From positions 1 to 41,701 of IMG/VR virus record IMGVR_UViG_3300046522_000243: a DNA stretch of 41,701 nt. One strand, written 5' to 3'. Positions 1 to 41,701 of the stretch are shown here, piece by piece; position 1 is the stretch's first letter; every line of letters begins with the position of its first letter. The position numbers and the translations under genes are program-made. The notes under the pieces were generated by a model, which saw only the letters and a program-made list of their open reading frames with translations, did no database searches and was not told the DNA's origin. Origin of the DNA: a virus.

Positions 1-916
1 GCCACGAATGCTCGTTGAAGTCGACGACTTCCGTGTCGAACCTGTCCTTGCCCATCACTTCCTTGTTCTTCACTTCCCAGCGTACCGAGACGAAGAACTT
101 GATGGCGTTACCGCCGGGCAGGGTGCGAGTGTCGCCATGCATGACGCCGATCTTCTCGCGGAACTGGTTGATCAGCAGCACGGCCGGGAAGTGCCCGCGC
201 ACGCGCTCGTCGATCAGTGCCTGCGAGGCGGTGCGCACGAAACGGCCGATCAGGCGGGCCTGAAGCGCAACGACCGCGTCTTCGGCAGCCTTGTCCATTT
301 CCTTGATCGGCATCAGCGCCGGCAGGCTGTCGAGGACGACGATGGACGTCTCCTTGGCCTTGATGACGGCGCGCGCAAGGTCGACGGCCTGCTCGCCGCT
401 TTCCGGCTGCACCAGGACCAGGCGCTCGTTATCGATACCGTGCTTTGCGCCCCATTCGGCATCATAGGTGCCTTCGGTGTCGATCAGCACCGCGACCATG
501 TCCGGGTACTTACGCTGCATCTGCGCAATGATGCGCATCGCCGTCGTAGTCTTGCCCGAGCTTTCCCAGCCGTAGATCATCGAGATCAGCGACTGCGGAA
601 TGCCGCCGTGAAGACCCATGTCCAGCGTGAAGATGTCGGTCGGGCAGTGCAGGAACCGCGCCTTCTGCGTCGCCCTGCGAATGACGTGATTGCCGTATGT
701 CTTGCCGAAGTCGGCAATGACGGAGCCGATCTCGGATCGGTCCTTCTTGGCAATGTTCGTGTCAAACATCTGATCGAACAGCGGGCTCCGGCCCGTCGGC
801 TCTGGCGCTTCCTCAGTGACGACTTCGTCGGACAGATCGATGATCGGCTCCGGCTCGTTCGAAGGAGGGGGAGGCGGTGTGCGCGTCCGGGATCGCACAG
901 TTGTAGCTTCCGCCAT
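1..916 (-). CDS. RecA/UvsX-like recombinase, 3' end cut by window edge
   Basis: Strand-exchange ATPase of the RecA family, expected to coat single-stranded DNA during phage recombination and recombination-dependent replication. The first 305 codons are visible, and no stop is reached before the window edge. After a Pro-rich, acidic N-terminus (residues 12-45), the core shows Walker A GWESSGKTT at 116-124, the IDTEGTYD segment near 145, Walker B IVVLDSLPA near 192-200 and an L2-like region INQFREKIGV with a following LPGGNA near 249-271. The start overlaps the upstream stop (TAATG), so it is translationally coupled. It is the last visible gene of the replication operon, after helicase, SSB-like protein and primase. 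The family is certain; RecA versus UvsX subtype is not. Confidence 0.9.
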   Translation of the reverse strand, partial: MAEATTVRSRTRTPPPPPSNEPEPIIDLSDEVVTEEAPEPTGRSPLFDQMFDTNIAKKDRSEIGSVIADFGKTYGNHVIRRATQKARFLHCPTDIFTLDMGLHGGIPQSLISMIYGWESSGKTTTAMRIIAQMQRKYPDMVAVLIDTEGTYDAEWGAKHGIDNERLVLVQPESGEQAVDLARAVIKAKETSIVVLDSLPALMPIKEMDKAAEDAVVALQARLIGRFVRTASQALIDERVRGHFPAVLLINQFREKIGVMHGDTRTLPGGNAIKFFVSVRWEVKNKEVMGKDRFDTEVVDFNEHSW

Positions 917-1320
917 TAGTGCGCGCTCTCCTGATAGCCCTGAGCATCCTGAACAGTGACGCCGGCCTTCTCCAGTTCGATAGGGATGAGCCGATCGAGC
1001 AGGCCCTCGATAAAGTGATAGGTGCGGACGATCTCGCTCTCGATCGGGTAGCACGGCATCTCGACCATGACGTCGACGCGCGCCGAGTTGAAGTCGCCGA
1101 GGTTGCGGGTCGTGCCGGCGTTGACGCGAAGGCGGGCTACTTCTGTAGCGAAGAGCGGAACGCGAATTTTCTCGTTGCTCTCTTCCTCCACGCCATACGA
1201 GGAGCGCTGAACGTGCACGAAGCCCTCGTGCACTGTCTCGACCTGCTGGGCGGCGGCTACCTCGTCCGCCGTGGGGTTCAGGTCCACACGGCGGCGCTGG
1301 CGTACTTGCGGTTCGGTCAT
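916..1320 (-). CDS. conserved-looking hypothetical protein upstream of the recombinase
   Basis: I do not recognise this 134-residue protein. It begins MTEPQVRQRR with a basic N-terminus, then a mixed alpha/beta body and no membrane segment or signal peptide. I chose ATG 1320 because AGAAAGG lies at Shine-Dalgarno distance; the frame stays open upstream to 1386, but that would overlap the neighbour. It starts 4 nt after the stop of the AT-hook gene and its own stop overlaps the recombinase ATG. Position in the recombination/replication operon suggests an accessory role in DNA metabolism, but nothing in the sequence proves it. Confidence 0.75.
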   Translation of the reverse strand: MTEPQVRQRRRVDLNPTADEVAAAQQVETVHEGFVHVQRSSYGVEEESNEKIRVPLFATEVARLRVNAGTTRNLGDFNSARVDVMVEMPCYPIESEIVRTYHFIEGLLDRLIPIELEKAGVTVQDAQGYQESAH

Positions 1321-1324
1321 CTTA

Positions 1325-1945
1325 TCAGCCTTTCTGCTCAATCCACGCATGGGCGCGGGCGGTGTTCTTCTCGAAGGAGGCGGCAAACAGCTTCTCGCGC
1401 ACGTCGTGGTGATCAGACCGGTAGTGCGGGGTGATGAGCTGATGCTCGCCCATGATCTTGATGAAGTCGGTAACTTCGTCGTCGGCGTAATAGTGATTGC
1501 CCTTGTCGTCGACCAGGGTGGGCGAGGGGAGAATGCTGCGCTGATGCCAGCGGTAGATCACCTGCGCCTGTCGATCGAGGAGATTGGCCAGGTCGGTCAT
1601 GGTGAAGACGCGGCCGATGACGAACGGGCTATCGCCGCTGCGCACGGCCATGAGGGCGCCAGACGTCGGCACCTTCTCGACGTTACCGATGCAGCTCGCA
1701 AGCGTCTGTTCTTTCACGGCGTTGTTCCTACGGTAGCTCTGCCGGCGCTGCTCGCGCACCTGGGCGGCACGCTCCGGATCATTCTTATACTGCTGGCGAC
1801 GTGCGGCATTGTGCTCTTCCCCCCAGTATTTTTCTTTTCGTTTAGCGGCCACGACGTGCTCCTGTTCTGGCGTGCGGCGAGGCCGACCACGCTTTGGCTT
1901 TTGCGGCGATGGTACCGCGACGAGGTTGACGGTTTGATCTTCCAT
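1325..1945 (-). CDS. putative DNA-binding protein: AT-hook plus MerR-like helix-turn-helix
   Basis: A 206-residue protein with two visible DNA-binding elements. Near residues 16-23 is an AT-hook, KPKRGRPRR, which binds the minor groove of AT-rich DNA. A very basic stretch with many Arg, Lys and Gln follows (about 30-75). Near residues 115-160 the pattern FTMTDLANLLDRQAQVIYRW, then NHYYADDEVTDF, resembles a MerR/excisionase winged helix (helix-turn-helix plus a wing with YY). It could be a transcription regulator or an accessory replication protein. Its first ~104 nt overlap the 3' end of the SF2 helicase gene in another frame; both frames look real because the AT-hook lies in the overlap. Confidence 0.75.
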   Translation of the reverse strand: MEDQTVNLVAVPSPQKPKRGRPRRTPEQEHVVAAKRKEKYWGEEHNAARRQQYKNDPERAAQVREQRRQSYRRNNAVKEQTLASCIGNVEKVPTSGALMAVRSGDSPFVIGRVFTMTDLANLLDRQAQVIYRWHQRSILPSPTLVDDKGNHYYADDEVTDFIKIMGEHQLITPHYRSDHHDVREKLFAASFEKNTARAHAWIEQKG

Positions 1946-3377
1946 TTATGAATACCTCCGCACCGGAGGCAGCATAATCTCTGCATCGAGCAAAAAACGC
2001 ACGCTTCGATACGGAGCACCGAATGTCCCGAACGGTGATCCATACAGGCTTCTTTTTCCCCGGCCGGGGTCGGCGAATGCGACCGATAAGCTGTGTTGCC
2101 TTACGACGTGGGACCACGTCAAGTCCAGCATCTAATCGAGGAATATCAATTCCCTCGGTCATCATACCATACGTAGCGAATATAAGCTGTGAATTCGCTT
2201 TTACAGCGTCAAGCTCTGTCTTTGATAGCTTACGCTTCTTAATCTTTCGTTTTTCACGCTTCGTCACCGGGTCTCTGACCCAAGTCACGGTCTGCACGTC
2301 GCCGGTGAACTGACCCATGGCTTCGCGCGGCACGCCGAGACGGTGAGCCATGTCCATGAGTGTCTGCAGGTGCAGGACGCCGTCCCCAACGATCAGTGCC
2401 TGGCGGCCGGTGTCATAGAAACGCTTGATCGTACGGGCAAGCAGCGCGTTGCGGCGAGGGTCCATGGCCAGGCAGCGGTTGCGTGCGGACTGGTCTACGC
2501 CCCAGAGCTCGAAGGCAGGGCCGCAATCGTAGTCCAGGACATGCACGTCGCATTCAAGCGCCTCTGCCGTCGATGTGACGTGGATCGGGCCGATATGCCA
2601 GAAGAAGACGCGGTCGCCGCCGTCCTCGCGCTCTGCCGTCGCAGACAGGCCGAGACGGTAGTAGGAATTGAACATCGGCATGACCGGCGCGAACTGGCCC
2701 GTACCCATCTTATGCACTTCGTCGACTGCGACGGTGCGGAACTGGTTGCGAAGCTCGATCGGGTAGCCGTTGTCACCGCCGAGGCCACGCGAGACCAAAG
2801 AGTGCAGCATGGCGACGACGAACTTCTTGCCTTCGTACTCGCAGCGATCGCCCCGGATCATGCCGACTTCTGACGGAAGGATGCCGAGCTTGTCAGGGAT
2901 TTCTTCGTACCATTGCTCCAGCAGTCGGCCGAGATGCAGGAGCACGAGCGTCGTACCGCCCAGCTCTGCCGCCGTTGCGAGCGAGCAGACCGTCTTTCCT
3001 GAGCCGGTGGCGGCCGACGCGATCATGTCCTCATGTGTCTGCATGCCGGCGAGAAGGTCTTGGCGGAATTTGAGCTGCGCCTGCGGGTCCTTGACCGACG
3101 GGTGGAACGGGTCTGGCAGGCGGCCGACGGTGATGGGGTGGCCCATCGACCGCCGGTCTTCGTAAGGCAATCCGGCAAACCAGTGCCGCCCGAAAGAGCG
3201 GGGGACACCGATAAAGCCAGGCCGCGTGTCGTCATAGAGGCGAATGGGCTCGTCGCCTTCTTCCGAGAACTTCGGAAGATATGTCAGTCGCTCACGCAGC
3301 CGATCGACGCCAAGCTGCCCGCCTTGAATGACGGACAGAGGAGCATAGAACCAGCCTTCTAGTGTAGCTACTGACAT
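1842..3377 (-). CDS. superfamily 2 DNA helicase (UvsW/ResIII-like)
   Basis: A 511-residue SF2 ATP-dependent helicase/translocase. Visible motifs: Walker A ATGSGKT at about 123-129, motif II DEVH at 219-222, motif III LSATAER near 244-250 and motif VI QLIGRIRRPRPGK near 430. A phage replication operon with a recombinase suggests a branch-migration or fork-remodelling role like T4 UvsW (inference). ATG 3377 is chosen over an upstream TTG at 3386. No ordinary Shine-Dalgarno is seen; a TGCAACNNGTTGCA palindrome ends 4 nt before the ATG. The C-terminal ~35 residues are Arg/Ala-rich and overlap the next gene, so the functional domain probably ends earlier. Confidence 0.9.
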   Translation of the reverse strand: MSVATLEGWFYAPLSVIQGGQLGVDRLRERLTYLPKFSEEGDEPIRLYDDTRPGFIGVPRSFGRHWFAGLPYEDRRSMGHPITVGRLPDPFHPSVKDPQAQLKFRQDLLAGMQTHEDMIASAATGSGKTVCSLATAAELGGTTLVLLHLGRLLEQWYEEIPDKLGILPSEVGMIRGDRCEYEGKKFVVAMLHSLVSRGLGGDNGYPIELRNQFRTVAVDEVHKMGTGQFAPVMPMFNSYYRLGLSATAEREDGGDRVFFWHIGPIHVTSTAEALECDVHVLDYDCGPAFELWGVDQSARNRCLAMDPRRNALLARTIKRFYDTGRQALIVGDGVLHLQTLMDMAHRLGVPREAMGQFTGDVQTVTWVRDPVTKREKRKIKKRKLSKTELDAVKANSQLIFATYGMMTEGIDIPRLDAGLDVVPRRKATQLIGRIRRPRPGKKKPVWITVRDIRCSVSKRAFFARCRDYAASGAEVFINGRSNRQPRRGTIAAKAKAWSASPHARTGARRGR

Positions 3378-3381
3378 GCGT

Positions 3382-3395
3382 TGCAACCCGTTGCA
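3382..3395. promoter_or_regulatory. palindrome TGCAACCCGTTGCA at helicase start
   Basis: Exact member of the phage-wide TGCAACNNGTTGCA family. It ends 4 nt upstream of the helicase ATG (3377), where a ribosome-binding site is expected. The same 4-nt spacing is seen at the primase gene (6228-6241). Confidence 0.75.
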
Positions 3396-3403
3396 CTTCT
3401 ACT

Positions 3404-4747
3404 TCACAGAGGGATTTCGCTCGGATCAGTCGCGGCTGCTCCGGCAGTCATGGGAGTACGGCTCCGCCCACCGGTCGGGGCGAGGGAGCCACGCTCAAAA
3501 GGGATGTCGTCATCGATCTCCCGGCTGAAGGTGCCTCCCTGACCGCCACGGCTGTCGGCCTGGTAATCGCCTGCGACCTCCTGGTCTTCAGCGCTGCCAT
3601 CGTCGTCATAACCCTGGTCGTAGTCGCCGCCCTGCATCTGGTTGGAGCCGCGCTGAGCGGCCGAAGCGAGGCCGATGCGGTTCCCGCCGGCGCCGGCGCG
3701 AGACTGGGTCTGCTGGAACTGGCCGGCATCACGTCCCCAGACGCTCTGCTGGTCGAAGGACGAGCCGGCCGCCGGAGCGCCGCCGTACTTCTGCAGCATG
3801 ATCTCGTAGTCAGGGCGCGGGAAGATCGACGCGTAGTCATAGGCATAGCAGTCGGAGTTGGCTTCCTTGGCGATCTGGCCCTGCTTTTCGCCCTGCGTAT
3901 AGTAGACAGGGTCATGACCGAAGCTTTCGAGGATGGCCTCTTCCGGGTGAATGGTGACGAAGTCCGGGTTGCCGTGGTTTGCGCCGCGAGGGTCATTGCG
4001 GACCATCAGGAGCTGCATGCCGCGCAGCGTGCCGTTCTGGTCGTACTTGCGGAAGAACCACTCCTGGTTCTTGTTCTTGACGACGAGCAGCTTCTTGGAA
4101 TGCGGTACGAAGACGTTGTCCTTGTTCACATATCCGCGCAGGTCGATGATCGACAGGAAGAGCGCGAAGTACGGGTCCTTGGTGTCGGCGTCACATGCAG
4201 GGCAATGACCTTCCTGCGACAGGCAAAGCTGCGTGTAGGAGCCCTTGCCCATCCGGCCGGTGCGCGGATCAGGGAAGGCGTGCTCGTAGCAGGCAAAGCT
4301 CGGCGCCTCGTCGAGAATGACAATGTTTGCTTCAAGCTCTTCCGGGGCCGGCCACGGCTTGTTCTTCGGCTGCGGGTCCGGAAGGTAGAAGCGCAGCGGC
4401 TGGTAACCGTCCGCCCGCTCTTGTGCGCGCTGGCGCTCGATCTGCGTCTGGCGCTGCGACTGATTGCGAATGGCGTCATAACCCTGGATGCCACCGGCAG
4501 GGCGTGCAGCCTGCTGATGTTGACCTGGCCCGCGCTGCGTCTGGCCCTGCGGCTGACGGCTCTGGGCCTGGATTGGGCCGCCTCGACCAGGCTGACCCTG
4601 GATCGGGCCACCGGCAGGACGGCCCTGCGCCTGAATAGGGCCGGCCTGACGAGGCTGTTGCTGCGCCGGCATACGCTGACCGGCATTACCGCCAATCGGC
4701 GCGCGCTGCCGAATGTTATGGGGGTTATTGTTGTTTCCGATGGTCAT
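3404..4747 (-). CDS. putative single-stranded DNA-binding protein with SSB-type acidic tail motif
   Basis: A 447-residue protein in three parts. Residues 1-105 are a low-complexity Gln/Gly/Pro/Arg-rich segment. Residues ~115-330 form a folded core with a cysteine cluster (CLSQEGHCPACD, near 180), a likely zinc site reminiscent of gp32-type proteins, and many aromatic residues. Residues ~340-447 are disordered and acidic, carrying DDDIPF at 412-417, the protein-recruiting tip of bacterial SSB, and ending DPSEIPL. Location between helicase and primase fits an SSB role. ATG 4747 follows AAGGACC and lies 1 nt after the upstream stop. Family membership is inferred from architecture, not a recognised domain; an OB fold cannot be confirmed by eye. 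Confidence 0.6.
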   Translation of the reverse strand: MTIGNNNNPHNIRQRAPIGGNAGQRMPAQQQPRQAGPIQAQGRPAGGPIQGQPGRGGPIQAQSRQPQGQTQRGPGQHQQAARPAGGIQGYDAIRNQSQRQTQIERQRAQERADGYQPLRFYLPDPQPKNKPWPAPEELEANIVILDEAPSFACYEHAFPDPRTGRMGKGSYTQLCLSQEGHCPACDADTKDPYFALFLSIIDLRGYVNKDNVFVPHSKKLLVVKNKNQEWFFRKYDQNGTLRGMQLLMVRNDPRGANHGNPDFVTIHPEEAILESFGHDPVYYTQGEKQGQIAKEANSDCYAYDYASIFPRPDYEIMLQKYGGAPAAGSSFDQQSVWGRDAGQFQQTQSRAGAGGNRIGLASAAQRGSNQMQGGDYDQGYDDDGSAEDQEVAGDYQADSRGGQGGTFSREIDDDIPFERGSLAPTGGRSRTPMTAGAAATDPSEIPL

Positions 4748-4748
4748 T

Positions 4749-5087
4749 TCAGAGGTCCTTCAGATTAGAAAGGAGTTTCACGGGTGCTTCAGAGGTATTT
4801 TCAGTGCTCGCTTCACTGGGACTTAAGATAGCATTGACCAGGTTAGCCAATGCCGGCGCAACTCGGAGCGAAAAACCGTGCTTGACCAGCCTGAACTGGT
4901 TAAGCGGCCGATCCAGATCGAAGAAGTAGGCACCACCACCTTCGTAGGCGATCATGATGCCGTTCTCCTCGATCCCGAGATTACGGTTCAGTACAAGAAA
5001 AACCTGCTTATTATCAGGGCCCTTTACAGTAGCCCCTCCTACTTTTTGCAGTTGCTCTCGAATAGACTGAAGTATGTTCTCGCTCAT
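4749..5087 (-). CDS. hypothetical protein upstream of SSB-like gene
   Basis: Unrecognised 112-residue soluble protein, MSENILQSIREQL onward, with a central aromatic/Gly-rich beta-like region and an acidic Ser/Thr tail. ATG 5087 is preceded by AGGTGG 11 nt upstream; an in-frame GTG at 5102 is the alternative. It is the first gene after promoter A and its stop lies 1 nt before the SSB-like start, so the two are probably co-translated. No function can be given. Confidence 0.65.
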   Translation of the reverse strand: MSENILQSIREQLQKVGGATVKGPDNKQVFLVLNRNLGIEENGIMIAYEGGGAYFFDLDRPLNQFRLVKHGFSLRVAPALANLVNAILSPSEASTENTSEAPVKLLSNLKDL

Positions 5088-5092
5088 GGTCT

Positions 5093-5121
5093 GTTTTACC
5101 ACCTGTTAAAGTGTTTGTCAA
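5093..5121 (-). promoter_or_regulatory. promoter A (TTGACAAACACTT family)
   Basis: TTGACA at 5116-5121, 17-nt spacer, TAAAAC at 5093-5098. The 13-mer TTGACAAACACTT (5109-5121) is identical in four places in the window. If this -10 is used the transcript would be almost leaderless for ATG 5087, so the -10 assignment is weaker here than the -35. Confidence 0.5.
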
Positions 5122-6223
5122 CACTAAATTTAGAAGGTTTAGCCTTCGGTGGGGCCATGGGAGTTGTCTCAAAAACCATCTGATAAACTTCTTCGTAGAC
5201 CAATTGGTCTGGATCATCTTTCTGCGTGTCGTCGACGCGGAACGGCCATTCCGGAACGATGACCACTGTCGAACCGATCATCTGTGACACGAACGACTGG
5301 CTGTCGTCCACTGTCCCGTCCTCGCGCACAATGCCGAAAAGGCCGATGCTGCCGGCCTGGTCATTGTCGAATAGGCCGACGCAGGGGTCTCCCCAGCTCT
5401 TGAGCCGCGCGGCCTTTTCCGGCGTCCAGGCAGAGCCCATGACCGCGCCGACATCCGCGAAGTTCTCCACGCCGATCTCTATCATGTGCGCCCAGCCCAT
5501 GAGTCCTTCGACAATGATCTTCGGTCGCCCTTCTTTCCAGCGGTGCTCGCCGAGAATAAGGTGCCGCTTCGGCAGACCCCGATCGAAGACCTTCGGCTTG
5601 ACACCGAACGCGTCGCGGGTTGTCCGGCCGGAATAACCGTAGAGCAGGCCGTCGCGGTCACGCACGGGAAAGAGGATGTCACCGCGAAACCATTCGCCCT
5701 CGCTGCCGTCCTGCCTCTGCACAGAGTATGTGTCACGGTAGAGAAGGCCTAGGTTTACTACCGTTTGCTCGGAAATCCCACGAGAAATCAGGTAGTTGCG
5801 CGCCACGTCAATTTCCCATGCCGGAGGGAAAAGACCGTCCCAGAGCGCCTCGTTCAAGGGCACCAGGTCTTCCGGAGGTTCGGCGTCCGGCTTGTCGAAA
5901 GCCTCGTAGCTCTGCGGGCCGATCTGCCCTGCTTCAAGGTTCCTCACCTCTGTCAGCAGCGCTGAATAGTCGCGATGTCTGAACTCGCCGAGGCGGCGCA
6001 CGAGGCTGGAGATCGGCCCGTGCTGCTTGCAGGCGTGGCACTTGAACGACGAAATCCCTCGGTCATCATAGCGACAACCGAAGGAGGCTGAATTATCCGA
6101 GCCGTTCTTATGCGTGGCGGAGGCAAACGGGCAGCACGCGTTCAGGTATTGAGATGCAGTGTTCTCGCCTTGGATGCGTAGCCCTAGAGCCGCCATCACG
6201 CGGGACAGGTCGTTCCGGTTCAT
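5096..6223 (-). CDS. DnaG-type DNA primase
   Basis: A 375-residue primase that would make RNA primers for the phage fork. The N-terminus has a CHC2-type zinc-binding site: CCPF with C30/C31, H38 and CHAC with C62/C65. The TOPRIM domain is visible as IIVEGLMGW (catalytic Glu) followed by GLFDNDQAG (DxD-like metal site). It is shorter than bacterial DnaG and lacks an obvious DnaB-interacting C-terminal domain. ATG 6223 is preferred to the upstream open frame because the protein family starts there; the TGCAACNNGTTGCA palindrome ends 4 nt before it and replaces a normal Shine-Dalgarno. It works with the DnaB-like helicase, polymerase and SSB-like protein encoded nearby. Confidence 0.9.
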   Translation of the reverse strand: MNRNDLSRVMAALGLRIQGENTASQYLNACCPFASATHKNGSDNSASFGCRYDDRGISSFKCHACKQHGPISSLVRRLGEFRHRDYSALLTEVRNLEAGQIGPQSYEAFDKPDAEPPEDLVPLNEALWDGLFPPAWEIDVARNYLISRGISEQTVVNLGLLYRDTYSVQRQDGSEGEWFRGDILFPVRDRDGLLYGYSGRTTRDAFGVKPKVFDRGLPKRHLILGEHRWKEGRPKIIVEGLMGWAHMIEIGVENFADVGAVMGSAWTPEKAARLKSWGDPCVGLFDNDQAGSIGLFGIVREDGTVDDSQSFVSQMIGSTVVIVPEWPFRVDDTQKDDPDQLVYEEVYQMVFETTPMAPPKAKPSKFSVDKHFNRW

Positions 6224-6227
6224 CGTC

Positions 6228-6241
6228 TGCAACCCGTTGCA
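6228..6241. promoter_or_regulatory. palindrome TGCAACCCGTTGCA at primase start
   Basis: Exact family member, 4 nt upstream of the primase ATG, in the gap before the 6244-6735 gene. As RNA it could fold a 5-bp stem with a 4-nt CGGG loop covering the ribosome-binding position. Confidence 0.75.
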
Positions 6242-6243
6242 AA

Positions 6244-6735
6244 TTAGATGCGCGACGCGACCTTGACCGCACGGAAGCGCGACCGAATGCTGCACGACCA
6301 GTCATGGCAGCCGAAGCGCTCGCCGACGGCCCACCAAAGATTAGCGTTGAGCACTTTGATCTTCTGCTGCAGGCGGAAGAAGCTGAGCTGGTTTTCCGGG
6401 GTGCCGAAGTCCATCTGCGACGGCTCTTCCTTGAAGGCCTCATGCAGCGGCTTGTTGTGGTCCGACTGACGGATACGTTCGCCGATGCGCGCGATCGCTG
6501 CGCCAGCATACTCGCGAGAAAGACGTTCCATCTCGGCATTGGCGCGGTAGAGCTCGACGAACATGGCCTTCTCTTCGGCCGTCAGTTCACCGAGCATCAT
6601 CTCGCCATACTGAGGCTCGACGAGCTGGATGTCGGAGAGATCGGCTGCTTCCTCGACGAGGCTGACTTCTACGCCGGCAGCGCGGAGCTGGTCGAGGTTG
6701 GCGCCAAACCGGGCATGGGTGGTAACGTTGGTCAT
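6244..6735 (-). CDS. hypothetical protein between primase and tandem-repeat leader
   Basis: Unrecognised 163-residue protein, mostly helical, with acidic N-terminal half and a basic C-terminus containing WW and a Cys-His-Asp cluster (FGCHDWSC) near 140. ATG 6735 is preceded by CTGAAGGACC and ACTGAA, the same leader as the SSB-like gene. No membrane segment, no known motif. Position in the replication operon is the only functional hint. Confidence 0.65.
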   Translation of the reverse strand: MTNVTTHARFGANLDQLRAAGVEVSLVEEAADLSDIQLVEPQYGEMMLGELTAEEKAMFVELYRANAEMERLSREYAGAAIARIGERIRQSDHNKPLHEAFKEEPSQMDFGTPENQLSFFRLQQKIKVLNANLWWAVGERFGCHDWSCSIRSRFRAVKVASRI

Positions 6736-6788
6736 TTCAGTGGTCCTTCAGGGGAAATTCAGGGGAAATTCAGGGGGTGCTTCAGGGG
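6736..6788. repeat. tandem TTCAGGGG repeats in gene leader
   Basis: Four copies of TTCAGGGG at 6747, 6758, 6769 and 6781 (period 11, 11, 12), separated by AAA or similar, plus a TTCAGTGG copy at 6736. On the mRNA they read CCCCTGAA and end in CTGAAGGACCACTGAA directly before the ATG at 6735. A related leader precedes 4747 and, more loosely, 14066. Confidence 0.7.
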
Positions 6789-6803
6789 CTCAATGAGCAC
6801 AGT

Positions 6804-7331
6804 CTAGTTGCTCTTTGACTTCTTGCCAACCGACAGGTCGGCCGGCTTCTTGACCTTGACAGCAGTGCTGAGCGCAGCGTTTTTGCCCATCACTTCTTCC
6901 ATCCGGCCCTTGGTGACGGCGATGAGCTTGGTGAACTTCTCGACGTCGTCCTTATTGCCGGTGATCTTGACGCCGAGCAGCTTGATGACCTTTTCGAGGC
7001 TGATTTCCTCGACTTCCTTCTCCGCGATCGTCGCCTCGAAGTGTACCTTGTCGCCGTTGAGATCGACCACCGCGTCGAAGCTGGTCTGCTCTTCTTCGAG
7101 CAGTGCCTTGTTGAGGTTTTCCTTGGCCTTGCGCTCCTCGTTGGTGCCGTCGTTCTTCTTGCGGTTCGCCGTGGCGTAGGCCTGCAGAAGCGGCGTCAGT
7201 TTCGCCTTCAGTTGTTCCGAGTTGCTGAGCGGGTCGTTGAGCGGCGAGTTGACCGGCGCATCGAGAGTGAGGGCGCGCTGACGTGCCCGGATTTGTGGCA
7301 TCTGCTGCGAGGTGACTGCGGTAATCGGCAT
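6804..7331 (-). CDS. hypothetical charged, helical protein
   Basis: Unrecognised 175-residue protein. Residues ~40-130 are Lys/Glu-rich and likely coiled coil; the C-terminus is strongly basic (KVKKPADLSVGKKSKSN). ATG 7331 has AGAAAGGA at good spacing and is preferred to ATG 7358. First gene after promoter B. A DNA- or protein-binding accessory role in replication is possible but not shown. Confidence 0.7.
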   Translation of the reverse strand: MPITAVTSQQMPQIRARQRALTLDAPVNSPLNDPLSNSEQLKAKLTPLLQAYATANRKKNDGTNEERKAKENLNKALLEEEQTSFDAVVDLNGDKVHFEATIAEKEVEEISLEKVIKLLGVKITGNKDDVEKFTKLIAVTKGRMEEVMGKNAALSTAVKVKKPADLSVGKKSKSN

Positions 7332-7383
7332 GGCGAAAGTCCTTTCTTGGTCCTTCATTTTGTTTCAGGTTTAAGCCTAATTA

Positions 7384-7412
7384 TGTATCGCACATATACA
7401 AGTGTTTGTCAA
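7384..7412 (-). promoter_or_regulatory. promoter B (TTGACAAACACTT family)
   Basis: TTGACA at 7407-7412, 17-nt spacer, GATACA at 7384-7389, in the gap between the polymerase gene and the 7331 start. Contains the perfect 13-mer shared with promoters A, C and D. Transcription would start near 7377 and give a ~45-nt leader. Confidence 0.6.
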
Positions 7413-7461
7413 CTTTAATTTGACGCGCTTCCTACACTTGTCTCACGACCGCCAAAGAAGA

Positions 7462-10248
7462 TCAATGGATGTTCAGTGCTGGAATGCTGTCCCCGAACGG
7501 AACGTAAGGCACAAAGGCGTTGCAACCCGTTGCAGCCATCTGCGTTTCGAACAGCTCCTCGACTTCGTCCCGCCAGAACCACGGTATCTTGGCGACGATA
7601 TCGGGGCGCTCCTGCATCTTGCCGTCGGCGTCTTCGACTTCCGGGTCGGAGACGATCGGTATCGGCGGCGTGATGCCGAAATAGCGCTCAAGCGGGATGT
7701 TCTGCATGATCCACTTGATCGCTGCTGCGGCTTCGTCCTCGTATCCTTCCAGGGCCTCACAGGCAAGGCAGTCGTGGATGAAGCCGACTGGGCGAACGAT
7801 GCGTGGGTCTGCATGGCGTTCGAGCATGGTCGCAGCGATAACGCCGAGATCGGAGCCGAAGCGTTGAATAGGCGCATTGACCGCCTGACGTTCGGCCATG
7901 GCGACGGCGCTCTCATCATTCGACCAGATGGACGGAAGGCGGCGCAGCGCACCATGCAGCGAACGCACGAAACCTGTCTTATGAGCCCACTCCTTCATCC
8001 GCTTATGCCACGGCACCAGACCTGGGTACTTGCGGAAATAAAGGGTGCGGGTCTCCTCCGCCTCACGGTCGGTGTATTCGACACCATATTGGGTCTTGGC
8101 GTAGCCCTTGAAGCCGCGCCACCCCATGCCGTAGACGAAACCGAAGTTCACCGCCTTGGCCTTGGTGCGGTTGTCTTTCTTGGTGCCGCCATCTAGCAGC
8201 ATCCAGTCATCGATCGAAATCTTCAGCGTCGCCTGGGCTGTTTCGGTGTGGATGTCGCCGCCCTCGGCATAGACGCGCAGCATTTCGCGTTCGTTCGCCA
8301 TCCAGGCAACCAGGCGGAGCTCGATCTGGGACAGGTCGCAGTCGACGCGCCGGTAGCCAGGCGTTGCCTTGAAGCTCTTCCGGTAGGTCTTGGCGAATTC
8401 GCCGCGCTTCGGGATGTTCTGCCCGTTCGGCTCCTGCGAGGAGGTGCGGCCGGTGTTTGTCTTATCCAGGCGATAGCTCGGGTGCACGTGCCCGTAGGCC
8501 GGCATGTTCGAGCCTTCTGATCGCTCTGGAAGCACCATGTATTTCCAGAAGCCGGAGCCTTTCTCCTCCTCGCCGATATAGGTCGACAGCAGCTTTACCG
8601 CCTTTTGGTACTGGATATAGCCGCGCACGAATTCGCCGGCCGTGCCGCGCGCGTCCTCGAAATAGGGCATGTGCGTTTTCGACGAGACGGACGGGATAAG
8701 CTGGCTGAGATACGATTGCCGTTCGGCTTCGCTCTTGGCTTCCTGCGCCATCTTGACGAAGTGCGCCGTGCCGTCGGTGAAGACCTTCGGCTTGAGCTTG
8801 AAACCGATGTCGCTGAACAGGATGTCACGCATGAAGTCGTCACGCGTGAACGACAGCATCTTCTCGATCGATTTGCCTTCCCGCTGCGCCTGCTCGATCG
8901 TCTTGCGGCGGACGGCCGGCGGCACCATGGCAATGAGACGCGTGTATTCCTTGGCGACCCATTCTTTGATCTCGCGCTCAAGCTGGCGCAGGTAATCAAG
9001 GTCGATGTTCTGGCCGTAGACCTCGATCGTGCGGCCGAAGGCGAGCAGGCCAGGCATCATGATGCGGCGGTAGCAGTTATACTGCATCGGGTCCTGACGG
9101 AGCAGCGGCACCAGGACCTGGGCGAGGCGGAAGGTGGCATCAGGATCGCCGCCTGCGTAATTGCGCATGCCCGGCTGGATCAACACGCCGTTGTCGTCGT
9201 AGACGTCCTCGGGCGGCACGCTCATCATATCATTCTTGTCGATGAGCTGGTTGAAGACGTCGGCGTAGCCAGCCATCTCCGGAACCCAGCGCTTGACGCA
9301 GTCGTCGAGGTTCTTCTGGGTCATGTTCTCGTCGACAGCAAAGGCGAGCTGCATCGTGTCGTGCACCCAGTTGGTGACCGGCATGCCTTCTTCACGCAGA
9401 ACGTGGCTGTCGAATTTCAGGTTATGCGCGACCTTGGCGATGTCCGGATCGGCCATGAGCTGCTGGAGCTGCTTGCGCAGTCTGAGCGTGCCTCGGAAAC
9501 CAGTCTGGTCGTCGAACCAACGGCGCCGGTATTCCGGGTGGATCGGGCAGATCAGCGTATGGCCGACGCGTGGCGTAAGCTGCACGCAGATGATCTTGGT
9601 CGTGTCGCGATACCAGCGAAGGCCCGTGCCTTCCGTGTCTACCGCAAGGAACTTCGGCTTGTTGTCGATCAGCTCCTGGAGGTCCCAGCACCATTCGTAA
9701 TTCGCGGAATTGCCACGCACGGCCTGCTCGTCGAAATCATTGTCGACGATCTTCTTCATGGTGATGAAGTCGGTACGGAAAACCGGCTCCTGCTCCGGCA
9801 CCTTCTGGATGAAGCCGGGCGAGAGGATAGGGAAGATGATCCGGTCGCCCTTGCGCTGGGCGATGCCACGGCATTTGGTGATCGCCGACGCGGAGCCGGT
9901 GACGGCGCGCACCGCAAGGTTGCCGATCGGCACAATCATGCGCGGGTTGCGGCGGGCGATCAGTTCATCCAGGTCGGCGATGAACGGTTGCACGAAATCC
10001 CAGGTGCGCTTTGCCGACTTGACCGCTGCCTCCGGGATAGGCGGGCATAGTGCCACGAACTGGAACAGGCCCTGCGGCAGGTCTGCGCGGGCGAGATAGT
10101 CGGCCAGGAAGTTGAACGACTTGACGCCCATCGGCCGGCGCTTGATCAACGCGTCCTGGGTCTGCGGGTCACACAGGACAAGGATGGGTGCTTCCGGCAG
10201 GCCGACGCTCGCGCGAAACCATTGAGACTGAGCAAGCGCGATATTCAT
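7462..10248 (-). CDS. family A DNA polymerase with uracil-glycosylase-like N-terminal domain
   Basis: A 928-residue replicative polymerase. Residues ~20-170 resemble the family 4 uracil-DNA glycosylase fold (GNLAVRAVTG at 109-118, ITKCRG at 123-128), but the catalytic motifs are altered: LCDPQTQD replaces the GEAPG-type motif and ILSPG the HPS-type motif, so it is probably not catalytic. The 3'-5' exonuclease has Asp204/Glu206 (VDTEGTG), Asp280 (HNLKFD) and Tyr364/Asp368 (YAGGD). Polymerase motif A is DLSQIELR (Asp638), motif B runs from Arg694 to Tyr706-Gly707 with Lys698 and Phe702, and motif C is IHDCLACE (Asp826; the usual Glu after HD is Cys). ATG 10248 overlaps the helicase stop. Confidence 0.93.
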   Translation of the reverse strand: MNIALAQSQWFRASVGLPEAPILVLCDPQTQDALIKRRPMGVKSFNFLADYLARADLPQGLFQFVALCPPIPEAAVKSAKRTWDFVQPFIADLDELIARRNPRMIVPIGNLAVRAVTGSASAITKCRGIAQRKGDRIIFPILSPGFIQKVPEQEPVFRTDFITMKKIVDNDFDEQAVRGNSANYEWCWDLQELIDNKPKFLAVDTEGTGLRWYRDTTKIICVQLTPRVGHTLICPIHPEYRRRWFDDQTGFRGTLRLRKQLQQLMADPDIAKVAHNLKFDSHVLREEGMPVTNWVHDTMQLAFAVDENMTQKNLDDCVKRWVPEMAGYADVFNQLIDKNDMMSVPPEDVYDDNGVLIQPGMRNYAGGDPDATFRLAQVLVPLLRQDPMQYNCYRRIMMPGLLAFGRTIEVYGQNIDLDYLRQLEREIKEWVAKEYTRLIAMVPPAVRRKTIEQAQREGKSIEKMLSFTRDDFMRDILFSDIGFKLKPKVFTDGTAHFVKMAQEAKSEAERQSYLSQLIPSVSSKTHMPYFEDARGTAGEFVRGYIQYQKAVKLLSTYIGEEEKGSGFWKYMVLPERSEGSNMPAYGHVHPSYRLDKTNTGRTSSQEPNGQNIPKRGEFAKTYRKSFKATPGYRRVDCDLSQIELRLVAWMANEREMLRVYAEGGDIHTETAQATLKISIDDWMLLDGGTKKDNRTKAKAVNFGFVYGMGWRGFKGYAKTQYGVEYTDREAEETRTLYFRKYPGLVPWHKRMKEWAHKTGFVRSLHGALRRLPSIWSNDESAVAMAERQAVNAPIQRFGSDLGVIAATMLERHADPRIVRPVGFIHDCLACEALEGYEDEAAAAIKWIMQNIPLERYFGITPPIPIVSDPEVEDADGKMQERPDIVAKIPWFWRDEVEELFETQMAATGCNAFVPYVPFGDSIPALNIH
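7521..7534. promoter_or_regulatory. palindrome TGCAACCCGTTGCA inside polymerase gene
   Basis: Exact family member in the last ~70 nt of the polymerase coding sequence, where it encodes Ala-Thr-Gly-Cys. It lies ~109 bp upstream of the -35 of promoter B. Confidence 0.7.
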
Positions 10249-11504
10249 ACGCCAAATCCTTGTGTCTGCCGCACCTCGTCTGTCTCGTCATCCGAGCAGG
10301 TGAGGTAGCTGAAATCCATCGGTTCGAAGAGGAAGTTGGCGCGCATCCAGCCCTTCCGTCCTTCGCGGTTCTTGTCAACGAGCAGGTCTCGGGTGTCGTG
10401 CTCGCGGGGGCTTTCGCCCTCGGTTAGAATGATGACTGTCGTGCTGTCCTGAGAGATACCGATCGAGCCGCCGATCATGCCGCTGTCGAGATCGTCGCGC
10501 TTCTTCTTGCGCGCATCGGAGTTGAGCTGCAGGGTCTGCACGACAGGCTTGTTGCGAGACAGCGCGATACGCTTGATGTCCTTTGACATCTCGCGCTGCC
10601 TTTCCCAGCCCTGCTCGGTCTTGCGGATTTCCTTCGGAATGAGCAGGTAGGCGGCGTCGACATAGACGACGTCAGGGTTGAATTCCTGCACCAGGTTGTC
10701 GATGTCGTCTGGACCGAGCCGGAACGAGCCGTCGACGATGGTGAAGGGTGCCCCGGTGCGCATTTCGGCCGTCTCGGCGTAGAAGCGATCCTGGGTCCAG
10801 TGCGAGAGCTGGCCGCGTCGGATGTTCTCCGGGTTGATGCCGGTATATTGGCCGATGAAGCGGGTCACCATCTGCAGTGCCGTCATTTCCATCGAGACGT
10901 AGAGGCACGAGCAACCGGCCAGCCAGGCGCCCATACTCATATGATTGAGGTAGTAGGACTTGCCCATGCCGGTTCGCGCCGCGATCGAGCAGACGTCACC
11001 TGCCTGAAGGCCTCCGGTCATTTCGTCCAGCCACTCGTAGCCCATCGTGAAGCCCTGAATACCGGGCGATGTGCGCGCAACTTCGTATCGTTCGACGACC
11101 TGGTCTATGACTTCGGCCAGGGACACCACAGCGCCACCGGTAATCGTGGTGCGCAGCGTGCCGGCGAGCGAAGTGACAATGTCGAGGATGACCTGAGCGT
11201 TTCCCTGCACGACCGCCTGTTGAAGCGGTGCCATGATGTCGCGCGACTGCAGCACGATGAACCGGTCGGCCATGCGCTGCAGGTAGTAGTCTGCGGTCTC
11301 GTTGTCGCGGATATGCTGGAGAGGGAAGCTGTTGTCGTTGAGCGCTTCCAGGGTCGGAAGCTGGCCGTACTGCCGGACGTAGGTATTGACGTAGTCGAAG
11401 ACCGGGCGCTCTTCGATGATGAAATGGTTCGGGTTGGTTCGGCGGAATGCGGTGCGCGAGCCCTGAGTGCACAGCTTCTTGATAAGGGACAGGCCCGCGC
11501 TCAT
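10245..11504 (-). CDS. DnaB-like replicative helicase (superfamily 4)
   Basis: A 419-residue RecA-fold hexameric helicase expected to unwind DNA at the phage fork. Walker A ARTGMGKS at ~176-183, VSMEM near 203-207 (DnaB motif 1a, catalytic Glu), VVYVDAAYLL as Walker B near 270, a PVVQTLQLN sensor segment and a DKNREGRKG arginine-finger-type motif near the C-terminus. The N-terminal ~140 residues are helical and match the DnaB N-domain/linker position. ATG 11504 overlaps the upstream stop (ATGA) and follows GGAGAG; a GTG at 11510 is the alternative. Order initiator, loader-like protein, DnaB, polymerase gives a coherent fork-assembly module. Confidence 0.9.
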   Translation of the reverse strand: MSAGLSLIKKLCTQGSRTAFRRTNPNHFIIEERPVFDYVNTYVRQYGQLPTLEALNDNSFPLQHIRDNETADYYLQRMADRFIVLQSRDIMAPLQQAVVQGNAQVILDIVTSLAGTLRTTITGGAVVSLAEVIDQVVERYEVARTSPGIQGFTMGYEWLDEMTGGLQAGDVCSIAARTGMGKSYYLNHMSMGAWLAGCSCLYVSMEMTALQMVTRFIGQYTGINPENIRRGQLSHWTQDRFYAETAEMRTGAPFTIVDGSFRLGPDDIDNLVQEFNPDVVYVDAAYLLIPKEIRKTEQGWERQREMSKDIKRIALSRNKPVVQTLQLNSDARKKKRDDLDSGMIGGSIGISQDSTTVIILTEGESPREHDTRDLLVDKNREGRKGWMRANFLFEPMDFSYLTCSDDETDEVRQTQGFGV

Positions 11505-12070
11505 TTCCACTCTCCGATCGTCTCATTGAGCTTTGCAACGCGTTGCACCAGCTCTGACGGGAGACCGCTTCGGTCCATCGGTAGCTTGCTGTGTATGAGC
11601 AGTCGCTGCCCCGCTGCGATCCACTCCTCCAACCGCGTCGCCATGAAGCGGAGTTCGCGCTTCGTGAACAGCTCGTCACCGACCTCCGACGGGCTGACTT
11701 TCGTGAGCAGCAGGACCTTGACCTCGTCCAGGCGCTCTTCGAGGCGATCGCGATCGTTGTGCAGCCAGTCGCAGAAGCGGATCAAAGGGATCACGCTGAC
11801 AGGGCGGCCGGTGACATGCAGTCCACGCGCAACGAGGATGGCGAAGTCTTCCATGTCATTGCCGCCGATGAACGTGAAGCCGGTCTGCGGCGAGGTCTGC
11901 GACGTTGTTAAAACCCACTCCTGCAGGCGCTTGGCGTCTTCGTGCTTGACGGTGTCAAGGCCGGCGCGGTGGTAGTGGGCGAAGATACCCGCCTTGTTGA
12001 GCGAGCGGATTACGCCGGCGTCGGTCTGTTGCTGATGGGTGACAGGCTTCTTGGACAAGGTCAGTTCCAC
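11501..12070 (-). CDS. possible helicase loader, degenerate DnaC/AAA+-like, lacking Walker A
   Basis: A 189-residue protein between initiator and DnaB-like helicase, the classic loader position. By layout it resembles the ATPase half of DnaC/IstB-type proteins: GFTFIGGND (strand and P-loop position), ILVARGLHV, VSVIPLIRFCDWL, KVLLLTKV at the Walker B position and GQRLLIHSKLP at the sensor 1 position. The P-loop lysine and the Walker B acidic pair are absent. A nucleotide-independent loader is therefore proposed; this is inference from weak similarity and synteny. The start is GTG 12070, overlapping the initiator stop by 10 nt. A palindrome lies near the 3' end (11534-11547). Confidence 0.5.
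   Translation of the reverse strand: MELTLSKKPVTHQQQTDAGVIRSLNKAGIFAHYHRAGLDTVKHEDAKRLQEWVLTTSQTSPQTGFTFIGGNDMEDFAILVARGLHVTGRPVSVIPLIRFCDWLHNDRDRLEERLDEVKVLLLTKVSPSEVGDELFTKRELRFMATRLEEWIAAGQRLLIHSKLPMDRSGLPSELVQRVAKLNETIGEWK
11534..11547. promoter_or_regulatory. palindrome TGCAACGCGTTGCA upstream of DnaB-like gene
   Basis: Exact and perfectly symmetric member. It encodes Val-Gln-Arg-Val-Ala at the end of the loader-like gene and ends 29 bp before the helicase ATG. Confidence 0.7.
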
Positions 12071-13509
12071 TTCGAATAGTCAAGTTCCGGCAGGTCGAGC
12101 GGTTCGAGGCTGTAGTCTCCCAGCTCCGGAAAGCCCTCTTCGTCCTTGGTCTCGGTCGCCTGTGCGGCCTGCTCGGCGCGCTGGCGCATCAGCGCCTTCT
12201 GCTCGGCGCGGGCCTTGGCACGGGCGTCCTCGGCGCGGCGTATGGCATCGCCGTTGAAGCGTTTTACCTCGCTCTCCTTGCCTCGGGCCTCAGACAGCGC
12301 CTGACGCTTGCCTACGGCCACCAGCGCCTCGTCACGGGACATCCCGCTACCGATCAGCCGCTCGACTTCCTGCTGCTCTGCCGGCAGGAGCCGGATCGTC
12401 CCGTAATGCTGGCGCTCGGCAAAGGCATCGAGCAGGTTCGACATCGTGTTCGGGCGGGTCAGGAACTGGATGTTCGGCTTGTCGGGCGGGGACACCTTGG
12501 TCATCCAGCCGAACTTCGTAGACCTGATCTGCGGCCAGTTGCGGACCACGAAGTCCACGAAGTCATGGCGCTTCTGCGGGTCGTCGTAGAGCCGCGATTT
12601 GATCATGGCACGGAAGCGGTGCTTGTCGTTCTGGGTCCATGTCGGGCAGGGGACGCCGGGGAAGGTTTCGGCCCAGGCTGCGGTGTACGTCGTGTGGTAG
12701 GCGTCCGAGCTATCGCGCTCCCTGGCAGCGGCTGCCTTCTGCTTGCGGCTCTCGACACCCTCGCGCTGCCAGCGGGCAACGGCGGCCTCTGTCTTGTCCT
12801 CGAAGACATCGAGCGCACGGCCGGTGCGGGAGGGGGCGGCCGGAACCGGGGAGGGTTCTTGACTTTCCGGGGTAAGGGTTGGCCGCGTTCGCTGACGAAT
12901 TCTTCCTGGAACTGGCAAGTCCGCCCCAGCCGAGCGAAGCGACGGCTTAAAGTGGTTTTCTTCGTTATGTTTATCGTTCTGTTTAATAGGGCCGCCAGAT
13001 TGGCGGTCAATACCCGCCAGATTGGCGGTCAAAAGGTCGTCTGAATTCTTCTTGCCCGCCAATTTGGCGGTCAAAGACGAGGCGACTGATAGACCAGAAA
13101 TCTCGTCGTCCGTTTCCGCGTCTACATTTTTCCGGTTTTTCGGGATCAAAAGCGACATGACGCCCTCCATCGGGGTCCAGAGAAAATTGAGGCAGATACG
13201 CTGGCAGGTGCGGTGCACGACCTCGATCGTGAGCGCGCCCTTGGCCTTCAGCTTGGCAATGATGCGTTCGAGGGTCCGGCGAGAGAAGCCGACCGGCGGC
13301 AGGCGCCAGGTCCAGCCGCTATCGTTGTCGGAAGGCACGCCGGAGAGCATCTGGTCGATAGTGACATCGAGCACAGATCGGCCCCATTCGACCGTGTTGT
13401 CGATTAGGTAGCGTAGGAAGTCACGCTCGTCCGACGAGAGGTATAAACGCCACTCACGCTCTAGTACGTTACGGACAGCGCACCTCTCTTGGGAGGAGAA
13501 TGCGGTCAT
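12061..13509 (-). CDS. putative replication initiator with internal iteron origin
   Basis: A 482-residue protein. Residues ~1-130 look like a winged-helix DNA-binding domain (DERDFLRYLIDNTVEWG, then GFSRRTLERIIAKLKAKGAL as recognition-helix region), as in phage/plasmid initiators of the lambda O/Rep type. Residues ~140-270 are low-complexity and are encoded by the iterons, giving repeated LTAKLAG and LTANLAG. The C-terminal half has a conserved-looking helical domain (AAWAETFPGVPCPTWTQNDK region) and an Ala/Arg/Glu-rich helix. ATG 13509 is chosen; the frame is open to a TTG at 13713, but this would read through the antisense RNA hairpin. Its position before loader-like and DnaB genes supports the initiator role. 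Confidence 0.65.
   Translation of the reverse strand: MTAFSSQERCAVRNVLEREWRLYLSSDERDFLRYLIDNTVEWGRSVLDVTIDQMLSGVPSDNDSGWTWRLPPVGFSRRTLERIIAKLKAKGALTIEVVHRTCQRICLNFLWTPMEGVMSLLIPKNRKNVDAETDDEISGLSVASSLTAKLAGKKNSDDLLTANLAGIDRQSGGPIKQNDKHNEENHFKPSLRSAGADLPVPGRIRQRTRPTLTPESQEPSPVPAAPSRTGRALDVFEDKTEAAVARWQREGVESRKQKAAAARERDSSDAYHTTYTAAWAETFPGVPCPTWTQNDKHRFRAMIKSRLYDDPQKRHDFVDFVVRNWPQIRSTKFGWMTKVSPPDKPNIQFLTRPNTMSNLLDAFAERQHYGTIRLLPAEQQEVERLIGSGMSRDEALVAVGKRQALSEARGKESEVKRFNGDAIRRAEDARAKARAEQKALMRQRAEQAAQATETKDEEGFPELGDYSLEPLDLPELDYSKWN
12992..13074. repeat. three iterons, candidate replication origin
   Basis: Three 19-bp direct repeats CCGCCARWTTGGCGGTCAA at 12992-13010, 13014-13032 and 13056-13074; the first two are identical and the third differs by one base. 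Each has an internal palindrome CCGCCA-N3-TGGCGG. Start-to-start distances of 22 and 42 bp put them on the same DNA face. An AT-rich tract lies alongside (about 12945-12990). Iterons inside an initiator gene are known from lambda O. Confidence 0.75.
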
Positions 13510-13550
13510 AGTTTTAGCACCGTTCGTTTTGGCCGCGTTGTGCGACTCAT
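13506..13550 (-). CDS. candidate leader peptide coupled to the initiator
   Basis: A 14-codon frame (MSRTTRPKRTVLKL) whose TGA overlaps the initiator ATG (ATGA). An AAGGA lies only about 1 nt before its ATG, tighter than ideal. The initiator itself has no clear Shine-Dalgarno, so coupling would make sense. Small and basic; could equally be chance. Confidence 0.3.
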   Translation of the reverse strand: MSRTTRPKRTVLKL

Positions 13551-13554
13551 TTCC

Positions 13555-13583
13555 TTGACGAACAGTTAGAGACGTACTACATT
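13555..13583 (+). promoter_or_regulatory. plus-strand promoter for antisense RNA
   Basis: TTGACG at 13555-13560, exactly 17 nt, TACATT at 13578-13583. It points against every protein gene in the window and is followed ~60 bp later by an intrinsic terminator on the same strand. Predicted start near 13590. Confidence 0.65.
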
Positions 13584-13589
13584 CAATTC

Positions 13590-13679
13590 GTCCTAGCAAC
13601 TCTCTTTGCGAGCGCGGCTTAATCTCTGGACGAGCGAGAAACGGAGCAGGAAGTCCCGATCCTGCTCCGTTATTTTTTT
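13590..13679 (+). ncRNA. candidate ~90-nt antisense RNA opposite the initiator leader
   Basis: The segment between the plus-strand promoter and terminator has no coding frame of note and can fold: GTCC (13590-13593) pairs with GGAC (13628-13631), GCAA with TTGC inside it, and the 3' end is the terminator hairpin. It is fully complementary to the mRNA leader 80-170 nt upstream of the initiator start. Known precedents are antisense RNAs controlling plasmid initiators (ctRNA of repABC plasmids; CopA of IncFII). No resemblance in primary sequence is claimed. Confidence 0.55.
13641..13679 (+). terminator. intrinsic terminator on plus strand
   Basis: Perfect 10-bp stem ACGGAGCAGG (13641-13650) with CCTGCTCCGT (13661-13670), 10-nt loop, then TATTTTTTT. 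The T-run exists only on the plus strand, so it stops plus-strand transcription, not the phage operon. Confidence 0.85.
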
Positions 13680-13724
13680 GTCCGCGTCCTACAGATGTGA
13701 CGAGAGTAATCAAGTTGGCTGCCC

Positions 13725-14066
13725 TTAATAGATGCCCTTCAGCCGCAGCGCGTCGAGGATCGCGATCTCCGCTTTCACCGCCATGTCGTAGTCCTCGAAC
13801 TCGACAATAAGGGTGTCCTCGTTGACGGCGCCGCCGTCGGGTATTGCTCCCAGATGATCCACGAAATGCCCGCGCGCCGCCTTAATCCCGGCCCAAGGGC
13901 CCCGGAGGACGTGCACGAACCACTTCTGGGTCGGCTCATTAAATTCGATTTCCGAGACGCGCTTGATCTCGGCGTTACCGAACTGTCGGAGGTCGACGCC
14001 CTGTCCCGGCTTACGCTGCAGGCCGGAGATTGCGCCGTCGGCTCCGATGGTGATGACTTGTTTCAT
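13725..14066 (-). CDS. hypothetical protein upstream of the initiator
   Basis: Unrecognised 113-residue protein, MKQVITIGADGAISGLQ onward: a short beta-rich start (repeated in style in the DUF2997 neighbour), a FVHVLRGPWAG segment and an acidic helical C-terminus. Its leader carries two CACTGAAG/CACTGAG repeats like other leaders here; no strong Shine-Dalgarno. Last gene of the Ycf46/DUF1257/DUF2997 stretch and followed by the 215-nt region with the antisense RNA. Confidence 0.65.
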   Translation of the reverse strand: MKQVITIGADGAISGLQRKPGQGVDLRQFGNAEIKRVSEIEFNEPTQKWFVHVLRGPWAGIKAARGHFVDHLGAIPDGGAVNEDTLIVEFEDYDMAVKAEIAILDALRLKGIY

Positions 14067-14117
14067 GGCAATGCCCTCAGTGGTTCTTCAGTGGTTCGAA
14101 CAAGGTCGCTTTTGGCG

Positions 14118-14318
14118 TTAGGCCGGCTGGTCCGCCCTAGCATTATCCACAACTTCTTGCGGGAGTGGGAAGGTCTTCTGGATGGCTTCCCGGATCAGGG
14201 CCGCGCGGGATGCGTTTTTACCGCTTGCGATCCGGGTGGCCATCTCATGGTTAAGGCGAGCTACATCTATACGATCCAACTCGGCTCCATAGAAAGTGGT
14301 TTCTTTATCCTTGGACAT
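14118..14318 (-). CDS. small ribbon-helix-helix-like DNA-binding protein
   Basis: A 66-residue protein with the size and pattern of a CopG/Arc-type regulator: a short beta segment with ETTFYGAELDRID, a first helix (VARLNHEMATRIA), a Gly-Lys-Asn turn and a second helix SRAALIREAIQKTF. Such proteins bind short palindromes as dimers. AGAGGA is 5 nt from ATG 14318 (an ATG at 14321 is possible). A family palindrome with TT core lies 11 bp upstream, compatible with autoregulation, which makes this the most obvious small candidate for the palindrome-binding protein. That link is inference. Confidence 0.6.
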   Translation of the reverse strand: MSKDKETTFYGAELDRIDVARLNHEMATRIASGKNASRAALIREAIQKTFPLPQEVVDNARADQPA

Positions 14319-14328
14319 CATATTCCTC

Positions 14329-14342
14329 TGCAACTTGTTGCA
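14329..14342. promoter_or_regulatory. palindrome TGCAACTTGTTGCA upstream of RHH-like gene
   Basis: Exact family member with TT core in the gap between the DUF2997 gene and the RHH-like gene, just upstream of its Shine-Dalgarno. Confidence 0.7.
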
Positions 14343-14381
14343 CGAGATCGAGGGGGCCGGCATACCAACCCCCATCGCGAC

Positions 14382-14588
14382 CTACCAAGTCTGCTGGACC
14401 TGCTCGCCCTGGGTAGCTTCGTTGTAGTAGCTGTCCTTCAGGTCGCGGGTGATGTTGCTGCCGGCGAGGGCGGCTTCGAGCGGGGCGGTCGCTGCGGTGC
14501 AGTTTGCGCCGTTGAAGTTTTCTGCCTCGATCTTCGGGTTGCCCATCGCGTCGATGGTGACCTTGATCTTGCGAGATGCGTCGTTCAT
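14382..14588 (-). CDS. DUF2997-type small protein
   Basis: A 68-residue protein matching the DUF2997 pattern: an N-terminal strand pair KIKVTIDAMGNPKIEAENF, then NGANCTAAT (the conserved Gly-x-x-Cys), a helix LEAALAG and a Tyr-Tyr near the end (KDSYYNEAT). ATG 14588 has AAGAAGGAAG upstream. DUF2997 genes typically sit beside DUF1257 (Ycf35) and a Ycf46-like AAA+ ATPase, as here. Biochemical role unknown. Confidence 0.75.
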   Translation of the reverse strand: MNDASRKIKVTIDAMGNPKIEAENFNGANCTAATAPLEAALAGSNITRDLKDSYYNEATQGEQVQQTW

Positions 14589-14659
14589 GGAATTCTTCCT
14601 TCTTTTCCGGGCCCCGCCCGTGAGAATGATGCTTATCACACTGCGCAGTATAGCGCGGT

Positions 14660-15133
14660 TTACATGCCGGCGAGAATGAGCTGGACGCTGCCCTGCTGGT
14701 CGATCTCGGCGCTTTCGACGAAGTAGCCCTGCGCGACGGCGGCGTTGGTGGCAGCTTCGACGGCGTAGGCCTGCATGAACTTGCCCATCTGATGCTGGGC
14801 GCGGCCTTCAGCCGTGTTCGGCATGGGGCAGGCAGCTCCGGCTCCCAGGACGCGACCGACGTAGTTGGCGTGCTCGTCGAACAGCGGCGCATAGGTGCCG
14901 TCAGCCTGCTTGTTGAAGCCGATGTCGTAGTGGCCGTCATGCAGCTTGAGGCAGAGGTCGGCCTCGGGCTTCTTGTAGCCATGCTTCAGGAGCTGGTTGT
15001 CGTAATACATGCGCGGAATGGTGTTCTCGACGAGCTCGCAGCGGATGCCCTGCGAATTCAGCTTGCGCACTGCCGCGTGCATCGCAGAAATGTCCTTGAT
15101 CTGAAGGCCATTGATCTTGGTGGTGTGGCTCAT
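14660..15133 (-). CDS. DUF1257 (Ycf35-like) protein
   Basis: A 157-residue protein with the Ycf35/DUF1257 layout: MSHTTKINGLQIKDISAMHAA start, a central YDIGFNKQADGTYAPLFDEH block near 75-95 and a C-terminal tail with QAYAVEAATNAAVAQGYFVE and a QQGSVQLIL strand. Family function is unknown; plastid and cyanobacterial copies are companions of Ycf46. ATG 15133 has AAAAGGACC upstream. First gene after promoter C; followed by DUF2997 after a 71-nt gap. Confidence 0.8.
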   Translation of the reverse strand: MSHTTKINGLQIKDISAMHAAVRKLNSQGIRCELVENTIPRMYYDNQLLKHGYKKPEADLCLKLHDGHYDIGFNKQADGTYAPLFDEHANYVGRVLGAGAACPMPNTAEGRAQHQMGKFMQAYAVEAATNAAVAQGYFVESAEIDQQGSVQLILAGM

Positions 15134-15182
15134 TTGGTGCAGGTCCTTTTCTGGTCTTGCTATGTGGTTTTGTTTACAATTG

Positions 15183-15211
15183 ATAGTCGCATACGTCTAA
15201 GTGTTTGTCAA
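15183..15211 (-). promoter_or_regulatory. promoter C (TTGACAAACACTT family)
   Basis: TTGACA at 15206-15211, 17-nt spacer, GACTAT at 15183-15188, upstream of the DUF1257 gene. The 13-mer is identical to promoters A, B and D. It is bracketed by a 10-bp inverted repeat. Confidence 0.6.
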
Positions 15212-15233
15212 CGAAAAACTTTTTTAGACGTAT
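15191..15233. repeat. 10-bp inverted repeat bracketing promoter C -35
   Basis: ATACGTCTAA at 15191-15200 and TTAGACGTAT at 15224-15233, 23-bp gap. One arm lies in the promoter spacer, the other immediately after the stop of the upstream gene. No T-run follows, so an operator is likelier than a terminator. Confidence 0.55.
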
Positions 15234-15895
15234 CAGAGATCGAGGGCGCGGCGACGGTGCGTTGTCGCCACCTCCACAGTCTGACCTTCCGAGTTGCGTA
15301 CCCGCTGGCGCACGACGCGCGTAGGGGCGATCCTTTCCGGGGCCATCTCGATGACACGCAGATAGGGCATCTGCATCCACCGGGACTGCAGGTAAGTCGG
15401 CAGGTACATCTTGGGTGCTTCGTAGCCCATTTCGGCAGCCTGCTGCAGATCGAGAATATCGAACATGCCCTCGATCGTCAGACGGTCCATGGCCGACCTC
15501 GGATTGGGGATGGTGTTGATCTCGATGCGCCGTAGCGCTGCGCCGGTGCGGGTCCTAAGCAGGATGCTGGCAGCCTTCTGCCCTTGCGGGTTTACCGTCG
15601 TGCGGGTGAGGGATAGCTTCAGCAGGACATCGTCCGGCAGCTCGTAGACCGACGAGGTCCATTTGCCGTGAATTTCCTCTGCAAGGCCCCGGCCGGCCGC
15701 AATCTTGCGGGGCGCGCCGGTCTCCATGACGCGGGGGCGCGTGCTGTCCGGCGCGTATGTGGCGTTGCGCGCCACCTGCCAAAGCTGCTCTTCCTTGCCC
15801 CCGAGAGGGTACTGCCGCGTTGGGCAGACAAAGAGGTAGAGCTTGGTCTGGCCGCTGGGCCAGTTCTCATTCCCTATGACGGTCTGTAGAAGCAT
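15233..15895 (-). CDS. hypothetical protein inside the Ycf46/DUF1257 cassette
   Basis: Unrecognised 220-residue protein with basic C-terminus (RVVRQRV, TTHRRRALDL), several Arg/Pro-rich stretches and no membrane segment. ATG 15895 lacks a strong Shine-Dalgarno. It sits between the AAA+ ATPase and the DUF1257 gene and has its own upstream region with a palindrome and a candidate promoter, suggesting separate control. It may be a partner or substrate adaptor of the ATPase; only position supports that. Confidence 0.65.
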   Translation of the reverse strand: MLLQTVIGNENWPSGQTKLYLFVCPTRQYPLGGKEEQLWQVARNATYAPDSTRPRVMETGAPRKIAAGRGLAEEIHGKWTSSVYELPDDVLLKLSLTRTTVNPQGQKAASILLRTRTGAALRRIEINTIPNPRSAMDRLTIEGMFDILDLQQAAEMGYEAPKMYLPTYLQSRWMQMPYLRVIEMAPERIAPTRVVRQRVRNSEGQTVEVATTHRRRALDL

Positions 15896-15934
15896 GTCAG
15901 CACCAACTGTTTTTTACTTTTTTGGGTTTCATTA

Positions 15935-15963
15935 AACTTGCAGCGGGGCCAGCGAAAAGTCAA
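15935..15963 (-). promoter_or_regulatory. candidate promoter for the 15895 gene
   Basis: TTGACT at 15958-15963 with only a weak CAAGTT at the 17-nt position (15935-15940). A family palindrome is centred about 28 bp upstream of the -35 (near -63). Confidence 0.35.
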
Positions 15964-15984
15964 TACGGCTATTAACCTTTCTGC

Positions 15985-15998
15985 TGCAACCCGTTGCA
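15985..15998. promoter_or_regulatory. palindrome TGCAACCCGTTGCA upstream of 15895 gene
   Basis: Exact family member in the 118-nt gap after the AAA+ gene, about 21 bp upstream of TTGACT. Confidence 0.75.
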
Positions 15999-16013
15999 AA
16001 GTGTCTCCCTCGC

Positions 16014-17729
16014 TTAGCTGTCCAGCGAGTTCTTCGGTGCGTCGAGCGCCATTGCACGACCCCCAGTCGTCGTTGCCGGCACGGCTGTCGGGGCTTGCGT
16101 CCGACGGCGGACCTTCGGCTGAGAGGTTTCGCCCTCGACACGGGATGCCGGCCGGGCATTCTGCTCCGCCCATGTCGCCATTGCCTGGAACTGGGCGCTA
16201 AAGGCTTGCGACAGCGGGACCATGTACTGAAGCTGCTCCGCAATAAGCGCGCCGGTGATGGGCTGAGCGCCGGTAAAGGCCTCGATCAGGGCGTCCTTGA
16301 CTGCGGCTTCGAGTTCGGCCGAGACGTACCCTGCCGAGCTTGCCACCGCCTCTTCGAGACCGGTGATCGCCGCTGCGTCCTGCTTGCGCTTGCGCAAGTG
16401 GATTTTGATGACCTCCATCCGCTCCGTCTCGTTCGGCGTGGTGACAGAGAAGACTTCGTCGAGGCGACCGCGCCGCAGGAATTCAGACGGCAGGTTTTCG
16501 ACACGGTTGGCAGTGACGATGGTGAAGACAGGGGCTTTCGTCTCCTGCATCCACGTCAGGATGGCGCCGAGGACGCGCTGACCGACGCCGCTGTCACCGC
16601 CAGAGCCGACCTGAAAGGCCTTATCGGCTTCGTCGATCAGCAGCACGCACGGGGCCATGGTATCGACCATCTTGAGCGCTTCGCGGACACGGGCTTCCGA
16701 CTGGCCGACGAGGGACTGGAAGACGCGGCCGACGTCGAACTTCAGCATCGGCAGACTGAGAACGGAGGCGATCGCCTTTGCGGATGCCGACTTACCGGTG
16801 CCTGGAGGGCCGATCAGCGCGATACCCTTCGGGGGCTCGACACCGAAATCACGTGCAGCCTGGGAGAAGACACGGGCGCGCTTGCCAATCCATTCCTTGA
16901 GATTGTCGAGGCCGCCGATATTGGCGATCGGCTCCGGCTCCATCAGCTCAAGGACCTCGGAACGCTTGACGACTTCCGTCTTCACGTCGCCGACCATCTT
17001 GGTCATATCGTCGATCGGGATGGCGGGAAGCGACGCACGCTTGGAGACGAGGGCGCGAGAGACTGCGTTTTCGAATTCGAAGCGCGTCATGCCGGTACCG
17101 TTGGCGACGATCTTGTCGAGTTCGGGGTCGCTGTAGCGCGGGCGCTTCGGGTCGTGGATGTCGGCGAGAAGACGCTGCAGGCTTTCCTTCAGTTCGGCGA
17201 AGGAGGGCGGGTCGAAGTCGACGATGATGACGTCATCCTGAAGCTCTTCGGGGAGCTGGTAGGAGAAAGGCGTCAGCAGCACGAGGCGGCGGTAGTTGCT
17301 GGAGAACGTCTTGGCGTACTCCTTGATGATCTGGACCATGCCGATGTTCTGCGCCAGCGGCTTGTGTGGGTGCATCATCACGTAGATGCCCCGCTCGGGG
17401 AAGGCGTTATCGCTGCGCTGCTTGCCTGGCGGCAGGTCCATCGCCGTGATCTTCTTGAGCGCTGTCAGGGGCTCGACGACATTATCGACTGACGGCTCGT
17501 CGGTCGGCTTGGTCTTGTCGAAAGTCTGCCAGCCCTGGAGGATGGTCCACATACGGAAGTCGAGGTTGTCGGCGAAGGCGAAGTCACGCAGCGCCTCAAT
17601 GGCGCGGTAAGGCTCCTTCGTCCGCACCTGGATCACGCCGATCGCGGCCTGATGCAGCACCGTGACCTGTCTGCGGAATTCCTGCGCGTTTTTCTTCTGA
17701 GCCTGCGCATTGCTCATGTTGGAGGTCAT
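16014..17729 (-). CDS. Ycf46-like AAA+ ATPase
   Basis: A 571-residue AAA+ protein. Residues ~20-190 match the Ycf46 N-domain pattern: an IGVIQVRTKEPYRAIEALRD start, a W-x-ILQGW segment, a MMHPHKPL strand, LVLLTPFSYQLPEELQDDV and PPSFAELKESL. The AAA+ core has Walker A GPPGTGKS at 307-314, pore-loop FDVGRVFQSLVGQSE at 331-345, Walker B LLIDEAD at 363-369, sensor 1 TANR at 406-409 and arginine fingers LRRGR at 418-422. The C-terminus adds a Pro/Thr/Arg-rich tail. AAGGGA precedes ATG 17729. First gene after the lysis terminator, driven by promoter D. Probably a hexameric remodeller; substrate unknown. CbbX or FtsH-type ATPases are poorer matches. Confidence 0.85.
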   Translation of the reverse strand: MTSNMSNAQAQKKNAQEFRRQVTVLHQAAIGVIQVRTKEPYRAIEALRDFAFADNLDFRMWTILQGWQTFDKTKPTDEPSVDNVVEPLTALKKITAMDLPPGKQRSDNAFPERGIYVMMHPHKPLAQNIGMVQIIKEYAKTFSSNYRRLVLLTPFSYQLPEELQDDVIIVDFDPPSFAELKESLQRLLADIHDPKRPRYSDPELDKIVANGTGMTRFEFENAVSRALVSKRASLPAIPIDDMTKMVGDVKTEVVKRSEVLELMEPEPIANIGGLDNLKEWIGKRARVFSQAARDFGVEPPKGIALIGPPGTGKSASAKAIASVLSLPMLKFDVGRVFQSLVGQSEARVREALKMVDTMAPCVLLIDEADKAFQVGSGGDSGVGQRVLGAILTWMQETKAPVFTIVTANRVENLPSEFLRRGRLDEVFSVTTPNETERMEVIKIHLRKRKQDAAAITGLEEAVASSAGYVSAELEAAVKDALIEAFTGAQPITGALIAEQLQYMVPLSQAFSAQFQAMATWAEQNARPASRVEGETSQPKVRRRTQAPTAVPATTTGGRAMALDAPKNSLDS

Positions 17730-17805
17730 TGCATTCCCTTCTGCCTTCGTGGCTGCTGGAGTTGTAGGACACCGTTTAACATGCCCTTAAATCTCTTACA
17801 ATTTC

Positions 17806-17834
17806 AATCTCTCATATGTTCAAGTGTTTGTCAA
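17806..17834 (-). promoter_or_regulatory. promoter D (TTGACAAACACTT family), first early promoter
   Basis: TTGACA at 17829-17834, 17-nt spacer, GAGATT at 17806-17811, between the lysis terminator and the AAA+ gene. Perfect 13-mer. A one-mismatch palindrome is centred near -60. Confidence 0.6.
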
Positions 17835-17852
17835 ACTAAAAAACACAAAAAG

Positions 17853-17866
17853 TGAAACTGGTTGCA
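17853..17866. promoter_or_regulatory. one-mismatch palindrome TGAAACTGGTTGCA above promoter D
   Basis: Differs from TGCAACNNGTTGCA at one position. Lies between the terminator and promoter D, 18 bp above the -35. Confidence 0.5.
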
Positions 17867-17876
17867 AACACTCAAT

Positions 17877-17903
17877 AAAAAAGGCGGGTCACGAGGACCC
17901 GCC
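17877..17903 (-). terminator. intrinsic terminator of late/lysis operon
   Basis: 8-bp perfect stem GGCGGGTC/GACCCGCC with 5-nt loop followed on the minus strand by TTTTTTATT. It lies 46 nt past the last lysis gene and separates late from early transcription. Confidence 0.9.
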
Positions 17904-17948
17904 ATATGAGTTGTTGTTGGTGCTTAAACCGCAGTCTTTGTAGCAATA

Positions 17949-18305
17949 TCATTGTGATTTGGCAATACCGTCGCCTGATTTTGCAGCCGTCGCATCGAGC
18001 TTTTTCTGGAACTTATCGATGGCCGCGAGCGCTCCGCTGCAATCTGTCGCAACGTCGTAGAGCTCGACCAGCAGATCGGCAAGGGCAGGATCACGTGCGG
18101 TGGCTGGCATCGACCAGAAGTCAGGGATGGCCGGCAGGCTTTTGCACTTCAGGAGGCTGTCCGGGACTTTGACGGGCCTGTACTCGACCGTCGGCCGGTA
18201 GACCACGATCGGCGGCTCCCTGGGCGTTACGCAAGCCGCGCAGAGCAGCATCAACGGCAGGACTGTCAGTGCACGCAATGGCAGCGTTCGGGGGAGGCGG
18301 GGCAT
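17949..18305 (-). CDS. Rz1-like outer-membrane spanin lipoprotein
   Basis: A 118-residue o-spanin: basic start MPRLPRTLPLR, hydrophobic segment LTVLPLMLL and lipobox-like CAAC with lipidated Cys25, then a Pro-rich stretch (PREPPIVVYRP) typical of Rz1. ATG 18305 lies inside the Rz gene in another frame and the gene continues ~170 nt beyond it, an overlapped architecture with an unusually long periplasmic part and a helical C-terminus. It would pair with Rz to fuse inner and outer membranes in the last lysis step, implying a Gram-negative host. The -3 Cys of the lipobox is unusual. Confidence 0.75.
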   Translation of the reverse strand: MPRLPRTLPLRALTVLPLMLLCAACVTPREPPIVVYRPTVEYRPVKVPDSLLKCKSLPAIPDFWSMPATARDPALADLLVELYDVATDCSGALAAIDKFQKKLDATAAKSGDGIAKSQ

Positions 18306-18591
18306 GGGCGATATCCTGTTTGATGCTGGCGAACTTCCCGGCGCGCTCGATCTGGTCGTTGGCCCGGTCCTGGGCCGCGTCGATGGCGATATCTTTCTCG
18401 GCGAGCATCCGATCGGCATTCTGCTTCGAGATAGCGAGATCGCCCTTCGTCTCTTTTAGCTCGCGCGTCTTTGAGGCGAGATCGGCGGACAGCAACTTGT
18501 TGTCGTCGTAGAGGATTTTGACTGTGACCCCCAGGCCGGCGAGGAGGACCCCGCCGATGAGGAGGACGATGACGAGCAGTTTTGCGCTCAC
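18121..18591 (-). CDS. Rz-like inner-membrane spanin
   Basis: A 156-residue i-spanin: N-terminal transmembrane anchor (residues ~4-27, LLVIVLLIGGVLLAGLGVTV), then a long charged coiled coil (~30-95, KTRELKETKGDLAISKQNAD) as in lambda Rz. Residues after ~95 are Ala/Pro-rich where the Rz1 gene overlaps. Start is GTG 18591, overlapping the endolysin stop (GTGA). Immediately after the endolysin, as in lambdoid lysis cassettes. Confidence 0.8.
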   Translation of the reverse strand: MSAKLLVIVLLIGGVLLAGLGVTVKILYDDNKLLSADLASKTRELKETKGDLAISKQNADRMLAEKDIAIDAAQDRANDQIERAGKFASIKQDIAHAPPPPNAAIACTDSPAVDAALRGLRNAQGAADRGLPADGRVQARQSPGQPPEVQKPAGHP

Positions 18592-19256
18592 AGTGCCACC
18601 TCCGTCGACAGGCAGACCTCTGCCTCGCCGACGCGGGTCTTGTCGCCCATGCCACGGCGCGCTGTCAGTCCAGGCAGCTCGACGCGCCTACCCTTGATGG
18701 TTCCCTTATTGAAGAGTGTCAGGCCACGGCAGGCTTCGTCGTAATCGTGCCGCCTGATAGCGTTGCCTGCGGTGGACGTGTTGGATAGAAGAACGCCATT
18801 GCCGGAATTATAGGCCACTGACAAAGCAGCGGCCTGGACACTGTCGGGGGCGAGGACATAGTCCTTTAGGCCGTCGACCAGCTTTAGGTAATAGTCATGC
18901 GTGAGGCGTCTGGCGAACTGCGCCTCGCACTGCTTTTCCGTCATCTCCATGCCGAGACGCACGGGCTTGCCGTCGACCTCGGTTTCGCCCTTACAGATGG
19001 TCGGCACGCCGACGGCGTCTATGTAGGCCCTGGTGCGCATGCCCTCCCACGGGGAGATCAGGTCCATGGCAATTGCGACGGCTGGAGGGGTAATCCCCTT
19101 GTCTACCGCCTCGTGGACTATCTGCGGCGTGATCGGCGCACCGTCCGGTGCCTTTCCGGCGATGAATTGGTACCAGCCAGAGACGGCGGCGACGAGCAGG
19201 CCGGCCAGGACCATGCTCTTGCCTCGCTTGGTGGACATTGTCTTACCTACGGGCAT
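18588..19256 (-). CDS. SAR endolysin, T4-type lysozyme (GH24)
   Basis: A 222-residue muramidase that cuts the peptidoglycan glycan strand. Residues ~15-34 (MVLAGLLVAAVSGWYQFIAG) form a weakly hydrophobic, Gly/Ala-rich signal-arrest-release anchor, so export would be Sec-dependent and activation would follow membrane release. The catalytic triad is Glu71, Asp80, Thr86 (WEGM, YIDAVGVPT), with exactly the T4 lysozyme spacing E11/D20/T26. ATG 19256 has AGGAGA at good spacing; an in-frame ATG six codons later (19238) has its own AGGTAAG, so two N-termini are possible. It lies between holin-like and spanin genes. Confidence 0.88.
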   Translation of the reverse strand: MPVGKTMSTKRGKSMVLAGLLVAAVSGWYQFIAGKAPDGAPITPQIVHEAVDKGITPPAVAIAMDLISPWEGMRTRAYIDAVGVPTICKGETEVDGKPVRLGMEMTEKQCEAQFARRLTHDYYLKLVDGLKDYVLAPDSVQAAALSVAYNSGNGVLLSNTSTAGNAIRRHDYDEACRGLTLFNKGTIKGRRVELPGLTARRGMGDKTRVGEAEVCLSTEVAL

Positions 19257-19530
19257 CGTCGTCTCCTAGATCGAGGGTGCGCTTCGGCTCTTCAGCCTTC
19301 ATTTTTTCCTGCACGACAACGCGGGCGTAGGGGATAGCGGCGCCGAGAGCAGCCGAGATGAGGCCCATGACCCATTGCGGCACCGGAGCGTAGCCGATGA
19401 CGAAGTAGACACCTGCGTCGAGCGCGTTGATCAGGACGAGGAGGTAGGCGAGCCGGGCGGACCAGGCGTGCCAGAGGACATGCCGGGTATCTTCCCGGAA
19501 CGTCAGCAGCTTGCGGATAATCTCGTTCAT
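19243..19530 (-). CDS. holin-like membrane protein
   Basis: A 95-residue protein with amphipathic N-terminus, two predicted transmembrane segments (~26-46 and ~51-70) and a charged tail (MKAEEPKRTLDLGDDDARR), resembling small class II-like holins with an AWSARL motif (DUF7940-like). Start ATG 19530 overlaps the kinase stop (ATGA). Directly upstream of the endolysin, which supports a holin or pinholin role; a SAR endolysin usually works with a pinholin. Confidence 0.65.
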   Translation of the reverse strand: MNEIIRKLLTFREDTRHVLWHAWSARLAYLLVLINALDAGVYFVIGYAPVPQWVMGLISAALGAAIPYARVVVQEKMKAEEPKRTLDLGDDDARR

Positions 19531-20141
19531 GTCGGCCTCAGTTGTTTGTCGGGTACGTAGTCGAAGAGCCCTTCGCAATCTTCGTGAAGCTCCGCCAGCG
19601 TCCCCTCGTTCCAAATCTCGACGTCGACATTGAGCAGTCGGTATAGGACTTCCGACGAGTGCACGCCTGCCAGGCTGTACCAGCCTCGCCGTGCGCAGAA
19701 CGTCTTCCACCAATTCCACTCGGGCTCGACCTGCGGCCGGCGAACGGTGCAGAGCGTCGCTCCGTAGCGCAGCAGCATTCGGCATTCGTTCACGTAGCGG
19801 ACGTCGTCGACGATGATGCGGACGTCATCACGGCCGAGCATGTGCGCAAGCATCTTCTGCTCGCAGGCGCGGACCCAGAGGTCAGGGTCCATCATGTTGC
19901 GCCCCCAGCCGGTGCCAAGAGATGTAGCGGCGTCGCGATAGCGCTTTCCGCCAAGCAGCGGGATTGGCGTTTCCTTCTCGCTGCCGTCGACCTGCGCGTC
20001 TGTCAGGCCGAGCGTTTTGAGCATGCCCTTCACGCCGTCGGCAAAACGAAACCTCGTGAAGCCGTGATGCTTCACGAGGTATTCTGCGATCTCACTCTTG
20101 CCTGCATGCTTTGCGCCCAGAAGGCCGATGATCTTGCTCAT
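19527..20141 (-). CDS. deoxynucleoside monophosphate kinase-like protein
   Basis: A 204-residue P-loop kinase: GLLGAKHAGKSEIA at residues 6-19 is the Walker A loop, followed by a FRFADGVKGML segment and IIVDDVRYVNE near 109-119, the pattern of T4 gp1-type dNMP kinases. It would phosphorylate dNMPs for phage DNA synthesis. Odd placement: within the lysis cluster between membrane proteins and the holin-like gene. AAAGGGG precedes ATG 20141, with a palindrome 11 nt further out. Confidence 0.8.
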   Translation of the reverse strand: MSKIIGLLGAKHAGKSEIAEYLVKHHGFTRFRFADGVKGMLKTLGLTDAQVDGSEKETPIPLLGGKRYRDAATSLGTGWGRNMMDPDLWVRACEQKMLAHMLGRDDVRIIVDDVRYVNECRMLLRYGATLCTVRRPQVEPEWNWWKTFCARRGWYSLAGVHSSEVLYRLLNVDVEIWNEGTLAELHEDCEGLFDYVPDKQLRPT

Positions 20142-20152
20142 GACTACCCCTT

Positions 20153-20166
20153 TGCAACGGGTTGCA
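20153..20166. promoter_or_regulatory. palindrome TGCAACGGGTTGCA upstream of kinase gene
   Basis: Exact family member in the 74-nt gap before the kinase gene, 11 nt from its ATG and abutting the Shine-Dalgarno. No clear promoter in the rest of the gap. Confidence 0.7.
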
Positions 20167-20215
20167 ATTTGCTCGTTATTCGGTGGCGAACTATACCTAC
20201 ATTAGTTGGAAAGGT

Positions 20216-20524
20216 CTAGTTAGCAGACTGGGCGTCTTCCAGGGCGTTGAGGCGTTCGACCGCCTCGCGGTGACGACGGTCGCACTCTTCGCCCTGCTTG
20301 CGCAGGCGTTCGACTTCCTCTGTCAGGATTTTAACCTGCTGGAAGAGGCCTTCGACGAGCTGCTTGTGTCCGGCATTGATCGCGCCGAGCGCGGCGCTGT
20401 TCATGTCAATGGTGTTCTTGCGGCGGCCGATCACCCAATTGACGATCGCCGTGATAACGACACCGATGACGCCCCATATCGGCCCGCTGGAGGCGGACAG
20501 CATGGTGTCGACGATAGTGGACAT
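20216..20524 (-). CDS. single-TM coiled-coil protein of the lysis region
   Basis: A 102-residue protein: transmembrane segment ~15-34 (PIWGVIGVVITAIVNWVIG), basic flank RRK, then a coiled coil (~50-97, LFQQVKILTEEVERLRKQ). Architecture resembles antiholins, pinholin partners or i-spanins. ATG 20524 lies 3 nt after the upstream stop. Role in lysis timing is inferred from location. Confidence 0.65.
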   Translation of the reverse strand: MSTIVDTMLSASSGPIWGVIGVVITAIVNWVIGRRKNTIDMNSAALGAINAGHKQLVEGLFQQVKILTEEVERLRKQGEECDRRHREAVERLNALEDAQSAN

Positions 20525-20527
20525 GGT

Positions 20528-20902
20528 CTACCTCCTTCCGAATACATAGGCGAGAGCACACAGGTTAGAGAGCGTGATGTAGACCCAGCCGCCAGTCGCG
20601 CCGACGTTCGAGAATACGATGGTGACGCCTATTGTTCCCCAGAAGAACACGCCGCCGAGCAGGCCGAGCGAACGAGCCCAGGAGATGCGCCCGAGACCCC
20701 AGAGAGCGAACGCGGCGATGACGCCGGCAATCGTGGCCCATGTGTGTTCCGTGGCCCAGATCGCCATCAGAAGGTAGGAAGGTGAAGTGTCGAAGGTTGG
20801 CGGCGGCACGACCAGGACGACGACCCAGACGAGGAGCAAGGCCGCATTGACCAGCTCAAGCCAGAATGTATCGCGTGCGAGGAACTGCTTGATGGGGAGC
20901 AT
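20528..20902 (-). CDS. four-TM membrane protein, possible holin
   Basis: A 124-residue hydrophobic protein with likely membrane spans near 14-33, 50-70, 77-98 and 104-121 and a short RR tail. ATG 20902 has AAAGGA upstream; an ATG further up (20941) is less likely. First gene of the lysis region after the intergenic hairpin. A holin role is plausible but two other small membrane proteins follow, so which one forms the hole is open. Confidence 0.6.
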   Translation of the reverse strand: MLPIKQFLARDTFWLELVNAALLLVWVVVLVVPPPTFDTSPSYLLMAIWATEHTWATIAGVIAAFALWGLGRISWARSLGLLGGVFFWGTIGVTIVFSNVGATGGWVYITLSNLCALAYVFGRR

Positions 20903-20967
20903 GATTTGATCCTTTTCCCGAGATGGATCACTGCCGCCCATAGGCTGCTGCTTTGACGCGCAACCTA

Positions 20968-20991
20968 CATATAAAGGTATCGTTATGTCAA
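20968..20991 (-). promoter_or_regulatory. possible lysis-region promoter
   Basis: TTGACA at 20986-20991 followed by TATATG, but the spacing (12 nt) is wrong and no good -10 exists at 16-18 nt. Candidate only. A family palindrome is centred ~47 bp upstream of the -35. Confidence 0.25.
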
Positions 20992-21002
20992 TCTACAGGA
21001 GC

Positions 21003-21033
21003 GCACCTGGGGAAGAAATTCTGCCCCAGGTGC
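21003..21033. other. strong hairpin between tail and lysis genes
   Basis: Perfect 10-bp inverted repeat GCACCTGGGG/CCCCAGGTGC with 11-nt loop, just past the stop of the fibre-assembly gene. No T-run on either side, so not a canonical intrinsic terminator. Overlaps the edge of the palindrome at 21031. Confidence 0.65.
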
Positions 21034-21044
21034 AACCTGTTGCA
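21031..21044. promoter_or_regulatory. palindrome TGCAACCTGTTGCA in tail/lysis gap
   Basis: Exact family member with CT core, 4 nt beyond the stop of the DUF4376 gene. Confidence 0.7.
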
Positions 21045-21048
21045 CACA

Positions 21049-21660
21049 TCACACGACCGGCCAATAGGCAGCATTGGTCGCGTAGTCTTCAGGTATCGGT
21101 TCCATCTTCTTCAGGTCGTTGGCCGCGAAGATATGAGCCGACTTGTGCGCCAGGGCAGCAAGACCGAACGCATACATGGTCGGAGCGTCCATGGGGACGC
21201 GCGTGTTGTTCGTTGAAATCCACTCGAAGTCTTTGTTCGGATCGCTCCATCGATAGTCTCCTGCCTGCGCACCGTTCAGCATGATTGCCCCGAACGCTGC
21301 CTGCGAGGCACCGGCAATGTTTTCGCGGGCGTCTGGCTCGGTCTGATAGACGAAGCCCTGGAAGATGAGACCGTTGTTGATGCGGCGATCGCGCTCAGCG
21401 TCCACCTGTGCCGATGTCGGCGGCGCCGGCTCTTCTGAGGGTGGCGCATCTGGTGTGTCGACGTGCACATAGCCCCATGCGCCATTGACGAAGACACGCA
21501 TATTGTTCGGCTTATCTTCTGGTGGCTTGATGGTCGTCGCCCATGCTGGAATGAGGAACACACCTTCCTCGTCCCGGTCAGGGTTCTGAAGAGGGTCGTT
21601 GTCTGCTTCAGAATAGCCGAGATATTCCTTGGTGATCGGGTCGTAGTTGTAGACGCGCAT
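21049..21660 (-). CDS. DUF4376-type tail fibre assembly/fibre protein
   Basis: A 203-residue protein. The first ~60 residues (YNYDPITKEYLGYSEADNDP, VFLIPAWATT) match the N-terminal part of tail-fibre assembly proteins; the rest follows the DUF4376 pattern: QVDAERDRRINNGLIFQGF, a WSDPNKDFEWISTNN segment and a helical end (MYAFGLAALAHKSAHIF, AANDLKKM). Probably a chaperone or tip of the fibre encoded upstream. It is the last structural gene before the lysis region. Confidence 0.7.
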   Translation of the reverse strand: MRVYNYDPITKEYLGYSEADNDPLQNPDRDEEGVFLIPAWATTIKPPEDKPNNMRVFVNGAWGYVHVDTPDAPPSEEPAPPTSAQVDAERDRRINNGLIFQGFVYQTEPDARENIAGASQAAFGAIMLNGAQAGDYRWSDPNKDFEWISTNNTRVPMDAPTMYAFGLAALAHKSAHIFAANDLKKMEPIPEDYATNAAYWPVV

Positions 21661-21671
21661 AGTGGGTTTCC

Positions 21672-22745
21672 TCAGTATTTGATGCAGTAGAGCAGGGCGA
21701 CGTTGCGACCACGCGTTTCCACGCCGCCGGCCGCCGCGATGGTGATACCCGTAGTCCTGGCGGCGATAGCGATGCCGGTTCCCGCCGCGCTGGTGCTGGC
21801 GATATTGGCTACTTGACCGCCGTTACCCACGTCAAGCTGACCGCCGCCGCCAAAGGTACGTGTAGGCACCTGAAATCCCTGCAGCGAATGGGCGTGACCT
21901 GGATCGGATACGCTGTGGGTGTGGCCAGGGTCTACGGCCGTATGCCCGTGCGACTGAATAGACTGGGCCTGGGCAGAACCGATCGTTCGCCCCGCGTCCA
22001 CGCCACGGCCATCGTCAAAGCCACGGATGAATTCACCGCGCAGATCAGGAACATTGAACGTGGTCGACCCGTCGCCAGCACCATAGAGAGTGCCGATCTG
22101 CGCGAAGAGGCCGGCATAGGCCGTGCGGCTGATCGCAGCGCCGTTGCACTTCAGGTAGCCCTGTGGTGCAGTGTTCATGGCGAACTGCACCACTTGGCCG
22201 ACCGGCACGCCGGAAGAGGGGGCAGACCAGATGCGGGCGACGCCGGCACTATCGGATACGACGATCAGCGTCTGCCCGGCCGTTACGCTGATGTCGCTGC
22301 CGTCCGGCGTGACGATACTGCTGCCGTTGCTGATCGTCAGCGCTCCCGTGAAGCGCACGAATTTCAGCGTGTTCTTTCGCGTCCCGAACGACGAAATTGT
22401 ATTGGTGCCAGTGACGATGGCGCGGTTGCTGTCCAGGCCAAGGACATCAGTCGTCGTCGCGGACGCGATGGTGATTTCTGCCGTCCAGTAATGTAGGTTC
22501 GGGTAATAGATGTTGGTTGTCGGGTCGAACGTGCCCAGCAGAATGTCGTCTGCGCCGTCGAAGAACTTCTCAAGCCATGTCGCGCCGGACGTGTCCAGCC
22601 ACTTCATCCCGGCCTGTGCGTAGGGTGGGCGAGAGGAACCGGAGTGCCTGCTTTCGACGGCATCGCGGAACTGCTGCAGCATGGTGGCAAGCTCAGTGCC
22701 GTTCGTCTCGATGACGTCGATAGTGCCATAATCATACTGGCTCAT
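21672..22745 (-). CDS. tail fibre with phage collar domain
   Basis: A 357-residue fibre. The N-terminus (~1-60) likely attaches to the tail tip, residues ~80-170 are beta-rich with repeated Gly/Thr/Ser, and residues ~178-250 form a phage tail collar domain (VGQVVQFAMNTAPQGYLKCN, LYGAGDGSTTFNVPDLRGEF). The C-terminal HGHT/GHTH/GHAH motif near 270-285 and ending ALLYCIKY are typical of collar-domain fibres, which may bind metal through the histidines. Start overlaps the J stop (ATGA). It likely sets receptor binding together with J. Confidence 0.85.
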   Translation of the reverse strand: MSQYDYGTIDVIETNGTELATMLQQFRDAVESRHSGSSRPPYAQAGMKWLDTSGATWLEKFFDGADDILLGTFDPTTNIYYPNLHYWTAEITIASATTTDVLGLDSNRAIVTGTNTISSFGTRKNTLKFVRFTGALTISNGSSIVTPDGSDISVTAGQTLIVVSDSAGVARIWSAPSSGVPVGQVVQFAMNTAPQGYLKCNGAAISRTAYAGLFAQIGTLYGAGDGSTTFNVPDLRGEFIRGFDDGRGVDAGRTIGSAQAQSIQSHGHTAVDPGHTHSVSDPGHAHSLQGFQVPTRTFGGGGQLDVGNGGQVANIASTSAAGTGIAIAARTTGITIAAAGGVETRGRNVALLYCIKY

Positions 22746-25700
22746 TGTTTCACTCCATAGCCGACGGCGTTGTAATCGAAGGTGCGCGAGATCGCGGTCC
22801 CGGCACTGTTGAAGTAGCGAATGCTGAAGCCCGTCTCGCTCTTGGCGGTGATCAGCTTGCGGTCGCCCGTCGCCATGTCCTGGTCGGCGATCGCCAGACC
22901 GGTGAGGCCCTTGAACGGCGGGTCGAAATTGATCCTGAGACCGGCTGTCGGAACAACCACGTCGTTATCTGCGATGATGCGGTCAGGCATATCGATGCTG
23001 ATCTCAAGCGTGCGCACTGCGGGCGAGACGTGCGGCTCCAACGAGTAGAGCGTTGCCCTGAAGCGAATTGCCCTGAAACGCAGGTCCCCGGTGACGAATT
23101 CTGTCCACGCGGACCAGGTTGGCGAACCTGCCGGGTCGTCATCGGTGATCTGGTACTCGATACTCAAATCCCAGAGGTCGGAAGCGACATTCGAAAGGCT
23201 CTCGACCGTGGCAAGACTATCCCAGGTGTCGAGGTTGGCGCGGTTGTCGACGGCGAAGACGTTAATCGTCGCCGTTATCCTAGATGTGTAGATTTCGCTC
23301 AGATCGGTGAGACCGAATTCGTATGTGCCGACGGGTGGGTAAAGGCCTCCACTTTCTGTCAGCGTCAGGTCGATACCGTTGACAGAGCAGCCCGTCCGCG
23401 TGCCAGGGAAGGTCGGCTGGGCCGTGACCTTCTCGACGGCATTGAGCTGCGCGCCGGTGACCACCGTCGTCAACAAGGCTGCATTGGGGCTGTAGGCTCC
23501 GGCAAAGGAAACCGCCTTGATCATGTATGTGCCGGGGATGGTCGGCAACTGTATCGAAGAGCCCTGCGCGTTTTCGACAATGACCACCGCACTTTCCCAC
23601 ACAGCCCCTGTTAGGGCCGGCGTATGCCTGATCTCGTAGTGCTGGATGTTCAGGATGTTCGGCACATGCCAGGTGAACTGCGACTGATCGCCCAGAACTG
23701 AGATGCGGAACTGATCGATGTCGGCAGGGGGCAGCATGAGGCCTAGCAACTGAATATTGGTGCTTACCTGCCAGTCCGACGTGCCGCCCAATGCCGAGAC
23801 GGCGCGCACCCTGAAATTATAGCGGCCGGCCTGCGTATTGGTGAGGGTGACGATCGGGTCGTAGGTCTGATCGATACGCTGCCATGCGCTCAGCACGCCG
23901 TTGGTGTTTGTCTGGTACTCCCACTGGAACTGGGTGATGCGCGGGTCCTTCGGCGCGGCAATCGAATAGTCGACCGCCATGATCGTGCCGACCTGGCCGA
24001 GCGCGTAGGCGTATTCGTTGAACTGCGGCGTGGTCGGCTTCGCGATATCGCCAGACGGGAGATCGGATACGTTGAGCAGCGTGAATTGGGCGTCTTTGTC
24101 GACGGCCGCGAACTTCGCAGGCTCGTACTGCAGGCCCATGACGTCGTAGACGTTCGGCGAGCTTTCTTTGATCGTGATGACGCGGAACAGCTCGGGGACA
24201 AGATCGTCGCGGGTAATCACCCACTGGCTCTCGGCATCCGGAGCCGCACTTAGCGCGGGCGACACGGTGACGGTATTGAGCGGTGTATCGTAATCGGTGA
24301 TGACGATATCGGTCTCGGCGACGGAGCCATCCGGGAGGGCGACGCTGATAGCGTATGCGTGCCCGATCTCGAAGGTCACGGGCATGTCGAGAACGAGGCT
24401 CGTCGTGGTGCAACCCGTTGCAAGTCGACCACCGTATTCGATGCCAGCCTGCGACGGGTCCTGCACGGCGACGATGTCGCCCGGTCGAACGCCGGAGTGA
24501 TCGAAGCCGGCCTGATAGGTCAGCGTTGCCTTCTCGTAAAGCTCGGTCAGCACAGTCCACTTCGCCATACGCCAAGCCTGGCCGCGCGACGTGCATCCAA
24601 CTGTGTCGATCTTGGTGTCGCGGTAGCCATATTTCAGGATGCCTTCGGGGTCCTGATAGACGGCGTAGTCGGTCGAGTAGAAATCGCTCGGGTTCTGGAA
24701 CTTCGCCATCGCCACGGTATGGCGGGCCTTCAGCGCCGACGACTGACGCTCGAAGCTGCCGTCGATAACGTTGGACGGCGTGACGAGCACGACAGGGTCC
24801 TTCGGCCGGTCCTGGACAGAGACGATCGACCCGGACGACCAATAGGCCATGCCACGGAAGCAGGCCGCCATGGTCGACAGCACGTCATAGGCCTCGCGCT
24901 TGTCGGCGATAACGCCGTTGAAGGTCATGCGCGGTTCCGTGCCGCCGAGACCGTTTGGCACGAGCTCGTCACAGTATTTCGCGATCTCATACAGGCCCCA
25001 CTTGTCGACCTGCGAAACGTCGATGTAGTTGCCGAGGCCGAACCGATCGTTGATGACCATGTCGTAGAAGACCCAGGCGGGGTTGTTGGACCAGAGGAGC
25101 TGGAACGTGCCATTCCAGACGCCAGAATAGGAGGCGTTGCGGGTGATGTTGCCGTTCACGTCGTAGAGACGCGTGGTGTAGTTCGACGGGACCTTGATCA
25201 GGCGACCATCGACCAGGTACTTGCGCTCGGGGATTTGCGAGTTGAACTGCTCGCCGTCGATGATCATGCCGATATAGGCCGAGTTCGGGTAAGTGAACTT
25301 GGCTTCGATGATGCCCTCGAAGGACGAGAAATAGGTGTCCGTCTGAACCTTGACGTCTTCGGTGTCGGCGCTCAGACGGGAGACGCGGATTTCCCACGGC
25401 GCGCTGGCGCCAGACGGGTTCTTCGGTAGCGCGAAGTAGAATTCCTTGTCGTATGGCGAGGTGCACTTGCCGGTCAACGTGACTGCGCCGGTCGACGTGC
25501 TCCACGGCCCACCCTGGTATCGGACATCGATCTGGAATGAGACGGACGTCGGCTTGATATTGCCGTTGTCGTCGGCGATCGACAGGGCAGGGATGCGGAT
25601 CGTCACCTTGCAGCTATCGTAGTCCGGATCGGTGAGTGCGCGGATGATCGGAATGCCGTATTTGACCTGGGCGCCGACGTTGGTGATCGCCTCGACTCCT

Positions 25701-25984
25701 GCCGCGCCGTTCATGATGGGCTGATCCGGCAGACCGACGCGAATATCCCACGCCACGCCCTGGAAGTTATACGTGCCGTCGGCCGCCATCAGCGGTGTCT
25801 CGTCGAGGAAGATCGAGCGTGCGCCGTTGACCAGGCCCTTGATCTCGCCTTCGCCGAGCAGATCGAGAATGCGCGCCGTCGCCTTGGAGCGCAGCGTGTT
25901 CGGGCTTTCCTTGCCGCCAGAGCCGGAGCCTTTGCCACCGCCCTTGCTGCCGGAAATCGTCGCGATTTTTCGGTTCAGTCCCAT
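22742..25984 (-). CDS. tail tip/host specificity protein (lambda J-like)
   Basis: A 1080-residue central tail-tip protein. Gly/Ser/Lys-rich N-terminus, then the J family start NTLRSKATARILDLLGEGEIKG, conserved blocks around 300-480 (FGLGNYIDVSQVDKWGLYEIA, AWRMAKWTVLTELYEKATLTY), and fibronectin III-like modules from ~660 onward. It closes the tail tube and contacts the receptor. A family palindrome lies within the coding sequence (24409-24422). Adjacent to I, K, L, M as in lambda. Confidence 0.9.
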   Translation of the reverse strand: MGLNRKIATISGSKGGGKGSGSGGKESPNTLRSKATARILDLLGEGEIKGLVNGARSIFLDETPLMAADGTYNFQGVAWDIRVGLPDQPIMNGAAGVEAITNVGAQVKYGIPIIRALTDPDYDSCKVTIRIPALSIADDNGNIKPTSVSFQIDVRYQGGPWSTSTGAVTLTGKCTSPYDKEFYFALPKNPSGASAPWEIRVSRLSADTEDVKVQTDTYFSSFEGIIEAKFTYPNSAYIGMIIDGEQFNSQIPERKYLVDGRLIKVPSNYTTRLYDVNGNITRNASYSGVWNGTFQLLWSNNPAWVFYDMVINDRFGLGNYIDVSQVDKWGLYEIAKYCDELVPNGLGGTEPRMTFNGVIADKREAYDVLSTMAACFRGMAYWSSGSIVSVQDRPKDPVVLVTPSNVIDGSFERQSSALKARHTVAMAKFQNPSDFYSTDYAVYQDPEGILKYGYRDTKIDTVGCTSRGQAWRMAKWTVLTELYEKATLTYQAGFDHSGVRPGDIVAVQDPSQAGIEYGGRLATGCTTTSLVLDMPVTFEIGHAYAISVALPDGSVAETDIVITDYDTPLNTVTVSPALSAAPDAESQWVITRDDLVPELFRVITIKESSPNVYDVMGLQYEPAKFAAVDKDAQFTLLNVSDLPSGDIAKPTTPQFNEYAYALGQVGTIMAVDYSIAAPKDPRITQFQWEYQTNTNGVLSAWQRIDQTYDPIVTLTNTQAGRYNFRVRAVSALGGTSDWQVSTNIQLLGLMLPPADIDQFRISVLGDQSQFTWHVPNILNIQHYEIRHTPALTGAVWESAVVIVENAQGSSIQLPTIPGTYMIKAVSFAGAYSPNAALLTTVVTGAQLNAVEKVTAQPTFPGTRTGCSVNGIDLTLTESGGLYPPVGTYEFGLTDLSEIYTSRITATINVFAVDNRANLDTWDSLATVESLSNVASDLWDLSIEYQITDDDPAGSPTWSAWTEFVTGDLRFRAIRFRATLYSLEPHVSPAVRTLEISIDMPDRIIADNDVVVPTAGLRINFDPPFKGLTGLAIADQDMATGDRKLITAKSETGFSIRYFNSAGTAISRTFDYNAVGYGVKQ
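24409..24422. promoter_or_regulatory. palindrome TGCAACCCGTTGCA inside J gene
   Basis: Exact family member in coding sequence (encodes Ala-Thr-Gly-Cys, same frame as the site in the polymerase gene). No promoter nearby. Confidence 0.7.
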
Positions 25985-25986
25985 GG

Positions 25987-26613
25987 TTATTTCCCGCTTG
26001 AATGGCTGGGCACGGCGATGTCGACGGTCGACATGCCGGCAGAGATTAGAACGGAGCCTACAAGTGTGCGTCCATAGATGACGGGAACCGGGCCGCCCTG
26101 CTCGGTGACATTCAACTGGCCGTCGAGCATGAAGCTGTCGTCTTTCTTCTCGTCGGTCTTTGGCTTCTTAGTCAGCATCTGGGAAACGCCGGCCGCGACG
26201 AGGCCGAGGCCAAGGACAGCCAGGTTGCCGTAGGTGAGGCCGCCGATACCGATCGAGGAGGACAGGGTCAGCGTGGCGGAGGCCAGCGGCACGAAGAAGG
26301 CTGCCGCCAGCAGGAAGACGCCTGCGATGATCTTGAACAGGCCACCCTTCTTGTGGCCCTGAATGACAGGCACAATATGGATGTCGCCGCCATTGAGCAG
26401 CATCTTCACTTCGTCTTCGCCGAGCTGCACGCCGGTCTTGCGGCTGCGGCCCCATACGATCTGGAAATTGTGCTTCTCGATAAACTCACGGAAGTCTGGG
26501 AGCTGCAGTGACAGGGCACGCACGGCTTCGGCGATCGACGACACGTCGAGGTCGACCGACGCGCCGTAGCGCTTCTTGGCCAGTCCGTAGAAGTGGATGG
26601 TGCGGTAAGCCAT
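25987..26613 (-). CDS. tail assembly protein (lambda I-like)
   Basis: A 208-residue protein. N-terminal ubiquitin-like/beta-grasp part (MAYRTIHFYGLAKKRYG, AVRALSLQLPDFREFI), central hydrophobic region (~108-165) and a C-terminal GGPVPVIYGRTLVGSVLISAG, the hallmark of phage tail assembly protein I. Start overlaps the K stop (TAATG); 2 nt separate its stop from J. Confidence 0.85.
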   Translation of the reverse strand: MAYRTIHFYGLAKKRYGASVDLDVSSIAEAVRALSLQLPDFREFIEKHNFQIVWGRSRKTGVQLGEDEVKMLLNGGDIHIVPVIQGHKKGGLFKIIAGVFLLAAAFFVPLASATLTLSSSIGIGGLTYGNLAVLGLGLVAAGVSQMLTKKPKTDEKKDDSFMLDGQLNVTEQGGPVPVIYGRTLVGSVLISAGMSTVDIAVPSHSSGK

Positions 26614-27449
26614 TACAGGGTCTCCGGCAGGTCTTTGTGTCGGACGATGAAGTCGAGCTTCGGCCCCCACACATGCCCGAACTGGCGAAGCGAGAGCTGC
26701 CCGCCCGCGTGGTGAATGAATTGCTGATCGTCAATGAAGACGCCGGCATGGTTACGCACGAGCGGGGAGTGCAGGCGAGTGATAAAGCAGTCGCCCTTTT
26801 TCGGTGCATCCCGTTGCACGCGCTTGAAGCCACGGCTTTCGAACAGGTCGATATAGAGGTCGAATTCTGCAACACCTGCGTCGCTGACATTCTTCCACCA
26901 TTCGCTATCGCGCGGCACGTCGTCGAAATGGATGCCCTGCAGACGGTGCCAGTCGCGCACCAGGCTGTAGCAGTCGTTGACACCATGCAGGAAGACGCGG
27001 CCGAGCAGCGGGCGTATAGGCAGGCTGTCTCCCCACCAGATCGGGTCCGAGGTATGGGTAGCGTCGGCAATCGAGATGCCCCACGGTACATCGCTGGCGA
27101 TCTGGCTTTCCATGTCCAGCTTCGACGGTGCGTTATCTGCCATCAGGGGCTCGCCGCGCTGATCGAGTTCAGGACCAGGCGTATGGCTGTGCACGATGCC
27201 TTCGATCTCGTCGGCTATGTCCTCGTAAATGTGCGAGCTGAACGCAAAATGCCTGTCCGGCGTCTCGGAGATGTTCTCCACCGGCAGGAAGCGGTCACCG
27301 CGCAGAAAGAGGCCGCATGCCTCGTTTGGCACCTTCTCAAGTGCGTGGAGGCGCCAGGCGGCCAGTGCTTTCGGGTGGCTGGAATTCAGGCCGACGTCAT
27401 GCGCGCACGCGAGAGACGCCGGGGAAACCACCGAAGGGATAGTTAGCAT
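26613..27449 (-). CDS. tail tip peptidase, JAMM + NlpC/P60 (lambda K-like)
   Basis: A 278-residue protein with two hydrolase domains. N-terminal JAB/JAMM metalloprotease-like: Glu43 (NEACGLFL), His87-x-His89 (VHSHTPG) and SKLD at 109-112; the spacer between HxH and SxxD is longer than usual. C-terminal NlpC/P60 cysteine peptidase: Cys160 in GVNDCYSLVRDW and His in RNHAGVFIDD. It likely processes the tail tip and cuts peptidoglycan peptides on entry. ATG 27449 overlaps the end of L by ~50 nt; the frame is open further upstream but that part is out of family. Confidence 0.88.
   Translation of the reverse strand: MLTIPSVVSPASLACAHDVGLNSSHPKALAAWRLHALEKVPNEACGLFLRGDRFLPVENISETPDRHFAFSSHIYEDIADEIEGIVHSHTPGPELDQRGEPLMADNAPSKLDMESQIASDVPWGISIADATHTSDPIWWGDSLPIRPLLGRVFLHGVNDCYSLVRDWHRLQGIHFDDVPRDSEWWKNVSDAGVAEFDLYIDLFESRGFKRVQRDAPKKGDCFITRLHSPLVRNHAGVFIDDQQFIHHAGGQLSLRQFGHVWGPKLDFIVRHKDLPETL
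26805..26818. promoter_or_regulatory. one-mismatch palindrome TGCATCCCGTTGCA in K gene
   Basis: One mismatch to the family consensus, within coding sequence. Confidence 0.5.
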
Positions 27450-28107
27450 TGGGTCCAAACCTCTTCTTGCAGCATGTGTCGAAGCGACGCGACGGCGTGT
27501 CGTTGTCGCTGGTCGTGGGTGCGCCGTTCTCGTCGAAGGAGCCACGTGCGCCGGTGTAGGGGCACTGGACCCCGGTATAGTCAAAGTGATCGCCCTTCCA
27601 GACGCGATAGCGCCACAGGCAGTAGTCGCGAATGACGGTACGGCCCGGCAGCTCGACGCCCTGCTGGTCCATGGCGGCCGACAGCTTCCATTCGACCTGG
27701 AATTTGGTGTGCTTGGTCTTCTGCTCGAAGACGTAGATATCGGGGGCGAACATGGCGGCCGAGTTCGCTTCTGCGCCGCCGTCAAGGAACTGGCTGTAGG
27801 TCTTGATGCGCGTGAACTTGGCACCGATCAGGTCGTCATATTCCTTGGCGATGCCAGAGACGAAGCGCGTGGCATTGCTGATCTTGACGGTCGGTTGCGG
27901 CAGCGTGCCCTTGCCGGCCCACTCGAAGCCGTCAGCCTCGACGTCGGCGTAGACGAAATCGACGCCGCCAAACGTACAATTGCCGCTCGGGCAGAACGCC
28001 CATTGCTGGTTAACGCCGATCGGATTGAGATCGACGATAAACAACTGCACCAGTGCACCGGGTTGCAATCGCTGCGATGCACGCTGAATGTCCGCTTGGA
28101 TATACAT
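27397..28107 (-). CDS. minor tail protein L-like
   Basis: A 236-residue protein following gpM, as in lambda. Four cysteines (CPSGNC near 40; CLW, QCPYTG, DTCCKKRFG in the C-terminal half) match the gpL family, whose cysteines hold an iron-sulfur cluster. ATG 28107 overlaps the M stop (TAATG). A near-palindrome lies in its first 55 nt. Confidence 0.82.
   Translation of the reverse strand: MYIQADIQRASQRLQPGALVQLFIVDLNPIGVNQQWAFCPSGNCTFGGVDFVYADVEADGFEWAGKGTLPQPTVKISNATRFVSGIAKEYDDLIGAKFTRIKTYSQFLDGGAEANSAAMFAPDIYVFEQKTKHTKFQVEWKLSAAMDQQGVELPGRTVIRDYCLWRYRVWKGDHFDYTGVQCPYTGARGSFDENGAPTTSDNDTPSRRFDTCCKKRFGPNANYPFGGFPGVSRVRA
28054..28067. promoter_or_regulatory. one-mismatch palindrome TGCACCGGGTTGCA in L gene
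   Basis: One mismatch to the consensus; encodes Leu-Gln-Pro-Gly-Ala near the start of L. Confidence 0.5.
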
Positions 28108-28463
28108 TACGGGGCAAAGACCTGTGTGAAAGTTGCCGAGACTGTATCGTGAATGGGGCCTACATGTATAGTCCGCCACTTTTCGCAGGTCCACATCCTC
28201 GCCACGTCCTGATCTGGCGGCGTGTAGTAGAAAGCCTGCCAGCCTGCGCGCTCGATGAAGAAATCCGTCAGGACCTTCGCCTCTTCGCGCGTGAGGTTTT
28301 CAAATGACACCGAGTATTCGGCGGTGATCGAATTGAGGCCGTCTCCGGCCCGCTGTGCATAACCGTTGCCGAACTGCGCCTTGAGGACGCGGGCGACCTC
28401 GTCGCGGCCGGAGCCGACGGAAATCTCGACGTCGTTCGGTAGGGGTAGGTTTGGTGTGGTCAT
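28107..28463 (-). CDS. minor tail protein M-like
   Basis: A 118-residue gpM-type protein (VARVLKAQFGNGYAQRAGDG, FFIERAGWQAFYYTPP), which connects tape measure and tip. 3 nt downstream of the tape measure stop. Confidence 0.82.
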   Translation of the reverse strand: MTTPNLPLPNDVEISVGSGRDEVARVLKAQFGNGYAQRAGDGLNSITAEYSVSFENLTREEAKVLTDFFIERAGWQAFYYTPPDQDVARMWTCEKWRTIHVGPIHDTVSATFTQVFAP

Positions 28464-28466
28464 GGC

Positions 28467-31400
28467 TTATCGTCCTGCGAGGAGGCCGCCAGGGCGGCTC
28501 TGATTGATGAACCATTCGGTCATGTGCTGATCGACGGCGGCACCCACTTGGCGCGACATGTTGCGCTGATGCTCCTCGTCCTTCTGCCGATCGCCGGAGG
28601 AGCCCTGCGTCTGGATGCTGATCGGAATGGAGATGTCACCGATAGACACGCCGCTCTTGCCGCCGCTGCCACCTGCACGGTGGCTGGTAAAGCCGCCCGC
28701 GACCTGGCCGGCTTCATAGGCCTTGGTCTCTTCGCGATTGAGCACACGCTCGCCCTTGAGGCCGATAAACGGCACTTCGTCGGGACCGAGCTTGCCGCCC
28801 GTGTGGAAGCGCTGTGCGCCGGCAAAGGCAGAGAGTGCCGCCGACTTATAGCCGGAGGTGTAGGAGCCGATCTTTGCGCCGTCATGGCCAATGCCGAACA
28901 GCGAGCTGATGAAGCCTCCGCCGCCCGTGGCAAGACCGCCTCCGCCGCTGGAGCCAAGCGCTCCTATGACCGCCATGATCACGCTGGAGAACTGGCCGAG
29001 GCCTGGAACGACAGACGATAGCGGGCCGAGCAGGGCACCTACACCCTGACCGAAGTTGCCGACCTGCGGCGTGGCCGTTGTGGTGCGTGCCTGCACTTGC
29101 TGGAACTGCGGCGCAGCCGTGGCAGCGGAGTTGCCAGCCCCTGCTACCGCCTGATTGAGCTGGATGTACTGCTGGGCTGCCTGCTGGGCAGACGCGACCT
29201 TCTGCGCATCGCCAGAGGCCTGTGCCGCCTGGAGCTGCTGATTGAGCTGATTGGCATTGGCTGCCTGCTGGGCGCTGCCGTTGACCTGGATATTGTCGAG
29301 CTGCTGCTGGGTCTGCTGGACCGTCTGGACCTGCCGCTGCATCGACTGGACCTGAATTTGGTTGACCTGCTCGGACGTCTGGCGTGCCTGCTCGACCAGT
29401 TTCGGGCCGTTGTCGCCGATGGACTGGTTATAGGTGCTCATCGCCTTCGACGGATTGTCCTTCAGACCTTCCCACGTGCCGCCGAGCTTACCGACAAGGC
29501 TGCGATCGAGACCGTTCTGCTGCAGGTAGCTTTCGAGACCCGAGCCAAGGCCGGAGCGCTGCTCGGCGATGCGCCAGGCCATTGCACGCTGATCGTCTGG
29601 CATAAAGCCGCCACCGCCGAAGTCGCGGTAGGTCGAGCCGGTGATCTGGTAGGCGCCTGCGGCCGAGGAGAAGCGACCGTCCTTGGTCGGCTCCAGAATG
29701 TTCGGGTGGCCGGCCGACGGATCGAATGTCTTGCCGGGCGAGCCGACGCCGCCGTAGCGCACGTCATATCGACCGCCGCTCTCAACCGAGGCGATGGCAT
29801 CCAGGAATGCGTTCTTGGCCTGGGATGCGCCAGCGCGAATGCCGGCGACATAGTCCGAACCGATGCCCGACGAGCCGAGCGAACTGGGCGAGCCCGCTGC
29901 ACCCCGTTGCACTGCGCCGACCGGGGCCGTGAGGCCAGTACCGGTGACCGTGCCGTTGACGACGACGGTGTTGGCCGTGACCGTGGCTGTGGCCGTCGTG
30001 ATTGCACCTGCGGCGTCTTTGCTGCCACCGAAAATCTTGTCCAGGCCGGTGCCCTTGAAGGCGTTGGCCATGATGTTCTTGAAACCGGCAGACAGCATCT
30101 GCTTGGCGAAGCCCTTGACCATGTCACCAAACGAGGCGTTGCCGTCCACGACCAGGTCGGCGAGGTTGTCAGCAATGCCGTTGAGCGCCGTGTTCCAGGC
30201 GTCCTTGACCTTGTCGGCCAGCTTCAGATTGTCGTCGATGAAGTCGTCGAAGCCCGCGCGGATGCCGTTGAGCGGGTTGCTCTCGTAGGCTTCCTTCAGC
30301 TTCTGCAGCGCGTCGTATTCCTTCATGTACTGGTCGACATACTGCTTGGCATCAGCAATACCTGCCTTGCGGGCTTCACGCTCGACTTCGAGCTGGGCCG
30401 TCAGACGGTCCCGCGCCTGCGCACCGAGGCCGATGACCGCCGCCTCGTCCTTCAGCTTCTGGATGCGTTCGTTCAGCGCTTCTGCGAATTTGCGGACCTG
30501 CGAAGCGTCGTTCGCACCTGGCTTGTTCGGGTTGGCGAAGTCTGTCTGACCACCCTTGGCAGCCTTTTCCGCCTGTTTGCGCTCTTCTTCGAGCTGCTTG
30601 GCGCGGGTGGTCACTTCGTCCATCGATTTGATGGCACCGGACTTCAAATCCTCGATCAGCTTTTCGGCGCTGTCGACGAAGGTCTTGACGTAGTCTGTCG
30701 AGAAGTTCTCGGCGATCTTGTCTTTCACTTCGGCGAAGTTCTTAGCGACGACTTCTGTCAGGTCCTTGGTCGGGCGGTTGAACGCCTCGCGCATGCCATC
30801 GAAGTCGAGCGTCATCGCATCGCCGATGCCGTCGGCCAGGTTGCCGAACAGCGACTTGGCATTGTCGACCATGCCCATGAAAACGTCATAGACCGTATTG
30901 CCGAGCGCTACGAAGACGTCCTTCACCGAGATCGAAAAGGCGATGAAGGTGTTGACCATGTTCGTCGTAGCCTTAGCGGCTGCCGATATCATGCCACCGA
31001 ACAAGGTAGCAGCGCCATCGGCGACGATACCGATGCCGGCGAGGATGTCCTGCACGGCCTGAGAGAAGCCTTGCCAGACAACCTGGAGCGCGTTCTTGAC
31101 TTTCTCCCAGATCGCCATGACCAGATCGCCGACACGTACGGTGTCGTCACCCCACTTGAAGGTGGCGTCGCGGAATTCATAGAGCAGCGTGACCGCCGTG
31201 ATGATGGCACTGGCGATGAATAGTAGCGGGTTAGCCTTGGTGATCGCGTTGAACGCAGCCATGGCGATCGAGGAGGTGCGGATGGCTGTGACCAGTGCAG
31301 CGAAGCCGCCGACGAGCGCAGCAACACCAGCAGCCGTGCCAATGCCGGCGAGCGCGGCAGACAGCACCTTTGCCTCAGTCGATCCATCCTTGATGTGGGA

Positions 31401-32597
31401 GACGAGGCCGGCAATGCCGTTGACGCCGTCTGTCAGCGTCTGGGTCATGATGCGCAGGGCTCCGCCCACGCCCGCATCACCGAGCGCGTTGGCCAGCTCT
31501 TCGCCGGCGGACTGTAGCTGACGAAAGTCGCCTGTCAGGTTGTCGCCAATGATCTTCGCGGCCTGTGCAGCCGTGCCGCCGGCCTGGCGTGTTGCCTCTT
31601 CGTATTTGCGCAGCTTCTCGGGCGCAGAAGACAGAAGGATTGCGGCGCGTCCGCCTTCCTCGCCGAAGATGCGCAGGCCCTGGCCGGCCGTCATGCCTGC
31701 GTCGTGCAGGCGGGTGAACGTGCCGATCAGGTCCTTCGGGTCGAGGTCCTTGATCGACAGGCCCATTTCCTTCAGTGCCTGCGCAGCTTCCGGCGTCGGC
31801 TTCAGCATGCGCGCAATGACCTGCTGGAGCTGCGTACCCGCCATAGAGCCGAGCGTGCCGGCATCACCGACGACGCCGATCGCAGCCGCAAGGGTATTGA
31901 ACGACACGCCGGCAGCATTGGCGACCGTACCTGCGTACTTGAAACTTTCGCCCAGTGATGCGGCAGAGGCGGCCGAGATGTTATCGACCTTCGCCAGCAC
32001 GTCCACGACGTCGGTCGCACGGCCGGCACTGATGGCAAACTGGTTCATAATTGCGCCAGTCGTAGCGGCTGCCTCGCCGAGATCGATGCCTGCCACGAGC
32101 GCGAAGTCGAGGGACGACTTGGCGGCGGCCATGGCCTGCTCGACAGTGAAGCCAGCACGGGCGTAATTGATCAGCGCCTCGGCACCCTGGGAGGCAGAGA
32201 ATTCCGTCGTCGCACCCATCTCGCGGGCAGCCTGCTTGACACGCGCCATGTCGGCCTCGGTCGCCTGGGTCACTGCCTTGAAGACAGAGAGCTGGCGCTC
32301 AAGGTTGGCGAAGGCCTGCACCCCCTGGATCGTGAGCATGGCAGCGGAGAGACCAGTCAGAGCCGCGACGGCTGTCTTGACGGTAGAAGAGAAGGAGGAG
32401 ACGTCTCGTGCCCCGTCCCTGAAGGGCTTGCCGGGATTGACCTTGTTGGCCTTGTCGTTGAGGCCCTTCAGCGCTTCGCCGGCAGCCTTGCCCTGGTTCG
32501 CGACAGATTTGAGGTCGCCGCCAAACTCGCGGATGGCGGCCTTGGCGGCGTTCCTCATTTTCAGGATGAAGGTGATTTCGCGATTGGTAGGCGCCAT
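28467..32597 (-). CDS. tail tape measure protein with lambda-R-like muralytic domain
   Basis: A 1376-residue tape measure that sets tail length and may open the cell wall on infection. Residues ~105-255 match the TP901 core (REMGATTEFSASQGAEALIN, GEAAATTGAIMNQFAISAG). Hydrophobic helices lie near 400-470, long coiled coils near 680-830. Residues ~929-1040 (FLDAIASVESGGRYDVRYGG, HPNILEPTKDG, SSAAGAYQI) resemble GH104, the lambda R endolysin fold; the Glu of SVESGG is the likely catalytic residue. Gln-rich repeats follow (~1050-1130). ATG 32597 is preferred to TTG 32603. 1376 residues predict a tail of roughly 200 nm. Confidence 0.92.
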   Translation of the reverse strand: MAPTNREITFILKMRNAAKAAIREFGGDLKSVANQGKAAGEALKGLNDKANKVNPGKPFRDGARDVSSFSSTVKTAVAALTGLSAAMLTIQGVQAFANLERQLSVFKAVTQATEADMARVKQAAREMGATTEFSASQGAEALINYARAGFTVEQAMAAAKSSLDFALVAGIDLGEAAATTGAIMNQFAISAGRATDVVDVLAKVDNISAASAASLGESFKYAGTVANAAGVSFNTLAAAIGVVGDAGTLGSMAGTQLQQVIARMLKPTPEAAQALKEMGLSIKDLDPKDLIGTFTRLHDAGMTAGQGLRIFGEEGGRAAILLSSAPEKLRKYEEATRQAGGTAAQAAKIIGDNLTGDFRQLQSAGEELANALGDAGVGGALRIMTQTLTDGVNGIAGLVSHIKDGSTEAKVLSAALAGIGTAAGVAALVGGFAALVTAIRTSSIAMAAFNAITKANPLLFIASAIITAVTLLYEFRDATFKWGDDTVRVGDLVMAIWEKVKNALQVVWQGFSQAVQDILAGIGIVADGAATLFGGMISAAAKATTNMVNTFIAFSISVKDVFVALGNTVYDVFMGMVDNAKSLFGNLADGIGDAMTLDFDGMREAFNRPTKDLTEVVAKNFAEVKDKIAENFSTDYVKTFVDSAEKLIEDLKSGAIKSMDEVTTRAKQLEEERKQAEKAAKGGQTDFANPNKPGANDASQVRKFAEALNERIQKLKDEAAVIGLGAQARDRLTAQLEVEREARKAGIADAKQYVDQYMKEYDALQKLKEAYESNPLNGIRAGFDDFIDDNLKLADKVKDAWNTALNGIADNLADLVVDGNASFGDMVKGFAKQMLSAGFKNIMANAFKGTGLDKIFGGSKDAAGAITTATATVTANTVVVNGTVTGTGLTAPVGAVQRGAAGSPSSLGSSGIGSDYVAGIRAGASQAKNAFLDAIASVESGGRYDVRYGGVGSPGKTFDPSAGHPNILEPTKDGRFSSAAGAYQITGSTYRDFGGGGFMPDDQRAMAWRIAEQRSGLGSGLESYLQQNGLDRSLVGKLGGTWEGLKDNPSKAMSTYNQSIGDNGPKLVEQARQTSEQVNQIQVQSMQRQVQTVQQTQQQLDNIQVNGSAQQAANANQLNQQLQAAQASGDAQKVASAQQAAQQYIQLNQAVAGAGNSAATAAPQFQQVQARTTTATPQVGNFGQGVGALLGPLSSVVPGLGQFSSVIMAVIGALGSSGGGGLATGGGGFISSLFGIGHDGAKIGSYTSGYKSAALSAFAGAQRFHTGGKLGPDEVPFIGLKGERVLNREETKAYEAGQVAGGFTSHRAGGSGGKSGVSIGDISIPISIQTQGSSGDRQKDEEHQRNMSRQVGAAVDQHMTEWFINQSRPGGLLAGR
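29898..29911. promoter_or_regulatory. one-mismatch palindrome TGCACCCCGTTGCA in tape measure gene
   Basis: One mismatch; encodes Val-Gln-Arg-Gly-Ala, a different frame from the sites in the polymerase and J genes. Confidence 0.5.
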
Positions 32598-32599
32598 GA

Positions 32600-32962
32600 T
32601 CAAAGGACCTTCTTAGCTCGTGCTCTTCTCTTGGCGTCCTGCTCCCGACGGTGATTTTCGATCAGGTCGAGCGTCTGCTCCATCACTCTAAAACTGTCGA
32701 CCAGGGCGGCTGGCTGTGAGCCGGTTGCACCCTCGTCGTAGAAATGACCCTTCTGGAAGTTCCGGAAACTCCAAAAGAGCTCGCCGTAGAAGACAGGATC
32801 ATCCAGGATTGGGCGGCGAGGGCAGGTGTGCATATCCTCGCCGTCCAGAGTTACCGGGAGCTTGGCGTTGCCGTTGCACCCCCAGTGGGTCTTCTGGGAA
32901 GCCGTGCACCGGCCGCAGTTCCTCTCGGGGAGGAGTTCTACGGCTAGGACGGCTTGGCGGAG
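32600..32962 (-). CDS. T extension of the GT tail assembly chaperone, made by -1 frameshift
   Basis: The -1 frame after the slippery site is open for 120 codons to the stop at 32600, 2 nt before the tape measure ATG. It starts LRQAVLAVELLPERNCGRCT, has Cys-x2-Cys, HWGC and a later HTCPRRP (possible zinc-binding), then RRPILDDPVFYGEL and a basic tail. A stand-alone start at ATG 32833 would give only 77 residues and cut off the cysteines, so the fusion of 263 residues (32600-33390) is preferred, like lambda gpGT. Confidence 0.75.
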   Translation of the reverse strand, partial: LRQAVLAVELLPERNCGRCTASQKTHWGCNGNAKLPVTLDGEDMHTCPRRPILDDPVFYGELFWSFRNFQKGHFYDEGATGSQPAALVDSFRVMEQTLDLIENHRREQDAKRRARAKKVL

Positions 32963-33390
32963 TTTTTTACGTCAGCTACCGACAGTTCGTTGCCCTTGAT
33001 AATCTCGCCGGCCAGCTCGTCGATGAGAGCCTGCGGGATTTTCTGCATGACGGTATCGGCGACGATCTTGTAGGACTGACCGCCGTGGCGGCGCGAGACG
33101 GTCTCGAATGCGATGTCGTTTCCTGCCTCGTCGCGGAAGCGCTCGAACCCCTTCAGGCCGTACTGGACGCGCTGATAGTTGACTTCGGAAGTGTTGATCG
33201 CGGTTTCGACTTCTTCGTCCGGGGCATTGGCGTCGACAACGAAACGGGTCGTCTGGTCCTTGATGCGGCCGGCCGTGCGGCTGTCGAGCGTGCCGATGAG
33301 CCAGACGGTTGCCTGGTCGGTGCCCCTGTCTTCGTCGTAGACGCTTTCGTACTTGTGGACAGCGTCGAGCTTGAGTGCCTTGATGGCCAT
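32944..33390 (-). CDS. tail assembly chaperone (lambda G-like)
   Basis: A 148-residue protein between the major tail protein region and the tape measure, the fixed position of gpG. Helical C-terminus (IPQALIDELAGEIIKGNEL). GAGGAAG precedes ATG 33390. The slippery heptamer lies 5 codons before its stop. gpG and gpGT wrap the tape measure during tail assembly. Confidence 0.8.
   Translation of the reverse strand: MAIKALKLDAVHKYESVYDEDRGTDQATVWLIGTLDSRTAGRIKDQTTRFVVDANAPDEEVETAINTSEVNYQRVQYGLKGFERFRDEAGNDIAFETVSRRHGGQSYKIVADTVMQKIPQALIDELAGEIIKGNELSVADVKNSAKPS
32962..32968 (-). promoter_or_regulatory. slippery heptamer A AAA AAC
   Basis: In the G frame the codons are GTA AAA AAC, giving the canonical X XXY YYZ. 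Slipping -1 leads into an open frame of 120 codons. This is a classic programmed frameshift layout for the two tail chaperone genes of siphoviruses. Confidence 0.8.
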
Positions 33391-33411
33391 AGGTCTTCCT
33401 CAGTGAGAGAA

Positions 33412-33425
33412 TGCCCCGAAGGGCA
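33412..33425 (-). other. small TTCG-tetraloop hairpin
   Basis: TGCCC-TTCG-GGGCA on the mRNA, then TTCTCTC. Stable but short; weak terminator, RNA processing or stability element between two tail genes. Confidence 0.45.
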
Positions 33426-33429
33426 GGTT

Positions 33430-33443
33430 TGCAACGGGTTGCA
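33430..33443. promoter_or_regulatory. palindrome TGCAACGGGTTGCA between tail genes
   Basis: Exact family member in the 62-nt gap upstream of the G-like gene, beside the TTCG hairpin. No clear -35/-10 downstream. Confidence 0.7.
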
Positions 33444-33452
33444 ACTGGCAGA

Positions 33453-33635
33453 TCATTTGTCCGCCAGATGCTTTTCGATACGCGTCCCAGGGTTTCGATT
33501 GACGATAGCCTGGGCTGCTCCACGGGTTAGCTTGACGGCGATGACCTTTTCGTTTGGCTCGCCGTCACGCGCCACGTTGTTCTTTTGGAGGACGACGTAG
33601 GTTTTCACCTGCATCGTCCCGTTGGTATGGCCCAC
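33453..33635 (-). CDS. small hypothetical protein between major tail protein and G
   Basis: 60 residues, basic, unrecognised (VKTYVVLQKNNVARDGEPNE). Start GTG 33635 has AGGAGA at good spacing. No function assigned. Confidence 0.6.
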   Translation of the reverse strand: MGHTNGTMQVKTYVVLQKNNVARDGEPNEKVIAVKLTRGAAQAIVNRNPGTRIEKHLADK

Positions 33636-33662
33636 TATAGTCTCCTACAAGTGTCGCCCCTG

Positions 33663-34937
33663 TTAGCAGAAATAGAAGTTAAACTCGTCGTTGCCCAGGT
33701 TTCGTTTGAAGAGCAGGTCGATTTCGTAGGTACGGATACCGTCACGATCGCCGTAAGCCATCTGCGACGTCTGAACGACAGGGCCGTGGAAGCAGACCTG
33801 GTTACCGACAGACGTGCCGACCTGCATCATGAAGTGCTTTGCCTTGGCGGCGGCGAAGTCGGCCCAGAAAGGCTGATCGGCTTCAAGCGTCGCTTCCGGG
33901 TTGATCTTGCCGGACGGCTGGCGATCGGTGATACGGCTGCCCTTGTAGCCGTCCTGCGAATTGACGTCGGGGCGCGGCGTGATGGTGTTCTGCTGGTCGT
34001 AGGAGAACGCCTGGACGACGATACCGTCGACAGAGCCCCAGGTGAGGTTGCCCAGTTCCACCTGCTGCGGAAGCTGGACTTCGAACACTGGGCTCGCAGG
34101 AACTGCTGCGTCGACGACGTTGTTGAACGAACCGGTGAAGGTGAATTCGATCGTGGAGTAGCCACCGGCTTCTGCCGTGATCGTGAAGGTGCCCATGGCG
34201 TCCGTCAGCTTGTGCTTCAGGCCGTCGAAGTAGGCTTCGATCGTCAGCAGTTCCTGTCCGGAGGAGACCGGCGTGGCCTTGATGCCCTTCGGAAGGACGA
34301 GGACGTAGAAGACTGCGCCCGTCGGGATGGAGCCGGTGAAGGTCGGGGTGACCGTGACGCCAGATGCGGTCGACAGGGTAAGCGGCGTGCCGGAGGCAAT
34401 GGTGGTAGCAGAGCCAGCACCGCTGTCGGTCGCGTTGTCGTTGTTGGTGATGACGACTGCGGTCGTGGCACCCTTGGTGATCGTATAGAGCACGGGCTTG
34501 GTGATGCCGGCGCCGAGCGTGCCGCCGACTACCCACGTGATGGCAGGCGTGGTGGCAGGGTTTTTGCTGTCACTGATAACCGGAGCGACGCTGTCACCGC
34601 CCGCGCCAGTCATGGCCGTCAGGACGTAACCGCAGCCACGCAGAAGCGTAGCGAGCTTCGGGGCGTCGGTCAGGACGCCGGACTGCTCCAGACCGTTGCC
34701 ACGCACTTCGGTCGTGAACTTGATCGTGGAGAGCTTGCGGCCGATGAGGTGCTGGAACGGAGACAGGTCTGGAGACGTGAATTTGCGTTCGAGAAGGGTC
34801 GGGTCGACCGAGAAGTCGGGGTCTGTGACCTGAATTGCGTTTGCGGCGGCTGTAAGTGTAGCCGGCACGCCAACGCCAGACTGTACGCCAGCGAGCACTA
34901 CGGCCTTGCGGGTCAGGAGGGGGTTACCCAGGGTCAT
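33663..34937 (-). CDS. major tail (tube) protein
   Basis: A 424-residue, Gly/Thr/Ser-rich, beta-strand protein in the tail tube position. N-terminus MTLGNPLLTRKAVVLAGVQ with DPTLLERKFTSPDLSPFQ and the GYSTIEFTFTGSF segment are typical of siphovirus tube proteins. Length over 400 suggests an added surface domain, probably the central segment around 115-230 (NPATTPAITWVVGGTLGAG onward). It is expressed at high copy in late infection. ATG 34937. Confidence 0.85.
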   Translation of the reverse strand: MTLGNPLLTRKAVVLAGVQSGVGVPATLTAAANAIQVTDPDFSVDPTLLERKFTSPDLSPFQHLIGRKLSTIKFTTEVRGNGLEQSGVLTDAPKLATLLRGCGYVLTAMTGAGGDSVAPVISDSKNPATTPAITWVVGGTLGAGITKPVLYTITKGATTAVVITNNDNATDSGAGSATTIASGTPLTLSTASGVTVTPTFTGSIPTGAVFYVLVLPKGIKATPVSSGQELLTIEAYFDGLKHKLTDAMGTFTITAEAGGYSTIEFTFTGSFNNVVDAAVPASPVFEVQLPQQVELGNLTWGSVDGIVVQAFSYDQQNTITPRPDVNSQDGYKGSRITDRQPSGKINPEATLEADQPFWADFAAAKAKHFMMQVGTSVGNQVCFHGPVVQTSQMAYGDRDGIRTYEIDLLFKRNLGNDEFNFYFC

Positions 34938-34939
34938 TG

Positions 34940-35431
34940 CTATTCTCCTTGTCGTTTACGGGGGTTGCCCGCGATGTGCCGATATTGAATTTCCCAGAAG
35001 ACAATGCCGGCCACCGTCTGATCGTGAGGCCCGTCTACGTCAAGCTCGTTTCCGCTTTCTACAATATCTAGGCTTAACTGAATAGGGCCTTCGGTGCAGT
35101 AAATGTCGGAGGTCATGACGGTCTGGACTTCGCCGAGGACGGCGCGGGCGACTTTGGCGGGCTTATCGCCGATCGCCAATTGTATCTTAAACTCGGTTTG
35201 GACTTCGAGAATTCGGGTCGAGTACCCGACCAGGTCCCTGTTGCGCTCGCGACCGTCGTAGATGCCGATCGCATTGCCTAGCGCCGTCTCGGTAGACGTG
35301 AGCGGGCAATCGGAGACGGTGTTCCAGGTAATGAAGCGGCCATTCTCTCCGGCCACGCAATCCTGAAAGCGCTTGATAAGATGCTGCAGGATACGGTCGC
35401 GGACGGTATCCGGGGGAAGGTCTGCAATCAC
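34940..35431 (-). CDS. tail terminator-like protein (lambda U position)
   Basis: A 163-residue protein between the HK97 gp10-like and major tail genes, where the tail terminator lies. GTG 35431 overlaps the upstream stop (GTGA); stop 2 nt from the major tail start. Sequence similarity not evident; role by synteny. Confidence 0.6.
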   Translation of the reverse strand: MIADLPPDTVRDRILQHLIKRFQDCVAGENGRFITWNTVSDCPLTSTETALGNAIGIYDGRERNRDLVGYSTRILEVQTEFKIQLAIGDKPAKVARAVLGEVQTVMTSDIYCTEGPIQLSLDIVESGNELDVDGPHDQTVAGIVFWEIQYRHIAGNPRKRQGE

Positions 35432-36075
35432 AGCTTAAGCTCCTTCACGAAGAGATCGAGCAAGCGCTCCTGGAAGTAGGGCATCTCGCTCATGTAAGCC
35501 TTCTCCAGCCCGAGACGTGGGCGGATATAGACCGACGGCTTGAGCAGGTAGAGCGGCACAAGCTCCCGGCCGCGCCGCTGAAATATGATCAGGTTGCCCT
35601 TGCGCGAGCGCTGGACGAAGGTCTTGTCCCAGTCCCGCGCCGATCGCCTCAGCGGAACGCCTCGGCTATCGCAGGCCGCAGGGAGAGGGATGGTGAGGTA
35701 CTTGCCGGACCTGGCTGTAATGGTGCCGCCGGTCTCGTGGATGGTCATGGACCCGGTGGAGATCGACCCCTTTACGTCATCGACACTGCCGGTTGAGCCT
35801 GTGACGTAGATACTGTCCCGGATGGACTTCAGCCCTTCGCCGGTGCGGCGCTGCAGCGTGTTGCCGCTATTGACGAGGTTGCCGTTCCATGCGGAGGAAT
35901 GCGCTTCCTCCATTGCTTTTGCAACGCGTTGCAACGAACGTCGCATAGCGTCGGACACCTTGCGGGCGACGCGATTGGGAGAGGCATCAAGCTCCTTCAC
36001 GATCCAGTCTACTGCCTCGTCGAGGTCGGTGAAGGTGCTTCCGCCGATCTGGATTGTGATCGGGTTCTCGCTCAT
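35428..36075 (-). CDS. HK97 gp10-like / minor tail protein Z-like completion protein
   Basis: A 215-residue basic protein, with an N-terminal helical domain (VARKVSDAMRRSLQRVAKAM) and a central FQRRGRELVPLYLLKPSVYI segment characteristic of tail completion proteins that also bind DNA ends. Start overlaps the connector stop (ATGA). Contains an exact palindrome. Confidence 0.7.
   Translation of the reverse strand: MSENPITIQIGGSTFTDLDEAVDWIVKELDASPNRVARKVSDAMRRSLQRVAKAMEEAHSSAWNGNLVNSGNTLQRRTGEGLKSIRDSIYVTGSTGSVDDVKGSISTGSMTIHETGGTITARSGKYLTIPLPAACDSRGVPLRRSARDWDKTFVQRSRKGNLIIFQRRGRELVPLYLLKPSVYIRPRLGLEKAYMSEMPYFQERLLDLFVKELKL
35920..35933. promoter_or_regulatory. palindrome TGCAACGCGTTGCA in gp10-like gene
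   Basis: Exact, fully symmetric member in coding sequence (Leu-Gln-Arg-Val-Ala). Confidence 0.7.
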
Positions 36076-36719
36076 CCACGGCCTCGAAGCAGCGTGCGGT
36101 ATTCGGCGATCATGTTGGCGACTTCAGGCAGGAGGCCGAACTTTGTCGTGTATTCTTCCTTGCCCTTGCTGTCCTTGTCGGACGCTGTCGAGACGTTCTC
36201 CGGCAGTGAGCGCTTGAAGAGGTGCTGGACCTGCATGACGCAGGCCAGGCGGACGTCGGCCGGCACTTCCGCATAGCCGCCGTCATAGGTCACCTTGAGG
36301 CTGTCGCGGCTCTTGACCAGCGGGCGGTTGATGTAGATGCAGTTCTTCTCCGCGAGCACGACATATTGGTCATCGAACAGCAGCGTATCGTCGGCGAAGC
36401 GGTGCGTCAGGTCGTAGTAGACCTTGACCGTCAGCGGGTCGAGCAGCGGGGCCTTCGTCAAAACGATGGGCGTGCCGCTGGGCGAGAAGAATATGCCCGA
36501 TGTATTGGTGTCCGAGAGGAAATCGTAATGGCGCTCTGCGCCTGCCTGGACGTGAAAAATCTCAGAAAAGGTATCAGCGCTGAACGAGCGCCGGCATGCC
36601 CTTTCGATCTGGCCGGACACGACAGAGATCAGCTCGGCGATCTTCGTATCGTATTCTGTGTTGCCGGCACGAATGGGAAGGCCAGCCTTGGCGTCGGTGA
36701 GGGTGATCAAGTCTGCCAT
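36072..36719 (-). CDS. head-tail connector protein (gp6-like)
   Basis: A 215-residue gp6-type adaptor: MADLITLTDAKAGLPIRAGN, DTKIAELISVVSGQIERACR and a central KVYYDLTHRF/LKVTYDGGYAEVPADVRLAC block typical of HK97 gp6-like connectors. ATG 36719 has GGAGG 5 nt upstream. It links portal and tail completion proteins. Confidence 0.85.
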   Translation of the reverse strand: MADLITLTDAKAGLPIRAGNTEYDTKIAELISVVSGQIERACRRSFSADTFSEIFHVQAGAERHYDFLSDTNTSGIFFSPSGTPIVLTKAPLLDPLTVKVYYDLTHRFADDTLLFDDQYVVLAEKNCIYINRPLVKSRDSLKVTYDGGYAEVPADVRLACVMQVQHLFKRSLPENVSTASDKDSKGKEEYTTKFGLLPEVANMIAEYRTLLRGRG

Positions 36720-36738
36720 GCTGGCCTCCATAGACTTT

Positions 36739-36759
36739 GGGGGCCCGCTAGAGGCCCCC
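36739..36759. other. GC-rich hairpin before connector gene
   Basis: Stem GGGGGCC/GGCCCCC with 7-nt loop in the 46-nt gap between 36766 and 36719. No T-run on the transcribed strand; likely mRNA structure or processing signal. Confidence 0.5.
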
Positions 36760-36765
36760 TTGTTG

Positions 36766-37047
36766 TTACTCTGCGCTGCGCTGACGACGACGGGTCTTCG
36801 GCGCGGGTGCGTCGTTGACGTCGACATCCGGGTCAGTAAACGTGAAGCGCGTCATGGAGAAGTCCTCGCCGTCCACTTCGCGGAATTCGACAGCGTTTTC
36901 TTCGAGGTACTTCTTGGTCGCTTCATCGACGAGCTGGTGGGCCTTCTGGCCCTCCGGCTGCGTGTGGTTGTTCCAGACCACGCCATTGTGGTCGTAGTAC
37001 ATGCCGCGTGTCAGGGTAGCGCGGTACTGCTTTGCTTCATCAGACAT
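36766..37047 (-). CDS. hypothetical protein in head region
   Basis: 93 residues with aromatic centre (GMYYDHNGVVWNNHTQ), acidic second half and basic tail (KTRRRQRSAE). GAGGAG precedes ATG 37047. Possibly a head completion or capsid-associated protein by position. Confidence 0.65.
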   Translation of the reverse strand: MSDEAKQYRATLTRGMYYDHNGVVWNNHTQPEGQKAHQLVDEATKKYLEENAVEFREVDGEDFSMTRFTFTDPDVDVNDAPAPKTRRRQRSAE

Positions 37048-37115
37048 TTCGATCTCCTCGTGGTGCCCGTCTCTGCGGGACTGCTCGGGGTTTCGGGAAA
37101 GAGGAGTGGCCGCCG

Positions 37116-37829
37116 TTAGGCGACCACTACAACCTCGGGGACGAACGTGCCGCGCAGGGCGTTAAGCCGAGCCGCGATCGTTGCGATGTTGTTGGCGAAG
37201 AGCGCCAGCTTGGCGTCGAGTTCGGCCTTCTTGACGCCGGGAGCGGCATCAGCGCCTGCACCGATCGTGATCGCGGCAACCGTCTTTGCGAACGTGCCGA
37301 GGTCCTTTGCGGTGCTGAGCGTGTTGACGCCTTCTGCGGTGGCAAGCTGCGAGACGAAGCGGGAGACCGTATAGAGCGCGCCGTCCAGAGCCAGGATGCT
37401 CGTGTTGACGTTGCTCGCCTGTGCGCCCGTTGCTGCGCCGGTCGTGGTGCCGATTGCGCCGATCGTGCCGTCGGCCGCCGTACCGCCACCGTTATAGGTG
37501 AGCTGGTCGGCAGCAGGGACGCCGATGGCAGCAGCAACAGCATTCGCCTTCGTTGCCAGTTCGAGGATGGCGTCCTTGACCAGCGTGAGCTGGGTGACGG
37601 CCGAAGCGGCAGTGGCCAGGTCGGAGCCAGAGGCTGCCTTGTTGGCGAGGTCTGCCGGGATAGAGACGACGGAACGCGTGGTCGACGCCGTGCCGCCGGA
37701 ACTGTCGGTAAGTGCGACAATGCCAGAAGCCGCCTGGCGGGCGTGCTGCTGGGCGATCGCGATGATGAGGTGCTGGTTGGAGCCACCGTCCACGCGGCCG
37801 GCAGTGCTCTTGGAAAGTTTGATGGTCAT
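37116..37829 (-). CDS. Ala-rich structural protein next to capsid gene
   Basis: A 237-residue protein made almost wholly of Ala, Thr, Val, Gly and Ser with helical heptad-like stretches. GGAAGGA precedes ATG 37829. Adjacent to the major capsid gene; a head fibre, decoration or cement protein is possible, but none is recognised. Confidence 0.65.
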   Translation of the reverse strand: MTIKLSKSTAGRVDGGSNQHLIIAIAQQHARQAASGIVALTDSSGGTASTTRSVVSIPADLANKAASGSDLATAASAVTQLTLVKDAILELATKANAVAAAIGVPAADQLTYNGGGTAADGTIGAIGTTTGAATGAQASNVNTSILALDGALYTVSRFVSQLATAEGVNTLSTAKDLGTFAKTVAAITIGAGADAAPGVKKAELDAKLALFANNIATIAARLNALRGTFVPEVVVVA

Positions 37830-37874
37830 GTCTGCGTCCTTCCGGGAAGCGGTTGGGTGGCGTAGGAGAAGCGA

Positions 37875-37888
37875 GGGGCCGAAGCCCC
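37875..37888 (-). other. GGGGC-TTCG-GCCCC hairpin after capsid gene
   Basis: Very stable 5-bp tetraloop hairpin 19 nt after the capsid stop, nested in an imperfect longer stem GTAGG/CCTAC. No T-run. Likely 3'-end stabilisation or processing of abundant capsid mRNA. Confidence 0.5.
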
Positions 37889-37906
37889 ACGCCTACAGAT
37901 GTTCGC

Positions 37907-38863
37907 TTAACCCAGGTTGATGAGCTTGGCGCCGGCCAGCTCTTCTTCGACCTGGATGGCGATACGTGCAGTGATGACGAAGATCACTTCACGCGAGCGG
38001 ATGTCCTTGTCGGTCTCGATGCGGACGTTACGCTGCAGGCCCCAGATGATGTTCTTGGGGTCGGTGAAGACGACATTCGCGTCAGGCATCAGGGCTGCCG
38101 GCGCGAGCGGGATGCCGAGAGCGGCAACCGGCTGACCACCAACGGCGATGCTGTCACCCAGCGCGCCCGGACGGCCGGCCATCGTTACGCGCCAGTCGCT
38201 TTCCTTGTCCATGGACGTGAAGTAGCGCATGGCTGCGAGGTTGCGGCGGTAGGCCGTCGGCAGGGACTTCTTCAGGCGGTTCCAGAGCGCCAGCGACATC
38301 TGTTCGCCAGCGGCGTCGACGATGTTCGAGGTGAAGCGCTTCAGAATGCCGTTCTGCAGGCAGAGCAGGTCGTCGGTGGCAGACGAGATCGTCTTGTCGC
38401 CGGAGATCAGCAGGGTTTCGAAGTCGAGGGCACCGCGCTGAGCAACGAGAGCCAGGATCGTGTCCTGGAAGTTGCCGCGCTCGATGTTGTCTTCGAGAAC
38501 TTCGTAGGGGATACGAACTTCCGCGATAACTTCTTCGGTGTTCATGCTGATCTTCGACGTCGTGACAGACGTGCGCTTGCTTGCGGCAAGAACGCGATCG
38601 TTCACGTTGCTGTCGTTGAGGCCGGTCGCACCATTGCCGGAGTTCTTGGCGCCGTGGAAGACACGGGTGCCGATACCGACCTTGTTGATGTCAGCCTGCG
38701 GCGCATTCATCTGGACCGAGCGAACGGCGCGCAGAAGTGTAGGCTCGTCGAGCAGCTTGCGGAAGAATACGTCGTTCTGCTCGGGCTGGAGCAGGCCGCC
38801 GTTGGTGGCGAGGTCGGTGAGGGCGATATCGGCCTTTACCGAGAGACCGCGAAATGAAGTCAT
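37907..38863 (-). CDS. major capsid protein
   Basis: A 318-residue HK97-type capsid protein: N-arm helix region (residues ~1-50), LLDEPTLLRAVRSVQMNAPQ, the E-loop region around 60-110 and A-domain NVVFTDPKNIIWGLQRNVRI with C-terminal REVIFVITARIAIQVEEELA. ATG 38863 has GGAAGGAC upstream. Downstream of protease and scaffold genes as expected. No clear cleavage site in the N-arm, so a separate scaffold, rather than a delta domain, is indicated. Confidence 0.88.
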   Translation of the reverse strand: MTSFRGLSVKADIALTDLATNGGLLQPEQNDVFFRKLLDEPTLLRAVRSVQMNAPQADINKVGIGTRVFHGAKNSGNGATGLNDSNVNDRVLAASKRTSVTTSKISMNTEEVIAEVRIPYEVLEDNIERGNFQDTILALVAQRGALDFETLLISGDKTISSATDDLLCLQNGILKRFTSNIVDAAGEQMSLALWNRLKKSLPTAYRRNLAAMRYFTSMDKESDWRVTMAGRPGALGDSIAVGGQPVAALGIPLAPAALMPDANVVFTDPKNIIWGLQRNVRIETDKDIRSREVIFVITARIAIQVEEELAGAKLINLG

Positions 38864-38923
38864 GTTTTCAGTCCTTCCATGGAACGTTGTCAATTGTGGA
38901 GCTACTAGCGCTGCGTTTTACGA

Positions 38924-40306
38924 CTAGGTGCGAATACCCATCGCTTCGAGCGAGTTGCGGTGGCGCACTTCAGCGGAGATTTCCGTCGCCGACTTCTGTG
39001 CGGGTGTCCTACCGCTATCGCTGTGGATGGAGGTGACGCGTGGCATGTCTTCGACATCTGCGCTTTTGCGCGTCTGGGAGGTGCTTTCAACCTTTTCCAG
39101 ACGTTGTGCCAGCGTGTCTGCCTTCTTTGCGCTCTGCTCTGCACGTTCGTTGGCATCCTTCAGCGCCGTCTCCATGCCGTCCAACTTCGCAGTCAGGGCA
39201 GTGAGGGCGGCGAGAACGGGGTCAGCGACCGTGTCCGAATTGCTCGCTTCCTTGGCAGTGGTCTTAGTCTCGGCTGCTGTAGCTGCCTTGACTTCGTTCT
39301 CCTGGGTTTCCCCAGCAGCAGGGACAGTGGCATCGACAACCGGAGCTTCGTCCGACTTAACGGCGAGCTCGACGTGGTTGGATGCCATCTGAATGAGGAT
39401 ATTTCCGAGGGTCTGGATCGCTGTCTTCATGGAAGCAATCGCATCCGCAGACAGGCCGCCGCCCTGGAAGGCGTCGTAAGCCAGGCTGTCCTTCAGCCAT
39501 GCCAGCGAGCGGATGATCGAAGCCATCTCGGTGATGTCGTAGCAGTCCTTCTTGGTGAGGACGGAAACGATGCCGTCTTCGGACTTGGCAAGCAGCTCCG
39601 GCACTTCGTCGGACGGCTTGACCGGCTCTTCGCCCGTGACCACGGGAGCCTCGACCGTGGCATCCGTTGCAACGGGTTGCAATTCCGGCGTACCGGCTTC
39701 AGCCTTCATGGTGGCGAGGACAGGGGCGGTGAACTTGTCGCGCGTGGACTGGTTCAGCGAGGCCCAGTCAGCTTCGGACAGGCCGGCTTCGGTGCGGACC
39801 TTTTCCTCGGCCTTGACGCGCAGCTCTTCGTCGCTCTTCTGTGCGCCAGTCGTCGGTGCTTCCGTCTTCTTACCCTCGATCGCGACCACGTCGGCGTTCG
39901 GCGTGTCGTTTGTTTCGCTGGCCTTTTCGGCGAGTTCGCCGACGAAGGAGGTGACGCCGTCTTCGACTTCGATCTCCTGGACATTGGCGAGTTCGGTATT
40001 GCCTTCGACCGTGAAGGAGCCGTCATCCTCGGCCTTGATCGTGGTCTCGACATACTTGCCGGCATCGAGCCAGGCCTGGACCTGCTCTTCGGTCTTGAAG
40101 TTGTCACCCTTGAAGGTGAGCTTGGCAATATCGGCAGTGCCGTTCTTGAGGTTCTTGGGCATCTCGGCCTCCTGAGTGAGTTCATCGGATTTGATGACAC
40201 GGAGAGGCGTGCCGTTTGCGCCCGCCCTCACGATGGAATTGAACTGCGGTTCAGGGTCGGTGAGCAGGGTGACCTTTTTGACGATCTTCGATGCTTCGCG
40301 CTTCAT
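38924..40306 (-). CDS. scaffold-like protein downstream of prohead protease
   Basis: A 460-residue, Ala/Glu/Thr-rich acidic protein with long disordered stretches and a coiled coil at ~370-415 (ANERAEQSAKKADTLAQRLE). Position between XkdF-like protease and capsid, and low-complexity composition, suggest a scaffold or protease-scaffold partner that is degraded during maturation. Residues ~255-330 form an independent helical domain (CYDITEMASIIRSLAWLKDS). ATG 40306 has GAGGA upstream. A family palindrome lies in its coding sequence. Confidence 0.6.
   Translation of the reverse strand: MKREASKIVKKVTLLTDPEPQFNSIVRAGANGTPLRVIKSDELTQEAEMPKNLKNGTADIAKLTFKGDNFKTEEQVQAWLDAGKYVETTIKAEDDGSFTVEGNTELANVQEIEVEDGVTSFVGELAEKASETNDTPNADVVAIEGKKTEAPTTGAQKSDEELRVKAEEKVRTEAGLSEADWASLNQSTRDKFTAPVLATMKAEAGTPELQPVATDATVEAPVVTGEEPVKPSDEVPELLAKSEDGIVSVLTKKDCYDITEMASIIRSLAWLKDSLAYDAFQGGGLSADAIASMKTAIQTLGNILIQMASNHVELAVKSDEAPVVDATVPAAGETQENEVKAATAAETKTTAKEASNSDTVADPVLAALTALTAKLDGMETALKDANERAEQSAKKADTLAQRLEKVESTSQTRKSADVEDMPRVTSIHSDSGRTPAQKSATEISAEVRHRNSLEAMGIRT
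39668..39681. promoter_or_regulatory. palindrome TGCAACGGGTTGCA in scaffold gene
   Basis: Exact member in coding sequence (Leu-Gln-Pro-Val-Ala). Confidence 0.7.
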
Positions 40307-40317
40307 ATGTGCAGTCC

Positions 40318-40899
40318 TCAAACAAAAAAGCGGTGATTGTGACTGTCCGTCTTCTCGGTCACACTGCCGCGCTTGATTTCATGCCAGTGACCGTCAGCAG
40401 CCTTGGAGGTTCTGCCTTTGACCACTTTGCCGTTCTCGTCGAGCTGCACAAAATAGTAGTGCTCGTGATCGTCATTCTGCTCGGTCTTGCCGACCTGGTC
40501 GCGAACGACCTCGATCTCGACCGTGCGCTGGACGGGGGTGACCATGGCCTGAAAGGAGAAGCCATTTAGGTTGCCGGCCTTGATGTCAGACCAGACCTCG
40601 GCGTCTTCGACCTTCACGCCCATGACCCAGGCGCCAGCGGTGTAATCCGGATCGCCCTCGCGAGCGATGAAACTTTCGACCGGGTAAGCCTCGATCGGCT
40701 TGTTGTCGTGCTTCACGTCGATGGACTTCGTCAGGTCCAGCCGCATGAAGCGGTGAGCCATCAGCTCGATGTCTTCGGCGACCATCATCTCGCCGTAGGT
40801 GTCGAGCCGGTTGGGAGCGTAGACTTCGCCATAGATGATCTGCCGGTCGTCATCCGACCGTACGATCTTCGTCAGCGATGTCTTCGGCGTCTTGCTCAT
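40318..40899 (-). CDS. prohead protease, XkdF-like
   Basis: A 193-residue protein resembling the XkdF putative serine protease domain: IIYGEVYAPNRLDTYGEMMV, a KSIDVKHDNKPIEAY block, AWVMGVKVEDAEVWSDI and GFSFQAMVTPV. The His-rich C-terminus (DGHWHEI and HNHRF) is common in this family. It would mature scaffold and capsid. First gene after the upstream terminator, with its own promoter. Confidence 0.8.
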   Translation of the reverse strand: MSKTPKTSLTKIVRSDDDRQIIYGEVYAPNRLDTYGEMMVAEDIELMAHRFMRLDLTKSIDVKHDNKPIEAYPVESFIAREGDPDYTAGAWVMGVKVEDAEVWSDIKAGNLNGFSFQAMVTPVQRTVEIEVVRDQVGKTEQNDDHEHYYFVQLDENGKVVKGRTSKAADGHWHEIKRGSVTEKTDSHNHRFFV

Positions 40900-40908
40900 G
40901 GCTGGATT

Positions 40909-40937
40909 AAATACGCTAGAAATGTAGCCTGCGTCAA
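40909..40937 (-). promoter_or_regulatory. late-region promoter before protease gene
   Basis: TTGACG at 40932-40937, 17-nt spacer, GTATTT at 40909-40914, directly upstream of the protease ATG (40899). The transcript would have a very short leader. Family palindrome centred near -62. Confidence 0.55.
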
Positions 40938-40957
40938 TCGGCGTCCAGCGAGGAAAT

Positions 40958-40971
40958 TGCAACGCGTTGCA
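40958..40971. promoter_or_regulatory. palindrome TGCAACGCGTTGCA above the late promoter
   Basis: Exact, fully symmetric member, 20 bp above the -35, just past the terminator. Confidence 0.75.
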
Positions 40972-40977
40972 AAATCT

Positions 40978-41017
40978 AAAATGAAAACGCCCCCGACGAG
41001 GGCAGCGTCGAGGGCGT
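40978..41017 (-). terminator. intrinsic terminator of upstream operon
   Basis: 12-position stem (40987-40998 with 41006-41017, one mismatch), 7-nt loop, then TTTTCATTTT on the minus strand. It ends transcription of the 41102-41422 gene and makes the downstream promoter necessary. Confidence 0.85.
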
Positions 41018-41101
41018 CTAGGGAGGTGACCAATCTGGGCGGGGCATTGCCGGACTCGTCACCAACATGTCTAGGCGATATTTACCTAGCTTGCAAGGGG
41101 T

Positions 41102-41422
41102 TTATCGTCCGAGAGGGTCAGGCTGTTCGCTTGCCACGTCGAAACCATCCGAGCCAACGCCGATGCGGGGCTTGAAGAGCGGGCCGGGGTCCGGTGCAAC
41201 TGTTGCAAGCGCGGCAAGGCTGTCTCGCTGCAGGGTCTCTGCCGCCGTCAGGTACTGCAGGATGGTGCGATTGTTCTGGGTGACGCGCTGGGCGACGGGA
41301 CGATCGTCATCCTTGATCTTGCTCGTCTTCGCCAGGACTTCGTCGCGGAGCTGCGACAGAAGGTCTTCGAGCTTCCAGCCTGTCGGATTTTCTGCGGACA
41401 TCAGGATGGGCGTCTTGGTCAT
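41102..41422 (-). CDS. hypothetical protein before capsid operon
   Basis: 106 residues, helical (LEDLLSQLRDEVLAKTSKIK), acidic tail. ATG 41422 overlaps the stop of the right-edge gene (ATGA). Unrecognised; near portal/terminase by expectation. A 13-bp palindrome variant lies at 41195-41207. The 80-nt stretch from its stop to the terminator holds nothing else clear. Confidence 0.65.
   Translation of the reverse strand: MTKTPILMSAENPTGWKLEDLLSQLRDEVLAKTSKIKDDDRPVAQRVTQNNRTILQYLTAAETLQRDSLAALATVAPDPGPLFKPRIGVGSDGFDVASEQPDPLGR
41195..41207. promoter_or_regulatory. degenerate palindrome TGCAACTGTTGCA
   Basis: Both half-sites are perfect but the core is one base, so spacing is altered; weak or chance member. 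Confidence 0.3.
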
Positions 41423-41701
41423 GCTGGCCTCGTGAAATAAGGGCGGGCGTAGAAATAGCCGGGCTCCGCCAGGTTGAACTTCTTTTCGTTGGCATATTCG
41501 ATGAACTTGTCGCGGCCGGCCTCGGACAGGTGCTGGAAGTAGAACTTCCCGAACTTCGTCGCCCCGCGCGGTGCGAACTGCACCCACGTCCGCCCGTTGA
41601 CGTAGTGCTGGCGACCATAGTCATCGAGCGGCAGGCTATCGACGTTTTCCGGGGTGACGAGGGTGTAGCCCTCCCGCTCGAAATTAGTGGTCGAGATGAC
41701 G
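41419..41701 (-). CDS. C-terminal end of an unknown protein, cut by right edge
   Basis: The last 93 codons are visible, ending FYARPYFTRPA and a TGA that overlaps the next ATG. Tyr/Phe-rich, no recognised motif (GRQHYVNGRTWVQFAPRG). Could be the end of a head protein gene. Confidence 0.65.
   Translation of the reverse strand, partial: VISTTNFEREGYTLVTPENVDSLPLDDYGRQHYVNGRTWVQFAPRGATKFGKFYFQHLSEAGRDKFIEYANEKKFNLAEPGYFYARPYFTRPA

Follow-up and report, generated by a model that had tools for sequence, protein, structure and literature searches.

The DNA analysed here (the window) is a virus record of 41.7 kb; since its cultured relatives measure 79-110 kb, it is probably part of a larger phage. 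The genes of the region described below all lie on the minus strand. In the order of transcription, an endolysin and two small genes in spanin position (18591-17949) are followed by a terminator-like hairpin, an AAA+ ATPase gene, a gene for a conserved phage protein (unk220), genes for DUF1257 and DUF2997 proteins, a gene private to the window, a further conserved gene (p113) and a block of replication genes (Table 1). A preliminary description had placed an AAA-DUF1257-DUF2997 cassette with one extra protein behind a lysis terminator, and the order of endolysin, small genes and stem-loop with T-run agrees with this; several relatives likewise show a terminator-like hairpin ahead of the AAA gene. 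The families and their placement as first genes behind the lysis block were described correctly, but the conserved p113 gene, located outside the interval 14382-17729 covered there, was missed. The viral module consists of five genes: AAA, unk220, DUF1257, DUF2997 and p113.

Table 1. Features of the module and its surroundings in the window
Feature	Position	Strand	Basis
Terminator-like hairpin, 8-bp stem and T-run, closing the lysis block	17883..17903	-	sequence
Promoter-like element 1, TTGACA, 17-nt spacer, weak -10, upstream of AAA	17806..17834	-	sequence match
Ycf46-type AAA+ ATPase, 571 aa, degenerate N-terminal AAA and active AAA domain	16014..17729	-	profile matches, alignments
unk220, 220 aa, conserved phage protein, basic C-terminus	15233..15895	-	relatives in cassette-bearing phages
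Promoter-like element 2, upstream of DUF1257	15183..15211	-	sequence match
DUF1257 (Ycf35 family), 157 aa, conserved MSH start	14660..15133	-	PF06868
DUF2997, 68 aa, invariant Cys	14382..14588	-	PF11211
Small gene private to the window, accessory, RHH-like by eye only	14118..14318	-	no relative in the fetched loci
p113, 113 aa, fifth conserved module member, phrog_38408	13725..14066	-	profile and locus searches
Replication-initiator-like gene	12061..13509	-	homologous to L010:7254-8843, which matches replication initiation O-like families
DnaB-like helicase	10245..11510	-	profile matches
Family A DNA polymerase (PolA)	7462..10248	-	profile matches

The product of the AAA gene matches PF00004 (E=6e-30) and phrog_8638 (E=5e-161). 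It has the architecture of Ycf46-type ATPases, an N-domain of this type preceding a classical AAA domain in which the Walker A and Walker B motifs, sensor 1 and the arginine finger are all intact. The proposed nature of the N-domain was confirmed: a profile made from the phage N-domain only finds the N-domains of cyanobacterial AAA proteins (E=1.6e-24), and one of the cyanobacterial genes matched has a DUF1257 gene directly after it. The Ycf46 N-domain can itself be aligned with the AAA domain of the same family, lid included, across 190 columns (hhalign probability 94.6, E 6.6e-8) and is devoid of Walker A, which makes Ycf46 proteins look like tandem AAA ATPases with inactive first domain, comparable to p97 or NSF relatives. 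The double-ring ATPase p97/Cdc48, best PDB sequence relative of the active AAA domain of the window, is also a tandem of two AAA domains; the window ATPase differs from it by the absence of Walker A from the first one. The pore-loop position is occupied by leucine in the window and in most aligned rows and by an aromatic residue in the others, so threading of a substrate is possible but not assured. Assignments to more narrowly defined families were rejected, namely to the anti-phage ATPase IetA (64 bits against a cut-off of 510, the similarity being that of the AAA core only), to the FtsH protease (89 bits against 600, with match confined to the AAA region) and to the CDC48/p97 family (110.7 bits against 802.65). 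In the phylogenetic tree, whose wider part holds several unresolved forks, phage AAA proteins of the window's type make up a group of 18 rows that is separated from the cyanobacterial proteins with 100/100 support and so does not go back to a recent capture from cyanobacteria. Cyanobacteria possess at least two close Ycf46-type paralogues, and the phage clade is separate in this comparison with cyanobacterial sequences.

Both small partner families proposed in the preliminary description were recovered by HMM search, DUF1257 with PF06868 (E=1.5e-7, 32 bits against a cut-off of 22.2) and DUF2997 with PF11211 (E=3e-9, 37 bits against 24.1). The MSH start occurs in nearly all of 38 aligned DUF1257 rows, that of the window included, and Y123 is invariant. 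The predicted DUF1257 model is confident (pLDDT 91); a PDB sequence search with the protein gave no significant match and Foldseek found nothing in PDB at E<=0.001. Its only match in BFVD is 51% identical to DUF1257 and thus represents another family member instead of a new link. DUF2997 proteins have a single invariant cysteine (C30 in the window), and translation of the window's gene starts at ATG 14588, which has a ribosome-binding site, not at GTG 14639.

The extra protein, unk220, has indeed no match in Pfam, NCBIfam, PHROG or PADLOC. Its predicted model is confident (pLDDT 88), and Foldseek returned nothing from PDB at E<=0.001. A search with the single sequence retrieved no viral relative, the search patterns being too specific. 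Other phage lineages carry a DUF3150 protein near the AAA gene, in several cases at the very place of unk220; proteins of this kind near AAA, DUF1257 and DUF2997 genes were noted in L028, L029, L036, L040 and L097. The window's intervening protein itself does not belong to DUF3150 (PF11348) by Pfam search, and a scan of unk220-bearing records for DUF3150 found none, in a weak test whose controls also gave no match. From their positions we infer that unk220 and DUF3150 proteins replace each other across lineages. A literature search for DUF3150 together with phages found no mention among the papers covered.

A profile of p113 finds relatives across cassette-bearing phage loci, directly after DUF2997 or a few genes further. 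When loci were fetched with p113 alone, DUF1257 and DUF2997 genes lay within 8 kb in 11/11 and the AAA gene in 10/11; four of these loci (L226, L233, L234, L236) had already been in our collection or in the query, and among the seven new ones the figures are 7/7 and 6/7. p113 is tightly linked to the rest of the module. Among the bacterial-genome loci listed, it is present only in L100, a contig from a planctomycete and a possible prophage. The small gene between DUF2997 and p113 had been taken for an RHH-like regulator, a reading that the searches do not support: it scores below the cut-off of the ribbon-helix-helix family PF01402 (E=0.29, 11.6 bits against 20.5) and a profile search of the fetched loci revealed no relative.

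The order AAA-unk220-DUF1257-DUF2997 was found in more than 20 viral loci among the matches listed, and such recurrence is more than chance. It is repeated in Rhizobium phages L338C, P11VFA and RHph_I4 and in Aeromonas phage HJ05, with one or two added genes in Pseudomonas Samunavirus and Agrobacterium phage JP1, and also, among the matches listed, in Rhodobacter phage RcDurkin and IMG/VR contigs L011-L024. The module proteins are about 15 to 54% identical to those of the window, so the gene order has been preserved across a long divergence. Genes in unannotated loci were called crudely, and the neighbourhood listing misses some core genes that profile searches recovered. A close parallel to the window is provided by genes 050-054 of Rhizobium phage vB_RleS_L338C, where all five genes are arranged and placed identically, with two promoter-like elements situated at matching sites. 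In contrast to the window, L338C has no RHH-like gene and its promoter-spacer sequence is distinct; its annotation names only an AAA+ ATPase and hypothetical proteins.

The two promoter-like elements of the window share a 13-mer, TTGACAAACACTT, of which the window holds four exact copies, each on the transcribed strand (17834, 15211, 7412 and 5121, minus): one upstream of AAA, one upstream of DUF1257 and two more in the replication region. A longer 22-base pattern had zero matches in shuffled sequences. L338C contains 20 copies of TTGACAAAGGAT, on one strand only, including those 81 bases upstream of AAA and 69 upstream of DUF1257. Another version is present in 15 copies in G020 and 9 in G026, and a third in 4 copies in G021; the multi-copy versions are private to each phage, as though every phage possessed a promoter or operator family of its own. 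When the two cassette elements of seven phages were paired by phage, their mean spacer identity was reached by 14 of 5040 pairings. This matching by phage is only suggestive, because the elements were selected visually, spacers are shared among related phages and the two HJ05 elements agree poorly (0.18). Each element resembles a -35 box followed, after 17 bases, by a variable -10 box, and would probably be recognised by host sigma-70 early in infection. The elements make early transcription plausible, though not specifically the immediate early expression assumed before.

Downstream of the module, the window continues with the initiator-like, helicase and polymerase genes of Table 1 and, further on, with primase and helicase genes. 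The N-terminus of the polymerase has a weak uracil-DNA glycosylase match (PF03167, 21.4 bits, below the cut-off of 24.3). Across phage lineages, the order AAA-unk220-DUF1257-DUF2997-p113 is followed by the initiator, a protein of about 190 aa and DnaB, and in other lineages the core stands beside RecT, YqaJ, RecE-like, SbcC-like, SSB or primase genes.

Cellular relatives are of a different setting. Spread over many phyla among the matches listed, their AAA, DUF1257 and DUF2997 genes adjoin radical-SAM, Hsp70-like, ferredoxin, 2Fe-2S or kinase genes, not replication genes. Cyanobacteria and plastids have the same three families (Ycf46, Ycf35 and DUF2997) with the N-domain in common, but neither unk220 nor p113 was found there. 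We know of no biochemical function for any of the three. The canonical cyanobacterial operon is DUF2997-DUF1257-ferredoxin (PMC4284462), and such a pair with a ferredoxin gene was also seen in our fetched loci. Ycf46 has been linked to CO2 utilisation (Jiang 2015, as cited in PMC12172450), and whether red algal plastids have kept ycf35 and ycf46 correlates with habitat, a pattern that the authors connect with iron (PMC5940233). Bacterial loci L092 and L088 share the AAA, DUF1257 and DUF2997 trio with the window, and differ from it in containing radical-SAM (4Fe-4S) genes and in having neither unk220 nor p113; their relatives have Hsp70-like genes, unlike the window.

We propose that the module is an ATP-driven protein-remodelling machine serving phage replication or recombination complexes, and give this reading a probability of roughly 40%; the target is suggested by its position beside replication or recombination genes. 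The AAA protein would form a p97-like hexamer and the small proteins would act as its adaptors or regulators, with unk220 as an exchangeable part whose place is taken by a DUF3150 protein in other lineages. Produced early, the machine would remodel replication-initiation or recombination complexes of the phage. ClpX acts in this manner on the Mu transposase and DnaK/DnaJ on the lambda O-P-DnaB complex, a comparison meant as analogy only. The kept gene order, intact ATPase motifs, degenerate N-domain, linkage of p113, promoter-like elements and downstream replication or recombination genes speak for this reading. Against it, adjacency to replication genes may reflect early expression alone, the cellular relatives have no replication neighbours and the pore loop of the window carries leucine. 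The fuller claim, that several phage lineages possess a so far undescribed viral AAA+ machine, in which a tandem AAA with inactive first domain cooperates with DUF1257, DUF2997, p113 and exchangeable unk220/DUF3150 and which remodels these complexes, is rather doubtful as a whole.

Host take-over or counter-defence, as originally suggested, would have the early AAA machine dismantle a host complex, for example a defence assembly or a transcription factor. As the opening block behind the lysis terminator, equipped with a promoter-like element of its own, the module would suit such a task, and other AAA proteins are found on both sides of phage conflicts. Specific support did not emerge, however: significant matches to defence models involve the AAA core alone and none of the partners, a long-conserved ordered block heading replication genes would be less typical of fast-turnover counter-defence, and relatives in many cellular phyla favour a housekeeping-like activity. 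We consider this role unlikely, and gene context favours replication or recombination over it. Still less probable, in our opinion, is that DUF1257 and DUF2997 are a redox- or metal-sensing pair that controls the AAA protein and tunes phage replication to the redox or nutrient state of the host. The N-terminal Ser-His of DUF1257, the invariant cysteine of DUF2997, the ferredoxin (PMC4284462) or radical-SAM and 2Fe-2S genes near cellular homologues and the red algal habitat pattern (PMC5940233) are all consistent with sensing, but viral cassettes have no ferredoxin or radical-SAM genes, a single cysteine is insufficient alone for an Fe-S cluster and the DUF1257 model has no structural match. 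It is very improbable that the module acts in virion assembly or late maturation and adjoins replication genes by chance; AAA remodellers can participate in assembly and the block does lie between structural/lysis and replication blocks, but the terminator and its own promoter-like element set it apart from the late genes, and in other lineages it stands beside recombination genes.

If remodelling of replication or recombination complexes is the true role, the cellular cousin would be a general remodelling machine, offering a handle on the job of Ycf46, Ycf35 and DUF2997. As the block is compact and present in culturable Rhizobium, Pseudomonas and Aeromonas phages, the question is directly testable outside photosynthesis, with p113 as marker of, and candidate partner in, the viral form.

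Further arrangements were seen in cellular genomes. The order is AAA-DUF1257-DUF2997-radical SAM (4Fe-4S single-cluster) in L092:4444-10506 and DUF1257-DUF2997-radical SAM-AAA-DUF1257 in L088:4855-8047; an apparent DUF1257-AAA fusion in the latter was ruled out, as the two parts are in different frames. In a Ferrigenium genome (L220:6736-9084), a Ycf46-type AAA is fused to a protein kinase domain and followed by DUF1257, with DUF2997 and a second AAA further on. Cyanobacteria (L185-L196, L098) contain several further sets of a gene for about 360 aa, DUF1257, DUF2997 and AAA, and up to seven DUF1257 matches per genome among the matches listed.
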